64,000 nt of DNA. Origin: Verrucomicrobiia bacterium (GTDB taxonomy: Bacteria > Verrucomicrobiota > Verrucomicrobiia > Limisphaerales > JAEYXS01). A program made the position numbers and the translations under genes. Location: positions 1 to 64,000 of the forward strand of contig DASWYF010000013.1 of NCBI GenBank assembly GCA_036405135.1, in the 5' to 3' direction. Position 1 is the first letter of the stretch, and every line of letters begins with the position of its first letter. Below the pieces are notes generated by a model. The model was not told where the DNA came from. It ran no database searches and saw only the letters and a program-made list of their open reading frames with translations. Shown in pieces: positions 1 to 64,000 of the stretch.

Positions 1-432
1 ACAGAGACTCCGAAGCAAAAATCTTACTTCGCACATCTCCTGATGGCCTCATAAGGAATTGCCAAAACGATTCCATCGAACCATTGGCTTGAGGATTTTC
101 GACCGCCTGTTCCCTAACTCGAAACTTCAAACTAGGAACCAGAAACCGGCCTCCGGCCTCTCCTTTACCAGCAGCGAGCTGCCAGCACCTAAACTCATCT
201 CATATTTCCCTCAAGAAAACCACCTCTTTTCACTAAAATTTGTGATGAAAACCCAACCTTTTCGACACCAAGAACATCCAAAAATCACAACTTACGTAAC
301 TCGCATTTCTAAAACCGTTTCCCTCGTATCCCTTATGTGTCGTTTGTGCTTTCTTGTGGCTATTTTCCCTCTGAAAACTGAACACTTGAAACTCTTTCAC
401 CCGCATCTTATTCATTAGCTTACATCACCATC
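1..432. other. left-edge stretch with no convincing gene
   Basis: I see no protein here with recognisable features. The open frames are low in informative residues and read through repeat-like text. Two stretches resemble intergenic repeats elsewhere in the window. Around 120-150 is an A-rich 'gaaac...accagaaacc' text that recurs near 55045-55075. Around 335-365, on the minus strand, is a 'gccacaa...gcacaaa' text that recurs near 36713-36745. It is probably the intergenic region upstream of the gene at 433. Confidence 0.5.
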
Positions 433-870
433 ATGAGTTCCGGAGTCCATCCCGTCATTTTGATCTCGGTCATTGGTGCCTTGGCTGCACTGATCGCTCT
501 CGTGTTCGCCTGCAAAGTGAAGAACAGGCTGGGTACCGCCATGTTGATCGTGCTCGCAATGGTGTTTATCACGCCTTCCGTGTTTGTCTTCCTGGCCTTC
601 CATCCTGAACTTGTGGATGCCCGCTTTCGCACCTACAAGAGATTTCACAGCGATATCCAAGTAGGCATGACTCGCGAACAAGTGATTGCTGTGATGGAAC
701 AACGTTATCCCGCCAATGGCCCGCGCCAACGTCCCAAGATCATGGATGACACGTCAACAAGGCTGGGCTTCTTCATGAACCCCGAGACCTCCCGGGAACC
801 GAACTGCGAAGGCATATTCGTGACGCTGGAAAACGGCAAAGTTGCCGAGATCATATATTCAAGAGATTGA
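433..870 (+). CDS. membrane protein with SmpA/BamE-like C-terminal segment
   Basis: This is a 145-residue protein of unknown function. Two hydrophobic segments lie at about residues 7-25 and 34-56, followed by a soluble C-terminal part. That part contains 'VGMTREQV' (around residue 77), which resembles the helix start of SmpA/OmlA (BamE)-fold domains, and it ends in a short beta-rich 'GIFVTLENGKVAEIIYS' stretch. The likeness to BamE is by motif only, and the protein lacks a lipobox. The ATG at 433 is the first good start. The gene stands alone, with a palindromic repeat directly downstream. Confidence 0.7.
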   Translation: MSSGVHPVILISVIGALAALIALVFACKVKNRLGTAMLIVLAMVFITPSVFVFLAFHPELVDARFRTYKRFHSDIQVGMTREQVIAVMEQRYPANGPRQRPKIMDDTSTRLGFFMNPETSREPNCEGIFVTLENGKVAEIIYSRD

Positions 871-879
871 CCCTTTCTC

Positions 880-948
880 GTAGCGCAGGCTGGCAGCCTG
901 CTGTGTCCCGCGATTGCGGTGATGTCGCCGACTCGCAGTCGGCAGGCT
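880..948. repeat. palindromic intergenic repeat, copy 1 (second copy at 21653)
   Basis: About 69 bp containing two hairpins (CAGGCTGGCAGCCTG and GCCGACTCGCAGTCGGC) joined by a 'tcccgcgattgcggtgatgt' linker. The same arrangement and linker recur at 21653-21723 downstream of phoU. In both copies the hairpin stems differ but remain paired, which suggests that structure is conserved. Confidence 0.8.
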
Positions 949-991
949 AGGTCATACGAAACGCCTCATTGAATTTATTGCGGTTTGCCCC

Positions 992-1009
992 GTGCCCCAA
1001 TCGGGGCAC
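992..1009. repeat. short perfect hairpin
   Basis: GTGCCCC-AATC-GGGGCAC forms a perfect 7-bp stem in the spacer between the genes at 433 and 1150. There is no T-run on either side, so it does not look like a classical terminator. It is probably part of the intergenic repeat text of this genome. Confidence 0.55.
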
Positions 1010-1149
1010 CGTCCCAAAGCCCAATGTTGTTCCGCACCCAGCGGAACTACGTTGGGTAAACAGTCGAAAAATTTCTCAACCACAACGTGGTTGCGTCTCA
1101 TTTTCTCTATGGCTTAATACCATTTATCAACGAGACACGTGAGATCGTC

Positions 1150-1491
1150 ATGAATTCTTTGACCCAATCACCACCGCCTTTACCCGGTGATGTTACCACG
1201 CGCGTGAAGGCCATCCTGCGATCTCACTGGCTGGGGTTCCTCTTCCTCATCCCATTCCCCGTCATGCTGCTCATCCACCGCCTGTTGGGCTACTCCGATG
1301 CCCTCATGGTCGCGACCCCGCCGGGCGAGATTGCGGCCCACACCTACAACCTCATCATGGTGCTCGTCTTTTATTTTGGCCTCACCGCCTTCATCGCGCA
1401 GACCATGATTGTTGCTGTTAAAGAAAGAAGATGGCTGCTGATGAAACTGGGATGTCTGGGGCTCTACATAGGTGTTCTGCTCTGGGCTTGA
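1150..1491 (+). CDS. small multi-pass membrane protein, unknown
   Basis: About 113 residues from the ATG at 1150. An upstream in-frame GTG at 1087 would add a 21-residue segment without obvious merit. After a proline-rich N-terminus there are three hydrophobic segments: about residues 28-45 ('WLGFLFLIPFPVMLLIH'), 66-88 and 96-112. No family is recognised. A MITE-like repeat element begins 13 bp after the stop codon. Confidence 0.6.
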   Translation: MNSLTQSPPPLPGDVTTRVKAILRSHWLGFLFLIPFPVMLLIHRLLGYSDALMVATPPGEIAAHTYNLIMVLVFYFGLTAFIAQTMIVAVKERRWLLMKLGCLGLYIGVLLWA

Positions 1492-1560
1492 TCGGCAGAT
1501 TGGTTAGAGCCTGTCATGAACTTTAGAGGAGAAAAGCGTGTGAAAAAGTTCGAGGATATA

Positions 1561-1605
1561 GCACCCTCGCCCCTCGGAGGGGAGAGGGCCGGGGTGAGGG
1601 GTGCC
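1561..1605. repeat. palindromic repeat, CCCTC...GAGGG family, copy 1
   Basis: CCCTCGCCCC-TCGGA-GGGGAGAGGG-type palindrome followed by 'ccggggtgaggggtgcc'. It belongs to the same family as 1646-1690 (opposite orientation) and 4586-4629. It lies inside the MITE-like element. Confidence 0.75.
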
Positions 1606-1645
1606 AGCGTTTTCATCAATAAACACAGCCTGATCCTGCATAGGG

Positions 1646-1690
1646 GCACCCCTCATCCTCATTCCTTCTCCCCTCCGAGGGGAGAAGGAT
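1646..1690. repeat. palindromic repeat, copy 2
   Basis: 'gcacccctcatcctcattc' followed by the perfect palindrome CCTTCTCCCCTC-CGA-GGGGAGAAGG. It is the inverted counterpart of the repeat at 4586-4629, which reads the same text on the other strand with a few changes. Confidence 0.75.
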
Positions 1691-1781
1691 GTAAGCGGCC
1701 AACCCCTCCTGCCCATCAGCAGTTTCTACGGCTTTGCTCCAAATTAGTTCATGACAGATTCTAGAGTGGAGACATGTCACT

Positions 1782-2177
1782 ATGAGCCTGAAAAACCTTT
1801 TCGGAAACACCCGCACCGTAAAAATATTTGGTGCTAAAGATCACCTCGTCATCATCGAAGGCGGCATCCCATCCGATGCCGGGGATGAATTGAACTCCCT
1901 GACTAATCCCATTTTGCAAGAGCACGGTTACTTCGGCGTATTGCAAATTTCATCACCGGACAACCCCGGCCTTAATATCCACCCCATCTACGACGGCAAC
2001 TGGTCCTTCGCCATCTCCCCGGTGGCAGAAGATGGGCCCATGCCCGAGTGGCCCATTCGGAGAAGCTGGGGCACCGTCAATTCCCATTCCGAGACCTTGG
2101 AGATCGACGTGCCGAAAAGCGCCCAGCTTACGGTGCTGCCACCTTTTGAAAGCCAGCCAAAACCTGACGCTGAATAA
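1782..2177 (+). CDS. hypothetical soluble protein
   Basis: 131 residues starting at an ATG 18 bp after the right end of the MITE-like element. It is predicted soluble, with no signal peptide and no membrane segment. It has a mixed alpha/beta composition and a proline-rich C-terminus ('VLPPFESQPKPDAE'). I recognise no family or catalytic motif. The codon usage looks like that of its neighbours. It may be the first gene of a short series of small hypothetical genes (1782-2778). Confidence 0.6.
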   Translation: MSLKNLFGNTRTVKIFGAKDHLVIIEGGIPSDAGDELNSLTNPILQEHGYFGVLQISSPDNPGLNIHPIYDGNWSFAISPVAEDGPMPEWPIRRSWGTVNSHSETLEIDVPKSAQLTVLPPFESQPKPDAE

Positions 2178-2249
2178 TCGCCAACTTGAATCTCTGTATT
2201 CATCATTTGCCATGAAGACTATACCTCAGAATGCTTAAAGAGGGTTTTT

Positions 2250-2459
2250 ATGCCTTGTGAGATTTGCCAAAATTTTCCGGTTCGGACATCTAACTTTCAA
2301 GAGATAGAAACCAATGTTTCACGGTTCGCGACTTTATATCGCTGTTTGAAGTGTGGAGCGTTTTTTGAACTTTATGAAATTGAGCGAAGGGTTTGTTGTG
2401 CCTCGCTGGCTGAACTTAAGCCCCATTATCCTGAATTGAAGAAGCTGAAAGATTGTTAA
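2250..2459 (+). CDS. small cysteine-rich protein, possible zinc ribbon
   Basis: 69 residues with an N-terminal C-x2-C pair ('CEIC', residues 3-6) and a central C-x2-C pair ('CLKC', around residue 33). This spacing is typical of a small zinc ribbon, and there are extra cysteines at 'VCC' and at the C-terminus. A purine-rich 'agagg' lies 5-9 nt upstream of the ATG, which supports the start. Metal binding is inferred from the cysteine spacing only; the function is unknown. Confidence 0.6.
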   Translation: MPCEICQNFPVRTSNFQEIETNVSRFATLYRCLKCGAFFELYEIERRVCCASLAELKPHYPELKKLKDC

Positions 2460-2502
2460 CCGTCCGGCCTTCTGTCTAGGAAGCATTAAACCGCACCATC
2501 CC

Positions 2503-2778
2503 ATGCCCATATTCCACGTTTACCTGAGCGGCAAGAAACTCACTACTGCGGGCGTAGGTTCTTCCGGTGCTTTGATTGCTAACGTCACCTGGGTGCGCCG
2601 CGCCGCTTTGGCTGCGAAAGGTGAAGGTATTGAAGAACTGGATATCACTGTGGGCGGCTTGATAACCCCGGATGACAAATCAGTCCGCTGGGTGGAACGT
2701 GATCTCAAAGTAGGTGACGAGATCCGCATCCGCATAAGTGACAAGGGCAAGATTGATCGCCTCGCGTTCGCAAAGTAA
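2503..2778 (+). CDS. hypothetical protein, possibly truncated by a frameshift
   Basis: 91 residues, beginning 'MPIFHVYLSGKKLTT' and containing 'VGDEIRIRIS'. No family assignment. After its stop codon, the -1 frame stays open from the overlap to 2867 and reads like natural basic protein ('AAQKRYVRQMAKKLGWRI'), but it has no start codon of its own near the junction. The simplest reading is that the original gene was about 120 residues long and that the reading frame is broken near 2770 by an indel, either genuine or a sequencing error. Confidence 0.6.
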   Translation: MPIFHVYLSGKKLTTAGVGSSGALIANVTWVRRAALAAKGEGIEELDITVGGLITPDDKSVRWVERDLKVGDEIRIRISDKGKIDRLAFAK

Positions 2779-2947
2779 AAGATTTTAAGAAGGATATCGC
2801 CGCCCAAAAACGTTATGTGCGGCAAATGGCTAAAAAGTTGGGCTGGAGGATTCAGACTAAAAGTTAAGACTTCGTCCGGCTTCTGAACTCCTTATATGTT
2901 GAGAAACTGTTTGCTCATGGCTGGTTTGGCCATAAGCTCGCTTCTTT

Positions 2948-3328
2948 TCAAATCCGTATCACCTTCAAGCCTGGTACCCGTTCGAAATCATTATCGGCGG
3001 TCACAATGGATGCGTTAGCGGCCAGGCATTGCGCCGCGATGAGCGAATCTCCGAACTTCATCGTCAATCCGGCTTTGGTCATGGCCTCGGCCAATGAGGC
3101 CCAAGCCAAGGCTGCCTCAGTGTTAAAATCCACGATTCCCAACGGCAAGATTTGACGGGCCATGAACCGTTTCGCGCGATTCTTGGCCCGTAAATGAGTA
3201 GCTCCCTCAATACCCCGGACATATTCCGCCAAAGCGATGGCTGGAACTCGCACTTTTCCCAAAGTGCGCAAGCGATGAAAGTTTTTCTCAAAGCGGATGA
3301 GGACGCTCGTATCAAGGAAAGCGATCAT
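2948..3328 (-). CDS. vapC: PIN-domain toxin (VapC-like)
   Basis: 126 residues from the ATG at 3328 ('MIAFLDTSVLIRFE'). The upstream in-frame start would only add residues that overlap the antitoxin. PIN-domain acidic residues are visible: the first Asp in 'FLDTSVLI', a Glu in 'ALAEYVRG', 'KFGDSLIAA' and 'IVTADNDF'. PIN toxins are Mg2+-dependent ribonucleases that cut tRNA or other RNA and are neutralised by the adjacent antitoxin. The start overlaps the antitoxin's 3' end by 17 bp, the usual translational coupling. Confidence 0.88.
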   Translation of the reverse strand: MIAFLDTSVLIRFEKNFHRLRTLGKVRVPAIALAEYVRGIEGATHLRAKNRAKRFMARQILPLGIVDFNTEAALAWASLAEAMTKAGLTMKFGDSLIAAQCLAANASIVTADNDFERVPGLKVIRI

Positions 3329-3560
3329 GCGTGAACACTTTGTTGGAAGCTTCAATCCCTTTTTCGATTGCCTGTGCTTCTTCTTCCGTCAACCAGTCTT
3401 CCTTGTGCTTTTCCAATTCATCCCAATCCACTTCGCCATGTGGGACACGCTTGAGTTCGTAAGCCGGTTTTCCATGCTCGGTGATGATCACCGTCTCCCC
3501 CGCGTCAGCGGCTTCAAGCAGCTTCTTGGGATTCCGCAATTCTGTCAGCGTGGCATTCAT
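3312..3560 (-). CDS. Phd/YefM-type antitoxin
   Basis: 82 residues. The N-terminus ('MNATLTELRN...LLEAADAGETVIITEHGKPAYEL') is the typical Phd/YefM DNA-binding fold, and the acidic C-terminal tail would wrap the toxin. It is first in the pair, with the PIN toxin overlapping its end. A near-perfect palindrome sits immediately upstream of the start, consistent with autorepression by the antitoxin-toxin complex, as is usual for this family. Confidence 0.87.
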   Translation of the reverse strand: MNATLTELRNPKKLLEAADAGETVIITEHGKPAYELKRVPHGEVDWDELEKHKEDWLTEEEAQAIEKGIEASNKVFTHDRFP

Positions 3561-3563
3561 CTC

Positions 3564-3587
3564 TGTATAAAATACATATTTTACACA
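3564..3587 (-). promoter_or_regulatory. palindromic operator of the toxin-antitoxin pair
   Basis: On the minus strand, TAAAATA-TG-TATTTTA forms perfect arms that extend imperfectly (tgtg/taca) to 24 bp. It ends 3 bp before the antitoxin ATG. It probably overlaps the promoter and acts as the autoregulatory operator. Its closeness to the start codon suggests a very short or absent leader. Confidence 0.5.
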
Positions 3588-3713
3588 TTTTTGGCAATCG
3601 CCTGTTTCGAGCTTTGGTGAAAGGCTTGCTTCACTCCTTTCCCATTTACAAAATCCCCCCGCCTGCTTCTCTTGGCGGCGGTAACGGATTCAACCAATCC
3701 TCCAATCCCATCT

Positions 3714-4556
3714 ATGGAAGACGCAAAAAAACTCGTCATCGATTTCTTCATCTCCTACGGGTTCCAGATCATCGGCGCCCTCCTTATCATGGGCCTCGGT
3801 GTCTTGCTGGCCAAATACCTGGGTCGCATCCTGGAAGAAGCCCTCACCAAGAAGGGCATGGAGCCGCCCCTGCGCTCCCTCATCATCAAAGGCGTCAAAA
3901 TCCTCATCTTCGCCTTCACCGCCGTCCTGGCGCTGGAGAAGTTCGGTGTCCCCATCGCCCCCATGGTCGCCGGTATCGGTGTCGCCGGTGTGGGCATCGG
4001 CCTTGCTATGCAAGGTGTGCTCGGCAACATCGTCGCCGGCCTCACCATCATCTTCACCAAACCCTTCCGCATCGGCGAGTGGGTGGAGATGCTCGGTGAG
4101 CACGGCGAGGTGGCCTCCATCGAACTCTTCACCACCACCCTGACGCATCCCGACCGCTCCCGCGTCATCATCCCGAACCGCAAGATCGTCGGCGAGATAC
4201 TCCACAACCACGGCGCGATCCGGCAGCTCGACCTCTCCGTGGGCGTGGCTTATGCCACCGACCTCAACGCCGCCATCGCCGCCGTGCGCCGCGTCCTGGA
4301 AGCCAATCCGCGCGTGTTGAAAGACCCCGCTCCCGTGGTCGGCGTCAGTTCACTCGGGGATTCCGCCATCAATATCGTCGTGAAACCATGGGTCTCCGTC
4401 GCCAACTACGTCGCCGCCGGTGCCGAGCTCAATCTCGCCATCGTCGAAGAATTCCGCCGCAGCAACATTTCCATCCCGTTCCCCCAACGCGAAATCCGCA
4501 TCCTCAAAGACCCCGAAGCCCCCGTAGAACTGGCCACCTCCTCCCACGGGCGATAG
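3714..4556 (+). CDS. mscS: small-conductance mechanosensitive channel (MscS family)
   Basis: 280 residues from the ATG at 3714; a TTG at 3672 is the alternative start. There are three N-terminal membrane segments. The pore-lining helix is glycine/alanine-rich ('AGIGVAGVGIGLAMQGVLGNIVAGL'). It is followed by the characteristic beta-domain entry 'IFTKPFRIGEWVE', the 'VIIPN' motif and an alpha/beta C-terminal domain. The length matches E. coli MscS (286). The channel releases solutes on hypo-osmotic shock at the inner membrane. It stands alone between the TA pair and the partner-switching genes. Confidence 0.93.
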   Translation: MEDAKKLVIDFFISYGFQIIGALLIMGLGVLLAKYLGRILEEALTKKGMEPPLRSLIIKGVKILIFAFTAVLALEKFGVPIAPMVAGIGVAGVGIGLAMQGVLGNIVAGLTIIFTKPFRIGEWVEMLGEHGEVASIELFTTTLTHPDRSRVIIPNRKIVGEILHNHGAIRQLDLSVGVAYATDLNAAIAAVRRVLEANPRVLKDPAPVVGVSSLGDSAINIVVKPWVSVANYVAAGAELNLAIVEEFRRSNISIPFPQREIRILKDPEAPVELATSSHGR

Positions 4557-4585
4557 AAGACGTTGAGCGTAGCCGTGAGCTTCCT

Positions 4586-4629
4586 CCTTCTCCCCTTGGA
4601 GGGGAGAAGGATTGAGGATGAGGGGTGCC
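4586..4629. repeat. palindromic repeat, CCTTCTCCCC family, copy 3
   Basis: CCTTCTCCCC-TTGGA-GGGGAGAAGG followed by 'attgaggatgaggggtgcc', the inverted counterpart of 1646-1690. About 20 bp downstream is a 'cgaagttgggcgttggatgt' text (to about 4675), which looks like another intergenic repeat. The open frame of the following gene runs through this block, but the block is unlikely to be coding. Confidence 0.75.
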
Positions 4630-4759
4630 GGGACTTTCGAGGTTCGAAGTTGGGCGTTGGATGTTCGATGTTTCCTTATCAATGGCTCGCCGGTGCAACC
4701 GGCCCGGCGGTTTTTGCTGGTTTCCCCTTTGCAAATCTTGCACAGTGGTTCCGCCAAGC

Positions 4760-5977
4760 ATGCCAGAAGCCGTCTCAACACTGCCTGCTGCCGAAGCCAC
4801 GCCCAGCCGATTGGCGGGCGATGGTGCCCGTTTGCTCGTGGTGGACGATGACTGTATGAACAGCGCGCTCCTCAGCGAACGCCTGCACACGGAAGGTTAC
4901 GTAGTCGAAGTCGCCAACGACGGCCGCTCCGCCTTGGAAAAGCTCGCCAGCGGAACCTACGATCTCGTCCTGCTCGACATCGTCATGCCGGACATGGACG
5001 GCTACGACGTCCTCAAAAAGCTGAAGGCCGATTCCAAGCTGCACGACATTCCCGTCATCATGATCTCCGGCCTCGATGACCTGAACAGCGTCGCTCGCTG
5101 CATTGAGATCGGCGCAGATGATTACCTGCCCAAGCCCTACAAACCAGTTCTGCTTCAAGCCCGCATCAACGCCTGCTTGGAGAAAAAGCAACTGCGCGAA
5201 CAAGAGCAGGCCATGTATCGCGCCCTCGTCGAGAGCCAGAAACACCTCGCCGCCGAACTGAACGAAGCCGCCGATTACGTCATCTCCCTTTTACCACCGC
5301 CGCTCACGGGTGAAGTCACCACCGAATGGTGCTTCATCCCGTCTACGCAGTTGGGTGGCGATTCCTTCGGCTACCATTGGCTGGATGAAGACAACCTCGC
5401 CATTTACCTGCTCGATGTCTGCGGCCATGGCGTCGGTGCCGCCTTGCTCTCCATCTCCGCCATGAACGTGCTTCGCGCACAATCCCTGGCGAACACCGAT
5501 TTTCGCGACCCTGCCCAAGTCCTGATGCGCCTGAATGAGACCTTCCAGATGGACCGGCAGAACAACATGTACTTCACCATCTGGTACGGCGTCTTCGATA
5601 AAAAGAAGCGCGAGATATCCTACGCACGCGGCGGCCATCCGCCCGCCGTGCTCGTGACCGGCCAGACGGCAGAGACCTCGGAACGCATCGAGCTCAAATC
5701 TCCCGGCCTCGTCGTCGGCACCATGCCCGGCGTCATCTATCGCAGCAAGCGCCAGCCCGTCGGCAAGTCTGCCGAGATATACCTGTTCAGCGATGGCGTG
5801 TATGAGCTCACCAATCCCACCGGTGAGATGTGGGATTACCAGTTGTTCCTGAACACGCTTACGGAACCGGTGCCGGAAGGCCAGACGCGCATGGGTCACA
5901 TCGTCGCGTCCGCCAAGGCGTTCCACGGCTCAGGCAATTTTGAAGATGACTATTCGCTCGTGCGGATCGTCCTGTGA
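4760..5977 (+). CDS. response regulator fused to PP2C-type (RsbU/SpoIIE) phosphatase
   Basis: 405 residues from the ATG at 4760; the longer frame is rejected because it translates repeat DNA. Residues 22-140 are a receiver domain with acidic 'VVDDD', phospho-acceptor D73 in 'LLDIVMPDMDG' and the conserved Lys in 'LPKPYKP'. A coiled-coil linker ('KKQLREQEQ') leads to a PP2C/SpoIIE domain (about 190-405) with metal-binding aspartates in 'GGDSFGY', 'DVCGHG' and the terminal 'EDDYSL'. Such proteins dephosphorylate STAS-domain antagonists when their receiver is phosphorylated. The STAS protein and kinase genes follow. Confidence 0.92.
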   Translation: MPEAVSTLPAAEATPSRLAGDGARLLVVDDDCMNSALLSERLHTEGYVVEVANDGRSALEKLASGTYDLVLLDIVMPDMDGYDVLKKLKADSKLHDIPVIMISGLDDLNSVARCIEIGADDYLPKPYKPVLLQARINACLEKKQLREQEQAMYRALVESQKHLAAELNEAADYVISLLPPPLTGEVTTEWCFIPSTQLGGDSFGYHWLDEDNLAIYLLDVCGHGVGAALLSISAMNVLRAQSLANTDFRDPAQVLMRLNETFQMDRQNNMYFTIWYGVFDKKKREISYARGGHPPAVLVTGQTAETSERIELKSPGLVVGTMPGVIYRSKRQPVGKSAEIYLFSDGVYELTNPTGEMWDYQLFLNTLTEPVPEGQTRMGHIVASAKAFHGSGNFEDDYSLVRIVL

Positions 5978-6107
5978 TCTTTTTCTAACAACGTGAACCC
6001 GGCTTGCGATTCGCAGCTTGATTCAGCAGCCACTGCGGCTAGACTGAAGCCAGTTCAAGCGCAGATACCGCAATCCCAATTTTTGCTGAAGAAAGGTTTT
6101 GGTGGTT

Positions 6108-6452
6108 ATGGAGCTGACTGTAGATACATTAGAGGGTGGCGTCCGTTGCATCCGTCTTTCCGGGCGCATGGACCTCAAGGGCACTCAATCCATTGAAGCC
6201 CGCTTCAATGCCGAGACCGGTGCGCTCAAACAATCCGTCATCGTGGACATGGCGGCCGTCAATTTCATTGCCTCCATCGGCATTCGCCTCCTCCTCGCGA
6301 ACATCAAGCAGCTCAATCCTGCTGGTGCCAAGATCATCTTCTGCCGTCCGCAAAAGCTCGTTGAGGACGTGCTCCGGTTGTCGGGCCTGGATGCCGTGGC
6401 CGAGATCGCCGCAGACGAAGTGGAAGCGGTCAACATCTTGAAGGGAGCCTAA
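6108..6452 (+). CDS. STAS-domain anti-sigma-factor antagonist
   Basis: 114 residues from the ATG at 6108; TTG and GTG codons just upstream are possible but lie closer to the purine-rich 'gaaagg'. It is a SpoIIAA/RsbV-type STAS domain: 'IRLSGRMDLKGT', then 'VIVDMAAVNFIASIGIRLLL', where the Ser in 'ASIGIR' sits at the usual phosphorylation position. In partner switching the unphosphorylated form captures the kinase/anti-sigma factor. It lies between its likely phosphatase and its likely kinase. Confidence 0.9.
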   Translation: MELTVDTLEGGVRCIRLSGRMDLKGTQSIEARFNAETGALKQSVIVDMAAVNFIASIGIRLLLANIKQLNPAGAKIIFCRPQKLVEDVLRLSGLDAVAEIAADEVEAVNILKGA

Positions 6453-6472
6453 ACACCACGGACCACCCACCT

Positions 6473-6895
6473 ATGAGCGCCTCTGTCCAAATCACCCTTC
6501 AGAACAATCCCGACGAACTACAGCGTCTGAACGAATTGGTCGCGCAATTCGGTGCGGATAATAATTTCACCGTGCAGGAGGAATACGCCGTCTTCCTCTG
6601 CCTGGAAGAGCTCTGCACCAACATCATCAACTACGCCTGGCCGAACGGTGGCGATCACACTTTCGATGTCCGCCTCACCGTCGATGATGTCGCCATCAAG
6701 CTCGAGTTCCAGGATGGTGGCGTGCCTTTTGATCCCACCAAGTATCAGACACACGATATCTCCAAACCTTTGCAAGACCGTCCTGTGGGCGGTCTGGGCA
6801 TCCATCTCGTGCGTCAGCAAAGCAGCGAGATGTTCTACGAACGCATGGACGAGAAAAACGTCCTCTTCGTTAAGATCAAACGCGGTCAGGGCTGA
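6473..6895 (+). CDS. RsbW/SpoIIAB-like serine kinase (anti-sigma type HATPase)
   Basis: 140 residues, all HATPase_c fold. The N-box is 'EELCTNIINYAW', the G1 box is 'FQDGGVPFDP', and the G2-like loop is 'GGLGIHLV'. Proteins of this family phosphorylate the STAS antagonist on serine and, in the free state, bind a sigma factor or another effector. The gene begins 20 bp after the STAS gene, so the three genes (4760-6895) form one cassette. No sigma factor gene adjoins it, so the final target is unknown. Confidence 0.9.
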   Translation: MSASVQITLQNNPDELQRLNELVAQFGADNNFTVQEEYAVFLCLEELCTNIINYAWPNGGDHTFDVRLTVDDVAIKLEFQDGGVPFDPTKYQTHDISKPLQDRPVGGLGIHLVRQQSSEMFYERMDEKNVLFVKIKRGQG

Positions 6896-7003
6896 TCCAG
6901 CGGCCGGTCTTTTTTTACACACCTTCCCGAAACCGTTAACCGGGCGTTTCCCAGTTAATCTTTCTTCAGAATTGCACGCTTGGCGCGTCCGCCAGAAAGG
7001 ACG

Positions 7004-7702
7004 ATGCTTGGCCGCGTGAACATCTTGGTCGTTGAGGATGACGCGAAAACCGCGCAAGCCATCCGCCGCGGACTGGACGCCGAGGGCTACGACACCTTTG
7101 TCGCCCGCACTGGCGACGAAGGCTGGTCTCACTTGAAGTCCGCCACCTTCGATCTGGTGGTGCTCGACTGGATGCTGCCCGGTCGCGACGGGATTGAGAT
7201 TCTCAAAGCCCTGCGTACCCGTGGTGCTAAACCTCCCGTCCTGCTCCTCACCGCGCGCGATGCCGTGGAGGACCGTGTGCTCGGCCTCGACAGCGGCGCG
7301 GATGACTACCTCGTCAAACCCTTTGCCTTCGCCGAGTTGCTCGCCCGGATGCGCGTCTTGCTGCGTCGCACAGTGCCGGATGAGCTGTTGCGCCGGCAGG
7401 TCGGCGACCTCGTGCTCGATCTCCAGTCGCGCCGTGCCTGGCGCACCGGCCAGGAGATAGATCTCACGCCGCGTGAGTTCGATCTCCTGGTATACCTTAT
7501 GCGCTACGAGGGCCAGGTAGTGACCCGCCAGATGCTCGCGCAGGAGGTCTGGCGCGAACCGAACCGCGCCACCACGCTGGATAATGTCATCGATGTCCAC
7601 CTCGCCCACCTGCGCAAAAAGCTGGATGAAGGCCGCCGCCACAAGCTGGTCCAGACCGTGCGCGGCGTGGGCTTCATTTTGCGGGAGGAGCGAACGGCGT
7701 GA
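7004..7702 (+). CDS. OmpR-family response regulator of the efflux locus
   Basis: 232 residues. The ATG at 7004 is preceded by 'agaaagg'; the GTG at 7016 is an alternative. The receiver domain has 'VVEDD', phospho-acceptor D55 in 'VVLDWMLPGRDG' and Lys in 'LVKPFAF'. The C-terminal winged helix ends with 'VIDVHLAHLRKKLD...VQTVRGVGFIL'. It most resembles the CusR/IrlR metal- or stress-responsive group. It is coupled by a 4-bp GTGA overlap to its kinase and lies upstream of an RND pump, so it probably controls that pump. Confidence 0.92.
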   Translation: MLGRVNILVVEDDAKTAQAIRRGLDAEGYDTFVARTGDEGWSHLKSATFDLVVLDWMLPGRDGIEILKALRTRGAKPPVLLLTARDAVEDRVLGLDSGADDYLVKPFAFAELLARMRVLLRRTVPDELLRRQVGDLVLDLQSRRAWRTGQEIDLTPREFDLLVYLMRYEGQVVTRQMLAQEVWREPNRATTLDNVIDVHLAHLRKKLDEGRRHKLVQTVRGVGFILREERTA

Positions 7703-9105
7703 ACGGCAGGTGGCAACGCCAATCCTTGAAGCTCCGTCTGGCCGTCTGGTTCACGGCGGTCGCCAGCCTCATCATGCTGGCCCTGACACCCGCCGTTTAC
7801 ATCCTGATCGAACGCCGCCTCCATGCCGAACTCGACCGTCAGTTGCAGGTAGATTGGAACCTGATCGCCGCCCATTTGGAACAGAGCGCCGACGGGCGCA
7901 TCCAGTGGAAGAAAAGCAGTCCCTCCACCCCCAACAGTCCGGGTTACGCGGAGACATGGTTTGATGTCTGGGCGCATGGGAAGGATTTGCTCAGTCATTG
8001 GCCGGTGAATGGGGTCCGGGTCACGCAACCACCGGTTGCTTCTGCCGCCGGATCGCCGCTTTTCCTTAACCTGACGGTGGACCGGCGTATACCCGCTCGG
8101 GCCTATCAACGTGCTACCCATCTCGACGGGCGCGAGGTCACCGTGCGCGTTTTCCGGGATGAATCAGGTCTGCGCCGTGCCTTGCGGGAGATCCTTGCCG
8201 GCTTGTTCCTGGGCATCCCTTTGGCTGCCGCGCTTGCCGCTGTGGGCGGATACTGGATGGCCGGCCGCACTTTGAAACCCATCAGTGCCATGGCCGAGCA
8301 AGCCCGCCAGATCACCTCAGAATCATTAAGCCGCCGTCTGCCCAATCCGAATCCACACGATGAACTCGGGCAGATGGCCAACGTTTTCAACGAAACCTTT
8401 CAACGGCTTGAAGCCTCCTTCGAGTCCCTCAAACGCTTCACGGCGGATGCTTCCCACGAACTGCGCACCCCGCTCACTGCCCTGCGCACTGTAGGCGAGG
8501 TCGCCTTGCGTGAAAAAGGGGATACGAAGGCCCTGCGCGATACCATCGGCAGCATGTTGGAGGAGGCCCAGCGTCTGAATGACCTCATCGACACCATGCT
8601 GCTGCTCGCCCGCGCCGAGAGTGGCCGGGTCACCGTGCCGTTCGCGCCGGTGAATCTGGCGAGTTTTCTCCAGGAAATCAGCGACAGCGTGGAAGTGCTT
8701 GCCACCGAGAAGAAACAGCGCATCGAGCTTTCCGGTGAATCCGGTTTGACCGTCTCCACCGCCCAATTGCTGTTACGTCCTGCTGTGTTGAATGTCCTCC
8801 ACAACGCCATCCGCTACAGCCCGCCTGGCACGCGCATCTTGATGCGCTGGTTCACGGAGGGGGACCATGCCGTGGTGGAGGTGGCGGATGAAGGTCCGGG
8901 CATCGCCCCGGAGCATCGCGAGAAAATTTTCGAACGGTTCTACCGCATCGACAAGGCCCGCTCCCGGGCCGATGGCGGTGCCGGTTTGGGGCTCGCCATC
9001 GCCAAGCTCTCCGTCGGGCAACTCGGTGGCCGGATCGAGTTGCTGACTGAAGTGGGGCAGGGCAGCCGCTTTCAGATCTTCCTTCCGCTTCGGCGACCAG
9101 ACTGA
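7699..9105 (+). CDS. sensor histidine kinase of the efflux locus
   Basis: 468 residues from a GTG overlapping the regulator's stop (GTGA). TM1 is at about residues 13-35, followed by a periplasmic sensor region to about residue 155. TM2 is around 160-185, with HAMP after it. The HisKA box 'DASHELRTPLTAL' places the phospho-accepting histidine at residue 253. The N-box 'NVLHNAIRYSPPGT', G1 'DEGPGIAPEHREKIFERFYR' and G2 'GGAGLGLAIAKL' are all intact. It resembles CusS-type kinases. The signal is not evident from the sequence. Confidence 0.93.
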   Translation: MNGRWQRQSLKLRLAVWFTAVASLIMLALTPAVYILIERRLHAELDRQLQVDWNLIAAHLEQSADGRIQWKKSSPSTPNSPGYAETWFDVWAHGKDLLSHWPVNGVRVTQPPVASAAGSPLFLNLTVDRRIPARAYQRATHLDGREVTVRVFRDESGLRRALREILAGLFLGIPLAAALAAVGGYWMAGRTLKPISAMAEQARQITSESLSRRLPNPNPHDELGQMANVFNETFQRLEASFESLKRFTADASHELRTPLTALRTVGEVALREKGDTKALRDTIGSMLEEAQRLNDLIDTMLLLARAESGRVTVPFAPVNLASFLQEISDSVEVLATEKKQRIELSGESGLTVSTAQLLLRPAVLNVLHNAIRYSPPGTRILMRWFTEGDHAVVEVADEGPGIAPEHREKIFERFYRIDKARSRADGGAGLGLAIAKLSVGQLGGRIELLTEVGQGSRFQIFLPLRRPD

Positions 9106-9212
9106 TTCTTAAGAAATCTTCAGGATTTCTTCATCGTGCGGACAATCCTCCGTACGGACCATCCCTGCGATCATTGTAACCGAAGTTTGCAGTTCAACCG
9201 TCTTTGTAGCCA

Positions 9213-12200
9213 ATGAACGTGGTCCAACTTGCCCTGCGCCGTCCTTTGAGCATGCTTGTGCTCGTCATCGCCATTTCCTTGGGCGGCTTTTTGGCCCTCC
9301 AAAGGATGGACCGGGACATCTTTCCGCCGCTCGGCATCCCGACCATCTACGTAGCCCAGCCTTATGGCGGCATGGACCCGGCCCAAATGGAGGGCTACCT
9401 GACCTACCGTTACGAGTATCACTTCCTCTACATCGCGGGCATCGAACATGTGGAGTCCAAGTCCATTCAGGGCGCTTCCATCATGAAGCTCCAGTTCCAT
9501 CCGGGCACGGACATGAGCCAGGCCATGTCCGAGACCGTTGCCCAGGTGAACCGCTCCCGCGCCTTCATGCCGCCGGGCACGGTCGCCCCGTTCATCATGC
9601 GTTTCGATGCTGGCAGTGTGGCGGTCGGTTACCTCGTGTTCTCCACGGAAGACCCGAACATCACGCTCAACCAGATGCAGGATCAGGCGCTCAACCGCGT
9701 CCGCCCTGCCTTCGCCACTTTGCCCGGTGTCTCCGCACCACCTCCTTTCGGTGGCAGTTCCCGCGCCATCACGGTGAACGTGAACCCAGACCGCATGCGC
9801 GCCTATGGCCTGTCGCCCGATGACATCGTGAAGGCGCTCTCGCAGGGCAATACCATCAGCCCCTCGGGCAATATCAATCTGGACGGCAAATACCCTATCG
9901 TGGCGGCCAACGCCATCGTCTCGAACGTCAAGGATCTCGAAGGCGTGCCCCTCAAGCGCACGGCCACCGGCTCCGTCTTTGTGCGGGATGTCGCCACGGT
10001 GACGGATGCGGCGGATGTCACCACCGCCTATGCGCTCGCGGATGGCAAACGCTCCGTCTATCTCCCCGTCACCAAACGTGCCGATGCCTCCACGGTGGAC
10101 GTGGTGGACCTCGTCAAAAAGAACATCCCGGAGTTTCAGAAGCTCCTGCCGGATGGCATCAAGGTCAGCTATTCCTTCGATCAGTCACCCGTGGTCAACC
10201 GCTCCATCAAAGACCTCATGAAGGAGGGTGGGTTGGGCGCCATCCTCACGGGCCTCATGGTGCTGTTCTTTTTGCGCGACTGGCGCAGCGCCTTCATCGT
10301 CGTGGTCAATATCCCGCTTTCTCTGCTGGCGGCAGCTTTCGCCCTCTGGTTGAGCGGTGAGAACATCCACCTCATGACGCTGGGTGGCATGGCCTTGGCC
10401 GTCGGCATCCTCGTGGATGAAGCCACGGTGGCCATCGAGAACATCCATGCCCATATCGCGCGCGGCAGTCCGCTGGCGCGTGCAGCATATGAAGGCACCC
10501 GTGAGACGGCGTTGCCTCGCTTGCTGGCCATGTTGTGCATCTTGGCTGTCTTCATTCCGGCCTTCTTCATGGTCGGTGCGGCCAAGGCGTTGTTTGTTCC
10601 CATGGCCTTGGCGGTCGGTTTCTCCATGATCGCCTCCTTCATCCTCTCCAGCACGCTGGTGCCTATCCTGAGTGTCTGGTTGTTGAAAGGGCATGCCAGT
10701 GAAGTGCATGACGCTTCGTTCATCGGGAAGATGCAGAAGAATTACACGGGCCTCCTGCGCAGTGTCGTCGCGCTGCGCTGGCCGCTCGTTGTGGTCTATC
10801 TCGTGATTGCCGGCCTGGCGGTTTGGTTTATCGGTGGACGCCTCGGCACGGAGATTTTCCCCAAGACGGACACCGGCCAGTTCGCCTTGCGTTTCCGCAA
10901 TCCCAGCGGCACGCAAGTGGGCATCACCGAGCAAACCGCCAAGAAGATCCTCGACACCATCGCCCGTGAGGCCGGTGGTGAGGACAAGGTGGAGATCAGC
11001 ATCGGCATGGTCGGTGTGCATAATTCCAGCTTCCCGGTGAACCTTGTTCATCTCTGGAATGGTGGTCCGGAAGAAGGCTGGCTGGCCATCCAGCTCAAGC
11101 GCGATTCAGGCAAGCGCGTGGAGGAGTTCAAGGAACACCTGCGCGGCGTCTTCGCTAAGGAGTTGCCGGATGTGCGTCTCTCCTTCGAGCCGCAGGACAT
11201 CGTCACGCGCGTGATGAGCTTTGGTTCGCCCACGCCTATTGAGATCGCCATCAGCGCACCTTCATTGCCGGTGGGCAAGGGCTATGCGGACAAGCTGACG
11301 GAGAGCCTCGGCAAGCTGCCGTTCCTCCGTGATGTGCAGATCGCGCAGACGCTCGATTTTCCGTCGGTGAACGTGAACATCGACCGCGAACGCGCCGGTC
11401 TTCTCGGGGTCAAAGTCGAGGATGTCACCCGTTCGCTCGTCGCCGCCACGACGTCCAGCCGGTTCACCGTGGCGAACTTCTGGGCGGACCCGAACAGCGG
11501 CATCAGCTTCAACTTGCAGGTCCAGATTCCCGAGGAACGCACGCAATCCATCGAAGACCTGAATAACATCCCCGTCACCTCCGACAACGGCGGCACGGTC
11601 TTGCTGCGCAATCTGGCCAGCATCACCCCCGGCACCTCGGTGGGCACGTATGAGCGCTACAACATGGCGCGCATCGTCAGTGTCACGGCTAACATTCACG
11701 GGACGGATCTCGGCACGGCGACCCGGGAGATCCGTAAGACGCTGGCGGAACTGAATTTTCCATCCGATGGCAAGACCAAGGTGGATGTGCGCGGTCAAGT
11801 CGTGCCGTTGGAGCAGTTGCAAGCCGGCTTCGGCACGGGCCTGGTGATCGCGGTGGTGGTCATCTTCCTGATGCTCGCGGCGAACTTTGAATCATTCCGT
11901 CTCGCCTGCGTGGTCGTCTCCACGGTTCCGGCCGTGCTCGCGGGTGTGGCGCTGACGCTGTGGCTCACGGGCACCACCTTGAACATCCAGTCCGCCATGG
12001 GCGCCATCATGTCGGTGGGCGTGGCGGTGGCGAATGCGATTCTCCTCGTCACCTTTGCCGAGCGTGCGCGCATCACGGGTGGGGATGCGCTGGCTGCCGC
12101 CATGGAAGGTGCGCGCAGCCGCTTGCGCCCGATTCTCATGACGAGTTGCGCGATGATCGCGGGCATGATCCCGCTCGCCCTGGGCTTGGGCGAAGGCGGC

Positions 12201-12383
12201 GATCAGACTGCACCCTTGGGCCGTGCGGTGGTGGGCGGCTTGGCCATGGCCACGCTGGCGACCTTGTTTGTGTTGCCCGCCTTCTTCGTGTTGTTCCGCA
12301 ACCAGGCCAGCACGCATTCCAGCTCACTGGATCCGGATGATCCGTTGAGCGGTCATTTTGTTTCACCGGTAGGACACGACTGA
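9213..12383 (+). CDS. RND-family efflux permease
   Basis: 1056 residues, normal for an AcrB/MdtB/CusA-type inner-membrane RND pump. TM1 follows the start ('RRPLSMLVLVIAISLGGFLAL'), large periplasmic loops follow TM1 and TM7, and 12 TM segments are visible. The TM4 proton-relay site reads 'GILVDEATVAIENIHAH', so AcrB's second Asp is replaced by Glu. That argues against a CusA-type metal pump and leaves the substrate undefined. Adaptor and outer-membrane genes follow directly, completing a tripartite proton-driven exporter. Confidence 0.95.
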   Translation: MNVVQLALRRPLSMLVLVIAISLGGFLALQRMDRDIFPPLGIPTIYVAQPYGGMDPAQMEGYLTYRYEYHFLYIAGIEHVESKSIQGASIMKLQFHPGTDMSQAMSETVAQVNRSRAFMPPGTVAPFIMRFDAGSVAVGYLVFSTEDPNITLNQMQDQALNRVRPAFATLPGVSAPPPFGGSSRAITVNVNPDRMRAYGLSPDDIVKALSQGNTISPSGNINLDGKYPIVAANAIVSNVKDLEGVPLKRTATGSVFVRDVATVTDAADVTTAYALADGKRSVYLPVTKRADASTVDVVDLVKKNIPEFQKLLPDGIKVSYSFDQSPVVNRSIKDLMKEGGLGAILTGLMVLFFLRDWRSAFIVVVNIPLSLLAAAFALWLSGENIHLMTLGGMALAVGILVDEATVAIENIHAHIARGSPLARAAYEGTRETALPRLLAMLCILAVFIPAFFMVGAAKALFVPMALAVGFSMIASFILSSTLVPILSVWLLKGHASEVHDASFIGKMQKNYTGLLRSVVALRWPLVVVYLVIAGLAVWFIGGRLGTEIFPKTDTGQFALRFRNPSGTQVGITEQTAKKILDTIAREAGGEDKVEISIGMVGVHNSSFPVNLVHLWNGGPEEGWLAIQLKRDSGKRVEEFKEHLRGVFAKELPDVRLSFEPQDIVTRVMSFGSPTPIEIAISAPSLPVGKGYADKLTESLGKLPFLRDVQIAQTLDFPSVNVNIDRERAGLLGVKVEDVTRSLVAATTSSRFTVANFWADPNSGISFNLQVQIPEERTQSIEDLNNIPVTSDNGGTVLLRNLASITPGTSVGTYERYNMARIVSVTANIHGTDLGTATREIRKTLAELNFPSDGKTKVDVRGQVVPLEQLQAGFGTGLVIAVVVIFLMLAANFESFRLACVVVSTVPAVLAGVALTLWLTGTTLNIQSAMGAIMSVGVAVANAILLVTFAERARITGGDALAAAMEGARSRLRPILMTSCAMIAGMIPLALGLGEGGDQTAPLGRAVVGGLAMATLATLFVLPAFFVLFRNQASTHSSSLDPDDPLSGHFVSPVGHD

Positions 12384-12429
12384 GCCGCCGTCGTTGATGA
12401 TGCCACGAACCAATCAACTTTTTAGGACC

Positions 12430-13608
12430 ATGCTACGAACCTCTCAAACCATCGCCTGCGGAGTGCTCACCACTGCGCTGCTGCTCTGCACCTCCTTGCA
12501 CGCTGCTACGCCGCCGGAGTTGAAATTCATCACGCCCCAGCGCGGTGACATCAACCGCTTCGTCACGCTGCCGGGCAGCATCAAGGCCAACCAGCAGGCC
12601 ACGCTCTACGCGAAAGTTCCTGGTTACCTGAAGTCCATCAAGGTGGACATCGGCGACACGGTGAAAGCGGGGCAGTTGCTCGCCGAGATCGAAGTGCCCG
12701 AGCTGAGTGCCGACCTCGTCCGCGCCAAAGCCGCCGTGGCCCGCGCCGAAGCGGAGAAGGCCAAAGCTGCCACCAGTGTCACGAAAGCACGCGTGGAATT
12801 GAACGCGAGCCAGGCGGATTATGACCGCGTCAGCAAAGCGCGCAAATCCTCGCCCGACCTCATCACGCCACAAGCCCTGGATGATGCCAAAGCGCGCTTT
12901 GAGTCGGCGAAAGCCTCACTGGGCGAAGCGCAGGCAGGTGAGAACCTCGCCGCTGCCCGTTCTGGTGAAGCGCAAGCGGAGTTGAAACGCATCGAGGCCT
13001 TGCTGGCCTTCGCGCAAGTGCAGGCCCCGTTCGCGGGCACCATCACCGAACGTTTCGTGGATGCTGGCGCCTTCATCCCGGCGGCGACTTCCGGTTCGGC
13101 CGCGCGCAATGCCGCCATCCTCACGCTCATGGATTTCGACACCGTACGCGCCAGTGTGGGCGTGCCGGAATTGGAAGCCTCGTTGGTTCAGAACGGCCAG
13201 CCGGTGAAAGTCACTGTGCAAGGCGTGGCGAACCGCGTCTTCTCCGGCGTCATCACACGCCATTCTTTTGCCTTGGATGACGCCACCCGCCTGCTGCATC
13301 TGGAGACCGATTTGCCCAACGCCAGCAAGGAACTGCGCCCCGGCATGTATGCCACCATCCGTGTGGGCGTGGAGAAGCACACGAATGCACTGTTGATCCC
13401 CGCAGGCGCGCTCTTGATGGAGAAGGCTAACGCCTCGGTCTTCCAGTTCATCGACGGCAAAGCGAAAAAGACGCCTGTGAAGATTGGTTTCAATGACGGC
13501 ACGAATGTGGAGATCGCCAGCGGTTTGAGCGGTGGTGAACGCGTGCTGATCTTCGGTAAGACTGCGCCAGCCGATGGCCAGCCGGTCAACGCAACGGAGG
13601 CCAAATGA
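12430..13608 (+). CDS. periplasmic adaptor of the RND pump (HlyD/AcrA family)
   Basis: 392 residues from the ATG at 12430, which gives a compact signal peptide ending 'CTSLHA'; ATGs at 12397 and 12400 are alternatives. The biotinyl-lipoyl-like half ('LYAKVPGYLKSIKVDIGDTVKAGQLLAEIEVPEL') precedes an Ala/Glu/Lys-rich alpha-helical hairpin (about residues 100-200). Beta-barrel and membrane-proximal domains follow ('VQAPFAGTITERFVDAGAFI'). It bridges the permease and the outer-membrane factor. Its stop overlaps the start of the next gene (ATGA). Confidence 0.94.
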   Translation: MLRTSQTIACGVLTTALLLCTSLHAATPPELKFITPQRGDINRFVTLPGSIKANQQATLYAKVPGYLKSIKVDIGDTVKAGQLLAEIEVPELSADLVRAKAAVARAEAEKAKAATSVTKARVELNASQADYDRVSKARKSSPDLITPQALDDAKARFESAKASLGEAQAGENLAAARSGEAQAELKRIEALLAFAQVQAPFAGTITERFVDAGAFIPAATSGSAARNAAILTLMDFDTVRASVGVPELEASLVQNGQPVKVTVQGVANRVFSGVITRHSFALDDATRLLHLETDLPNASKELRPGMYATIRVGVEKHTNALLIPAGALLMEKANASVFQFIDGKAKKTPVKIGFNDGTNVEIASGLSGGERVLIFGKTAPADGQPVNATEAK

Positions 13609-15035
13609 AGCGCGCTTTCATAAAGGTTAGATTACTCGGCGTAGCTTTGCTGGCCATCGCCTTCGCCTTCAGTCCCTCCGCTCTGAGCGCCCAAGAAGCC
13701 GCCAGCGCGGAAATCCAGCTCGCCCAAGCGAAGAAGAAGAAAGCCAAGAGTGCGCCCAAGAAAGGGAAGGCTGCTGTACAGCAAGCCAGCAATGTGCGCG
13801 TCATCGATCTGCCCACCGTTTTGCGGCTCGCGGGAGCGCAGAATCTGGATGTGCAACTGGCCCAAGCCCAGTTGAGCGAGGCCAAGGCGAAGCATGAGAT
13901 CGCCCGGCAACGCTTCTTCCCGTGGATCATGCCCGGCCTTGCCTACCGTCGCCATGACGGCCAGATCCAGGATGTCAGCGGCAATATGTTCACGGCGAGC
14001 AAACAGTCTTATAACGCTGGTGCGAATATCTCGGCTCAGTGGGAGCTGGGCGATGCTATCTATGGCCAGCTCGCCGAGAAGCAACGGGCCAAGGCGGCAG
14101 ATCACCAGTTCGAAACAGCCACACAGGCCAATGTCTATCAGGCCGCCCAGGATTATTTTGAATTAGTGAAGGCCGGTGCCCAGATGGGGGTCGCACAGGA
14201 ATCCATCCGCGTGGCAAATGACTACGCCAAGCAACTTGATGGCGCGGTAAAAGCCGGACTCGCCTTCAAAGGCGATCAATTGCGCGTGCAGGTGCAGGCG
14301 GAGCGTTATCAACTCTCCTTTCGACAATCACAGGAGCGTCGTCGGCTCGCGTCCGCCCGGCTGGCGCAGACGCTGAATCTCGACCCCACGATTGAACTCG
14401 CCGCCGCTGACAACGAACTCGCGCCTTTGAATCTTTTGCCTGCGAACAGCGCCTTGGCCTCACTGGTCGTCCAAGCCATGAACAACCGTCCAGAGATGAA
14501 GCGCCAGAACTCTCTGCTCGAAGCGGCCAAAGATGAAAAGCAGGGGACCAAATATGGCCCGCTGATTCCCACCGTGGGTGCGCAGATGTATCTCGGTGGC
14601 TTGGGTGGCGGTGTGAATGATAGCTGGGGCAACTTCAAAGACACGCAGGATTACCAGCTCCTTTTCGGCTGGAAGATCGGTCCCGGCGGTCTTTTTGACA
14701 AAGGCCGCATCAAGGCCAGCGAAGCCCGTCTGGAACAGGCGAAGATCCTGTCAGAAAAAGCCGGGGACGAGATTGTCCGTCAGGTCGTGGAACAACACAC
14801 GCGCGTGAACTCGCTCGCCGACCAGATGAAGCTCGCTCAACAAGCCCTTGATCTTGCTGAGAAGACCGTGCAGCTCACTCGTGAACGCAAGAGCTTTGGT
14901 ATCGGTGTCGTGCTGGAAAACATCCAGGCCGAGCAGGAACTCAATCGCGTTCGTAACGATTACTTCGAAGCCGTCGCCGAGCACAACAAGGCCCAATACG
15001 GTCTGGCCCGTGCCATCGGCCGCCCCACGCCTTAG
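13605..15035 (+). CDS. TolC-like outer-membrane efflux factor
   Basis: 476 residues with a signal peptide ('LLAIAFAFSPSALSAQ'), then a Lys-rich linker ('AKKKKAKSAPKKGKAAVQ') unusual for the family. Two OEP repeats follow (about residues 65-260 and 280-470), with the helical 'NLDVQLAQAQLSEAKAKHEIARQ' type of pattern. It forms the outer-membrane and periplasmic tunnel of the pump. It overlaps the adaptor gene by 4 bp and is followed by a strong terminator, so it is the last gene of the transcript. Confidence 0.93.
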   Translation: MKRAFIKVRLLGVALLAIAFAFSPSALSAQEAASAEIQLAQAKKKKAKSAPKKGKAAVQQASNVRVIDLPTVLRLAGAQNLDVQLAQAQLSEAKAKHEIARQRFFPWIMPGLAYRRHDGQIQDVSGNMFTASKQSYNAGANISAQWELGDAIYGQLAEKQRAKAADHQFETATQANVYQAAQDYFELVKAGAQMGVAQESIRVANDYAKQLDGAVKAGLAFKGDQLRVQVQAERYQLSFRQSQERRRLASARLAQTLNLDPTIELAAADNELAPLNLLPANSALASLVVQAMNNRPEMKRQNSLLEAAKDEKQGTKYGPLIPTVGAQMYLGGLGGGVNDSWGNFKDTQDYQLLFGWKIGPGGLFDKGRIKASEARLEQAKILSEKAGDEIVRQVVEQHTRVNSLADQMKLAQQALDLAEKTVQLTRERKSFGIGVVLENIQAEQELNRVRNDYFEAVAEHNKAQYGLARAIGRPTP

Positions 15036-15064
15036 CTCGCTCCAATCCACTTTCTCCGTTGCGT

Positions 15065-15109
15065 AAATGTCACCTGCACGCCATGCGGGTGACATTTGCC
15101 TTTTTTATT
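15065..15109 (+). terminator. intrinsic terminator of the efflux operon
   Basis: Arms aaatgtcacc (15065-15074) and ggtgacattt (15088-15097) form a perfect 10-bp stem around 'tgcacgccatgcg'. The stem is followed after 'gcc' by a T-rich run (15101-15107). It lies 30 bp after the TolC-like gene. Confidence 0.8.
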
Positions 15110-15468
15110 CTTGTTCTGCTGTCGGACCTTTTTCCGATGGTTTGGGTTAATCGCTGGCTCCTGTTTGAGTCGGCGAGGTCCTCATTGGGCGGGGACAGGC
15201 AGGTTCCGGAAATAACTTAGGACGAGTGTGCAAAAACCGGAACCTGCCTTTACCTTTGAACTGACTGTCACAGGTTGCACCATGTTAACAGAAACGGTCA
15301 GCATCGCTTCAGCTGGGCATCCGGCAATATCTTGTGAATCAAGAGCTTCTGCCGGTTATGTTGCCTGGCGTGAGCGTTCTGCTCAACGGCTGGGATTGTT
15401 GTATCTGCTGCGCTTGCGGGAACATCGGCGAAGCCAGGAGTTGCGCAAAAAAATGACCGTCCGAGCTT
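15110..15468. other. noncoding stretch upstream of the phosphate block
   Basis: No convincing gene; the only open frame here (about 80 codons) has no recognisable features. The stretch contains a perfect inverted repeat of 13 bp, with arms at 15197-15209 and 15237-15249 (aggcaggttccgg and its complement) and a 27-bp loop. It is otherwise unremarkable up to the phased repeats that begin at 15469. Confidence 0.5.
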
Positions 15469-15513
15469 CGTAACACAAATGTAACAATTGCGTCACGGAC
15501 CCGTAACCCGCTC
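15469..15513 (+). promoter_or_regulatory. Pho-box-like array of four 11-bp direct repeats
   Basis: The repeat units are GTAACACAAAT (15470), GTAACAATTGC (15481), GTCACGGACCC (15492) and GTAACCCGCTC (15503). They sit exactly 11 bp apart, as one helical turn per half-site. PhoB-type regulators bind tandem 7-bp half-sites with 4-bp spacers in just this phasing (family knowledge). The array ends 35 bp before the ATG at 15549 of the porin gene that heads the porin-pst-phoU block, so phosphate control is the natural inference. Confidence 0.65.
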
Positions 15514-15548
15514 CGCTTGTCATGCGGATGCACTTATTGAAGATATAT

Positions 15549-16868
15549 ATGCACAAACGTCCTTACATGATGGCGGCAGGAATGGCCGGGTTGCTGGCCC
15601 TTACCGCACAAACCCAGGCGCAATCTTCGGATGCCCTGCTGGATAAACTGGTGGAAAAAGGCATTTTGACCGTGAAGGAAGCAGGCGAACTGCGGGAAGA
15701 GACCGACCAAGGTTTCTCGCAGGCCTTGCAGACCCGCATGGGCATGCCGGAGTGGGTGACGGCCTACAAGCTGGGTGGCGATTTCCGCGCACGCTACGAA
15801 GGCTTCTACTCCGGTAACGCCACCTCCGCCGATCGCAACCGGTTTCAATATCGCCTCCGCTACGGCGTCACCGCCAATGTATTGGAGAACATGGAAGTGG
15901 GTTTCCGCCTCGCCAGCATCGGGGATACCGCCGGCAACCAAATCTCCTCCAACAACACTTTCGACAATAACGCATCCAAGAAGGGCATCGCCATCGACAT
16001 GGCTTATGGCAAGTGGACGCCCATTGACAACGGCACCTGGGTCACGAAGTTCACGGTCGGCAAGATGGAGAACCCCTTGGAGATCAACCCGACCTTCGTG
16101 GATCAGGATTACACCCCGGAAGGCTTCGGCCAGCAGATCACCTATCGCGTGCATGAGAACCACGATCTGCAGTTCAATGCCGGTCAGTTCGTGCTGGATG
16201 AGAGCGGCACGTCGGCGGATGCTTACATGCTGGGCGCACAATTGAAGTGGGACGCCCGCTGGTCGCAGAAGCTGCAATCCAGTGCAGGCATCATGGCTCT
16301 GACCATCCCGGGTCGCACGGTGCTGGGAGAGGCCGGTTCCGGCCTGTTGGACATCGGTGAGGGCAATACCCGGGTCCCGGCCGGCGGCCCCCCATTGTAT
16401 AACTTCGACCCCATCATCGCCGATGCCTCGGTGACCTATACTTTCGACAAGGCCCCGTTCTACAATGGTGCGTTCCCGGTGCGTCTGGCTGGTTCCTATC
16501 TGAACAACCCTTCGGCCCCCGACAGCAACGAGGGCTACTCGGTCAAGCTCACCTTGGGCAAGGCCAGCAAGCGCAAGACTTGGGAACTCAGCTATGAACT
16601 TCGCGAACTGCAGGCGGACGCCATCTATGAGGAATTGCCGGAATCGGACTTCAACGCCTACACCCAGGCGGCAGGCCCGTTCGGCAACCGCACCGGTTAT
16701 GTGAACGGCACCAACGTGCGCGGTCACATCATCAAGGCCGGCTACTCGCCGTATGACTCGTTCGCGATCTTTGTCACCCTCTGGATGACGGAGAACATCC
16801 ACGAAAGCCCCGCCGGTTCAGACAGCAACGCCCAGCGCTTGCAGGTGGACGCCATCTGGAAGTTCTAA
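15549..16868 (+). CDS. putative outer-membrane porin of the phosphate block
   Basis: 439 residues from the ATG at 15549, chosen because it gives a basic n-region and a signal peptide ending 'LTAQTQAQ'; ATGs at 15522 and 15528 are alternatives. A short coiled-coil-like segment ('LLDKLVEKGILTVKEAGELREE') comes next. It is followed by a beta-barrel with many alternating aromatic strands, ending in 'QLQVDAIWKF' with a terminal Phe, as in barrels inserted by BAM. It resembles the 'putative porin' group and plays the role of OprP/PhoE here by context. The Pho-box-like array lies upstream and pstS follows 31 bp downstream. Confidence 0.85.
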   Translation: MHKRPYMMAAGMAGLLALTAQTQAQSSDALLDKLVEKGILTVKEAGELREETDQGFSQALQTRMGMPEWVTAYKLGGDFRARYEGFYSGNATSADRNRFQYRLRYGVTANVLENMEVGFRLASIGDTAGNQISSNNTFDNNASKKGIAIDMAYGKWTPIDNGTWVTKFTVGKMENPLEINPTFVDQDYTPEGFGQQITYRVHENHDLQFNAGQFVLDESGTSADAYMLGAQLKWDARWSQKLQSSAGIMALTIPGRTVLGEAGSGLLDIGEGNTRVPAGGPPLYNFDPIIADASVTYTFDKAPFYNGAFPVRLAGSYLNNPSAPDSNEGYSVKLTLGKASKRKTWELSYELRELQADAIYEELPESDFNAYTQAAGPFGNRTGYVNGTNVRGHIIKAGYSPYDSFAIFVTLWMTENIHESPAGSDSNAQRLQVDAIWKF

Positions 16869-16899
16869 AGCCAAACTCAAAACTCAATTCGCAACTTTT

Positions 16900-17748
16900 A
16901 TGAAAATGAAAACATTAGTCGCAGGCCTCACGGGTCTGCTGCTCGCCGCCCAAGGCGCGCTCGCTGGTAACATCACAGTCAAAGGCTCCGACACTTTGGT
17001 CATTCTCGGTCAAAAGTGGGCCGAGGTCTATATGGCCAAGAACCCGGATACCAAGATCCAGGTCACCGGTGGCGGTTCCGGCACCGGCTTTGCCGCGCTG
17101 CAGAACAAGACGACCGACTTGGCTAACGCTTCGCGCCCGATCAAGCCGAAAGAATCGACCGCCTGTGTGGTGGCCTTCAAGGCCCGGCCCAAGGAATACA
17201 AGGTCTGTCTGGACGGGCTCTCGGTCTATGTGCATGAGAAGAACCCGGTGAAAGAACTCAGCTTGGAGCAACTGGAGGGCATCTTCACCGGCAAAATCAC
17301 CAACTGGAAGGACGTCGGCGGGGCGGATATGAACATCGTGGTTTACAGCCGCGAGAACAGTTCCGGCACCTACGAATTCTTTAAGGATCATGTGCTCCAG
17401 GGCAAGGACTTCACCGCGCGCGCCCAGACGATGCCCGGCACGGCCGCCGTTTTACAGGCCGTGGCCAAGGATGAAAAGAGCATCGGTTACGGCGGGGCCG
17501 CCTACGGTGCCGGAGCCAAGCACCTAATGGTCAAGAAGGACGCAAACAGCCCGGCCGTGGAACCGACGGAAGAGAACGTGGTCAATGGCACTTACCCCAT
17601 TTGGCGCTACCTCTACATCTACCTGAACCCAGCTTTGGACAAGGGCGAGATCGCCGCCTATCTGAAATGGATCTGCAGCGATGAGGGCCAGAAGGTGGTC
17701 AAGGACGTGGGCTATTACCCCCTCCCGAAACAGTTCCGCACCAACTAA
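16900..17748 (+). CDS. pstS: phosphate ABC transporter substrate-binding protein PstS
   Basis: 282 residues with a signal peptide ('LTGLLLAAQGALA'). The mature protein begins 'GNITVKGSDTLVILGQKWAEVY'. It has the phosphate-binding loop motifs 'GGGSGTGFAAL' and 'SRENSSGTYEFFKDHVL', plus 'GYGGAAYG' near the C-terminus. It is shorter than E. coli PstS (346) but typical of the PBP-like PstS subgroup. It captures periplasmic phosphate for PstCAB. A hairpin separates it from pstC, which would let the binding protein be made in excess. Confidence 0.95.
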   Translation: MKMKTLVAGLTGLLLAAQGALAGNITVKGSDTLVILGQKWAEVYMAKNPDTKIQVTGGGSGTGFAALQNKTTDLANASRPIKPKESTACVVAFKARPKEYKVCLDGLSVYVHEKNPVKELSLEQLEGIFTGKITNWKDVGGADMNIVVYSRENSSGTYEFFKDHVLQGKDFTARAQTMPGTAAVLQAVAKDEKSIGYGGAAYGAGAKHLMVKKDANSPAVEPTEENVVNGTYPIWRYLYIYLNPALDKGEIAAYLKWICSDEGQKVVKDVGYYPLPKQFRTN

Positions 17749-17785
17749 AAAGATTCGCATCCGGAAGTTCCTCCGGCGATAAACG

Positions 17786-17840
17786 CGGGGCGGAACGGGC
17801 TGCCACTGGAAACCCAGCGACCTGTTTCGCCCCGATCATT
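17786..17840 (+). terminator. hairpin between pstS and pstC, probable attenuator
   Basis: Arms cggggcggaac (17786-17796) and gtttcgccccg (17824-17834) pair over 11 bp with one G-T pair. A 'tcatttt' follows. The position, in the 105-bp gap between the binding-protein gene and the permease genes, is the usual place for a partial terminator or mRNA-stabilising stem in ABC operons. Confidence 0.6.
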
Positions 17841-17853
17841 TTAAACCGAGACG

Positions 17854-19032
17854 ATGCTGATGACCCCAAATAAAGGCTCCCGTTCCCATGGGTGGATGGG
17901 CTTGCACCGCGGTCACAAAGCCCGGCCTCTTGAGTGGCTGGTGGAGAAGGGGATTTTCCTCGTGGCCTCGATGACCATCGTCATGGTCTTCCTCATTTTC
18001 CTGTTCGTGGCACGCGAGGCCTTCCCCATTTTCATGGGGACGATGGACAGTTCCTCGCGCACAGAGCAGATCAGCATCGAGCAGATGCAGAAGCTGCCGC
18101 CCTCCGAATTGCAGAAACTGCTCGGCGTCAGCGCCAAGGAGTATGCCGAGCTGGACCAAGACACGATCAAACTCCTGATGGAAGTGAAGATCGAGGAGAT
18201 CGCCGCTGCACCGAAAGACAAGGACGTGGCCGTGAACACCACGAACTGGCGATATTTGCTCCTGCCGTATCAGTGGAGCGACTATGACAAACCAGTTTAC
18301 ATGTGGCAGCCCGTCTCGCAGATCCATAAATACAACATCATCCCCCTGCTCATCGGCAGCTTGAAGACGACCTTGGTGGCGCTGCTGGTTTCTGTGCCGC
18401 TTTCGCTCGGTGCCGCCATCTATGTCTCGCAGTTGGCGAGCCCCCGGATCAAGGAATGGCTGAAACCCACGATCGAATTGCTGGCGGGCATCCCTTCGGT
18501 GGTGATGGGCTTTTTTGCCCTGATCGTGATGGCCACCGTCCTGCACAACGTTTTCGGTTATGAGTCGCGCTTGAATGCCTTTGTGGCCGGCATCGCCCTT
18601 GGGCTGGCCATCATCCCGGTGGTATTCTCCATTGCCGAAGATGCGCTCACCAGTGTGCCGCGGGCTTATACCCAGGCGGCACTGGCCCTGGGTTCCTCCC
18701 GCTGGCAGGCGGCGTGGCAGATCGTATTGCCGGCCGCACTTCCCGGTGTCTTTGCCGCCGTGGTGCTGGGCTTCGGTCGCGCCATCGGTGAGACGATGAT
18801 CGTGCTGATGGCCAGTGGCAACGCGGTGATCGTCTCGGGCAGCATCTTTGATTCTGCCCGTACGATGACGGCGACCATCGCCGCCGAACTGGCGGAAGCG
18901 GTCTTCGGCGGCCATCATTACCGCATGCTGTTCATGTTGGGTGCGCTGCTGTTCGTGGTCACGTTCCTCTCGAACCTCTTGGGGGACGTCATCATCCATA
19001 AATTAAAAAACAAGCTGGAGGGAAAGCACTAG
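17854..19032 (+). CDS. pstC: phosphate ABC transporter permease PstC
   Basis: 392 residues. Segments in order are TM1 at about 33-53, an extra hydrophilic segment at about 55-160, and the usual five-TM permease core. The core carries the EAA loop 'EDALTSVPRAYTQAALALGSSRWQAAWQIVLPAALPG' and the phosphate-permease signature 'GFGRAIGETMIVLMASGN'. E. coli PstC is about 319 residues, and the difference lies in the insert between TM1 and TM2. With PstA it forms the membrane channel for phosphate. pstA begins 3 bp after its stop. Confidence 0.94.
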   Translation: MLMTPNKGSRSHGWMGLHRGHKARPLEWLVEKGIFLVASMTIVMVFLIFLFVAREAFPIFMGTMDSSSRTEQISIEQMQKLPPSELQKLLGVSAKEYAELDQDTIKLLMEVKIEEIAAAPKDKDVAVNTTNWRYLLLPYQWSDYDKPVYMWQPVSQIHKYNIIPLLIGSLKTTLVALLVSVPLSLGAAIYVSQLASPRIKEWLKPTIELLAGIPSVVMGFFALIVMATVLHNVFGYESRLNAFVAGIALGLAIIPVVFSIAEDALTSVPRAYTQAALALGSSRWQAAWQIVLPAALPGVFAAVVLGFGRAIGETMIVLMASGNAVIVSGSIFDSARTMTATIAAELAEAVFGGHHYRMLFMLGALLFVVTFLSNLLGDVIIHKLKNKLEGKH

Positions 19033-19035
19033 GCC

Positions 19036-20019
19036 ATGGATACGCAAACTCCCATGCTGTCTTTTGACCGGTCTGGCCCGGCAGGCAGGAATTTCAAAGC
19101 TCAGAAGTTCGATGTCTGGTCTTTCTTTTTCAGCGGGCTGACGGGCTTTGCCACCCTGATCATCCTGGCGATGCTGGCCGTCATCCTTTTCAACGTCCTG
19201 ATCAATGGCTGGTCCGGGATGTCCTGGCGGTTCCTCTCTTCCAGTGCAGACCAGGACATGTTCGATGTGAACAAGGCCGGGGTGCTGCCGATGATCGTCG
19301 GCACCACCATCCGCGTCATCCTCATGACCATTTTTGTGATTCCGGTCGGCGTCATCACGGCTGTTTACCTCACGGAGTACGCGCACACGACCTCCATCTG
19401 GACCCGCATCATCCGGGGCGCGGTGAACAACCTCGCCGGTGTGCCTTCCATCGTGTTCGGTCTTTTCGGACTCGGTTTTTTCATCAGCTATATTGGTGGC
19501 AGCATTGACGACAATGTGCTGCGGACCGCCGAGCCGGTCTGGGGCAAGCCGGCGATTCTCTGGGCTTCGATGACGTTGGCCGTCATGACGCTGCCCGTGG
19601 TGATTGTGGCCACGGAGGAATCCTTGAAAGCCATCCCGCAAGGATTGCGCGAGGCGAGTCTGGCACTGGGTGCCACCAAGCTGGAAACCATCATCAAGAT
19701 CGTGTTGCCGCAGGCATTGCCGGGCATCCTGACCGGCGGCATCCTTTCGGTGAGCCGGGCGGCGGGTGAAGTCGCGCCCATCCTTTTCACCGGCGCCGCC
19801 TATTACATGGCGAGCTATCCCAAAGCATTGACGGACCAGTTCATGGACTTGGGCTATCACGTGTTCATCCTCTCCACGCAGTCGCCGAACATTGAGCAGA
19901 CCCGGCCCATCCTGTATGCGACCGTACTGGCGTTGCTGATATTAACTTTTGCTTTGAATATCGTGGCGATCTTGGTCCGTGCGCAGATGCGCCGGAAGAT
20001 GCGCCTCTTAGGTCATTGA
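19036..20019 (+). CDS. pstA: phosphate ABC transporter permease PstA
   Basis: 327 residues, slightly longer than E. coli PstA (296) because of an N-terminal extension. Six TM segments are visible. The EAA loop is '[37 protein letters not shown]', and the family motif '[19 protein letters not shown]' is intact. It forms the heterodimeric permease with PstC. It lies between pstC (3-bp gap) and pstB (10-bp gap). Confidence 0.95.
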
Positions 20020-20029
20020 TCTGCCGTTT

Positions 20030-20860
20030 ATGGCTGAAACTAACATCCCCAATCTGAAAGTCGAAGTGGGCGCAAATGCCCGGGGCTCTTCGTCTGGTGC
20101 CAGGTCCGAACCCATCATTGAGACGAAGGATCTCTCCCTTTATTATGGCCAGTCGAAGGCGCTCAAGGAGCTTTCGCTGACCATCAAGGAGAAGCAGGTC
20201 ACAGCCTTCATCGGACCTTCCGGCTGCGGCAAGTCCACCTTCCTGCGCTGCTTCAACCGCATGAACGACCTCATCGATCATGTGAAGATCACCGGCCAGG
20301 TGAAGATCGCGGGGCACGACATCTACGGGCCGGATGTGGACGTCATCGAGCTGCGCAAGCGCGTGGGCATGGTGTTCCAAAAGTCCAATCCCTTCCCCAA
20401 GTCCATCTACGAGAATATCGCCTACGGCTTGCGCCTGCATGGCACCAAGGCCAAGAGCGAGTTGGACGACGTGGTGGAGAAAAGTCTGCGCGGTGCGGCA
20501 CTTTGGGACGAGGTCAAGGATCGTCTGCACTCCAGCGCTTTGGGACTCTCCGGTGGCCAGCAGCAGCGCCTGTGCATCGCCCGCGCCATCGCCATCAAGC
20601 CCGAGATCATCCTGATGGACGAGCCGGCCTCGGCGCTTGACCCGATCGCCACCGCGAAAATCGAGGACCTCATCCTCGACCTGAAACGCGAATTCACCAT
20701 CGTCATCGTCACCCATAACATGCAGCAGGCCGCGCGCATCTCGGATTACACCGCGTTCTTCTACATCGGCGAGCTGATCGAATACGATGTCACCTCCAAG
20801 ATCTTTACCAACCCCGGCAAGAAACAGACGGAAGACTACGTCACCGGCCGTTTCGGTTGA
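20030..20860 (+). CDS. pstB: phosphate ABC transporter ATPase PstB
   Basis: 276 residues. Walker A is '[19 protein letters not shown]', where the 'RCFNRMND' segment is diagnostic of PstB. The Q-loop is '[10 protein letters not shown]', the signature is '[16 protein letters not shown]', Walker B is '[13 protein letters not shown]' and the H-loop is '[16 protein letters not shown]'. A roughly 25-residue non-conserved N-terminal tail precedes the fold. It hydrolyses ATP to drive phosphate import. Confidence 0.97.
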
Positions 20861-20904
20861 TTGATGACATCGTGGCTATCTCCGTTTAAATTTTTGATAC
20901 GATT

Positions 20905-21603
20905 ATGCAGCAGACGCACTTCGAACGAGAACTGGGCCAGCTCAAGGAGCGGTTGCTCACCATGTCCAGCCATGCGACATCATCCGTGGCGAACGCTGTG
21001 AAAGCCCTTGTGGAACGCAACGACGATCTCGCCCGCGAGGTCATCGAATCAGACCGCGTGCTGGATGCCATCGAAGTCGAGATCGATGAGATGGCCATTC
21101 ATCTTTTGAGCAAGGCCCCGCTCGCATCCGATCTCCGCCTTATCACTGTGGCCATGAAGTGCAGCCACCACTTGGAACGTGTAGCGGATGAGTCTACCAC
21201 CATCGCCCGCCGCAGCATCGAGCTCAGTCAGGAACCCCAGCTAAAGCCCTATGTGGACCTTCCCCGCATGGCTACCATGGCGCTCGACATGATGAATGAG
21301 GCGCTCGCCGCCTTCGTGAACCGCAGCCCGGAACGCGCCCGTGCCGTCATCCCGCGTGATAAGGAAGTGGATGCCCTGAACAAGCAGCTCCATCGTGAAC
21401 TGGCCAGCTATATGATCGAGAAGCCCACCACGATCACACGCTGCCTGAATCTGATGGTCATCTCCAAGAGCCTCGAACGCATCGCCGACCACGCCACGAA
21501 CATCGCGGAAGAAGTCGTCTATCTCTTCGAAGCCAAGGACATCCGCCACACCGGCAAAGGGCAGGGGACTGCTCCGACTGAAACACAGCCTCCCGCGAAT
21601 TGA
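20905..21603 (+). CDS. phoU: phosphate-uptake regulator PhoU
   Basis: 232 residues made of two PhoU three-helix repeats. The first contains 'ESDRVLDAIEVEIDEMAIHLL' and the second 'PRDKEVDALNKQLHRELASYMI', each with the D-x3-E-type metal-binding pattern. Between them is 'LITVAMKCSHHLERVADESTTIARR'. PhoU links the Pst transporter to the PhoR/PhoB signalling pair and limits phosphate uptake. It is the last gene of the block and is followed by a perfect terminator. No phoR/phoB pair adjoins it in this window. Confidence 0.95.
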   Translation: MQQTHFERELGQLKERLLTMSSHATSSVANAVKALVERNDDLAREVIESDRVLDAIEVEIDEMAIHLLSKAPLASDLRLITVAMKCSHHLERVADESTTIARRSIELSQEPQLKPYVDLPRMATMALDMMNEALAAFVNRSPERARAVIPRDKEVDALNKQLHRELASYMIEKPTTITRCLNLMVISKSLERIADHATNIAEEVVYLFEAKDIRHTGKGQGTAPTETQPPAN

Positions 21604-21622
21604 TTTGCTGCGTTTTCAAAGA

Positions 21623-21650
21623 AACGCCGAGCTCCAGCTCGGCGTTCTTC
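21623..21650 (+). terminator. terminator of the pst-phoU block
   Basis: Arms aacgccgagct (21623-21633) and agctcggcgtt (21636-21646) pair perfectly around two bases, followed by 'cttcttg'. It lies 20 bp after phoU. Confidence 0.75.
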
Positions 21651-21652
21651 TT

Positions 21653-21723
21653 GTAGCGCAGACCGCTGGTCTGCTGCCTGTCCCGCGATTGCGGTGATGT
21701 CGCCGACTGGCAGTTGGCAGGCC
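21653..21723. repeat. palindromic intergenic repeat, copy 2
   Basis: Same layout as 880-948: a first hairpin (CAGACCGCTGGTCTG), the shared linker 'tcccgcgattgcggtgatgt', and a second hairpin (GCCGACTGGCAGTTGGC). The stems carry compensating differences between the two copies. Confidence 0.8.
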
Positions 21724-21763
21724 TTACGACTTTTTCAGCCTGTCCCTGACCAGCGATCGGATT

Positions 21764-21942
21764 AGAGCGTTTTTAGAAATTATGTAGCGGTGAGGAGCGA
21801 GGATTTTTGGGTTCTGGCGAGGCTTTGGCGAAGGAGCAGGTTCCCAAGACCCTGTGACTGAGCCGAAACGAAGCCAGAACTCAAAAAGACCGCTTTCCTT
21901 TTTCTCGCCACCACATCGCTACATAATTTCTAAAACCGCTCT
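21764..21942. mobile_element. MITE-like element with 26-bp terminal inverted repeats
   Basis: The left arm, 21764-21789, and the reverse complement of the right arm, 21917-21942, differ at one of 26 positions (agagcg[t/g]ttttagaaatt...). Further inside, 'gttctggc' and 'gccagaac' continue the symmetry. The 179 bp encode nothing recognisable. The right end is 10 bp from the 3' end of the Usp gene. No clear target duplication was seen. Confidence 0.6.
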
Positions 21943-21952
21943 AAAATCCAGT

Positions 21953-23320
21953 TCAACTTTCCTCATCCACCTTCACCAGACAAACCGGCCTCTTGCTGTC
22001 CTTCACCACCGCTTGCGCCACGGAGCCCATAACCGTTCCCTTCAATCCCGTATGCCCGTGAGTCGCGAGACAGATCGCATCTGCCCCGAACCGCTCCGCC
22101 GCCTGCACGATCGCCTTCGCAGGATCATTGTCTTCCACGATTTCTATCTCGCTTTCGATTCCCAATGCCACGGCATCCGCAGGCACCAGTTCCGCTAGCT
22201 TCGCTTCCACTTGCCGTTTGAGTTTCAGCAACTCCTTCTTGGTCGGCAGCCGGCGTCTGATTTGTCCACCGATCAATTGCTCCGGCGATTCAGCGGGCGG
22301 AAGCACATGGATGAGATGCACAGTCCCGCCTGCGCGTGAAAGCCCGAACGCCTTGCTGACCGCACTGTTTCCGAGCTTCGAGAAGTCAGTCGATACCAGG
22401 ATGCGACTGACCGGCGTCACGGCCTTCTCGCTATCGCTCGTAGCGATTGGCACGCACAGCACATTCGTGCGGCAGGTATGCAACAGCCCACGTGAGAACG
22501 AGGCGTGCCGCAGACGGTTCAGGCCATGCCGTTGATGCGTTCCGGTGATGACCAGGTCTGCTTGGCGCAGATTCGCCAGATGTGCTACCGCGAAATCGGG
22601 GCGTCCCAAATTCGGCTCCACGATGATCTCGCATTTGGCATCACCGAGAATCGATTCCACTTTCCTGCGCAGATCGCGCTCATTCACGCGTTGCACCTCT
22701 GGATCGTTCTTGGTCAGGTAGGCGTCCCCTCTCAGCCCCAGTCGTGCTCGCTCTTCTAGTGGTGAATCCACATAGGCCGCAGTCAGTTCGCACGGACCAA
22801 TCTTTTGCAGCCGCTTCACAAATCTCAGCGCCGCATCAGAAGCAGAAGTGAGATCGCACGCGATCACCACTCGCAAAGGCCGCTCGCCTGCGGTCCATTC
22901 CTCAATGGGCTTGGAATTTTTCACCACCAAGGTAGGCACATGCGCGCCTTCAGCAGTGCGCTCGGAGACGCTGCCCAACAGCCAGCGTCCCGCCGTGCTC
23001 CGTCCATAGGATGAAACCACGATCATTTCGATGAACTCCGGCTTCGCCTTTTCGATGAGACATGCATAGGGTGCGCCCGTCATCAGGTCCGTCAAGACGG
23101 TGACACCTGTGGCGCGTAAGCGATTCGCTTCGGTTTTGAGGCTCGACTCCGCAGCTTCAGCGATCTCACCCAATGCTTCAGGCGAGATTTCACCAAGCGA
23201 GGCGGGATTGTGAGCATGGGCGAGAACGATGCTTTCTCCCCATCCATTGGCCAGTGCGGCGGCGGCATCCGCAGCTCTCACCGCCTGCTCCGAGAAGTCT
23301 GTTCCAACCAGGATTCTCAT
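21953..23320 (-). CDS. triple universal-stress-protein (UspA) domain protein
   Basis: 455 residues built from three Usp-like domains: about 1-140 ('MRILVGTDFSEQAVRAADAAAAL' to 'VPTLVVKN'), 148-290 ('RVVIACDLTSASDAALRFVKRL' to 'TNVLCVPI') and 305-450 ('RILVSTDFSKLGNSAVSKAFGL' to 'RPVCLVKV'). The third has the clearest ATP-binding G-x2-G-x9-G-S/T pattern ('GHTGLKGTVMGSVAQAV'). Single or double Usp domains are usual; three are less common. The precise role is unknown, and Usp proteins generally support survival under stress. Confidence 0.9.
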   Translation of the reverse strand: MRILVGTDFSEQAVRAADAAAALANGWGESIVLAHAHNPASLGEISPEALGEIAEAAESSLKTEANRLRATGVTVLTDLMTGAPYACLIEKAKPEFIEMIVVSSYGRSTAGRWLLGSVSERTAEGAHVPTLVVKNSKPIEEWTAGERPLRVVIACDLTSASDAALRFVKRLQKIGPCELTAAYVDSPLEERARLGLRGDAYLTKNDPEVQRVNERDLRRKVESILGDAKCEIIVEPNLGRPDFAVAHLANLRQADLVITGTHQRHGLNRLRHASFSRGLLHTCRTNVLCVPIATSDSEKAVTPVSRILVSTDFSKLGNSAVSKAFGLSRAGGTVHLIHVLPPAESPEQLIGGQIRRRLPTKKELLKLKRQVEAKLAELVPADAVALGIESEIEIVEDNDPAKAIVQAAERFGADAICLATHGHTGLKGTVMGSVAQAVVKDSKRPVCLVKVDEES

Positions 23321-23391
23321 AAGAAGTCTTTCTCTTTTGGTTCTGCTTTAACTTCCCCCTCCTGATGCTTGCTCCGCTAAACCAATCTTGC

Positions 23392-24387
23392 TTAATGGCA
23401 AACAAGACTTGCGTTGTTATTTTGAGTCAAAATGTATGGTCTTACGAGGCGCTTCCATTCTGCTGGCTGTTTCCGGAGATATGATTCATGCCCCGTCTCC
23501 TTAAAAACATGAAACGTTGCGGCTCCCGGCAAGTTCCTCCGCACCTCTTCAATATTCTCCAGCGTTACTCGCGCATCCGTATCCCCATTCATCAGCAGAG
23601 CAGGGCACTTCACCGCCTTCGCATACTCCGCCGGATTATGCACAAACCCGTCAAACCCGAGCTGTTTCCCGCCCCAGAACACCAGCAATTGCGCCAATGG
23701 AAACGACGGCAGCTTCATCACGCGAAACCGGTTCTGCGTGGTCTCCAACAGATTGTTGAACGGACATTCCAAGATCACACCGTCTGGTTCCACTCCCTCA
23801 GCCGCCACCGCTCGCAGGATCGATGCCGCGCCGAGCGATGACCCCAAGAGCACGATCTTCTTCCCTTCTGACCGCACCTTCACAAATCGAAAACTCGCCG
23901 CCACATCCTTCGCCTCATCCCACCCGATGCTCGTCGTGTCGCCTCCTGAACCTCCGCTTCCGTGAAAATCCACCAACCAACATTCTGCACCCATCTCGTT
24001 CAAAGCCTTTACTGTATCCAGTTGTGAATCCTTCGCCGAAGCGTATCCATGAAACAATATCACGACCGTTTTCGCTGCTGGATGAGGAATCCGCCACGCC
24101 TCCAGTTCCAACCCCTTCGCTCCCATGAACCGATACGATACAAACTCCAATCCGACATCTTGCGGTGTGCGTTTGTTTTCCGGCCGAGGAATGGAAACTC
24201 CCGTGAATAGCACCTTGATCTTGCTCCCAGTGGTAAGCTGTTCTGGAGGTGCCGTGCGCCGGTTATCATCCCGCACAAAATGCGTCATCGCCCAAGCATG
24301 CTGATACGCCACCACATTGAGGGCTACGAAACCAAGCAGAAGCAGCAATCCACTGATGAAGAGTATTTTGCGCCGCCGCCTCCGCAT
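23392..24387 (-). CDS. membrane-anchored alpha/beta hydrolase
   Basis: 331 residues. A basic N-terminus and one TM or uncleaved signal (about 8-30) are followed by an alpha/beta-hydrolase domain. The oxyanion region is 'ILFHGYASAK', the nucleophile elbow is 'LLGSSLGAASIL' (Ser), the acid is in 'LMNGDTDARV' and the His is in 'KETGHESYL'. It resembles the YqkD/BEM46-type serine aminopeptidase/lipase group. The substrate cannot be told from the sequence. It is transcribed in the same direction as the Usp gene downstream, with a 71-bp gap. Confidence 0.88.
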   Translation of the reverse strand: MRRRRRKILFISGLLLLLGFVALNVVAYQHAWAMTHFVRDDNRRTAPPEQLTTGSKIKVLFTGVSIPRPENKRTPQDVGLEFVSYRFMGAKGLELEAWRIPHPAAKTVVILFHGYASAKDSQLDTVKALNEMGAECWLVDFHGSGGSGGDTTSIGWDEAKDVAASFRFVKVRSEGKKIVLLGSSLGAASILRAVAAEGVEPDGVILECPFNNLLETTQNRFRVMKLPSFPLAQLLVFWGGKQLGFDGFVHNPAEYAKAVKCPALLMNGDTDARVTLENIEEVRRNLPGAATFHVFKETGHESYLRKQPAEWKRLVRPYILTQNNNASLVCH

Positions 24388-24423
24388 GGATGCAAACTTG
24401 CATAATGGACGTGGGCAGGAAAT

Positions 24424-24462
24424 AGAAAAATAGGGTTACGGATCGGAATATCCGCAACCCTA
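24424..24462 (-). terminator. terminator of the copper-storage gene
   Basis: Read on the minus strand, tagggttgcggat and atccgtaaccctA pair over 13 bp with one mismatch (24431-24443 with 24450-24462), followed by TTTTTC. It begins 10 bp after the stop at 24472. Confidence 0.7.
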
Positions 24463-24471
24463 CGGTGAATA

Positions 24472-24810
24472 CTAGGCCATTTCTGCAGCCATCTTCTCAC
24501 ATTGCTCCGCGCACCGCTCGCACATGTCGGCGCATTTCTGGCAATGATCCATATCATGGCTGCGGCATTCCTCCGCACAGGCGCGACAGGCTTCAGCGCA
24601 GACGCCGCAAATATCAGCGGCGAATGGGGAATCAGCACTCATTAGCAGGGAGGCTGTCCGGCATAGAATCGAACAGTCTTGATCGAGTGCGATGCATTTG
24701 GCCATCATCTTGACGTCCTCCTCGTGCAGACAGGCGTTAGCACAATAGGTGCATTCGTTGGCGCAATGATTACAGGCTTCGATACAATCCAGATACTTTT
24801 CTTGTGGCAT
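24472..24810 (-). CDS. 19-cysteine four-helix copper-storage protein (Csp3-like)
   Basis: 112 residues from the ATG at 24810, which has 'gaaagga' just upstream; the longer frame is rejected. It is almost wholly helical, with repeated C-x2-C and C-x3-C patterns ('CIEACNHCANECTYCANAC', 'CGVCAEACRACAEEC', 'CQKCADMCERCAEQC'), 19 Cys in all. Csp-type four-helix bundles line their core with such cysteines to hold many Cu(I) ions. The absence of a signal peptide points to the cytosolic Csp3 type. Copper binding is inferred from family resemblance. Confidence 0.88.
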   Translation of the reverse strand: MPQEKYLDCIEACNHCANECTYCANACLHEEDVKMMAKCIALDQDCSILCRTASLLMSADSPFAADICGVCAEACRACAEECRSHDMDHCQKCADMCERCAEQCEKMAAEMA

Positions 24811-24989
24811 GGTTCCTTTCTGGCGGAATGAAACATTCCGCAGGTTGATTTCAATAAGAAACGCAACCTCGCCCCCCGGATGGAAAGATGCCATGGGGCT
24901 ATCGCCCCAAACTGGACGGAGAAAAGACTGTCTGACGGAAAGAAAGCGAAACCGTCCGGGAGCCGGCTTTGCTTCGGATGGAAAACAAC

Positions 24990-26435
24990 TTAACCCGTCG
25001 CGATCTTCTTATAGGGCTCACCCTCATTCAGCGTCGGCCGTTCCGGACGCCCACGATACTTGTAAACCAGCCCCATGTTATCCAAGCCCATGAGCCACAG
25101 CATCGTCGCATGCAGATCATGCACGTGCAGACGTTGATCCACCGCGTGCAAGCCCAGATCATCCGTGCTGCCGATCGTCTGTCCACCCTTCACACCGCCA
25201 CCCGCGAACCACATCGTAAAACCCGTCGGATTATGATCGCGTCCATCACCTTTCTCAGACATCGGCGTGCGCCCAAACTCCCCACCCCACACGACGAGCG
25301 TATCTTCCAGCAAACCGCGCGCCTTCAAATCTTTCAACAAGCCCGCGATCGGCTTGTCAGAAGACAGGCATAGCGACGAATGGTTCTGCTCCATCTTGCT
25401 GTGCGAATCCCACTTGCTGCCGGACCCGTGATAAAGTTGCACGAACCGCACACCGCGCTCCACCATGCGGCGAGCCAGCAGGCACATGCGGCCATACGTG
25501 GCCGTCTCCTTCTGGTTCATGCCGTAAAGCTCCTTTGTAGCTTCCGTCTCCTTGCTCAAGTCCACTACTTCCGGCGCTGCTGCCTGCATACGGAATGCCA
25601 GTTCATAGCTCATGATGCGCGCATCCAGCTCCGTCTGCTCAGGGTGTTCGTTCGCGTAACCACGATTCACCTGGTTCAGGAAATCCAATTTGCCGCGCTG
25701 TTGCATCTCCGTGATACCCTCCGGCGTGTTCAAGTTCGGGATCGGTTCCGTGCCGCTCTGCAAGCGGATGCCCTGATACAGCGCGGGCATGAAACCCGAG
25801 CTCCAATTACGCGGCCCATTCACCACACTGGATTGATTATCCTGCATGACCACGTAAGCGGGAAGATCAGTGTTCTCCGTGCCGAGGCCGTAGCTCACCC
25901 AAGCCCCCATCGAAGGACGTCCGCCGAGGATGGAGCCTGTGTTCATCTGGCAAACGCCTGAGGAATGATTGATGCCATCCGCGTAGCACGAACGCACCAC
26001 CGCGATGTCATCCACGCACGTCGCGGTATGCGGCAACCAATCAGAAACCCAGATGCCGCTTTGCCCGTGCTGCTTCCATTTACGCTGCGAAGCGAGCAGG
26101 GGAGCATTCGCCTCACCCATAGCGAGAATGACTTTGCCGAAGCTGTCCGGTAACGGCTTGCCTGCCAGACGATTGAGTTCAGGCTTCGGATCAAAAAGAT
26201 CGATATGGCTCGGGCCACCTTCCATGAAGAGGAAGATCACGCTCTTGGCCTTCGCGGGCAGTTGCGCCGGCTTGCCGATAAGCGGCGACTTCAGTGTGTT
26301 CGCCAGACCCGACGATTGCCCCATCAAATAGCTCAACGCCAACGAGCCGAATCCCAGCGCGCCCTTCGATAGAAAATCGCGCCGCGAAAAGATCGGCTCG
26401 TAACGGTGACACCGTGGATCAAACGACTTCTTCAT
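24990..26435 (-). CDS. DUF1501 family protein with Tat signal
   Basis: 481 residues. A twin-arginine-like signal ('FSRRDFLSKGALGFGSLALSYLMG') is followed by the sulfatase-like DUF1501 fold ('VIFLFMEGGPSHIDLFDPKPEL', 'DTLVVWGGEFGRTP', 'GRDHNP'). The family is abundant in Planctomycetes and Verrucomicrobia and almost always sits beside a DUF1549/DUF1553 cytochrome, as here (2-bp gap). The pair is thought to act on complex polysaccharides or sulfated substrates in the periplasm, but no reaction is established. It is the last gene of the four-gene operon. Confidence 0.93.
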   Translation of the reverse strand: MKKSFDPRCHRYEPIFSRRDFLSKGALGFGSLALSYLMGQSSGLANTLKSPLIGKPAQLPAKAKSVIFLFMEGGPSHIDLFDPKPELNRLAGKPLPDSFGKVILAMGEANAPLLASQRKWKQHGQSGIWVSDWLPHTATCVDDIAVVRSCYADGINHSSGVCQMNTGSILGGRPSMGAWVSYGLGTENTDLPAYVVMQDNQSSVVNGPRNWSSGFMPALYQGIRLQSGTEPIPNLNTPEGITEMQQRGKLDFLNQVNRGYANEHPEQTELDARIMSYELAFRMQAAAPEVVDLSKETEATKELYGMNQKETATYGRMCLLARRMVERGVRFVQLYHGSGSKWDSHSKMEQNHSSLCLSSDKPIAGLLKDLKARGLLEDTLVVWGGEFGRTPMSEKGDGRDHNPTGFTMWFAGGGVKGGQTIGSTDDLGLHAVDQRLHVHDLHATMLWLMGLDNMGLVYKYRGRPERPTLNEGEPYKKIATG

Positions 26436-26437
26436 AA

Positions 26438-29400
26438 CTATTCGACGTAAAGGAACTCATTCGAATTGAGCAAAATGTGGCAGAAATCGATCAAGGCGGT
26501 CTTGCGCACATTCACTTTCGTTTTGGCGAACACGGCGGAGGGACGAATGTCCAAGCCATTGCCCGTCGCATCGCGGAACACATCCGGCTTCGCCTCAAAC
26601 TGCCAGTAGCCCACCACGTGTTTGTTCAGCGTCTCGGACGTGAACAGGATCTGGTTCACATCCAGTGCCTTGTTCGAGAGCCGCACATCATCGATCAAGC
26701 CATCGAAGAACGACTGGCCTTGGCCGGTGCGCCCACCGATGGTGAATGGCTGCTTGCTCGCGTAACCGCCCGTGATCGTGTGATTGATCTTCGCGATGAG
26801 CAACGGCTCATCGTCATTTGAAAGATCTTTCACGTAGAAAGAAACCTGTCCCGGCTTGCCATCCTTGGCGAGCTTCACAGACGCCGCGACGTAGTAAGGC
26901 TTGTCGAACTGGATGTGCTGATCCGAGAAAATCGCTTCATTGCCGAACTTTCCATCCAGCTTGTTACCGGTGAGTTGCAGCACGAGCGTCTGCGGCTTGC
27001 GTCGTGAAGCCTTGCCCGTGATGCCGAAGGACCAGCCGGGCTGCGTTTCACTGCCCATCCAGTTCGCGGCGATCGTGCGCACGGAACCATTCTCATAAAC
27101 CGAACGCACCAGCACGAAGGATTCGATCGTGAATTCGTTCGTCGGCATGATGCCCGTCGCCGGAACCTCGAAGCGGCTCTGTGGCCCTTCTGGTGACATC
27201 AAGGCCGCCTGACCATCGCGGTAGGGGAGCTTGTCGTAGAGAAACGCTGCTTTCGCAGAACCAGCACGCACGGGATCGATGCGCTCTTCCTGTTCCTTGA
27301 TGAACTGCACTGCCGCCGTCGTTTCCTTAGGCGAAGGGCTACGGCCGTAAGCGAGCTGGAATGCGTAATCGACAAGGCGCGCTTCATCTGCCGAACCTTC
27401 TTTCTCCAAACGTTCCGCGAACGCCTTCGCGCGTTGCAACATGAGCTGGCTGTTGATGAGCAAGAGCGATTGCACCGGCGTCGTCGTCGTATCGCGGGCG
27501 GACACGCTGTTGAACCACAGCGGAGCATCGAACACATCGATCAACGGATCGCGCGTGTTGCGCATGATGCGCGTGTAAATGGAGCGGCGCGGCTCGCTGG
27601 CGATCACGCCAGGGCCACCGGCCTTGTCTTCCAATTCACCCGTCACTGAGAAAATGGCATCCCGGATCTGTTCCGCGTCCAGACGACGCACATTCGCGCG
27701 CCAGTAGAGCTTGTTCTCCGGGTCCTTGAGCTTGCCCACTTCCATCTGCGGATGCGTGACGGACTGGCGATACGTCGCCGACATCAGGATGCTCTTGTGC
27801 AGCTTCTTCAGGCTCCAGCCGTCTTTCACGAACTGCGAGGCCATCCAGTCCAGCAATTCCGGGTGTGAAGGTTCTTCGCCTAGTTTGCCGAGGTCGCTCG
27901 CGCTGGAGGCGAGACCTTTGCCAAAGTGATATTGCCAGATGCGGTTTACGATCACGCGTGCCGTGAGCGGGTTCTCCGGTTGTGTTAGCCATTCGGCCAG
28001 CGTGGCGCGGCGGCCAGTAGAGTTCGGGGTGGATGCGAGCGGTTTGATCGTGGCGGGTTTCTCATCCAGCACACTGAGGAAGCCGGGCTCCACCGGTTCC
28101 TTGCCCTTCTTGGGGATGAATACCGGAGGCGCTTTCGGGCCCATATCGGTTGCTGCGTAAGCGACCGGTAATGGTGCCGGCTTCTCTTTGTCGAATTGCG
28201 CCAACTGCTTCTTCAAGGCGAGGTAGCGATCTTTGTCCTCACCTTTGATCGTTCGCTCCATGCGGTCGTACTCGTAATAGACTTGGCGGTAGGCCAGTTC
28301 CGCGAGCTGATGCTCCAGCGGTTCGCGTTCCGCCACCGGCTTGGCGATCATGGCTTGGATTTCGTCCGGGAACATGATGATCGCCTTCTTCGCCGCCGCT
28401 GGACGATACTTCGCTTCGATCTCTTCGATCTCCTTGCGGATTTCCGCCGTCTTGGTTTCCCACGCTACCATCTTGGCGGCGTGTTCCTTTTTGTCCTTTT
28501 CCGTGGCGGCGACGATGTCTTCGCGCGGCAAGATGGGGGCGAAGAACGCTTGCAGGCGGAAGTAATCTTTCTGCAAGAGCGGGTCGTACTTGTGATCGTG
28601 GCAACGGGCGCATTGCAGGCTCATGCCGAAGAAGACGTCACCCGTGGTATCCGTGATGTCGTTCAGGATGGTCGTCCACTGGCCGCGCACATCGCGGTTG
28701 TTGTATTCGTAGATCCAGTGACGCAGGAAGCCTGTGGCGATGATCGCATCCGGATTGTTAGGATACAGCTCATCACCGGCGAGCTGCTCTTTCACGAAGA
28801 GGTTGTAAGGCTTGTCCGCGTTGAAAGATTTGATGACGTAATCGCGATACTGCCAGGAGAGCGGGCGATAATCGTCGATGCGGTAACCATCCGAATCCGC
28901 ATAACGGACGAGGTCCAGCCAATGCCGCGCCCAGCGTTCGCCGTAGCGCGGACTGGCCAGCAGACGGTCGATAAGATTTTCGTAAGCCTTCGGAGAGGTG
29001 TCGTGAATGAAATTATCCACCTCACCCGGCGTCGGCGGCAGGCCGGTCAGATCAAACGTCACGCGACGGATGAGCGCACCGCGTTCGGCTTCGCTCGCGG
29101 GTTTGAGATTTTCTTTTTCCAACCGCGCGAGTATGAAGCGATCCAATTCGTTCTTGGACCAAGCTGTGTCCTTCACATTGGGCAGGGCAGGTTGTTTGAT
29201 CGGTTGGAAGGACCACCATTGGCGGTCTTCATCCGTGATCTTGCCACGCGGTTTGATCTTGGAGAGATCGGAACCGGGCCAAGGCGCACCCAGCTTGATC
29301 CAATCGCTGAGATACTGGATTTCTTCTTCGCTCAGCTTCGGCTTTTTGGCCGGCATCTTGAGGTGGTCATCGGTGTGTTTGATGGCCTTGATGAGCAGAC

Positions 29401-29830
29401 TTTCCTCGGGCTTACCGACGACGATGGCCGGGCCGCTATCACCACCGGTGATGAAACCGCCGAGTGTATCCAGCACCAAGCCGCCCTTCATCTTGTTACC
29501 GGCGTGAGAATGGCACTCAAAGCACTGCCCTTGCAGCACCGGTAATACCTTATCTTCAAACAATGCTTTTTGCGCAGCGGACAACGTAGCGGCCTGTGCG
29601 GAGGCGATGCTAAACAACGAAATCAGGCCCGCGCCCAGACAAAGGCGGATAGCGGCCGTCCATGCGTTAGGACGACTGTTCAACTGTTGCTTCACATTCT
29701 CTCCGCTCATAGGCGTTCTGTTACTGGGACTAGGTGGCACAATATAGGTCATTTGACGCCGTTCGTCAGCACCTTTAATCGACAAGTTTTGCTCTGTGTT
29801 CACCGATGATTGACTGGTTGAAAATGGCAT
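26438..29830 (-). CDS. DUF1549/DUF1553 Planctomycete-type cytochrome with LamG-like C-terminus
   Basis: 1130 residues if it starts at 29830, directly abutting the FecR-like stop (TAGATG). A start at 29710 would place the signal peptide ('LCLGAGLISLFSIASAQAA') at the N-terminus and is a good alternative. Order: PSCyt1 haem-binding domain with 'CFECH' (about residue 100), DUF1549 with a second 'CARCHDHKYDP' (about 405), DUF1553 (about 610-880), and a concanavalin/LamG-like domain (about 930-1110, 'FFDGLIDDVRLSNKAL'). It is probably a periplasmic, haem-containing partner of the DUF1501 protein. Confidence 0.9.
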   Translation of the reverse strand: MPFSTSQSSVNTEQNLSIKGADERRQMTYIVPPSPSNRTPMSGENVKQQLNSRPNAWTAAIRLCLGAGLISLFSIASAQAATLSAAQKALFEDKVLPVLQGQCFECHSHAGNKMKGGLVLDTLGGFITGGDSGPAIVVGKPEESLLIKAIKHTDDHLKMPAKKPKLSEEEIQYLSDWIKLGAPWPGSDLSKIKPRGKITDEDRQWWSFQPIKQPALPNVKDTAWSKNELDRFILARLEKENLKPASEAERGALIRRVTFDLTGLPPTPGEVDNFIHDTSPKAYENLIDRLLASPRYGERWARHWLDLVRYADSDGYRIDDYRPLSWQYRDYVIKSFNADKPYNLFVKEQLAGDELYPNNPDAIIATGFLRHWIYEYNNRDVRGQWTTILNDITDTTGDVFFGMSLQCARCHDHKYDPLLQKDYFRLQAFFAPILPREDIVAATEKDKKEHAAKMVAWETKTAEIRKEIEEIEAKYRPAAAKKAIIMFPDEIQAMIAKPVAEREPLEHQLAELAYRQVYYEYDRMERTIKGEDKDRYLALKKQLAQFDKEKPAPLPVAYAATDMGPKAPPVFIPKKGKEPVEPGFLSVLDEKPATIKPLASTPNSTGRRATLAEWLTQPENPLTARVIVNRIWQYHFGKGLASSASDLGKLGEEPSHPELLDWMASQFVKDGWSLKKLHKSILMSATYRQSVTHPQMEVGKLKDPENKLYWRANVRRLDAEQIRDAIFSVTGELEDKAGGPGVIASEPRRSIYTRIMRNTRDPLIDVFDAPLWFNSVSARDTTTTPVQSLLLINSQLMLQRAKAFAERLEKEGSADEARLVDYAFQLAYGRSPSPKETTAAVQFIKEQEERIDPVRAGSAKAAFLYDKLPYRDGQAALMSPEGPQSRFEVPATGIMPTNEFTIESFVLVRSVYENGSVRTIAANWMGSETQPGWSFGITGKASRRKPQTLVLQLTGNKLDGKFGNEAIFSDQHIQFDKPYYVAASVKLAKDGKPGQVSFYVKDLSNDDEPLLIAKINHTITGGYASKQPFTIGGRTGQGQSFFDGLIDDVRLSNKALDVNQILFTSETLNKHVVGYWQFEAKPDVFRDATGNGLDIRPSAVFAKTKVNVRKTALIDFCHILLNSNEFLYVE

Positions 29831-31273
29831 CTACCGGATCCTAAGGGTCGGTGGTTTGGCATGCGGATGCTCCTTGGATGCAAAGGCATGCGCCATGCCT
29901 TGATGCTCTGTTTCGGCTGTTTCACGCACGAGAATGAAACTGACCAAGCCATTGGTATCCTGCCGGATGAAGTCGGCCAACTCCTTGGACTCGATGGTGA
30001 TGACTTCCGTGGAGCTGCCACGCGGGAGGGTGAATTCTGCGAGCTTCTTCACCTTGTTCGGAAGCAATCCTGCATCATTGGCAGCAGGAGCATTGAGCCA
30101 CGAGATGCCGCCTTCCTTCCAATAATCGAGGCTTTGATCAGTGATGCCGTAGATGGCAAATGTGCAGTCCGGAACCAGCGAGGCGAAACCAAATCCGCTC
30201 GGCTCCGGTTGGAGGAGCAGTTGCGCCTCGGAAATGTTCACTGGACTGATGTGGAACTCTTCAGCGATATCCACATAACTGAGCTGGGAAATGTCAAACG
30301 TCAGGTAGATACGCCGCTCGTTGCTTTTGGCGATCTCAAATTCCGTGTGCTTGACCATCAGCAAGGAGTGGAGCCCGGTGGCTTCGCGCTTTCCACGTTG
30401 CACGTAGGCATCCTTGCCGCGACGGAACGAGGTGGGGATGGAAAGCCATCGTTCGGGGTCGTAGATATGTTCCATGCGGACAGGCTCGGGCGTCACTGCG
30501 GCTTGAGCCACGTTATCCATACCCACGATGAAGGCCTTGCCCTTGTCCAAGAGATGTTCCTTGGTGTCGTTCAATTTGTTCACCACTACTGCGCCATCAA
30601 ATACATAGACGTGAGTGGTGCGAAGTGAACCGACCGTCACACCGAAGCGGCTGCCTTTGTCCACGGCCTTGAGCTCCGGCGTATAAACTGTGAAGCCGCG
30701 CGCTGTCGGGGGCACATCTGCTACCAGGGAACCTTCCTGGACCTGGCAACGCATCGCATCCACCAGCTTGATCGTGGTGGGTGCTTCAAGGAACAGCGTG
30801 GTGCCGTTTTCGAACCTCAAAGTTGCCATGCCTTCGAGCAGTGAGAGGGTGCCGGCTTGGAGTTTGGCATTCTGCACAGTGGGCAGTTCCGAGGGGCCCC
30901 ACTTGCAATTCTCCGCTTGTATGAGAGTTGCCAGCGGTTTTTCTGCCCGGGTCATGGCCTGTGTTTTGTTGCGTCCGGGCAGCAAGAGCAGGCTGAGCGC
31001 CAGGGTGATGCATGCTGCTGCCGCTGCGGACGTCCAGATGGCGGCAGTAGACTTTTTCAACAGTGGCAGAGGGGCTTCGGTTGCCCCGATCATTTTTCCC
31101 AACGAATCCCTTTCTGCTTGCAGTGTGGAATGCAGCCAGAGTTGGTCCACATACTTGGCGCGCAGTTCTGGGTCTTTGATGGCGTCCGCCTTGAATGCTT
31201 CCCATTCAGCCGGGGTGAGCATCTGCTCTATCGCGCGGTCAATGCGGTCATCGGATGGCGAATTCAAACTCAT
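29831..31273 (-). CDS. FecR-like transmembrane protein with DNRLRE-type C-terminal domain
   Basis: 480 residues from the ATG at 31273, which overlaps the sigma-factor stop (ATGA). The short cytosolic N-terminus (about 1-75) would contact the sigma factor. A TM segment follows (about 77-98, 'AAAACITLALSLLLLPG'), then a FecR-type periplasmic domain ('GMATLRFENGTTLFLEAPT', 'VYTPELKAVDKGSRFGV'). The C-terminal half looks like a DNRLRE domain ('RIYLTFDISQL', 'GISWLNAPAAND'), which is found on secreted PVC proteins. I infer an anti-sigma/sensor role from the domain order and coupling. Confidence 0.82.
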   Translation of the reverse strand: MSLNSPSDDRIDRAIEQMLTPAEWEAFKADAIKDPELRAKYVDQLWLHSTLQAERDSLGKMIGATEAPLPLLKKSTAAIWTSAAAAACITLALSLLLLPGRNKTQAMTRAEKPLATLIQAENCKWGPSELPTVQNAKLQAGTLSLLEGMATLRFENGTTLFLEAPTTIKLVDAMRCQVQEGSLVADVPPTARGFTVYTPELKAVDKGSRFGVTVGSLRTTHVYVFDGAVVVNKLNDTKEHLLDKGKAFIVGMDNVAQAAVTPEPVRMEHIYDPERWLSIPTSFRRGKDAYVQRGKREATGLHSLLMVKHTEFEIAKSNERRIYLTFDISQLSYVDIAEEFHISPVNISEAQLLLQPEPSGFGFASLVPDCTFAIYGITDQSLDYWKEGGISWLNAPAANDAGLLPNKVKKLAEFTLPRGSSTEVITIESKELADFIRQDTNGLVSFILVRETAETEHQGMAHAFASKEHPHAKPPTLRIR

Positions 31274-31839
31274 AAGGCACGCGGCAGATTTAGTCGTCTT
31301 TCTACGCAATCATTCAAAGCCTTGCGGATCCGGCTCAACAAACGGTAAACGGCCCCGGAGGACTGGCCAGTGGTCGAAGCGATCTCATCGATATCACGAT
31401 CCTCGTAATATCGCAGGATGATGGCCTTACGGTGTACCTCAGGCAGCTTGCGCAGGCAATCCTGCAATGCCTCCGCCTTGGACTCGAGCTGCTCGGCGTT
31501 ACGGTCGATCTCTGCCGCCACCGCCTCGATGAACTCGTCATCAATGACCGAAGTGGGGTGGCGCGTCTTGGAGCGGCGGTAATTCAGGATGTGAAAAGTG
31601 GCGATCTTGCGCGCCCAAGCCCGGAAATTGGTGCCGGGTGTGAAATTGTGGAACTGCTTCCACATCACCACCTTGCAATCCTGCAAGATGTCTTCGGCAT
31701 CCGCTTGGGCATGAACTAGGCTGTATACGTAAGTCGCCAGCCAACGGTCATTCTGCGTGAGCAGGCGCAAGTATGCCTCCGTGCGTTGTTGTTCAGCACT
31801 CGCGGCCTCACCGGGATTATTGGCAGACATCGGGTCCAT
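31270..31839 (-). CDS. ECF-type sigma factor (Rhodopirellula/Verrucomicrobium group)
   Basis: 189 residues. Region 2 is 'DRWLATYVYSLVHAQADAEDILQDCKVVMWKQF' with 'FRAWARKIATFHILNYRR'. Region 4 is 'LRKLPEVHRKAIILRYYEDRDIDEIASTTGQSSGAVYRLLSRIRKAL', a helix-turn-helix. It matches the small sigma-70 group common in PVC bacteria. It is the first gene of the operon sigma - FecR-like - cytochrome - DUF1501 and probably controls its own transcription, held in check by the FecR-like protein. Confidence 0.92.
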   Translation of the reverse strand: MDPMSANNPGEAASAEQQRTEAYLRLLTQNDRWLATYVYSLVHAQADAEDILQDCKVVMWKQFHNFTPGTNFRAWARKIATFHILNYRRSKTRHPTSVIDDEFIEAVAAEIDRNAEQLESKAEALQDCLRKLPEVHRKAIILRYYEDRDIDEIASTTGQSSGAVYRLLSRIRKALNDCVERRLNLPRAL

Positions 31840-32101
31840 AGCTTGCGGCTTGTTCTTCTATGATGTCATGACGGGAAAAGTTTGGACGCACTTTCTTCAT
31901 GCATTTTTGCCGGTGAATGAACTGGATTATTATCACGAAATTGTTTGTCCAAAATCATCTGCCTCGTGACATCCATGTTCCTGAAGCCCCTGTTGCGCCT
32001 GGATGTGACTGTTGTCGTAGTTTGGTCTCGCTTGGTGCGGGCTCTTGGAAATGAAAAACCGAACCGAAGTTTTGGCGCCAGCCTGGGGCGCTTGCAATCT
32101 T

Positions 32102-33028
32102 ATGAAACAGCACCGGAAGTCCGCTTTTACATTGATCGAACTGCTCGTCGTGATCGCCATCATCGCGATCCTTGCAGGGATGCTTTTGCCCGCGCTGGCA
32201 CAGGCCAAGGTCCGCGCCAACACCACCAAATGTTTGAGCAATCTCAAACAGATCGGTGTGGCGAACAACATGTACACCACGGACAATTCGGAGAAAATCC
32301 CTTATGCCACCGTCAAATTGACACCGGATCAGGCATCTTGGGATTCTCTTTTGGACCCCTATCTCGGCGGTACACGTACGAACGCCTTTTCTCCGTTCGC
32401 CACCGGAGCTGGACAGGTCAGTACGCGTGACGTGCAGGTCTATAAATTCCTCCGCTGCGTTTCGGACAAGATACCGCTTTCCACGCAGTGGCGAACAGCC
32501 ACTGTCCAGGAGTTTCGCCGCAGCTACTCCATGATATTGCACAATATGCAGGCGACGAACTGGCCGCCGACGCCAGTAAGTGATACGGGAGTAGGGCTTT
32601 ATTATGACGACAGCAATTTCTATCCGAACTGGCCGACCGCCAGTTCTTGGGGCAATGTGATCCCGTCTTTCAGCACTCTTTCATCGACTGGCCGTTACCA
32701 TGCCAAACGTCTCCCGGCGGTGCGCACATCGATTGTCCGTGATCCTTCCGAGACGCTCCTGATCGCAGAGCAGGCACGCTTTGAGAACCTGGCTGGGAGC
32801 CGCATCTACGCTGCGATCCATCGTGCCGACCAGCATCTGCAAACCTCCCGCCAGACCAACGGTTCTCGTGGTGAAGATGGCATCCCCACCACGGCCTACC
32901 ATAACAGCATGCACAATTATCTGTTCATGGATGCCCACGCGGAAGTGATGAATCCGGCCAAGACCGTGGGCCAATCCGGCACTCTGGCCGCCCCGCAAGG
33001 CATGTGGACCATCAATCCCAAGGACTGA
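32102..33028 (+). CDS. prepilin-type secreted protein (type II pseudopilin-like)
   Basis: 308 residues from the ATG at 32102; a longer frame from 32045 adds non-homologous residues. It has the class III signal '[20 protein letters not shown]', cleaved before Phe by prepilin peptidase, and the '[27 protein letters not shown]' helix typical of the very large PVC pseudopilin family. The C-terminal region has '[13 protein letters not shown]', also usual there. These proteins are numerous in PVC genomes, and their individual roles are largely unknown. A small lipoprotein gene follows after 8 bp. Confidence 0.9.
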
Positions 33029-33036
33029 CCCCTTTT

Positions 33037-33423
33037 ATGAACCCTGTTTTATTTGCTACTTTGTCAGTCTCGTGTCTGCTGGTCGGATGTGACGGGGGCG
33101 ACTCCGGCGATCTGGCGGTACAACCACCACCTCCGCCATCTGCGGGTGTGGATATGGTGGCCCAATCAACCATAGCCGCCAAACCTGCCGAGGCTGCGCC
33201 AGCGTCAACGGTTCCTGCCGGCGGCGCATCGATATTGCCGCCGGAACTGGCTCCTGTGCAGCAAGGGCTGGAAGCGTTCAAAGCTCAGCACAATCGTTTG
33301 CCCAATAACGTCGAGGAGATGGTGGAAAAGAAGATCATCCCGTCCCTGCCTCCGTTGCCAGTCGATAAGATCTATTTCATCGACCATGACACTGGCCGGG
33401 TGATGATCAGCAGTGGACCGTGA
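33037..33423 (+). CDS. small lipoprotein
   Basis: 128 residues from the ATG at 33037. A lipoprotein signal with lipobox 'LLVGC' puts the lipidated Cys at about residue 18. A Pro/Ala-rich linker follows, then a C-terminal domain ('GLEAFKAQHNRLPNNVEEMVEKKIIPSLPPLP...IYFIDHDTGRVMI') that looks like the globular end of pseudopilin-type proteins. It starts 8 bp after the prepilin-type gene and is probably co-transcribed with it. Function unknown. Confidence 0.75.
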   Translation: MNPVLFATLSVSCLLVGCDGGDSGDLAVQPPPPPSAGVDMVAQSTIAAKPAEAAPASTVPAGGASILPPELAPVQQGLEAFKAQHNRLPNNVEEMVEKKIIPSLPPLPVDKIYFIDHDTGRVMISSGP

Positions 33424-33466
33424 TCACTCGTGAACGTCCTTGTTCTAGAGAAAGCTGTTAAAACAA

Positions 33467-33496
33467 AAAGCCGGACCAGTTTCCCAGTCCGGCTTA
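33467..33496 (-). terminator. terminator of greA
   Basis: agccggac (33469-33476) and gtccggct (33487-33494) pair perfectly around ten bases. On the minus strand the stem is followed by TTTTTG. It lies between the converging lipoprotein and greA genes. Confidence 0.8.
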
Positions 33497-33517
33497 CGTA
33501 ATTGGATCGATTGCGGT

Positions 33518-35350
33518 TTAGGCCGCAGTGGGCGGCGTCTTCCACAGCGCGATGGAGTCCACGCGGAACTTGCGCTTGTTGCCTTCGAGTTCGATCTCCA
33601 CTTCGTCGCCCACCTTGTGATTCAACAATGCCTGTCCGACGGGGGAGAGATAGCTGATGATGCCCTTTTCCGGCTCCGAATCCCAAGCGCCCAAGAGCGT
33701 GTAGGTTTCGCTGTTGCCAGAGGCGATCTCCGTCACCTTCACGATGGTGCCGATGCCGGATTCATCCGCCTTGGCCGTGGAGAAGTCCGTGCCACGGGCA
33801 CGCACGAGCTGCACTTCCAGCTCGCCCTTGCGGCGCATGAGGATCTTCTGGGCTTCCTTCGCGGACTTGTATTCGTGGTTCTCGCGCAAATCGCCGTAGC
33901 TGCGGGCGATGGCGATGTCGTTGCGGTTGGCGGGAATCTTCTTCTGGACGAGTTCTTCGTATTCCGCCTTGCGACGTTCCAAGCTCTCCCAGGAGACGAC
34001 CAAGCCGCTGTCCTGCTTGGAGGTTTCACCCGTTATGAGCGACTGGATGGACGGATAATTTTTCACGATGCGCGCGAGCAGCGAGCGCTTGTCCATGTCA
34101 TCGAAGCTCGGCGAGAGTTGCAACGCACGGGTCAAATCTTTGATGACTTCCAAGTCAGCGGAACCGATGAGTTCCACGAGCAAGGTCTGGTCATCTAGGA
34201 TGAAATCACGCAAACGGTTCGAGCGGATCTCGTTGAACTGGTCGCGTTCCATCGCCGTAAGCATGGCGCGGAACACTTCCGGCCCAAGAATGTCCGCGAA
34301 CGTATCCGAACGCTCCTTGGCGAGCCAAAGGAGCAATTCGCTGCTGGCCGTGTGCTGACTGACGGTGCGGGCCAAATGCGCTTTCAGCTCTTGGAGCTTG
34401 CCAGATTGCAACAGCACCGCCGCGCATTCGCTGCAGAGCTTGGCCGAGGAGAAATTCAGCAAAGAAAGCAGGGATTCATGCCATGAGGCCGGATAAGCTT
34501 CCTGATAGGATTGGAGTGCGCGGCGATACTTCGCGGCGGACATGGACTCCATGATGGACTGGAATGATGTCTCTCCAGACCAGACATCCTTACCATTCAC
34601 TTCACCCGCTTGCGGAGCGAGGGCGGCTGCCTGACGCAGGTCATCGCGGAGGAAGATGGCTTCCAAGGCGAGCGCCGGCATCGTGCGTTGATGGGACTGG
34701 ATGTCTGCGTTCAATTGCGTGACCACTTCTGTCACGGCGCCGTTCTTGTCTTGCAAATCATCCAGGCTCTTTTGGATCTCATTGGCCACGACGAGCTTCG
34801 CCTTCAGGCCTTTGGCGGCGCGGAACTCTTTCAAGAGACGGTCCTGCAAGGACACCGTCTGCTCGCGCATCACTACGGGTTCGTTCTTTTTCAACGGAAC
34901 GATGTAGTGGCCATCCTTTTTCATCTCACGCTTGGCCACTTCCCACCACTTCTTCCAGTCGCTGGCGATGACGTCCGGCACCAGCGCGGTCTGGATCTGG
35001 TCCACGGAAGCCTGCCCGCCGTAGCTGGAGAGCACGAGCTTGATGAGGTCCAGATGATGCAGCGCGGCCATCTGGCGCAGGCTGTTGATATCCGAGGCTT
35101 TACGCGCGAGGATGTGATCCTTGGCGATGGGCTTCAGGGAATCCGCAGCGAAGGACAAATCCATGGAATGACCGGCCTTGCCTTGGAAATCGATGGTGAA
35201 CCGGGCAAACACAGTGTCAACCGTGGTGATGCGGCCAAAGCCCCAACTGCGATGCATGCAGTAACCGCCTTGGGCGAGCTGCACCAGCACGTCTACGTGT
35301 TTGATGTTGATCTTGCCCGCCAGCGCCAGTTTCTCAAATTCGTCTCTCAT
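33518..35350 (-). CDS. greA: long PVC-type transcription elongation factor GreA
   Basis: 610 residues from the ATG at 35350; the upstream start at 35413 would overlap the divergent rsmB. Only the last 150 or so residues are GreA. The coiled-coil ends with 'IPANRNDIAIARSYGDLRENHEYKSAKEAQ', which carries the acidic D-x2-E tip, and then comes the FKBP-like domain ('LLGAWDSEPEKGIISYLSPVGQALL'). The N-terminal 450 residues include a small beta-rich part ('HRSWGFGRITTVD') and a long helical region. Chlamydial GreA is similarly long (family knowledge). The Gre part rescues backtracked RNA polymerase; the N-terminal role is unknown. Confidence 0.87.
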   Translation of the reverse strand: MRDEFEKLALAGKINIKHVDVLVQLAQGGYCMHRSWGFGRITTVDTVFARFTIDFQGKAGHSMDLSFAADSLKPIAKDHILARKASDINSLRQMAALHHLDLIKLVLSSYGGQASVDQIQTALVPDVIASDWKKWWEVAKREMKKDGHYIVPLKKNEPVVMREQTVSLQDRLLKEFRAAKGLKAKLVVANEIQKSLDDLQDKNGAVTEVVTQLNADIQSHQRTMPALALEAIFLRDDLRQAAALAPQAGEVNGKDVWSGETSFQSIMESMSAAKYRRALQSYQEAYPASWHESLLSLLNFSSAKLCSECAAVLLQSGKLQELKAHLARTVSQHTASSELLLWLAKERSDTFADILGPEVFRAMLTAMERDQFNEIRSNRLRDFILDDQTLLVELIGSADLEVIKDLTRALQLSPSFDDMDKRSLLARIVKNYPSIQSLITGETSKQDSGLVVSWESLERRKAEYEELVQKKIPANRNDIAIARSYGDLRENHEYKSAKEAQKILMRRKGELEVQLVRARGTDFSTAKADESGIGTIVKVTEIASGNSETYTLLGAWDSEPEKGIISYLSPVGQALLNHKVGDEVEIELEGNKRKFRVDSIALWKTPPTAA

Positions 35351-35394
35351 ATCAAATAACTCGCCTGCAATACAGTGTCCGTCATATTTAGGGC

Positions 35395-36684
35395 GTGACG
35401 GGTCAAAAACCAAGAGAAATTGCCTTACGCGTCCTGAGACGCTGTGAACAGTCCGATGAATACACGGAAAACCTGCTGGATATGGAGCTATCCCGCCAGC
35501 GCCTTTCCGGCCCCGATCGCGGGCTGGTGCAGGAGCTGGTTTACGGAATCGTGCGTGCCCGCGGCACGCTGGACTGGCTTATAGACCGTAAAACCGATGG
35601 TCGTCCGCAAAAATCCGATCTCCGCCTGCTTTTGCGGCTGGGATTGTATCAACTTTTCTGGCTGGACCGCATTCCGGACCACGCTGCCGTGCATGAAACG
35701 GTGGAATTGGCCCGTGAATTCGGTTACGGTCCGCAATCCGGCTTTATTAATGCCACCTTGCGCGGCTATGGCCGGGAAAAAGAGGCCACACAGCAGCTTT
35801 TGGCGGAATTGAAGCTGAAAGACCCGGCCTTAGGATGGTCCCAACCCGCTTGGCTGGTGGAGAAATGGCTCAATCGCTTCGGGCAAGAAGACACCCAAAA
35901 GCTCTTAGCTTGGAATAATACTGCGCCTGCCACCTTCGCCCGTCTGAACACCACGCGCACGAATGCGGAGCAGATTATCCCCCTCTGGCGCGCGGAAATG
36001 GTGGAGTATGATTTCTTTACGCGGGATTGGCTGGATGAACACCTGATGTTCCGTTTCAAGAGCCATCCGGCTTTGGAAACGCTGCCAAGTTTCCGGCAGG
36101 GCCTCTTTTACGTCCAAGACCCCAGCACCTTGCTGGCGGTGAGGATGCTGGACCCGAAACCCGGCGAACGCATCCTCGATGCCTGTGCCGCTCCGGGTGG
36201 CAAGGCGACTTATATCGCGCAAAAGATTGGTTCGAGCGGTTTGGTCGTGGCGCGTGATGTGTCTGAGGCGCGCCTGAAGCTCGTCAAAGAGAACTGCAAG
36301 CGCCTTGGTTTCACAACGGTGGAGACAGATTTGGCTGATGAACCGAAGCTCAAATTCCGTTTCGACCGTATCCTTGTCGATGCCCCTTGCTCGAATACTG
36401 GTGTCTTGCGCCGTCGTGTGGACCTGCGCTGGCGCATCCGTGCAGAAGAGATCGACCGCCTGCGTGTGCAGCAACTGGAACTCCTGCGCAAAGCCGCCGC
36501 GCAACTCGCGCCGAAAGGCACGCTGATCTACAGCACGTGCAGCTTGGAGCCGGAGGAAAACCGCGACGTGGTGAACACCTTCCTCGAATTGGAAAAGGGC
36601 TACAAACTGGAAGTGGATCGCGAACTGATTCCATTCAAGGATGGCGTGGATGGCGCGTATGTAGCGAAGTTGGTGAGAACGTAG
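35395..36684 (+). CDS. rsmB: 16S rRNA (cytosine-967-C5)-methyltransferase RsmB
   Basis: 429 residues from a GTG start, the usual RsmB length. The N-terminal NusB-like helical domain (about 5-135, 'REIALRVLRRCEQSDEYTENLLD') is followed by a Rossmann methyltransferase. Its SAM motif is 'ILDACAAPGGKATYIAQ'. The two catalytic cysteines are in 'VDAPCSNTGVLRR' and 'LIYSTCSLEPEEN'. It methylates C967 of 16S rRNA. It is divergent from greA, with only 44 bp between starts, so the two promoters must overlap or lie inside the genes. Confidence 0.93.
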   Translation: MTGQKPREIALRVLRRCEQSDEYTENLLDMELSRQRLSGPDRGLVQELVYGIVRARGTLDWLIDRKTDGRPQKSDLRLLLRLGLYQLFWLDRIPDHAAVHETVELAREFGYGPQSGFINATLRGYGREKEATQQLLAELKLKDPALGWSQPAWLVEKWLNRFGQEDTQKLLAWNNTAPATFARLNTTRTNAEQIIPLWRAEMVEYDFFTRDWLDEHLMFRFKSHPALETLPSFRQGLFYVQDPSTLLAVRMLDPKPGERILDACAAPGGKATYIAQKIGSSGLVVARDVSEARLKLVKENCKRLGFTTVETDLADEPKLKFRFDRILVDAPCSNTGVLRRRVDLRWRIRAEEIDRLRVQQLELLRKAAAQLAPKGTLIYSTCSLEPEENRDVVNTFLELEKGYKLEVDRELIPFKDGVDGAYVAKLVRT

Positions 36685-36707
36685 CCGTCGAGGTCAGGAG
36701 GCGGAAA
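36682..36707. repeat. short repeat related to 38370-38395
   Basis: 'cgtagccgtcgaggtcagga' plus 'ggcgga' overlaps the rsmB stop. It matches 'cgtagccgccgacgtgagga' plus 'ggcgga' at 38370-38395 except at three positions, so the rsmB 3' end lies at the edge of a repeat. Confidence 0.6.
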
Positions 36708-36781
36708 TGGGTGGCCACAAAAAGGCGCAAAAAGCACAAAGAGTTTGCGATCTATTGCGCAATGCCCCGTGCTGTGAGGCA

Positions 36782-36931
36782 CGAAAGATTCATAGCGGCG
36801 GCTTTTAAGCCGCCGTTTTTTGTTTGAGAGCCGCGTCGCGTTAGCGACGCAAGAAGTATTCTTCAGTCACTACGTGACCGTGATTCTGATTGCATTTACA
36901 GCGGCTTAAAAACCGCTGCTATGAATCTTCG
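36782..36931. mobile_element. 150-bp element with inverted hairpin-bearing arms
   Basis: 36782-36815 ('cgaaagattcatagcggcgg' and onward) and the reverse complement of 36898-36931 are near-identical 34-bp arms. Each itself contains a hairpin (cggcggctt/aagccgccg and agcggctt/aaccgct). The interior has further small palindromes (gcgtcgcgttagcgacgc). No coding potential was seen. It fills the gap between rsmB and the CNNM gene. Confidence 0.55.
36795..36821 (+). terminator. terminator-like hairpin downstream of rsmB
   Basis: cggcggctt-tt-aagccgccg followed by TTTTTTG. It is formed by the left arm of the 150-bp inverted-arm element, so the repeat may serve as the rsmB terminator. Confidence 0.7.
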
Positions 36932-36984
36932 TTCGCTACGCGAACAAAACGACGGCTTTTTCCCACGTTTTAACCGATCACGAA

Positions 36985-38298
36985 TCACCCCTTTAGCGCT
37001 CCATCCCCCTTCGCCTTCATCACCATGATCTTGTCCACCCGGTGCCGGTCCATGTCCAACACCTCAAAAACATAGCCCTGCGCTTCAAAAATCTCGCCTT
37101 CTTTCGGCACCCGATTGAAGCGTTGCATCACGAATCCGGCTAGCGTCTGGTAGTCCCGGTTGTTTTCCTTATCGAAACGGAAGCCGGGCAGGGCGCGTTC
37201 CACCTTTTCAAGGTCCACCATGGCATCAATCAGCCATGTGCCGTCATCGCGCTGGCGCACTTCGGGCTTGGAGCGTTCCTCCTGCGTGGCCACCTCACCC
37301 ACGATGGCTTCCATGATGTCGTTTAGTGACACAATACCCGTGATGGAGCCGAATTCATTCGTCACGATCGCGATGTGTTTACCGCTGGATTTGAACGTCT
37401 CCAACAATTGCAGGCTGATCTGCGTCTCGGGCACCACCAAGGGCTTCACCATCACGTCTTTGATCTTTACGCCCACACCGGCGGCGAGGTTGGCGTAGAT
37501 GGCCTTGATGGAGACGATACCCACTACATTGTCACGATTACCCCGGTAAACGGGGAAGTACGTGTGGCCGCTGACCACGATCTTGTGCCAGGCCGTCTCA
37601 TGCGGTTCATCCGCGCTGAGCCAGATGATCTTGGGCCGCGGTGTCATCAGATCGCGGACTTTAAGCAGGTCAAGCTCCAGCACGCTGCTCACCATCTGGC
37701 TCTCCACATGATGAAAGGCACCGGCCCGCATGCCTTCCTGCATGAGGATTTTGACCTCTTCCTCGGAAACGGCGTTCTCATCTTTGGTTTTTACGCCTGC
37801 CAGACGTAGTAAAGAATCCGTCGAGAAAGTGAGAAAATTGACAATCGGGCTGGTGCATTTGGAGAGAAAGTTCATGAAGCCCGCCATCGTCATGGCGATG
37901 CCTTCCGGATTGCCCAACCCAATGCGTTTCGGCAGCAATTCACCCAAGACCAGCGAGAAATAAGTGATGGCGGTGACGACGATGCCGAAGGCGGCTGTCT
38001 GGGCATAAGTTCCCAGCATTGGTTCCAGCAAAGGAGTTAACTTAGCAGACAGCTTGGCACCGCCGAACGCGCCGGCGATGATACCTACCAAGGTGATGCC
38101 GATCTGTACTGTGGAGAGGAAGCGGTTCGGCGATTCGGCCAAGGCCAGCGCGGCTTTGGCGCGGTTGCTTCCTGCATCCGCGAGCTGGCGCAACTTGCCT
38201 TTCCGCGAAGACACGACGGCGATCTCCGCCATGGCGAAAATACCGTTCGCCGCCAGCAGCAGGAACACGATTAAGATTTCAAAGGCCACTTGAGTCAC
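36985..38298 (-). CDS. CNNM/CorC-HlyC family membrane protein with CBS pair
   Basis: 437 residues. The DUF21 (CNNM) transmembrane domain (about 1-190, 'ILIVFLLLAANGIFAMAEIAVVSS') is followed by two CBS domains (about 205-325, 'LMTPRPKIIWLSAD', 'IVTNEFGSITGIVSLNDIMEAIVGE'). A CorC_HlyC transporter-associated domain completes it (about 345-430). Members are implicated in Mg2+/Co2+ efflux or homeostasis; the older 'hemolysin' label is misleading. The length and domain order are standard. It is monocistronic and converges on rsmB. Confidence 0.93.
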   Translation of the reverse strand: MTQVAFEILIVFLLLAANGIFAMAEIAVVSSRKGKLRQLADAGSNRAKAALALAESPNRFLSTVQIGITLVGIIAGAFGGAKLSAKLTPLLEPMLGTYAQTAAFGIVVTAITYFSLVLGELLPKRIGLGNPEGIAMTMAGFMNFLSKCTSPIVNFLTFSTDSLLRLAGVKTKDENAVSEEEVKILMQEGMRAGAFHHVESQMVSSVLELDLLKVRDLMTPRPKIIWLSADEPHETAWHKIVVSGHTYFPVYRGNRDNVVGIVSIKAIYANLAAGVGVKIKDVMVKPLVVPETQISLQLLETFKSSGKHIAIVTNEFGSITGIVSLNDIMEAIVGEVATQEERSKPEVRQRDDGTWLIDAMVDLEKVERALPGFRFDKENNRDYQTLAGFVMQRFNRVPKEGEIFEAQGYVFEVLDMDRHRVDKIMVMKAKGDGALKG

Positions 38299-38369
38299 GC
38301 GCCTAGATTAGCAGAGGGCAGACGATTTCGCCTTGGAAAATTTCGTTTTTATTGGAATAGACCTAGTTT

Positions 38370-38439
38370 CGTAGCCGCCGACGTGAGGAGGCGGATCATG
38401 CCAGCCAGCAAGTTCAGCCTCGTCACCTCGGTAGCTACG
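38370..38439. repeat. 70-bp inverted-repeat element
   Basis: 'cgtagc...ccgacgtgaggagg' at the left and 'cctcgtcacctcgg...gctacg' at the right are inverted with two mismatches. The spacer between them has no coding potential. The left half recurs at the rsmB stop (36682-36707). It lies in the divergent gap between the CNNM gene and prmC, so it could influence either promoter. Confidence 0.6.
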
Positions 38440-38454
38440 TCTTAGGTTTTCGCC

Positions 38455-39315
38455 GTGACCGTTCTGGAAGTGATACAACGCAGTGCCGAGTTTTTGCAGC
38501 GCAAGCAGGTGGAATCGCCGCGCTTGCAGGCGGAACTCCTGCTGGCGCATGTGTTGAAGATGGCGCGGCTCAAGCTCTACCTGAACTTCGAGCGTGCTTT
38601 GAAGCCAGAGGAAGAAGCGGCCATGCGCGAACTGGTTCAGCGTCGGGGCAAGCGGGAGCCGTTGCAGCATCTGGTGGGGAGCGTGAATTTTTGCGGTTAT
38701 GAGCTGGCGGTGAGCCGGGATGTGCTCATTCCACGACCGGAGACGGAAACGCTGGCGGAGTTGGCGTGGACGTATATCAATGGTTTGCCGGAAGGAGATC
38801 TGCGGGCCTTGGACCTCGGCACAGGTTCAGGCTGTTTGCCTATCACCATCGCCCTGAAATCACCGCGTGTTGCGTTTGATACGGTGGATATTTCCGCCGC
38901 CGCTTCTGCGCTTGCGCGGAAGAACGCGGAGAAACATCAGTTGAACGGGCGGGTGAAGTTCTTGGAAGGCGACTTATTCGCGCCCTTGAGCCAAGGGCAG
39001 AGATATCACCTCATCATCAGTAATCCGCCCTACATCGAAGCAGCGGAGATTGAGACGCTGGAGCCGGAGGTGAAGGATTTTGATCCGCGTGTCGCCTTGG
39101 ATGGCGGGGCAGATGGCTTGGAATTTTATCATCGGTTGGCGAAAGAAGGTTCAGTGTGGCTGGTGGCGGGTGGAAGGTTGATGGCGGAGTTTGGCGAAGG
39201 GCAGGGACCGGCCATTCAAAAGATTTTTGAGGATCATGGTTGGGCGGTTCACGGTTTGGAAAAAGATTTAAGCGGTCGTGAACGCTTCGTGATTGCCAGC
39301 GTGCGAGGCGCGTGA
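38455..39315 (+). CDS. prmC: peptide chain release factor glutamine methyltransferase PrmC (HemK)
   Basis: 286 residues from a GTG start; the N-terminus 'MTVLEVIQRSAEFLQRKQVESPRLQAELLLAHVL' fits the family. The helical N-domain is followed by a SAM-binding fold ('ALDLGTGSGCLPITIAL') and the catalytic 'SNPPYI' that binds the glutamine side chain. It methylates the Gln of the GGQ motif in release factors. The gene lies just upstream of murA (58-bp gap). Confidence 0.94.
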   Translation: MTVLEVIQRSAEFLQRKQVESPRLQAELLLAHVLKMARLKLYLNFERALKPEEEAAMRELVQRRGKREPLQHLVGSVNFCGYELAVSRDVLIPRPETETLAELAWTYINGLPEGDLRALDLGTGSGCLPITIALKSPRVAFDTVDISAAASALARKNAEKHQLNGRVKFLEGDLFAPLSQGQRYHLIISNPPYIEAAEIETLEPEVKDFDPRVALDGGADGLEFYHRLAKEGSVWLVAGGRLMAEFGEGQGPAIQKIFEDHGWAVHGLEKDLSGRERFVIASVRGA

Positions 39316-39373
39316 AAAAGTCGCGCGTCGCAGATTTTTCACGCGATAAATTTTTCAGCAGGATTTCGAATCT

Positions 39374-40633
39374 ATGGACAGTCTTTTGATCAAAGGCGGC
39401 ATTCCGCTGCACGGCGATGTGCAGATCAGCGGAGCCAAGAACGCGGTGCTTCCCCTCATGGCCGCGACGCTCCTCACCTCTGAACCTTGCGTCATCACGC
39501 GCGTGCCGGACTTGAGCGACGTGAAGTTCATGGGGCAGATCCTCACCTCGCTCGGCGCGAAGGTGGAGATCGAGGGCGATGTGGTGAAGATTCACGCGCA
39601 CAAGATCAAAGGGACGGGTGATTACGATCTGATCCGTAAGATGCGCGGTTCCATCTGCATTTTGGGGCCACTCTTGGCGCGGTTGAAGAAGGCTACGGTG
39701 TCGCTGCCCGGCGGTTGCGTCATCGGTGCGCGTCCTGTGGACTTGCACTTGAAGGGCTTGGAAGCCTTGAGCGCGAAGATCACGGTGGAGCATGGCTATG
39801 TGATTGCGAAGGCGCCGAAGTTGATCGGTCGCGAGATGTTCTTGGGTGGTCGTTCAGGCCCAACGGTGCTCGGCACGGCGAACATCATGATGGCCGCAAC
39901 GTTGGCGGAAGGCGTCACCATTATTGATAGCGCGGCGTGCGAGCCGGAAGTCGTCGATCTGGCGAACTTCCTGAACGCCATGGGCGCGAAGATCACGGGT
40001 GCGGGCAGTCCCACCATCACCATCACGGGTGTCAAAGAATTGCATGGTGCGGAGCACGAGGTCATTCCGGACCGTATCGAAGCGGCCACTTACGCCATCG
40101 CCGCTGCGGCAACGAATGGTGAAGTGACGCTGCATGGTGCCCGAGCGGATCACATGCACGCCATCTTGGACAAACTTCGCGAAGCCGGTGTGAAGGTGGA
40201 ACGCAGTGGCCCACGCATCACCATCAAGCGCGGTGGTAAGCTCAAGCCCGTGGATGTCGTCACGCAGCCTTATGCCGGTTTCCCCACGGATGCGCAGGCG
40301 CAGATGATGGTGCTCATGGCGCTGACGCCAGGTATCAGCATCATCACGGAACGCATTTTCGAGGCGCGCTTCATGCACGTCAGCGAATTGCTCCGTCTCG
40401 GTGCGGATATCGCCATCGAAGGACCGAGCGCCATCGTGAAGGGTGGCAAGCCCCTCAGCGGTGCGGAAGTCATGGCGAGCGATTTGCGCGCCTCGGCAGC
40501 CTTGGTCATCGGCGGCATGGCGGCGAAAGGTTCCACCCAAGTGAACCGCATCTACCATCTGGACCGTGGCTACGAGAAGATCGATGAGAAGCTGAAGAAG
40601 CTGGGAGCACGGGTGTCGCGGGTTAAAGAATAA
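39374..40633 (+). CDS. murA: UDP-N-acetylglucosamine 1-carboxyvinyltransferase MurA
   Basis: 419 residues, the exact family length. The N-terminus 'LLIKGGIPLHGDVQISGAKNAVLPLMAATLL' is typical, and the catalytic Cys falls at residue 115 in 'LPGGCVIGARPVDLH', the same number as in E. coli. It has 'GFPTDAQAQMMVLMAL' and 'RASAALVIGGMAA'. It catalyses the first committed step of peptidoglycan synthesis by transferring enolpyruvate from PEP. The presence of Cys115 predicts fosfomycin sensitivity at the enzyme level. A terminator follows. Confidence 0.97.
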   Translation: MDSLLIKGGIPLHGDVQISGAKNAVLPLMAATLLTSEPCVITRVPDLSDVKFMGQILTSLGAKVEIEGDVVKIHAHKIKGTGDYDLIRKMRGSICILGPLLARLKKATVSLPGGCVIGARPVDLHLKGLEALSAKITVEHGYVIAKAPKLIGREMFLGGRSGPTVLGTANIMMAATLAEGVTIIDSAACEPEVVDLANFLNAMGAKITGAGSPTITITGVKELHGAEHEVIPDRIEAATYAIAAAATNGEVTLHGARADHMHAILDKLREAGVKVERSGPRITIKRGGKLKPVDVVTQPYAGFPTDAQAQMMVLMALTPGISIITERIFEARFMHVSELLRLGADIAIEGPSAIVKGGKPLSGAEVMASDLRASAALVIGGMAAKGSTQVNRIYHLDRGYEKIDEKLKKLGARVSRVKE

Positions 40634-40810
40634 TGACCAATGCCTAAGCTCGGCCCCGACTTTGCAGGACGGGGTGCATGACGAAGGAATGAGTTAAGCA
40701 CCAATTCCTAAGGCTAAAAATCTTAAAGCTCCGGTTTCTTTTTAAGGACCGGAGCTTTTCATTTGATCATTGCTCATTCCTTCGTCATTCGGATTTCGTC
40801 ATTGGTCATT
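40632..40810. repeat. nested inverted arms around the murA terminator
   Basis: Outer arms aatgaccaatg (40632-40642) and cattggtcatt (40800-40810) and inner arms atgacgaaggaatgag (40678-40693) and ctcattccttcgtcat (40773-40788) are perfect inverted repeats. They are centred on the terminator. The outer arm starts inside the murA stop codon. The layout resembles a MITE-like insertion that has become the 3' end of the operon. Confidence 0.6.
40725..40760 (+). terminator. terminator of murA
   Basis: aaagctccggt (40725-40735) and accggagcttt (40748-40758) form a perfect 11-bp stem followed by 'tc'. The A-run before and T-run after make it potentially bidirectional. Confidence 0.8.
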
Positions 40811-40880
40811 TATTTCTGCTGGCTCTATAGGGCATCCGGCATTAGATTGCCCCGGTTTCCAAGAATAAGCCGAGGTCAAT

Positions 40881-41375
40881 ATGGATATTAATTTTGCCTG
40901 CCCGAACTGTAATGTGTTGCTGACCGCTGACAGCTCCATGGTCGGAGATGAGATCCAGTGTCCACAATGCAACCTGACATTCAATGTGCCCGAAGGCACC
41001 CCTGTGCCGCCTGCACCAGCCATTGATCCGGCGGAGGAGATTCTGGCGGCGACTTCGACACCCGAGGTCAAACCTCGTCAGCGCGTGAATCTGACCCTTC
41101 CTTCAGCGGGCAAGAATGCCGGTGCCTTGATCGAGAAGGCGAACAAGCCTCTGGAAGTATCCGCCAAGCTGGGCATCTCTTTCGTGGTTCGGACGATCCG
41201 CCGGGCCGAGTGCATTGTTTCCGGGAAAGATCGTTTCGATGATATGGTGGCTGAGGTGTTGAGCGGTGTGGGTGAGGATGATCTTCACTCCATCACGCCC
41301 ATCTCCTACTCGCATGAAAGCGGGGGCAAGATTTTGACGGACTACGGAGTGATGATCATTTACAAAAAACAGTAA
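40881..41375 (+). CDS. zinc-ribbon protein with YbjQ-like C-terminal half, unknown
   Basis: 164 residues. The N-terminal zinc ribbon has 'CPNC' (residues 8-11) and 'CPQC' (31-34), of the MJ0042/zf-CHCC type common in PVC proteins. After a Pro-rich linker comes an alpha/beta C-terminal domain of about 80 residues ('VVRTIRRAECIVSG...ILTDYGVMIIYKKQ'). I do not recognise this domain firmly; the likeness to small beta-rich domains is weak. Cytosolic. It is followed by a clear terminator, so probably monocistronic. Confidence 0.7.
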   Translation: MDINFACPNCNVLLTADSSMVGDEIQCPQCNLTFNVPEGTPVPPAPAIDPAEEILAATSTPEVKPRQRVNLTLPSAGKNAGALIEKANKPLEVSAKLGISFVVRTIRRAECIVSGKDRFDDMVAEVLSGVGEDDLHSITPISYSHESGGKILTDYGVMIIYKKQ

Positions 41376-41427
41376 GAGAAAATCCCAAATCCCAAGCTCC
41401 AAACACCAGCGAAAATTTCAAATAACC

Positions 41428-41467
41428 AAAGCTCCAAATCCGCTCGGCCGGGTTTGGAGCTTTTTTG
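41428..41467 (+). terminator. terminator of the zinc-ribbon gene
   Basis: aaagctccaaa (41428-41438) and tttggagcttt (41453-41463) pair perfectly, with T's continuing to 41466. The preceding 'aatcccaaatcccaagctcc' text is low-complexity repeat. Confidence 0.8.
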
Positions 41468-41468
41468 G

Positions 41469-43007
41469 TCATTCTTTAGAGTTTGGATCTTTGGATGTGG
41501 GCTTTAAGCCTTTCAACGAGTCTCGACTGGCACGGCGTTTCACGGCGCGGATGCTGCCTTCCACCAGATCTTCACCGACATCCGCCACCACGTTAGTCTG
41601 TCGTTTGAGGGTGCGCACACTGCTTTGCACCAAGCGCAGAACACCGCGCGGGGTGAACATATATTCTGCCAAGGTGGCAAAACCGACGACGGGATTGAAC
41701 TCGTGCATGCCGCGCATCACGCGGACCAGTTCTTTGAGAGGACGCTCTGCCGGTTCTCGCAGGGCTTGAAGCATATGCACGGAGAACAGGCAGAGGACCA
41801 TCGAGATCACGAACAGCACATGATAAGAGGTCAGTGGCTCACCCAGCAAAGTGCCGACTTGTTCGGGGATCACGGAAAGCATCTTGCCACCCACGATGGG
41901 GCCAAAGGCGATGATAAGATTTGAGAACGCAAAGAATACAGAGATGTAAGCGGCTTTCTTTTCAGCAGGCACCAGATTGATCATCAGGTTGAATTGGCAG
42001 AGCTGAAAACCGGAAGTCATGAAACCGGTGATGAAGTAGTTCAGATACAGATGCCCATGACGCTCTGGTCCGGCCAGCAGCCAGGACAATGCTGCACTGG
42101 CGGCCCAAAGCAATGAGCAGGCGACCATCACTGGTTTGTTGCCGAAGCGATCGCTCAATGGTCCCCATGTCCGCAGCGAAAGCAGGCCGCCCAAGCTGGC
42201 AATGGTGGCCAACACCGTCAGGTCACCGACGGTATAAGGAAGATGTTGCAGCACATAGACGCTATAAAACGGTTGAGCCAAGTTCAGGCAGAACCCCCAG
42301 AGGCCGATGAAGAGAAGCAACTTCAAGTAGTTCAGGTCACGGATCACGGAGAGGTATTCCGCCAGCTTCGTCTTTTTTTCCTGCCGCTTGGTGACCGAGG
42401 CGGGGAACTTCATGATGGCGAAATAATACATGCCGATCATGCGCGCGCCGGCTGCGGTGGCAAAGATGGCGCCAAAAGCATGGATGGTATTATTGAAGTG
42501 ATCTACGAATTGGCCGGACGCTAGCAGCACAACCAGGTTCCAGAAGGCGAAGATGATGTTACGATCGCCGAAGTAACGCCCTCGAATGGAGAGGGGGACC
42601 AAATCCGACATGGAGGCGGACCACGCCACTGCCGCCACGCTATCCGCCAAGCTGGATATAAATACGATGACAAAGAGCAGCGGTACGATTTCGCTTCCTA
42701 AAAAAGGAAACAGCGAGATGAATGCCCAGGGCAGTGCATTAAAGGCAAAGTTGATCAGGACGATCTCGCGCAAAGAAAAGAAACGCTGCAACCAATGGGT
42801 CACCACTGGCTGGATCACATGACAGATTAGCGGCACAGAAGCCAGCCAGCCGACGAGAGCGGGCTCCCATTTGAGCACAGCCGTCACGAACCCGATCACA
42901 AAAGGCAGGTTCGAGCGGGTAAGGTTCAGCATCGGGACGCTGAAACACGCCTCGATGGTCGCATATTTCAGCGACAGGAGAAAATCACGTTTACGTATGC
43001 CGTTCAC
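41469..43007 (-). CDS. MFS transporter
   Basis: 512 residues from a GTG start, with about 12 TM segments. The loop after TM2/TM8 carries 'LRTWGPLSDRFGNKPVM', which matches the MFS motif A (G-x3-D-R-x-G-x-K). The C-terminal 70 residues are a basic, charged cytosolic tail ('GSIRAVKRRASRDSLKG'). The N-terminus 'LKYATIEACFSVPMLNLTRSN' resembles PVC MFS proteins of unknown substrate. It stands alone and converges with the zinc-ribbon gene; the stop is 2 bp beyond the terminator. Confidence 0.87.
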   Translation of the reverse strand: MNGIRKRDFLLSLKYATIEACFSVPMLNLTRSNLPFVIGFVTAVLKWEPALVGWLASVPLICHVIQPVVTHWLQRFFSLREIVLINFAFNALPWAFISLFPFLGSEIVPLLFVIVFISSLADSVAAVAWSASMSDLVPLSIRGRYFGDRNIIFAFWNLVVLLASGQFVDHFNNTIHAFGAIFATAAGARMIGMYYFAIMKFPASVTKRQEKKTKLAEYLSVIRDLNYLKLLLFIGLWGFCLNLAQPFYSVYVLQHLPYTVGDLTVLATIASLGGLLSLRTWGPLSDRFGNKPVMVACSLLWAASAALSWLLAGPERHGHLYLNYFITGFMTSGFQLCQFNLMINLVPAEKKAAYISVFFAFSNLIIAFGPIVGGKMLSVIPEQVGTLLGEPLTSYHVLFVISMVLCLFSVHMLQALREPAERPLKELVRVMRGMHEFNPVVGFATLAEYMFTPRGVLRLVQSSVRTLKRQTNVVADVGEDLVEGSIRAVKRRASRDSLKGLKPTSKDPNSKE

Positions 43008-43302
43008 AAAGCCGCCGGGAGGGCGGGCGCGGAACAGTCGGTAAGGAGCCGGGCTTTGTCAAGCTGTCCACGAAGGGTTCATGCCCCCTAGGCTGATCCG
43101 GGCCGGACACCTGCGGCATGGTTCCGGGAGCATATTTACCTTCGTTGAAGGTGTGTTCTGGATATTGCAGAAACTGAAAAAGCAGCAGAGACTGTCTGCA
43201 TCTGGCACAGGCAAGCCTGTGGGCTGGAACTGGTATGAAGTTTTTTTCAACGCCGGGCGGGACTTGGTTGTCTTGCAAGGGTGATCTGGTGGCAGGCTAT
43301 TG
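43008..43302. other. divergent intergenic region, MFS / signal peptidase
   Basis: No convincing gene. A short open frame (43081-43284) has no recognisable features. The region should hold the promoters of the divergent MFS and signal-peptidase genes, but I could not pick either with confidence. Confidence 0.4.
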
Positions 43303-43827
43303 ATGCAGACTGAAGGCAAACCGGATGAGGCGGTGCATGGGTGGGCCCGATTGATCGCGGGCAGGCATCCCAAAAAAACCATTTCCCGGATCGTAGTGCT
43401 GGTTATCGTCTGTGTGGTGGTGTTCGGTTTTCTGGCGAGGCCCATAAGGGTGGTGGGGGTGAGCATGTTTCCGACCTACAAGCAGGGGCAATTCAATTTC
43501 ATCAACCGTGTTTCCTATTGGTTTTCCAAACCGCAACGTTTCGATGTCGTGGCTGTGGATGCGCGTGGTCTGGAGCCGAACGCGGTTTTGCTGAAACGCA
43601 TCATCGGCCTGCCGGGCGAGTCGGTCGAGATCTTGGATGGCGTTGTCTTCATCGATGGCGAGCCGTTAGATGAAGACTATGTGAGGGCGCGTTTTCCTTG
43701 GAAAAAAGCGTGGACGCTGAAGGAGGGTGAATATCTTGTGATCGGGGACAACCGGGCGATGCTGGAGGCCCATCACACGCACGGCGTGTATGGGCGCGAC
43801 CGGATCATGGGCAAGGTGCTTTACTGA
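43303..43827 (+). CDS. lepB: signal peptidase I (S26 family)
   Basis: 174 residues from the ATG at 43303. One N-terminal TM (about 27-46) is followed by the catalytic Ser in 'VVGVSMFPTY', the catalytic Lys in 'VLLKRIIGLPGESVEI' and the box E 'GDNRAMLEAHHTHGVYGRDRIMGKV', where GDNR-S is changed to GDNR-A. It removes signal peptides from exported proteins at the inner membrane. It is short compared with E. coli LepB (324) but normal for the minimal type. It converges with the sulfatase gene (4-bp gap). Confidence 0.9.
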   Translation: MQTEGKPDEAVHGWARLIAGRHPKKTISRIVVLVIVCVVVFGFLARPIRVVGVSMFPTYKQGQFNFINRVSYWFSKPQRFDVVAVDARGLEPNAVLLKRIIGLPGESVEILDGVVFIDGEPLDEDYVRARFPWKKAWTLKEGEYLVIGDNRAMLEAHHTHGVYGRDRIMGKVLY

Positions 43828-43831
43828 GGGT

Positions 43832-45211
43832 TCAGTAATCTTTGAAAGGCCCCCTCGGTTCGGCGGCATCCATCTCTTTCTTCCAATTCGAGAACTTGGC
43901 CTTCATCAAAGCGGCGATTTCCTGTTTTTGACTGCTCAGGTCCGTCTTTTCCCCGATGTCCGCCGCCAGATCGAAAAGTCCGTTGCCTTTGGCGGATTCC
44001 ACCCACTTCCAGTTGCCGAACCGGGCAGCGCGATCACTACGCCGCTCCCAATACATCTCGGTGCGGGGTGATTTCTCCTTCCCTTGCAGAACAGGCAGGA
44101 GGTTGAACCCATCGAGGATGACATCTTTTGGCGGCTTGGCACCGGCGGCTGATGTGAATGTGGGGAACAACTCGAGTGCGGTGAGGAATTCATCCGTCAC
44201 TTTGCCGGCGGGGAGTTGAGTGGGCCAGCGGGCGATGAAGGGGACGCGCAGGCCGCCTTCCCACATGGTGGATTTCGCGCCTTTCAAGGGGGCGTTGCCG
44301 CCATTGCCGCTGCCGCCATTATCAGACATGAAGACCACGAGCGTGTTTTGTTCGAGACCGTGCTTTTTCAAGGCATCAAGCAGCTCTCCGATGGCAGCGT
44401 CCATACAGGTGACGGCAGCATAGTAGGAGGTGAGTTTGTTTGTTGGGTTCATCTGTGGATACTGGCGGATGAACGCAGCGGGGGCTTGCACGCCCGGTTT
44501 GTCCAGATTGGACGCGCCATGAGGGGCATTGAAGGCAAGATAGAGGAAGAACGGCTGTGTATGGTTCTCGTTGATGAAGCGGAGGGACTCCCGCTTGAAT
44601 ACATCCGTGGCGTAAGTGCCTTTGTCCGCTTCCGTGCGGTTGTTGTCGCGGAACATGGAGGGGACGCCGTAACGCTCGTGTGTGTAGTAATCAATCCCGT
44701 TGTTGCCGATGCCGTAGAAGAAATCGAAGCCGCGCTGCAGAGGCAGGTAGCGCTTGGCCTGGCCCATGTCCCATTTGCCCACCATGCCCGTCCGGTAACC
44801 GGCTTTTTTGAGCACATCGCCGAGGGTGATTTCTTTCGGATCCAGCCCCAAGGTCATCTCGGGAGAGGTTAGGTATTCATCCCAAGTGTATTTATGGCCG
44901 TAGTTGACGAGATCGTTCCGCACCATGTCATATAGGCCGTTGCGCTGGGGATAACGCCCGGTCAGAACGCTGCCGCGTGAAGGAGTGCAAGCCGGCCAAG
45001 TGACATAAAAGCTGGTGGCGCGAACGCCTTCACGGGCGAGCCGGTCGAGGTTGGGAGTTAGGATGGGCTTGCTGCCTATGCAGCCGAGATCGGGATAACC
45101 TTGGTCGTCCGAGATGATGAGAACTATATTTGGCAATCGTTCGGACGCTTGGCCGATAAAGCAGGGAATAAGGCAGGCAAGCAATCCGCAAATCAGTCGA
45201 AATCTGATCAT
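43832..45211 (-). CDS. secreted sulfatase
   Basis: 459 residues from the ATG at 45211; a TTG at 45223 is an alternative. A signal peptide ('ICGLLACLIPCFIGQAS') is followed by the alkaline-phosphatase-like fold. The metal-binding 'LIISDDQGYPDLGC' is present. The formylglycine motif 'CTPSRGSVLTGRYP' carries the C-x-P-x-R consensus, so the Cys is probably oxidised to formylglycine. 'GKWDMGQ' and 'MSDNGGSGNGGNAPLKGAKSTMWEGG' are also family motifs. It is predicted to remove sulfate from a carbohydrate or other ester in the periplasm; the substrate is unknown. Confidence 0.93.
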   Translation of the reverse strand: MIRFRLICGLLACLIPCFIGQASERLPNIVLIISDDQGYPDLGCIGSKPILTPNLDRLAREGVRATSFYVTWPACTPSRGSVLTGRYPQRNGLYDMVRNDLVNYGHKYTWDEYLTSPEMTLGLDPKEITLGDVLKKAGYRTGMVGKWDMGQAKRYLPLQRGFDFFYGIGNNGIDYYTHERYGVPSMFRDNNRTEADKGTYATDVFKRESLRFINENHTQPFFLYLAFNAPHGASNLDKPGVQAPAAFIRQYPQMNPTNKLTSYYAAVTCMDAAIGELLDALKKHGLEQNTLVVFMSDNGGSGNGGNAPLKGAKSTMWEGGLRVPFIARWPTQLPAGKVTDEFLTALELFPTFTSAAGAKPPKDVILDGFNLLPVLQGKEKSPRTEMYWERRSDRAARFGNWKWVESAKGNGLFDLAADIGEKTDLSSQKQEIAALMKAKFSNWKKEMDAAEPRGPFKDY

Positions 45212-45551
45212 GGGAACATGCAAGCATGGTTCGGTGAGTATGTGAAGCCAAAGTCAAACTTCGTCTGGGGTGAATCCCTTACGAGGAGTAGGGTAGGCAG
45301 AGTGGAATAAGATGCGATTTGCATTTCCATGAATGAAATATTTTGCAAAACGCATTGGCAAAATAGGGTTAATTGGGGTAGATTGTCTTCTAAGGGGAGG
45401 ATAATTTTAACTGGTGTATCGTATATGTTTGGAGTCGAGATGGTTATGTGGTGTGAGGGGATAAGTATGATTGCGTTGATGATTTGTCCTGAGAAAGGAC
45501 AAATCGGACAATAATTGGCCTAAAATGTGCTGAAATGCGGATTTACTAGGA
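45212..45551. other. intergenic region upstream of the cadherin-like gene, with a hairpin
   Basis: No convincing gene. At 45481-45505 gatttgtcct and aggacaaatc form a perfect 10-bp stem with a 5-base loop, ending about 46 bp before the ATG at 45552. It has no T-run and may be an operator or a 5' leader structure. The base composition is more AT-rich than the flanks, as expected for a divergent promoter region. Confidence 0.5.
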
Positions 45552-48500
45552 ATGAGAACACCTACCTTGCTAACCAGTGTCGCCCTGTCTCTGGCAATCG
45601 GTGTGTTCACGGCGGAAGCCGTGCCCACTGCCAATCCAGACACGGGTTCTATCAACGCGAACCAGCTTTTGACGGTGAACAATCCGAATGGCGTGTTGAG
45701 CAATGATACGGGCACTGGAACGCTTGTCGTTAACGGTAACGCTCCGCAGCAAAACTATACTTTTGCGGGTTTTACTTTTGATCAGTTAAGCACTCCCAAT
45801 GTCGGGACGCTTTTAGGTGCGGGAACATACTCTAACGCAATTGTCACCATCACGCCGAACGAGCGCACAGGTGATATTGGAGGTTTTCCGGATAGCTCAG
45901 CGGGTTTTAACAGCGCGATTACGTTGGGGCGATTGGCTTTCGGTGATCCCACCGGTGTACGCGCGGTGAACCTGCCTCGCGGGAATAATGGGAGCACCCA
46001 GCGCAGTGGGATGGAGTTGTCGTGGAACAATGGTCTGACCGTTACCAATCTGGCGGGTAACGATTTTGTGGTGTTCGAGTCTGGTTCGGCAGGAACGCCA
46101 GAAGCCTTCATGGTCCAAGTTCGCAATGCGGCCACCGCTACTTGGAGCATTTGGGTTTATAATCCAGCCACGGCGTTTGCCAGTGTCGATGGAGCAGGTC
46201 TCTTCGCCACCCCGTTTGACTTGGATGCATTCGGGATCGCTGCGAATGCGCGAATCGACGGCATTCGCATCGTCAATATGACGAATGAAGACCGTATGGC
46301 GAGTGCCTCAGGTGCAGGCGAAGTGATCCCGGAAGATAATGGAGCTACTAGTGCAAATCTGCCAGATGTGGGCACCTTGGCGGTCGATTTCTCAAATTAT
46401 GGAGCTGGTACATTGGATCCTGATCCGCTCTATATCGGCATCTTGCGGCCGATGAATCCGGGCACGACGGCCTTTGATGTGAACAGCGTCGCCGGGGCTG
46501 CGGTGAATGTGAATCCGGATGGCACTTATACCTATGACCCGCGCAGTGTGCTGGCATTCCAGCAACTGGCTGCAGGACAGTCCGTGAACGACACATTCAC
46601 CTACAATGTTCAGGATGACTCTGTGGAAAACAATTCCGCGCGCGGGACGGTGACCATCACGGTGACAGGTGTGAATGAAACGCCGGCAGGCGTGAATGAT
46701 ACTTATGTTGCGAATGAGGACACAGTCCTTACCGTCGGTGCCGCTGATGGTGTGCTGGACAACGATACGGACATTGATGCCGGGACGACACTGACGGTGT
46801 CTGCCTTTGATGCGTCCAGCGTGCAGGGCGCGACGGTGGCCGTGAGTGCCGATGGCAGCTTTACCTACAACCCGAATGCGTCGGCGAGCTTGCGGGCGCT
46901 GACCGTCGGCCAATCCTTGACGGATACGTTTACTTACACGGTGTCCGATGGTGAAGGTGGAACGGATACGGCCACGGTCACGATCACAGTTTCGGGCCGG
47001 AATGATGCCCCCTTGGCGATGAATGATACCGGCTATGCCACTTTCTCCAACGCGCCTCTGAATGTCACCGCTCCCGGTGTGCTGGCTAATGATACGGATG
47101 CGGACGGCAACACCTTGCGGGTGGAAGGGCCGGGACAGCAGCTCTACACCTTTGCGAACGTAGTCTTCGATCAGGCGGGCACGCCCACAATCCTTACGCG
47201 ACTGGCACCGGGCGCTTACAATGGTGCAACGATCGATGCGGAGCCTGAGGACACGACCACACCGCGGGATGGTTTCCCGAATGATACGACCAATTTCCGG
47301 GGAGCCTATTCCTTGGGGCATCTGTTCAATTCGTCCTCCTCGGGCACGACGGTGAGCGGTGTGAACCTGCCGCTGGGCGATGTGGGCACGAGCTTCCGCA
47401 GTGGCGTGGAGATCACCTGGGTGAACGGTTTGAGCCTGACGAACCTGGCCGGGAATGACTTTGTGGTTTATGAATCCGGCAGCGAGAATGCGCCAGAAGC
47501 GTTCATGGTGCAGGTGCGAGGGACGGATTCCGGTGTCTGGAGCTCATGGGTGTATGTGCCGGCATCGGAAAGTGCTGCCTATGGCATCGCGGGCGAGTTC
47601 CTTTTTGCCACGGTCTTCAATCTGGATTATTTCGGCATCTCGGCGAATGACCGGATCGATGCGTTCCGCATCGCTAATTTGAGAGCGTCAGACCGCATGG
47701 TGGCAGGAACAAACGTCGTGATCCCGGAGGATGAGGGGGCCACGAGCGCCATTCTGCCTGCCCCGGGTCCGCTGGCGAGTTTCGGTGCGTATGGTGCCGG
47801 GACGTTTGATCCTGATCCGGTCTATCTCGGTGTCTTGCATCAGTTGGTGGAGACAGCACCCGCTTACAGCGCCACCAGTGTTTTAGGCGCGACAGTGGTG
47901 GTGAATGCGGACGGCAGTTTCAGTTATGATCCCACGACCTCCGTGACACTTTCCACACTGGCGCTGGGGGTGACGATGGATGACGAGTTCACTTATACGG
48001 TGACGGATGGATTCGGTGGATTCTCCTCGGCCAAAGTGACCGTGACGGTAACGGGCGTCAACTCGCCTCCGACCGTTTCCATCACCTTCCCGCCGAATAA
48101 CTCGTCGTTCTTCAGCCCGGCCAGCTTTACCATGACGGCCACCGCATCTGATGTGGATGGCACTGTGACGCAAATCGAGTTCCGTGAGACGATCCAGAAT
48201 ATCTCCCTGGGAACGGATACGACGCCCGGAGATGGCTTCTCGGTGAATCTTTCGAATCTTGCACCGGGCAACTACTCGTTTGTGGCCATCGCGACGGATG
48301 ATGACAACGCGACGACGACCTCTGCCGCAGTGAACATCACGGTGCTGGCGAATCTGCCTCTGGGAACGGTCAGCGCGATCGATGCGAGCGGCTTCTACTT
48401 CCTCCAATCCGGTTTGATGAGCCAGTCTGTCACGGTGAACAATACCTCTCCGGTTCCGGTATCGGCGGTGCGTTTGACCATCCAAGGTCTGGCTCCTGGC

Positions 48501-48941
48501 ATAGTGGTCTACAATGCGAGCGGCACGAACGTGGCGAATGAACCTTATATGCAGCAGAACACGCCTGTTCCTGCGGGCGGTTCTGTGACGTTCTTCATCG
48601 AATATTACGTGGCGAACCGGACTACGATTCCTGCGCCGACTTTCGTCGCGACTTTGGAAACGGTGGCGGGACCGGTTGTTCCGGTTGGTGCCGTGCAGGC
48701 AATTCTGCGCAATCCGCCGGAAGTGCTTACGGATGGGCATGTGCTGATCGATTATGCGACGGTGCTAAATCGCACCTATTATATCCAATACAGCCCGGAC
48801 GCGACCACGTGGACTACGGTTTTCCCGGCGCAGACGGGCACGGGCTCGAACCGGCAATGGATCGATAGTGGACCACCCAAAACGGATGCACATCCGTCTA
48901 CCGTCGTGTCCCGGTTCTATCGCATCGTTGAAGTCCCGTAA
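45552..48941 (+). CDS. large secreted cadherin-like/VCBS protein with a twice-nested domain
   Basis: 1129 residues with a signal peptide ('SVALSLAIGVFTAEA'). Three cadherin-like (VCBS-type) repeats of the 'GVLANDTDADG...VNADGSFSYDP...TFTYTVSDGEGG' type are visible. Repeats 1 and 3 are each interrupted after 'NDTD..' by a domain of about 230 residues (about 69-300 and 532-768; shared 'NLAGNDFVV[FY]ESGS', 'PEAFMVQVR', 'VIPED.GATSA'). Repeat 2 is uninterrupted. An Ig-like domain (about 840-930) and a C-terminal region ending 'VSRFYRIVEVP', usual in PVC surface proteins, complete it. It is a secreted adhesin or matrix protein by inference, paired with the barrel gene 18 bp downstream. Confidence 0.85.
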   Translation: MRTPTLLTSVALSLAIGVFTAEAVPTANPDTGSINANQLLTVNNPNGVLSNDTGTGTLVVNGNAPQQNYTFAGFTFDQLSTPNVGTLLGAGTYSNAIVTITPNERTGDIGGFPDSSAGFNSAITLGRLAFGDPTGVRAVNLPRGNNGSTQRSGMELSWNNGLTVTNLAGNDFVVFESGSAGTPEAFMVQVRNAATATWSIWVYNPATAFASVDGAGLFATPFDLDAFGIAANARIDGIRIVNMTNEDRMASASGAGEVIPEDNGATSANLPDVGTLAVDFSNYGAGTLDPDPLYIGILRPMNPGTTAFDVNSVAGAAVNVNPDGTYTYDPRSVLAFQQLAAGQSVNDTFTYNVQDDSVENNSARGTVTITVTGVNETPAGVNDTYVANEDTVLTVGAADGVLDNDTDIDAGTTLTVSAFDASSVQGATVAVSADGSFTYNPNASASLRALTVGQSLTDTFTYTVSDGEGGTDTATVTITVSGRNDAPLAMNDTGYATFSNAPLNVTAPGVLANDTDADGNTLRVEGPGQQLYTFANVVFDQAGTPTILTRLAPGAYNGATIDAEPEDTTTPRDGFPNDTTNFRGAYSLGHLFNSSSSGTTVSGVNLPLGDVGTSFRSGVEITWVNGLSLTNLAGNDFVVYESGSENAPEAFMVQVRGTDSGVWSSWVYVPASESAAYGIAGEFLFATVFNLDYFGISANDRIDAFRIANLRASDRMVAGTNVVIPEDEGATSAILPAPGPLASFGAYGAGTFDPDPVYLGVLHQLVETAPAYSATSVLGATVVVNADGSFSYDPTTSVTLSTLALGVTMDDEFTYTVTDGFGGFSSAKVTVTVTGVNSPPTVSITFPPNNSSFFSPASFTMTATASDVDGTVTQIEFRETIQNISLGTDTTPGDGFSVNLSNLAPGNYSFVAIATDDDNATTTSAAVNITVLANLPLGTVSAIDASGFYFLQSGLMSQSVTVNNTSPVPVSAVRLTIQGLAPGIVVYNASGTNVANEPYMQQNTPVPAGGSVTFFIEYYVANRTTIPAPTFVATLETVAGPVVPVGAVQAILRNPPEVLTDGHVLIDYATVLNRTYYIQYSPDATTWTTVFPAQTGTGSNRQWIDSGPPKTDAHPSTVVSRFYRIVEVP

Positions 48942-48959
48942 TCCAAGGAGAAACGAATC

Positions 48960-49973
48960 ATGAAACGCATCCATTTGATGAGTTTGGGGTTGGCGGGCGT
49001 GTTGATGGCAGGGAGTGCTCAGGCCCAGGATAAAGGCAGTTTCGGGCGCTTCGGCATCAGCTACAATCTGAACTTCAACGTCGCGGCGGAGTTTTCGGGC
49101 ATCGGCGGGGCTGGGCCGGGGTTGAACCCTGGATTGGTGCCTTTGGTGAATCCTGGTGATATTCAGCAATTCGATGACGGATTCATCGGTATGGATGCCT
49201 CCGGGAATGCGGGCGGGCTTACGACCTTTTGGGGATATAACAATGCGAGCCAGATTGTGGGCGGTAATCTGCAGCTAAGCAGCACGGCACTGGCGGCGGG
49301 CTTGAGCACGCAGCGTAGTGATAGTGATTTGCAGCATGGTGTGGATCTGACCTACAGTTATCAGTTGAAGAGCTGGGAGAAGGGCGGTTGGGGCTTGGAA
49401 GGTGCATTTGGTTGGATGCCTGTAGGCATCACAGATAGCCAGGCGGTGGCTGGTAATTTGGTTGTCGCGAATATTCCGTTGGGTTTCGTGCCGCCAGTGG
49501 CTCCCTTTACAGGAACTGTGGCAGGACCGGGACCATTGTTGGACACGACCACAGGAACGGTAATAATTCCTGGAGGCGCCATCATCACCGGCAATCGCGA
49601 CATTGACGCGTCCGTCTTCGCATTCCGCTTCGGTCCTTACTTGGATTACAATCTCAGCGAGCGTGTGAGTCTGACCTTGAGCGGTGGCTTGTCCCTCGCG
49701 GTGGTGGATAGCGAGTTCACCTTCAATGAGTTGAAGACGCCGATCATTGGCACACCTTCTACGACCACAGGTAATGACCGTTCTTCTGATTTGCTGGTGG
49801 GAGGTTATCTCAGTGCGCGCGTGGCCTACTGGTTCACGGATAACATGAATGTGTTCACGGGCATCACCTATCAGAACGTGGGTTCGTTTAGTCAGACGGC
49901 GAGTGGCCGCAAGGCGACGCTGGATCTGGGTAAGACGATTTCCTTGAACGTGGGCTTAGGCTTCTCGTTCTGA
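48960..49973 (+). CDS. outer-membrane beta-barrel protein
   Basis: 337 residues with a signal peptide ('LMSLGLAGVLMAGSAQAQ'). Amphipathic beta-strands alternate with Gly/Asn-rich loops, and it ends 'LNVGLGFSF' with a terminal Phe, as in BAM-inserted barrels. 'aaggag' lies 10 bp upstream of the ATG, a clear ribosome-binding site. It follows the cadherin-like gene after 18 bp and ends with a bidirectional terminator, so the two form a short operon. It may be an exporter, anchor or porin for the surface protein, but this is only a context guess. Confidence 0.8.
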   Translation: MKRIHLMSLGLAGVLMAGSAQAQDKGSFGRFGISYNLNFNVAAEFSGIGGAGPGLNPGLVPLVNPGDIQQFDDGFIGMDASGNAGGLTTFWGYNNASQIVGGNLQLSSTALAAGLSTQRSDSDLQHGVDLTYSYQLKSWEKGGWGLEGAFGWMPVGITDSQAVAGNLVVANIPLGFVPPVAPFTGTVAGPGPLLDTTTGTVIIPGGAIITGNRDIDASVFAFRFGPYLDYNLSERVSLTLSGGLSLAVVDSEFTFNELKTPIIGTPSTTTGNDRSSDLLVGGYLSARVAYWFTDNMNVFTGITYQNVGSFSQTASGRKATLDLGKTISLNVGLGFSF

Positions 49974-49995
49974 TCCGATTTCGGTCTGGGTTGCA

Positions 49996-50030
49996 AATAA
50001 ACGGGACCGGGCAGTATTGGCCGGTCCCGT

Positions 50031-50035
<5 letters not shown>
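49996..50035. terminator. bidirectional terminator between the barrel gene and pyrD
   Basis: aataaacgggaccgg (49996-50010) and ccggtcccgtttatt (50021-50035) form a perfect 15-bp stem. The A- and T-rich ends allow it to stop transcripts from both sides. The right arm overlaps the pyrD stop codon. Confidence 0.85.
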
Positions 50036-51658
<1,623 letters not shown>

Positions 51659-51676
51659 ATCTATTTCCAAAACGTT

Positions 51677-51706
51677 CCCTGCCTTGTGAACACACGGCAG
51701 GGTTTC
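51677..51706 (+). terminator. terminator between glnB and glnA
   Basis: ccctgcc (51677-51683) and ggcaggg (51696-51702) pair perfectly, followed by 'tttctt'. It would reduce read-through into glnA and allow the two genes to be expressed at different levels. Confidence 0.65.
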
Positions 51707-51748
51707 TTGTCTCTAAATACAAACTGCACCTGATAACAAGCGACGTTC

Positions 51749-53161
51749 ATGAGCACTCCCAAGGAAGTTCTTGAGCTGGCCAAAAAGGCCGGGGCGAAGA
51801 TGGTGGACATCAAGTTTGTAGACACCTTCGGCACCTGGCAGCACTTCAGCGTTCCCACGGGCGAACTCACTGAGGAAGTTTTTGATGAGGGTTTCGGTTT
51901 CGATGGTTCCTCCATCCGCGGATGGAAGAGCATTGAAGCCTCCGACATGCTCGCGATGCCTGATCCGGCTACCGCGTTCATCGATCCGTTCTGTGCTGTG
52001 CCGACGCTTTCGCTGACGTGCACGATCGCCGAGACGGGTACGAAGGAAGCTTACAACCGCGATCCGCGCGGTATCGCGCAACGCGGTGAGAAATATCTGC
52101 AAAGCACCGGCGTGGCTGACACAGCCGTGTTCGGACCTGAAGCCGAGTTCTTCATCTTCGACAACGTGCAGTATGACAACAAAGCCAACGGCACGTTCTA
52201 TTCTGTCGATTCCGAAGAAGCTGCGTGGAACACCGGTCGCGATGAGATGCCGAACCTCGGTTACAAGATCCGGCACAAGGAAGGCTATTTCCCGGTTGGT
52301 CCTGCTGACACTCAGCAAGACATCCGCACAGAGATGTGCCTCGTGATGGAAGCACTCGGCATCAAAGTCGAGCGGCAGCATCATGAAGTCGCGACGGCAG
52401 GTCAGGCCGAGATCGATTTTCGTTTCGACACGCTCGTGAAAACGGCGGACACGATGATGCTCTACAAGTACATCGTGAAGAACGTGGCCCGCAAACACGG
52501 CAAGACCGCGAGCTTCATGCCCAAGCCGCTCTACGGAGACAATGGCTCTGGCATGCATACGCACCAGTCGTTGTGGAAAAAGGGCAAACCGCTTTTCGCC
52601 GGCAATGAATATGCCGGTCTGAGCCAGATGGCTCTCTATTACATCGGCGGCATTTTGAAGCACGCGAAGGCGCTGTGCGCGATCTGCAACCCGACCACGA
52701 ATTCTTACAAGCGCCTGGTTCCGGGCTATGAGGCTCCGGTGAATCTCGCTTATTCTGCACGCAACCGTTCAGCGGCGATCCGCATTCCGACCTTCTCGGA
52801 AAGCCCGAAAGCCAAGCGCATCGAGTATCGTCCGCCCGATCCGGCGGCGAATCCCTATCTGTGCTACACCGCGTTGCTCATGGCCGGTCTGGACGGTGTG
52901 ATCAACAAGATCGATCCCGGCGAACCCTTGGATAAAAATATTTACGAGCTCCCGCCCGAAGAACTGAAGAAGGTGCCGAACGTGCCTGGTTCCCTCGGTG
53001 AGGCGCTGGATTGCCTGGAGAAAGACCATCAATTCCTGCTGAAGGGCGATGTCTTCACCACGGACTTTTTGGAGATGTGGGTGACGCAAAAACGCAAGGA
53101 ACACGATGCCCTGCGCCTGCGTCCGCATCCATACGAATTTTCTCTTTACTACGACTGTTAA
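51749..53161 (+). CDS. glnA: glutamine synthetase, type I
   Basis: 470 residues, as in proteobacterial GS-I-beta. It has '[18 protein letters not shown]', '[15 protein letters not shown]', '[11 protein letters not shown]', the ATP-binding '[19 protein letters not shown]', '[23 protein letters not shown]' and '[10 protein letters not shown]'. The adenylylation tyrosine is present at residue 399 ('[14 protein letters not shown]'), so regulation by a GlnE-type enzyme is possible. It makes glutamine from glutamate and ammonia with ATP. It follows glnB after a terminator. Confidence 0.97.
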
Positions 53162-53527
53162 TACACCGGAAACGCAGATGGGGCATTCACCCCATATTTT
53201 ACGCGGGAAAGTGTTTTGAGGCAGCTCTGGCAAGCAGAAAAAAGAAGAAAAAGTAGCCTGTGAATAACTTGTGAAAAAGAGTTAATATCTAATGCTCGTC
53301 GGAAGCGGGTTCATTTCCTAGAACAAACGCATTCGATTCCGATGGACCGGGTTGGCCGGATAAACCCTTAAAAGTGAACGAAAAATTGCTTTTTGAATGA
53401 TTTTATATCTCGTTGATATTCAACGGGATAATCGGGAAAATGAAGTGACTCCAAGGGTGGCCTTGAAGTTTGCATGAAAAAGCAGGACGCGGGCACTGAA
53501 GCCGGAAGGCTGGGATGAGCAGGCCAA
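53162..53527. other. region between glnA and dnaA with DnaA-box-like sites
   Basis: 366 bp without a gene. A weak 6-bp hairpin (ATGGGG-CATTCA-CCCCAT, 53178-53195) followed by 'attttac' may end glnA. Farther on, TGTGAATAA (53259-53267) matches the DnaA box consensus on the minus strand (TTATNCACA), with a near match TGTGAAAAA 11 bp later. An AT-rich stretch (about 53382-53420) lies nearer dnaA. The boxes could serve dnaA autoregulation or an origin; with one or two boxes only, an origin is not established. Confidence 0.45.
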
Positions 53528-54988
53528 ATGTCGGTTACGGATAAGTTACAGGAAACAGTGAATAATTGGGCAAAAATGCAGGAAAATCAGGGGATCAACC
53601 GCGCCATGCATGACTCTGTAGAAAAAGTCTGGTCCGCAGCTCAAACGCTGCTGAAGACCATGCTGAACTCGGACATCTTCAATCTGTGGTTCGCGCCGCT
53701 TCGGGCCACCGAGATGACGCAGGATGCCATCACGCTGGAAGTGGCCAATGACTTCTGTGAAGTCTGGCTCACGGACAACTACATCGGCCTTTTGCAAGAT
53801 GTGCTGTTGGGTGCCGCGGGTCGTCCCTTGAAAGTCCGCTTCGTGGTCACCACCGGCTCCGCACCCGCACCGGCTCCTGCCAAAGCAGCCGCTGTTACAG
53901 CTCCGGCTCCGGCCAAGACGAAGCACGTGGAAGGCTCGGAGAAGAGCCACCAAGGTGCTGAAGGTGATCCTTCGTTCAACCCCAAGAACACGTTCGATAC
54001 GTTCGTGGTGGGAACGAATAATAATTTCGCCCATGCGGCGGCGATGGCCGTGGCGCATTCTCCGGGCAAATCTTACAACCCGCTGTTCCTTTACGGCGGT
54101 GTGGGATTGGGCAAGACGCATCTCCTGCACGCCATCGGTCAGTATGTGGCGGCGCACAAGAAGGGTGCGAAGGTCGCCTACGTCTCTTCCGAGAAGTTCA
54201 CGAACGAGTTCATCGACGCCATTCAGAACAACCAACTGGTGCGCTTCCGCAAAAAGTATCGCCAGACGGATGTGCTGCTAATGGATGACATCCAGTTCCT
54301 CGCAGGCAAGGAGCGTATCCAGGAAGAATTCTTCCATACGTTCAATGCGCTGCATGAGGGCCACAAGCAGATCGTGCTGACTTGCGACCGTCCCGCGAGC
54401 GAAATCCAAGGCTTGGAACACCGCCTCGTCTCCCGTTTCGAATGGGGTCTGGTCACGGACATGCAGCCGCCGGATGTGGAAACGCGCCTCGCCATTCTCA
54501 AAAAGAAGGCGAACTCGATGAACACCACGGTGCCGGATGATCTGCTGGAGTTCCTCGCGAACCGCATCCGCACGAACATCCGCCGTCTGGAAGGCGCGCT
54601 CATCCGCGTGATCTCCTATTCCTCGCTCACGGGCAAGAAGCTCTCGCTGGACATGGTGGAAAACCTGTTGCGCGAAGTGTTGCAGGAAGAGGGTAAGACG
54701 ATCGTCTCCATCGACCTCATCCAGAAGCGCGTGGCTGAGCATTTCGATCTCCGCATCGCGGATATGAGCAGCAAGCGCCGTCCGGAGAACATCGCGTTCC
54801 CGCGCCAGATCGCCATGTTCCTTTCTCGTCAACTCACGGAAAGCTCACTGAATACCATCGGTGAAGCCTTTGGCGGTCGCGATCACGGTACCGTATTGCA
54901 CGCCTGCCGTCTGGTGAAGGACCGTATGGAGATTGATTCCAACGTGCGCCAGGTCGTGAGTTACTTGGAGAAGCAGTTGCTCCGTTAA
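53528..54988 (+). CDS. dnaA: chromosomal replication initiator DnaA
   Basis: 486 residues. Domain I is about 25-110 ('VWSAAQTLLKTMLNSDIFNLWFAPL'), and the Ala/Pro-rich linker domain II is about 110-150. AAA+ domain III has Walker A 'LYGGVGLGKTHLLHAIG', Walker B 'VLLMDDIQFLAGKE' and the arginine-finger region. Domain IV has the DNA-binding signature 'GGRDHGTVLHACRLV'. A roughly 25-residue N-terminal extension precedes domain I; Met27 is a possible later start. It opens the origin for replication. Its neighbours are glnA and an ABC ATPase gene rather than dnaN or rpmH. Confidence 0.97.
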   Translation: MSVTDKLQETVNNWAKMQENQGINRAMHDSVEKVWSAAQTLLKTMLNSDIFNLWFAPLRATEMTQDAITLEVANDFCEVWLTDNYIGLLQDVLLGAAGRPLKVRFVVTTGSAPAPAPAKAAAVTAPAPAKTKHVEGSEKSHQGAEGDPSFNPKNTFDTFVVGTNNNFAHAAAMAVAHSPGKSYNPLFLYGGVGLGKTHLLHAIGQYVAAHKKGAKVAYVSSEKFTNEFIDAIQNNQLVRFRKKYRQTDVLLMDDIQFLAGKERIQEEFFHTFNALHEGHKQIVLTCDRPASEIQGLEHRLVSRFEWGLVTDMQPPDVETRLAILKKKANSMNTTVPDDLLEFLANRIRTNIRRLEGALIRVISYSSLTGKKLSLDMVENLLREVLQEEGKTIVSIDLIQKRVAEHFDLRIADMSSKRRPENIAFPRQIAMFLSRQLTESSLNTIGEAFGGRDHGTVLHACRLVKDRMEIDSNVRQVVSYLEKQLLR

Positions 54989-55084
54989 GCACGAGTTTCG
55001 GGTTACTTGTTTTGAGTTTCGAGTTTAAGGCTGCTTTGCTTTTTGACTCGTAACTAGAAACTGGAAACCAGAAACTTTCGGGAC

Positions 55085-56062
55085 ATGGCCGCAATCGAAG
55101 TTCAAGGGCTGAATAAAGCCTACCGCATCTATAAGAAGCAACCCGGCTTCTCTGGAGCGGTGCGCGGTCTTTTCAAGCGCGAATACGAGACCACGCATGC
55201 GGTGAAGGATGTGAACTTCCAAGTGGAAGAAGGGGAACTCGTCGGTTTCCTCGGGCCTAATGGCGCAGGAAAGACGACCACGCTGAAGATGCTCTCTGGC
55301 CTGCTCTATCCCACGAGCGGCACTGCTTCGGTTTTGGGCTACACGCCATGGGAACGTGCGGATGGTTATCGCCGACAGTTCGCTTTGTTGCTTGGGCAAA
55401 AGAATCAGCTCTGGTGGGATTTGCCCGCACGTGAATCGTTGGAACTGAATGCACGCATCTACGGCATCGCACCCGAGGATTTCAAAAAGCGCGTTGATGA
55501 GATGACGCAGTTGCTTGGCGTGGGTGAGAAACTCAATGTGATGGTGCGGGAACTGTCCCTGGGCGAACGCATGAAGCTGGAGCTCGTGGCCGCGCTACTG
55601 CATCAGCCCAAGGTGTTGTTCCTTGATGAGCCGACCATTGGTTTGGATGTTGTTTCGCAAAAGGCGGTGCGTGAATTTCTCCGCGATCACAATAAACGCA
55701 ACAAGACCACAGTGCTGCTCACGAGCCATTACATGGCGGACATCCAGGAGTTGTGCCAGCGCGTGATCATCATTGATAAAGGCACCATCTTCTTCGATGG
55801 CAAGTTGAGCGAAATCCTTGATCGCTTCGCGGATTTCAAACTCATCACCATCCAGACAGAGGGTGAACTCGCGTGCAATGAAGGCTGCCTGAAAGAGTTC
55901 GGCGAAATCGTGGAAAAGACGGCGACGAGCGTGAAGCTTAAGGTTAAGCGCGATCGCGTCATCGCCGCGTGCAAAGGCTTGCTAGATGCGCTGCCAGTGA
56001 AGGATATCGATATCGAGGAAGTGCCGATTGAGGATATTATTCGGAACCTGTTTGCGCGGTGA
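55085..56062 (+). CDS. ABC-2-type transporter ATP-binding protein, unpaired
   Basis: 325 residues. Walker A is 'GFLGPNGAGKTTTLKMLSGLL', Q-loop 'LLLGQKNQLWWDLP', signature 'LSLGERMKLELVAALL', Walker B 'KVLFLDEPTIGLD' and H-loop 'VLLTSHYMADI'. The C-terminal 90 residues are the usual extension of the group. The type (insert 'YKKQPGFSGAVRGLFKREYE' before Walker A) normally works with two ABC-2 permeases encoded next to it, but none is present: a small unrelated gene and xylA follow. Its partners must be encoded elsewhere, or are lost. Confidence 0.9.
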   Translation: MAAIEVQGLNKAYRIYKKQPGFSGAVRGLFKREYETTHAVKDVNFQVEEGELVGFLGPNGAGKTTTLKMLSGLLYPTSGTASVLGYTPWERADGYRRQFALLLGQKNQLWWDLPARESLELNARIYGIAPEDFKKRVDEMTQLLGVGEKLNVMVRELSLGERMKLELVAALLHQPKVLFLDEPTIGLDVVSQKAVREFLRDHNKRNKTTVLLTSHYMADIQELCQRVIIIDKGTIFFDGKLSEILDRFADFKLITIQTEGELACNEGCLKEFGEIVEKTATSVKLKVKRDRVIAACKGLLDALPVKDIDIEEVPIEDIIRNLFAR

Positions 56063-56070
56063 TTTACCGG

Positions 56071-56514
56071 TCAAGCTGGCTTGCGGATTATCTCCAACTT
56101 CAGTAGCGCTGAGAAACGTTCCAGATTTTCGTCATCAGGCCGCATTTGTTCACGCAGGAGAATAAATTCGTTGGCAGTGTTGGCGATGATAACTTCAGAA
56201 AGCTCCTGTCCGTCATCATCGAAATAGATTGTGCAGACTAGGTGTTTGAGGCTGGTTCGCGGGATTGTCTTTCGATATTTTCCGGGCAGCCAAGGGCAGT
56301 ATTCGATGATTTCAAGCTGTTTTAGTATGTCATCATAGCGGATCACATTTACTCGGCCACATGCTAATAAGATGACAACTGCAAAAGGGATCGCCAATAA
56401 ACCGACTGTAAAGTTGGTGCTGAGCAAAAGGGTGACAATAAAAGCGATGATACTCGCGACAGTCGAAGATCGCCGTTTTTGTGAAGCTTCTGCCGGTTTC
56501 AAGTCGTGAACCAT
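56071..56514 (-). CDS. small membrane protein, unknown
   Basis: 147 residues. A basic N-terminus is followed by two close hydrophobic segments (about 21-33 and 37-52, 'STVASIIAFIVTLLLSTNFTVGLLAIPFAVVILLACG'). The soluble C-terminal 90 residues include 'RKTIPRTSLKHLVCTIYFDDDGQEL'. The layout resembles PH-like (bPH) small membrane proteins, but I cannot assign a family. It converges with the ABC ATPase gene (8-bp gap) and is divergent from xylA. Confidence 0.65.
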   Translation of the reverse strand: MVHDLKPAEASQKRRSSTVASIIAFIVTLLLSTNFTVGLLAIPFAVVILLACGRVNVIRYDDILKQLEIIEYCPWLPGKYRKTIPRTSLKHLVCTIYFDDDGQELSEVIIANTANEFILLREQMRPDDENLERFSALLKLEIIRKPA

Positions 56515-56675
56515 GGCTGTTGAGTGAGGAGCCTAAGGATCAAAATATACTTGTCGATTCCCTTTCTATTTTTGTTCTGAAATTGGGTGGATTTTACATA
56601 TCCCTGAGTGTTTTTCCCCGCTTGCCACGTCTTCGCCTGTGTTTACAGTCATTCCATTCGTTTTACCTAAAAGCA

Positions 56676-56693
56676 TACGAAAACGTTTTTGTA
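56676..56693 (+). promoter_or_regulatory. LacI-family-type operator upstream of xylA
   Basis: TACgAAAACGTTTTtGTA is a palindrome with a central CG and only one non-pairing position. It matches the layout of LacI/GalR-family operators (for example the PurR box ACGCAAACGTTTTCGT). It ends 13 bp before the xylA start codon, a position suited to repression. No LacI-type regulator gene is in the window. Confidence 0.5.
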
Positions 56694-56706
56694 CTGAAAG
56701 AGAACT

Positions 56707-58017
56707 ATGTCCTATTTCAAAGACATCCCGAAGATCAAGTTCGAGGGGCCGAAGTCCACGAACCCGCTCGCCTTCAAGCATTACAACCCTACGCAGAAGA
56801 TCGAAGGCAAGACCATGTCGGAGCACCTGCGCTTCTCCGTGGTGTATTGGCACACGATGCGCGGTCAGGGCGCGGACATGTTCGGTTCGCCGACGGCCAT
56901 CCGCCCTTGGGACAATGGCAAAGATGTGATCGACACCGCGAAGGCCCGCGTGCCGGTGTTCTTCGACATCGTGGATCGCTTGGGTGCGCCTTACTACGCT
57001 TTCCATGACCGCGATCTCGCGCCGCACGGCAAATCTCTCCGCGAATCGAACAAGTATCTCGACACCATCGTCGGGCTCCTGAAAGAGCAGCAGAAGCGTA
57101 CTGGCATCAAGCTCCTGTGGGGCACTGCCCAGCTCTTCGTGCATCCACGCTTCATGCACGGTGCGGCCACGAGCTGCAATGCCGATGTGTTCGCTTTCTC
57201 CGCCGCACAAGTGAAGAAGGCGCTGGAAGTGACGCATGAACTTGGCGGTGAAGGTTACACGTTCTGGGGCGGTCGCGAAGGTTACTCCACGTTGTGGAAT
57301 ACGGATATGAAGCGTGAACTGGAGCACCTCGCGAAATTCCTGCACATGGCGGTGGATTATGCGAAGAAGATCGGTTTCAAAGGCCAGTTCTACATCGAGC
57401 CGAAGCCGAAAGAACCGACCAAGCATCAGTATGATTCCGATGCTGCTGCGTGCTTGAACTTCCTGCGCGAGTTCGATCTGCTCCCGCACTTCAAGTTGAA
57501 CCTGGAAACGAATCACGCCACACTGGCTGGCCACACGATGCAGCATGAGATCGAGACGGCTGGTGCCGCGAACGCGCTGGGCAGCATCGACGCGAATACG
57601 GGCGATCTGCTCCTCGGGTGGGACACGGACCAGTTCCCGACGGATATCTATCTCACCACGCAGTGCATGCTGGGCATCCTGAAATATGGCGGCCTCACGA
57701 CGGGTGGCGTGAACTTCGACGCGAAGGTGCGTCGCGAGAGCGTCGATCCGGTGGATCTTTTCCACGCACACATCGGTGGCATGGACGCCTTCGCCCGCGG
57801 TCTCAAGATCGCGGCTGCCATCCGCAAGGATGGTCGCCTCGCGGACTTTGTGAAGCAACGCTACTCTTCTTGGGACAAGGGTCTCGGCAAGAGCATTGAG
57901 GAGGGCAAAGAGAGCTTCGAGACGTTGGAAGCCTACATGCTCAAGAAGGGCGAGGCCGATGCGAACGCCAGTGGCCGTCAGGAATTCTTGGAGAACTTGA
58001 TCAACGAGTTTATCTAA
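56707..58017 (+). CDS. xylA: xylose isomerase
   Basis: 436 residues, class II length. Active-site features: '[13 protein letters not shown]' with the catalytic His, '[17 protein letters not shown]', '[19 protein letters not shown]' with metal-binding Glu/Asp, '[19 protein letters not shown]' and '[23 protein letters not shown]'. It converts D-xylose to D-xylulose (and glucose to fructose). No xylulokinase or transporter gene adjoins it. A LacI-type palindrome lies directly upstream and a strong terminator follows, so it looks like a single, regulated gene. Confidence 0.97.
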
Positions 58018-58040
58018 GCTCTAAAGAAGTTTTACGACAC

Positions 58041-58070
58041 AGGCGTTGCCGCAAGGCAACGCCTTTTTTA
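58041..58070 (+). terminator. terminator of xylA
   Basis: aggcgttgcc-gcaa-ggcaacgcct forms a perfect 10-bp stem with a GNRA-type GCAA loop, followed by T's (58065-58069). It lies 23 bp after the stop codon. Confidence 0.9.
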
Positions 58071-58313
58071 TTGGACCTCCTGCCCGTCAGGAAGTTGACC
58101 GATGGTCAGGAAGGTTTTGATCAGTTCGCCTTCGCCACAAACGGTCATGCCGGAGAATCGCTTGAACCATTTTCCAAAAGGAACTTCGGGGTGGGTATCC
58201 AACCATGCTGCGAGCAAGCCAAGTTGTTCCACTGAAATCTGCCGCTTTTTAATGCGGTCCAGCAAATGATTTAGCAACGCTGGAGGAAGATTGAGACGCT
58301 TGATGCTAGGCAT
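58068..58313 (-). CDS. small protein of a two-gene TA-like pair, candidate toxin
   Basis: 81 residues, basic N-terminal half ('IKRLNLPPALLNHLLDRIKKRQI') and a 'FGKWFKRFSGMTVCGEGELIKTFL' centre. I recall short PVC and cyanobacterial proteins with a similar 'W[FY]K.F....CG.G...KTFL' motif encoded after small helical proteins, but I cannot name a family. The start overlaps the preceding gene's end by 8 bp. The size, coupling and charge suit a toxin-antitoxin partner; the activity is unknown. Confidence 0.6.
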   Translation of the reverse strand: MPSIKRLNLPPALLNHLLDRIKKRQISVEQLGLLAAWLDTHPEVPFGKWFKRFSGMTVCGEGELIKTFLTIGQLPDGQEVQ

Positions 58314-58527
58314 GAGCGGAGTTTCCGTAGAAACCGTGACTGATGGCTGTTTTCAGGCGCTGCACTTCCGCTGGATCTTCGGATTCCACCATCTGCCGGG
58401 CCAGTTCAGTCAATTCATTGGCGGTAAGGGGGCGGGCTTTGGCCAATTGAATAACAAACTGAATCACCTCCACCTGCTCGTCAGGCGTGAGCTGTTTGAT
58501 TTCCTCAATGATGGCACCGGAACTCAT
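58306..58527 (-). CDS. small helical protein of the same pair, candidate antitoxin
   Basis: 73 residues, entirely helical and acidic-to-neutral ('IIEEIKQLTPDEQVEVIQFVIQLAKAR', 'NELTELARQMVESEDPAEVQRLK'). The 'LTPDEQVEVIQFV' helix resembles short antitoxin-like proteins such as DUF2281/addiction-module components. It is first in the pair, with the basic 81-residue protein overlapping its end. No palindromic operator was seen in the 40 bp upstream. The assignment is by size, order and composition, not by a confirmed family. Confidence 0.6.
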   Translation of the reverse strand: MSSGAIIEEIKQLTPDEQVEVIQFVIQLAKARPLTANELTELARQMVESEDPAEVQRLKTAISHGFYGNSAHA

Positions 58528-58569
58528 ATTGCTACAGTAGGCTGTTTGCCGATTGTCTTCAAGCTTCGG

Positions 58570-59370
58570 TTATGCACCAAACAGACGCTTAAAATTCTCC
58601 TCCACCTGTTCGCTCAAGTCCTCAACCGCCATTCCCCGCACTTTCGCGAGACCATCATACACCGCGCGTAGATTTGCCGGATGATTGATCACCTTGCTGG
58701 TGGAAGCGTCTGAGAGCGGATGCCGATTCAGTTCTTCGGGCAATGACTGGTCCGGCGCATCCGTCTCCACCAGCAAGCGTTCCAGCGGAACTTGCTTGAA
58801 GGTCTCGCGCTGGCGCTCTTTACGGTCGAGCAGGTAATAGCCCGGAAATGAGAAGTAAGCACCGATCTTGGCGAGTGGCCGGATCATCTCCGCAGGACCA
58901 CCGTAAGAATGAAGCAGGAAACCTCGTTCAGGCCGCGGCTCTTTTCTAAGCAATTGGAAGATCGGCCCCCATGACTGGAGGCAATGAATGCTCGCCGCGA
59001 GATTGCGTTCTGCAGCTAATCGCAATTGCCATACGAATACTTCTTCCTGACCTTCGTATGGCAAATCCGGTTTCCATTTGTCCAAGCCGATCTCTCCAAC
59101 TGCTGCGTGTGGTGTCTCATCGAGAAAGCGCACCAACTCACTTTGCCACCGTTCCGTGCGCTCGTGCAGATACCACGGATGATAACCGAAGCTTGGTTGC
59201 ACGATCACATGCTTCTGCGCCAGTTCCTGCACCTGTGCCCAATCTTCCTCGCACGCGCCATTCACCACCATGCGTGCGATGCCCTCCGCTTCGGCGGCGA
59301 CGATTAATTCCGCGTGCCTGCCGCCGAAGCGATCGTCTTGCAGATGATTGTGGGCATCGTAGAGGCGCAC
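58570..59370 (-). CDS. TatD-family metal-dependent hydrolase
   Basis: 266 residues from a GTG start. TIM-barrel metal ligands are visible: 'YDAHNHLQD' (H-x-H), 'AVGEIGLDKW' (Glu), 'AASIHCLQSW' (His), 'FLLHSYGGPAEM' (His) and 'LLVETDAPDQSLP' (Asp). TatD enzymes are Mg2+-dependent 3'-5' exonucleases acting on DNA or RNA, and some members may act on other substrates. The C-terminal region 'NHPANLRAVYDGLAKVRG' is standard. It starts 6 bp after the stop of the large CxxCH protein gene and is probably co-transcribed with it. Confidence 0.92.
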   Translation of the reverse strand: MRLYDAHNHLQDDRFGGRHAELIVAAEAEGIARMVVNGACEEDWAQVQELAQKHVIVQPSFGYHPWYLHERTERWQSELVRFLDETPHAAVGEIGLDKWKPDLPYEGQEEVFVWQLRLAAERNLAASIHCLQSWGPIFQLLRKEPRPERGFLLHSYGGPAEMIRPLAKIGAYFSFPGYYLLDRKERQRETFKQVPLERLLVETDAPDQSLPEELNRHPLSDASTSKVINHPANLRAVYDGLAKVRGMAVEDLSEQVEENFKRLFGA

Positions 59371-59376
59371 AGGTCT

Positions 59377-62300
59377 TCACTTTTTTGTTGCGGGCAACGG
59401 CACTTGGCCAGGATGCATCAGATACGCGATTACGTCCCGCACCTGTTGTTCTGTCAGCGCTTCCACCAAGCCTTCGGGCATCAGCGAGAGCGTGGACTCC
59501 GCGAGTTTGTCCACTTCCGTTTGCTCGATGGTCAACAGCTCTGTCATCGTCTGCACCGAGAGCGTGCGCGCGTTCTTCGAGCGGATCACGCCGTTCAACG
59601 TGCGACCATCCTTCAGGTCCACCACGGACATGCGGAAGTCCGCGTTCACCACGCCGCTCGGATCGATGATGTTCTCCAGGAGGAAATCGATGTTATCGCG
59701 GCCTGCACCTGTCAGGTCAGGCCCGATGCTGCCGCCTTCGCCGTAAAGCTTATGACAGTTCGCGCAAACCAGTGCGAAGACCTCGCGCCCCGCGCTCTTG
59801 TCTGCTTTGCTCAAGACATCCTTCGTGAGCTTCGCCTTCCATTCCGTCATCAACTTCTTCTTGTCGTCGTCAGAATCACGGATTTGTCCCCACACTTCGC
59901 CGAGACGCTGATTCAGCTTCTCATCATTGAAGCTGCGGATTTGCCGCGCGTGGAAGGCGGACAAGTCATCCTTCGGCACCACATTCGCACCGATCGCATC
60001 CAACAACGATTTCGCGAAGATCGGTCGCGACACCAGCGTGGCCAGCAACTGCGGCCGTTCCGAGGGATGAAACCCTTTGTAAGCCTTCACCAGCTTGTCG
60101 CCGATGAGCGGATCATTGAACTGCGCCAATCCGCGTGCTGCGACGGGATTCAAGAAGCGCACGCTCAGCAACTGCTCGCAAATCTGCCGCATGTCTGCTG
60201 GCTTGCTGTCGATGATCGTTTGCAGTGCCGCCTTGCGCGCGGCGATGTCTGCCTTGCCATCGAGTGCGAGCGTCTTCACATCATCCAGCGCGCGACCATC
60301 GCCGAACACCACGCTCAATTCGCGGACCAAGGCCGTGACCTTCTCATCCTTCGAGCGATTTGCCGAAGCGGCTAGAGAATCCCACGCCGCTGGCTTGGCC
60401 GCCTTGCGCCAGCCGCGCATCGCTTCGGATAATCCCGTCAGCACATCTTTTTGGAACGCATCCGATTTCTTTGCCGCTGTTTGTAGCACAGCACTCAGAT
60501 GCGTCGGATTTTTCTCCAAATCTTCCGCCAATCGACGCGTGATGTATTGCCGTGTTTTCGGCAGTTCACAACGTGCTGCGATGCTGGCGAGCTGTTCCGG
60601 ATTGCTGTTGCCCAGCGGGATCAAGCCATACCAGATGAGCAGCGGAAGATTGTGGTCGTCCGCGTCTTCCTTGTGTGCAACCAGGGCTGTGGCTAAGTCC
60701 GCTCGTTGCGCTAGGGGTAAGCGTTGCAGCGTGGAAGCGAGAACCAAGCGCACCGCCGCAGACTTCTCATCTTTCGCCAATCGCACCAATTGGTTCATGA
60801 GAGATTTCGAAGGGGTTACTTCATTGCCAGCTGGTCGTTGGCTCATCGTCGTGTCCAGCGGCCACTTGTCCGTGAGCAGGCGTATCGACCATGCGCGGAT
60901 GTACTCTTCATCCGGATTCAAGCGGCTGCTCAATTGCGTGCGCAGGAATGTTTCATCCGCCGCGCCGATCGCATTGAGCGTCCAGAAGATACGGAGCTTC
61001 AGCGGGATGTCGTTTTCACTCTTATAGAGAGCCAGCGCTTCCTTGACGGAATCAGAGAGAAGCGTGCCGCGTTGGAAACGGTCTGCGAGTTCCATCCGCG
61101 CCTGATTGGCGAACCACACGTTGTAATGCCGTTGCAGGTTGATGAGCTGCCCATCCGTAAGGATGCGCAGATCGCGCAGGGCAGGGCGCTTGGGTTTGCC
61201 AGAGACAATCTTGTAGATGCGACCGCTCTCGCGATGCACGCCCGTGTTATCATGGCATTCACCAGTATCGCTCCAATCCGCGATGTAAACGCCACCATCC
61301 GGTCCGCAGCTCAGTTCCATGCCACGGAACCATTTATCCGTGAACTGCAGCATGTCTTCGCCGTGTTTTCCCACGTATCCGGAGCCATCGCGTTGCAGAA
61401 TCTCGCGGTTCACGCGCCGTCCGTGCATGTTCAGCGTGAAGAGCTTGTCCTGATACTCGATCGGCCAGTTATCGCCCTGATAAATCATCATGCCGATGTG
61501 CGCGTGACCGCCGCCGTAACTGTCCGCCTTGCCATCGCGCGAATCCGTCCAGCTCTTGCCTGTATCAAAATGCCAATGATCCGCGTGCGTGTCGATTAGT
61601 CCATACGTGTGTGTGTTCGGATCAATCGTGTGCGGGCGGACATAGTGTGAGCCTGGCGTCGCATGCCACAGATGCCCATTCACCGTGTTGATAAAGAACA
61701 GTTCGCCGAACTTGTTCCAGTCATGTCCCCAAGGATTCGTCGTGCCGGACGTCAACGCCTCGAACACCTTCGTCTGCGGATTGTAGCGCCACATACCACC
61801 ACGCATCGGGATGCGTTCCTTAGCAGGTGTTCCGGGAATGCCTATCTCGCCGGGACTGGAGGCACCGCAGCGGCCGTAGAGCCAGCCATCGGGACCGAAC
61901 TTCAGGCCATTGGCGAAGTTGTGATAATTTTCTGCGGGTGGATTGAACCCATCGAGCACCACTTCTGTCGGGCCATCCGGTTTGTCATCGCCATCGCGAT
62001 CCGGGATGAAGAGCACCTGTGGTGGGCACATCAGCCACACACCGCCGAGGCCGATCTCCACACTGCTCAACATCTGTACCTGATCCGTGAACACCGTGCG
62101 CTTGTCGAATTTGCCATCGCCATCGCGGTCTTCAAAGATCAGCAGGCGATCACGCAGATTCATGTCGAACTTCACCTTGCGCTCGGAATAGGTGTAATTC
62201 TCCGCCACCCACAAACGTCCTCGCGAATCCCATGTCATCGCGATGGGATTCTGCACATCCGGTTCCGCGGCATAGACCGTGGCCTTGAAGCCCGGCGGCA

Positions 62301-62460
62301 GCGTGAGATTCTTCACCACTTCCTCGGCGGGCATGATCTTCACGCTCAAGTCCGTCTCGCTATTGTAGAGCTTGGGGAATTCAGCCGCGTCTACGCGAAC
62401 TAACGTGAGCATGGCGAGCAATGCCGCCTGCCAACCTTTAGATACAAACCGGATCTTCAT
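59377..62460 (-). CDS. PVC-type secreted protein: propeller, HEAT-like repeats and CxxCH cytochrome
   Basis: 1027 residues from the ATG at 62460, which gives a signal peptide ('AALLAMLTLVRVDA'). The N-terminal half is a beta-propeller of the PVC 'membrane-bound dehydrogenase' type ('FKATVYAAEPDVQNPIAMTWDSRGRLWVAENY', 'GLKFGPDGWLYGRCG', 'MELSCGPDGGVYIADWSDTGECHD'). Alpha-helical HEAT-like repeats follow (about 480-880), and a C-terminal c-type haem site 'CANCHKLYGEGGSIGPDLTGAGR' is intact. It is probably a periplasmic sugar or alcohol dehydrogenase-like protein; the substrate is unknown. TatD follows. Confidence 0.9.
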   Translation of the reverse strand: MKIRFVSKGWQAALLAMLTLVRVDAAEFPKLYNSETDLSVKIMPAEEVVKNLTLPPGFKATVYAAEPDVQNPIAMTWDSRGRLWVAENYTYSERKVKFDMNLRDRLLIFEDRDGDGKFDKRTVFTDQVQMLSSVEIGLGGVWLMCPPQVLFIPDRDGDDKPDGPTEVVLDGFNPPAENYHNFANGLKFGPDGWLYGRCGASSPGEIGIPGTPAKERIPMRGGMWRYNPQTKVFEALTSGTTNPWGHDWNKFGELFFINTVNGHLWHATPGSHYVRPHTIDPNTHTYGLIDTHADHWHFDTGKSWTDSRDGKADSYGGGHAHIGMMIYQGDNWPIEYQDKLFTLNMHGRRVNREILQRDGSGYVGKHGEDMLQFTDKWFRGMELSCGPDGGVYIADWSDTGECHDNTGVHRESGRIYKIVSGKPKRPALRDLRILTDGQLINLQRHYNVWFANQARMELADRFQRGTLLSDSVKEALALYKSENDIPLKLRIFWTLNAIGAADETFLRTQLSSRLNPDEEYIRAWSIRLLTDKWPLDTTMSQRPAGNEVTPSKSLMNQLVRLAKDEKSAAVRLVLASTLQRLPLAQRADLATALVAHKEDADDHNLPLLIWYGLIPLGNSNPEQLASIAARCELPKTRQYITRRLAEDLEKNPTHLSAVLQTAAKKSDAFQKDVLTGLSEAMRGWRKAAKPAAWDSLAASANRSKDEKVTALVRELSVVFGDGRALDDVKTLALDGKADIAARKAALQTIIDSKPADMRQICEQLLSVRFLNPVAARGLAQFNDPLIGDKLVKAYKGFHPSERPQLLATLVSRPIFAKSLLDAIGANVVPKDDLSAFHARQIRSFNDEKLNQRLGEVWGQIRDSDDDKKKLMTEWKAKLTKDVLSKADKSAGREVFALVCANCHKLYGEGGSIGPDLTGAGRDNIDFLLENIIDPSGVVNADFRMSVVDLKDGRTLNGVIRSKNARTLSVQTMTELLTIEQTEVDKLAESTLSLMPEGLVEALTEQQVRDVIAYLMHPGQVPLPATKK

Positions 62461-62586
62461 GCAATGCGGAGAGTGTAATGGCTGAAACGCATTGCGGAAG
62501 GACAGAAATGCATGGAATAGCGAAGCGAACACGACCGCCTGTTCAATCTCCTGTTCGCGTATTCCGCGTAGTTCGCGGTTAACCTC

Positions 62587-63471
62587 TTATCCCAATGCCA
62601 ACACAATCGCCGCCAGCATCAGCACTGCTCCCGCCAATCGCCACTTAAGCACGGCTGCGCCCAATTGCTGCTCCTGGTTCTTGAACCAATGTCCGATGAG
62701 CCACACCGCCACCACACTCCAGAGACCGCGTGAGCTGTACATGATGTTGGAGGCCGTCGCCTTCCCATACACCGCTAACGTGGAGATGAAAAAGATGCCT
62801 TGAGCCGCCATGAAGAAACTGCCGCCTCCCAGCCATTTCCAAGCCGTGGGCGAGAGATCGCGTAGCGGTGCGGAGAAAAAGGGGATAAAGCCTAACGAAA
62901 ACACCGCCACCATCCCCATCATGATCGGCAGAAATCGGCCAGCACCCCACGCAGGCGAATACTTCTGCACAAAGACATCGAACAGCGCGAATACTAGCGC
63001 TGCTCCACCCGCCGAGGCGATGGTGAGTTTCACATGATGATGCTGTTGCTGGCTCTTGCCGCCGCGATTCAATAGCGCGATCGCCGCCACACTCATCACG
63101 GCCGAGATCCAGAGTTTCACGGCCACCGGTTCACCGATTATCAACGTGGTAAAGAGCGCCACCAAAATGATCTTCACTCCAAGCACTGGTGTAGCGATGG
63201 AGACATCCCCTTTGTTCACTGCGTAAAATGTGAGCACTTGCCCGCCGATGAAGAGCAGGGCGGTCGCGGCGGGTTCCCAAATATGCTGCCAGCCGGGAAA
63301 TGGCTCCGCATGCAGGAACAGGAGCAGCAGAAACACGATGCCCGTAGTGACATTCGCCACGAAGGTGGTGCGATACACGCCCACGCCGTAATCACCCGAG
63401 CGCTTCACCAGCAGCACGCCGAATACATACAACCAACTGGCGATGAGGGGGAACAGCAGGTGTCCGGACAT
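62587..63471 (-). CDS. EamA/DMT-family transporter
   Basis: 294 residues with ten hydrophobic segments in two repeats of five, as in drug/metabolite transporters. The first half ends at about residue 135 ('MSVAAIALLNRG'), then a His/Gln-rich loop 'KSQQQHHHVK' joins the second half. The substrate is unknown. The 120 bp downstream (62461-62586) hold repeat-like 'cgcgtattccgcgtagttcg' text that recurs in other genomes of this group. A palindrome upstream, at 63531-63548, could be its operator. Confidence 0.85.
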   Translation of the reverse strand: MSGHLLFPLIASWLYVFGVLLVKRSGDYGVGVYRTTFVANVTTGIVFLLLLFLHAEPFPGWQHIWEPAATALLFIGGQVLTFYAVNKGDVSIATPVLGVKIILVALFTTLIIGEPVAVKLWISAVMSVAAIALLNRGGKSQQQHHHVKLTIASAGGAALVFALFDVFVQKYSPAWGAGRFLPIMMGMVAVFSLGFIPFFSAPLRDLSPTAWKWLGGGSFFMAAQGIFFISTLAVYGKATASNIMYSSRGLWSVVAVWLIGHWFKNQEQQLGAAVLKWRLAGAVLMLAAIVLALG

Positions 63472-63491
63472 AGTAACGTTGACGCAAGTGG

Positions 63492-63520
63492 TTGTTTTGC
63501 TTGGATTGCTTTCCTATTAT
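63492..63520 (+). promoter_or_regulatory. candidate sigma-70 promoter of the small RNA
   Basis: TTGTTT (63492-63497), a 17-bp spacer and TATTAT (63515-63520, 5 of 6 to consensus) point rightwards, away from the EamA gene, with a predicted start near 63527. Confidence 0.4.
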
Positions 63521-63526
63521 GCTGGA

Positions 63527-63625
63527 CAGTATCGTCAAATATGACGATATTACATTTGCTTGCGCGGCCCGTCTTTAGCGGCGGTCATCCGTGCTTGCTT
63601 GGGCCGCGAAAGCGGCCCTTTTTTA
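63527..63625 (+). ncRNA. candidate small RNA with mutually exclusive hairpins
   Basis: Starting after the promoter-like motif, a perfect stem TATCGTCA-AATA-TGACGATA (63530-63549) is followed by two alternatives. cgcggccc (63563-63570) pairs with gggccgcg (63601-63608), or gggccgc (63601-63607) pairs with gcggccc (63612-63618) through a GAAA loop. The latter is followed by T6 (63619-63624), a complete terminator. No plus-strand gene precedes the terminator, so it must end an RNA that starts within the gap. The first palindrome could instead be a protein-binding site. Confidence 0.4.
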
Positions 63626-64000
63626 TGCCCGGACAATTCCAAGTGGATCTTTAGGTGACGCCGGCTTGTAACAAATGCCCGTGACCGTATCGTCAAACAT
63701 CTTGTTGATGCGATATTTCTGAATGTTTGACGTGGGGGCGACTTCTCTTTTCAAGAGGGAAAAAGCTATACAATCTGCCAGTTGGATAAAGTAAGACTGG
63801 AACGACGGTTTGAAGACGGGATCCTCCAGAATTCTTCTAGTAGTGATATTTTGCGTTGTTTGTCCATTTGGCCAAGCCCCGAATTGTGAGGGTATTGGAT
63901 TGTATACCTTCATTTTTCTGAGTGCTTTTGTGATGTCGTGCTCTCTTCCTTCGTCGGCAACGATTAAACCACGAGCACTGTAATCGTTTAATCTGATCCT
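63623..64000 (-). CDS. DUF3800 family protein, 5' end outside the window
   Basis: The open frame reaches the right edge without a start, 125 codons visible; the internal ATG at 63913 is not the real start because coding continues upstream ('GLIVADEGREHDITKALRKM'). The visible part is the C-terminal half of a DUF3800-like protein, with the family's 'YFIQLADCIAFSLLKRE' near the end ('QLAD' being the conserved acidic motif of this RNase-H-like fold). Function unknown; homologues often occur near mobile or defence genes. The stop overlaps the T-run of the converging terminator. Confidence 0.72.
   Translation of the reverse strand, partial: RIRLNDYSARGLIVADEGREHDITKALRKMKVYNPIPSQFGAWPNGQTTQNITTRRILEDPVFKPSFQSYFIQLADCIAFSLLKREVAPTSNIQKYRINKMFDDTVTGICYKPASPKDPLGIVRA

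Follow-up and report, generated by a model that had tools for sequence, protein, structure and literature searches.

In RTX adhesins, Ig-like 'split domains' push a ligand-binding domain out of the chain, and this layout serves as a criterion for spotting the ligand-binding domains of such proteins (PMC10865825, PMC12077191). FrhA of Vibrio cholerae, AhLap of Aeromonas hydrophila and MpIBP are all split-domain adhesins of this kind (PMC10865825, PMC12077191). The reports of split domains that we found in the open-licence literature all concern RTX adhesins of Gammaproteobacteria, and an earlier description elsewhere is possible. Here, we describe a comparable layout in a protein from a Verrucomicrobiia bacterium, encoded by a single open reading frame of 1129 amino acids at positions 45552-48941 (+ strand) of the window, that is, the whole 64,000-nucleotide stretch of DNA that was analysed. 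All three cadherin-like repeats of this protein belong to the Cadherin_4/Big_9/Cadherin_5/VCBS/tandem-95 group (PF17803, PF17963, PF17892, TIGR01965, NF012211). Repeat 2 is an ordinary member, but in the other two, unlike in ordinary Cadherin_4/Big_9-type repeats, a domain of about 235 residues, hereafter called the guest, breaks the sequence.

The protein opens with a segment that, judged by eye, resembles a signal peptide (residues 1-23, MRTPTLLTSVALSLAIGVFTAEA; 45552..45620; this and all features below lie on the + strand). A Pfam scan finds four Cadherin_4/Big_9/Cadherin_5 stretches and one Big_7 domain, and alignment of part against part places the three repeats at residues 24-378, 375-487 and 484-840. 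Repeat 1 begins with an N-terminal half (residues 24-65; 45621..45746) that aligns with repeat 2 and weakly matches positions 14-40 of Cadherin_4; it is followed by the first guest (residues 66-301; 45747..46454) and by a C-terminal half (residues 302-378; 46455..46685) that also aligns with repeat 2 and matches Big_9 positions 37-89 at 22.1 bits, slightly below the cut-off. Repeat 2 (residues 379-483; 46686..47000) is uninterrupted. In repeat 3, the N-terminal half (residues 484-528; 47001..47135; Cadherin_4 positions 11-51) and the C-terminal half (residues 766-838; 47847..48065) flank the second guest, referred to as insert 3 (residues 529-765; 47136..47846); both guests match positions 2-238 of the guest profile. 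A bacterial Ig domain of the Big_7 family comes next (residues 840-910; 48069..48281; PF17957, E 2.4e-8), and the chain ends in a C-terminal region (residues 932-1129; 48345..48938) in which we recognised no known anchor.

Does the guest lie inside the repeat or between two repeats? The preliminary description had placed a domain at residues 69-300 of repeat 1, nested at the same point in repeats 1 and 3 but absent from repeat 2, with long motifs shared by the two copies. Apart from the bounds, redrawn here to residues 66-301, the part alignments agree with that account: the two guests share 52-53% identity along some 235 residues, far beyond chance (BLASTP E ~1e-73, from a small local search), and repeat 2 (residues 375-487) can be aligned with repeats 1 and 3 alike and lacks any insert at the matching point. 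The break falls about 12 residues past the NDTD loop, where the interrupted repeat reads NDTDADGNTLRV, then the insert, then AYSATS, and the uninterrupted one reads NDTDIDAGTTLTV followed directly by SAFDASS; at the junction itself, LRV, insert, AYSATS stands against LTV-SAFDASS. The insertion point is identical in repeat 1, in repeat 3 and in a second gene of the same genome (L002).

The Big_9 profile, which has 89 positions and a curated cut-off of 23.6 bits, gives the same picture. Repeat 2 is a full-length member (positions 1-89, 67.1 bits for residues 375-487). Taken alone, the N-terminal half of repeat 3 matches positions 1-39 (26.8 bits) and its C-terminal half positions 45-89 (36.6 bits); joined without the insert, they match positions 1-89 at 60.6 bits, and the Cadherin_5 and Cadherin_4 profiles agree. 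Repeat 1 is more diverged: it is 42% identical to repeat 2 in the alignment, its loop reads NDTGTG and has lost acidic residues, and its joined halves reach 23.2 bits over positions 4-89, slightly below the cut-off. The low Pfam scores of the repeat 1 halves could be taken to mean that the insert is a separate domain standing between complete repeats and that the apparent halves are degenerate repeats. We consider this very improbable and have rejected it, given that the repeat 3 halves fit complementary, non-overlapping stretches of a single profile that sum to a full match, and that the interrupted repeats align directly with repeat 2 and with L002. On these sequence grounds, the guest is nested within the repeat, as the preliminary description had supposed.

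Structure prediction, which that description had named as a check, is consistent with nesting. An AlphaFold2 model of residues 484-840, that is, repeat 3 with its guest, was built from 28 sequences, is confident overall and was read as secondary structure and confidence (pLDDT 89.4, pTM 0.75). Host strands are predicted on either side of the guest, the guest has strands of its own and is predicted to be mostly beta, and confidence falls to blocks of about 70 and 58 at the two guest junctions, which a guest hinged on its host would be expected to show. The preliminary description had pictured the guest as a beta-sandwich hanging from a Ca-binding rod; both of these would be putative features, and the loop of repeat 1 has lost acidic residues, as noted above. 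The sequence halves thus describe a discontinuous Ig-like host with a separate domain budding out, and the model is consistent with this description.

The layout is not peculiar to one assembly. The large protein, with repeats 1 and 3 but not 2 interrupted, recurs in two further genomes of the genus. A single repeat interrupted at the matching point is encoded by another gene, represented by L002, a 447-residue protein of the window's own genome, and by L008. Since the relatives are metagenome bins, and since one of them (the orthologue L006, positions 3780-4060) has a TAG in frame immediately ahead of insert 1, it might be argued that the nested layout is an assembly or chimera artefact. This is scarcely credible in our judgement and a chimera was rejected, because three separate genomes share the layout, neighbouring genes are kept and purifying selection acts on the gene (dN 0.24 against the orthologue L007, with dS ~1.7, near saturation). 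The TAG of L006 directly precedes the insert (NAP*QSYSF) in a frame that is open on either side, and it is either a sequencing error or a genuine nonsense codon.

The guest also occurs without any surrounding repeat; it is an independent domain, and its family is uncatalogued and undescribed. In the window's own genome, the protein L003 consists of the guest alone, 39% identical, with a PEP-CTERM anchor. Searching with the insert alone, as the preliminary description had advised, brought up solo members outside the genus in Verrucomicrobiota, Planctomycetota, Acidobacteriota and one alphaproteobacterial bin, and cyanobacterial proteins in which the guest forms the N-terminus of a larger protein, so that the guest is found in at least five phyla. 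The cyanobacterial loci are L014-L016, L018-L021, L024 and L025; in two of them, L015 and L018, the guest is followed, by eye, by regions resembling the Calx-beta, beta-helix and RTX types. Within the order, a profile search found the guest in at least 6 of 293 genomes, and a broad profile run over 388 genomes of the phylum found it in the window's own genome alone (at least one genome); these counts are lower bounds, as the first look scores few candidates per genome. Sequence searches of Pfam, NCBIfam, PHROGs and PDB with the insert returned no family, and no solved structure resembled the guest at sequence level. When 28 members were scanned, no Pfam family matched at a significant E, the best being a chance-level 0.019 in one member.

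The preliminary description had further suggested that the same nesting might be met in other surface proteins of the PVC group. This holds for the two other genomes of the genus and for L002 and L008; the Planctomycetota, in which guests come in pairs, present a different scaffold. There, two guests lie about 160 residues apart in at least eight genomes, within long frames of up to 4065 residues, and no cadherin-like repeat was matched in the guest flanks at the insertion points. The giant loci with this pair and its non-cadherin scaffold are L009, L010, L011, L012, L059-L066 and L072-L079. Each copy has flanks homologous to those of the other (an hhalign comparison spanning the insertion point gives E 3.4e-6, one row in four of the second alignment being miscut), so a unit has been duplicated there as well. 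No uninterrupted copy of this host unit was found in four whole genomes and stretches of four more; hence, the Planctomycetota guests are compatible with either nesting or tandem placement.

How did the copies arise? In a tree of 40 guest domains, the eight cadherin-nested guests form one clade (97/92), which sits within a group otherwise made of second copies from Planctomycetota pairs (100/99), and the solo copy from the same genome is placed elsewhere. This tree is most simply read as a single entry into a cadherin-like repeat with later duplication, and this genus and the Planctomycetota seem to have doubled their guests separately. A tandem duplication of a repeat-with-insert unit had been proposed from the window; the duplication of the unit stands, but its tandem origin does not follow, as the best tree pairs insert 3 with the copy in L002 (81/76). 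A clade of inserts 1 and 3 is not rejected (AU p 0.143), and the host tree, being weak, does not help to decide.

The resemblance to RTX adhesins has clear limits. As in those proteins, the host is an Ig-like domain discontinuous in sequence from which a separate domain buds out, and ordinary repeats separate the split ones: in AhLap, the two Ig-like split domains have a pair of extender domains between them. The exit point differs. FrhA lets the guest out after a single beta-strand of the host, as does AhLap in its second split domain; in the protein described here, about 45 residues of the repeat come first, and the guest departs roughly halfway through it (Big_9 position 39 of 89). The host is also different, being a Cadherin_4/Big_9/VCBS-type repeat, and no relation between the guest and those of RTX adhesins was detected. 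Furthermore, a family profile scan gave no RTX repeat match in the nested protein, which, unlike RTX adhesins, has no visible anchoring either. By analogy, the protein resembles a split-domain adhesin, and we do not place it among the RTX adhesins. The strict claim of a novel architecture made in the preliminary description is therefore unsupported, as split Ig-like domains with budding ligand-binding domains are already published (PMC10865825, PMC12077191). What is known is the split-domain architecture; what would be new here is a different host repeat together with an undescribed guest domain.

A second comparison concerns LIC_13355, a Leptospira lipoprotein for which binding to laminin, plasminogen and endothelial cells has been reported (PMC11891782). 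About 30 residues around an invariant GxDFVVxE motif are weakly matched by the model of its family (NF033170) in 11 of the 28 guests (best E 3.3e-4), and insert 1 is the sole match of this model across the whole genome. However, the scores, 19.7 bits for the whole protein and about 15 bits for the insert, are far from the cut-off of 120, and likeness elsewhere in the domain is undetected. We regard the resemblance as a lead at the level of a motif, not as family membership.

What might the guest do? Eight positions are invariant in the 28 guests (R87, G105, D107, V109, E112, G164, D183 and D227, in the row of insert 1), which suggests a conserved site, although these residues could be structural instead. 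Purifying selection, the invariant positions and the split-domain analogy favour a ligand-binding role, the LIC_13355 likeness being a lead only. We therefore propose, at about an even chance of being right, that the inserts bind ligands and that split cadherin-like repeats of a secreted, adhesin-like surface protein present them. The protein would be a short rod of Ig- and cadherin-like repeats, presumably located at the cell surface. In each split repeat, the first 42-45 residues would be made, the chain would exit to form the guest, an independent and mostly beta domain some 235 residues long, and would then return to complete the host repeat. With both of its ends held by the host repeat, the guest would project sideways and leave its far side free for a ligand, and the intact repeat 2 would space the two guests apart. 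As a portable extracellular module, the guest would probably bind a glycan, a matrix component or a surface polymer.

Two other roles have to be weighed against ligand binding. The guest may have a structural or matrix role, as would a self-associating domain of an exopolymer or biofilm protein, and may happen to sit in a permissive loop, nested for stability. PEP-CTERM-anchored solo members do resemble ordinary exported matrix proteins, and domain insertion is common in general, reaching 20% of multidomain proteins according to one source (PMC13114784). We think this rather unlikely, since the polar residues R, D, E, D and D are invariant across several phyla and the guests of the split-domain precedent bind ligands. 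The same R/D/E/D/D set, together with a sulfatase gene found upstream on the opposite strand in the genus, would suit an enzyme that is held out from the rod and cleaves polysaccharide or protein as a hydrolase or lyase; this is an improbable role, as no Pfam or NCBIfam enzyme family gives a meaningful score and no other catalytic domain was seen in the solo members.

The surroundings of the nested protein may bear on how it is exported. A gene for an outer-membrane beta-barrel-like protein (48960..49973, + strand; OMP_b-brl E 4e-4, below cut-off) starts 18 bases past its stop codon and runs in the same direction, and the genus keeps the two together, as seen in L006 and L007. The two genes are probably co-transcribed, and the beta-barrel-like protein might help to anchor or export the nested protein. 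A frame of 3103 residues in the same genome (G000:C39) shares the C-terminal 190 residues at 30% identity, which suggests that the region at 48345-48938 is a module common to both proteins, and the last 75 residues find a match in one other protein (E 1.7e-13). The same genome also contains a 6099-residue open frame (L005) with similarity to the last part of repeat 3 and to the Big_7 region; it is probably a giant adhesin-like protein.

Taking ligand binding as the role of the guest, a wider proposal, which we put forward tentatively and with some doubt, is that its family is a general ligand-binding head on split repeats of non-RTX surface proteins, portable enough to have entered two unrelated PVC hosts: cadherin-like repeats, midway along, in this genus, and another kind of repeat in the giant Planctomycetota proteins. 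That a Verrucomicrobiota genus has the split layout in its cadherin-like repeats suggests that the rule known from RTX adhesins may be general. For an uncatalogued domain family spread over at least five phyla, the ligand can now be searched for, and the solo members would be ready constructs for that search.
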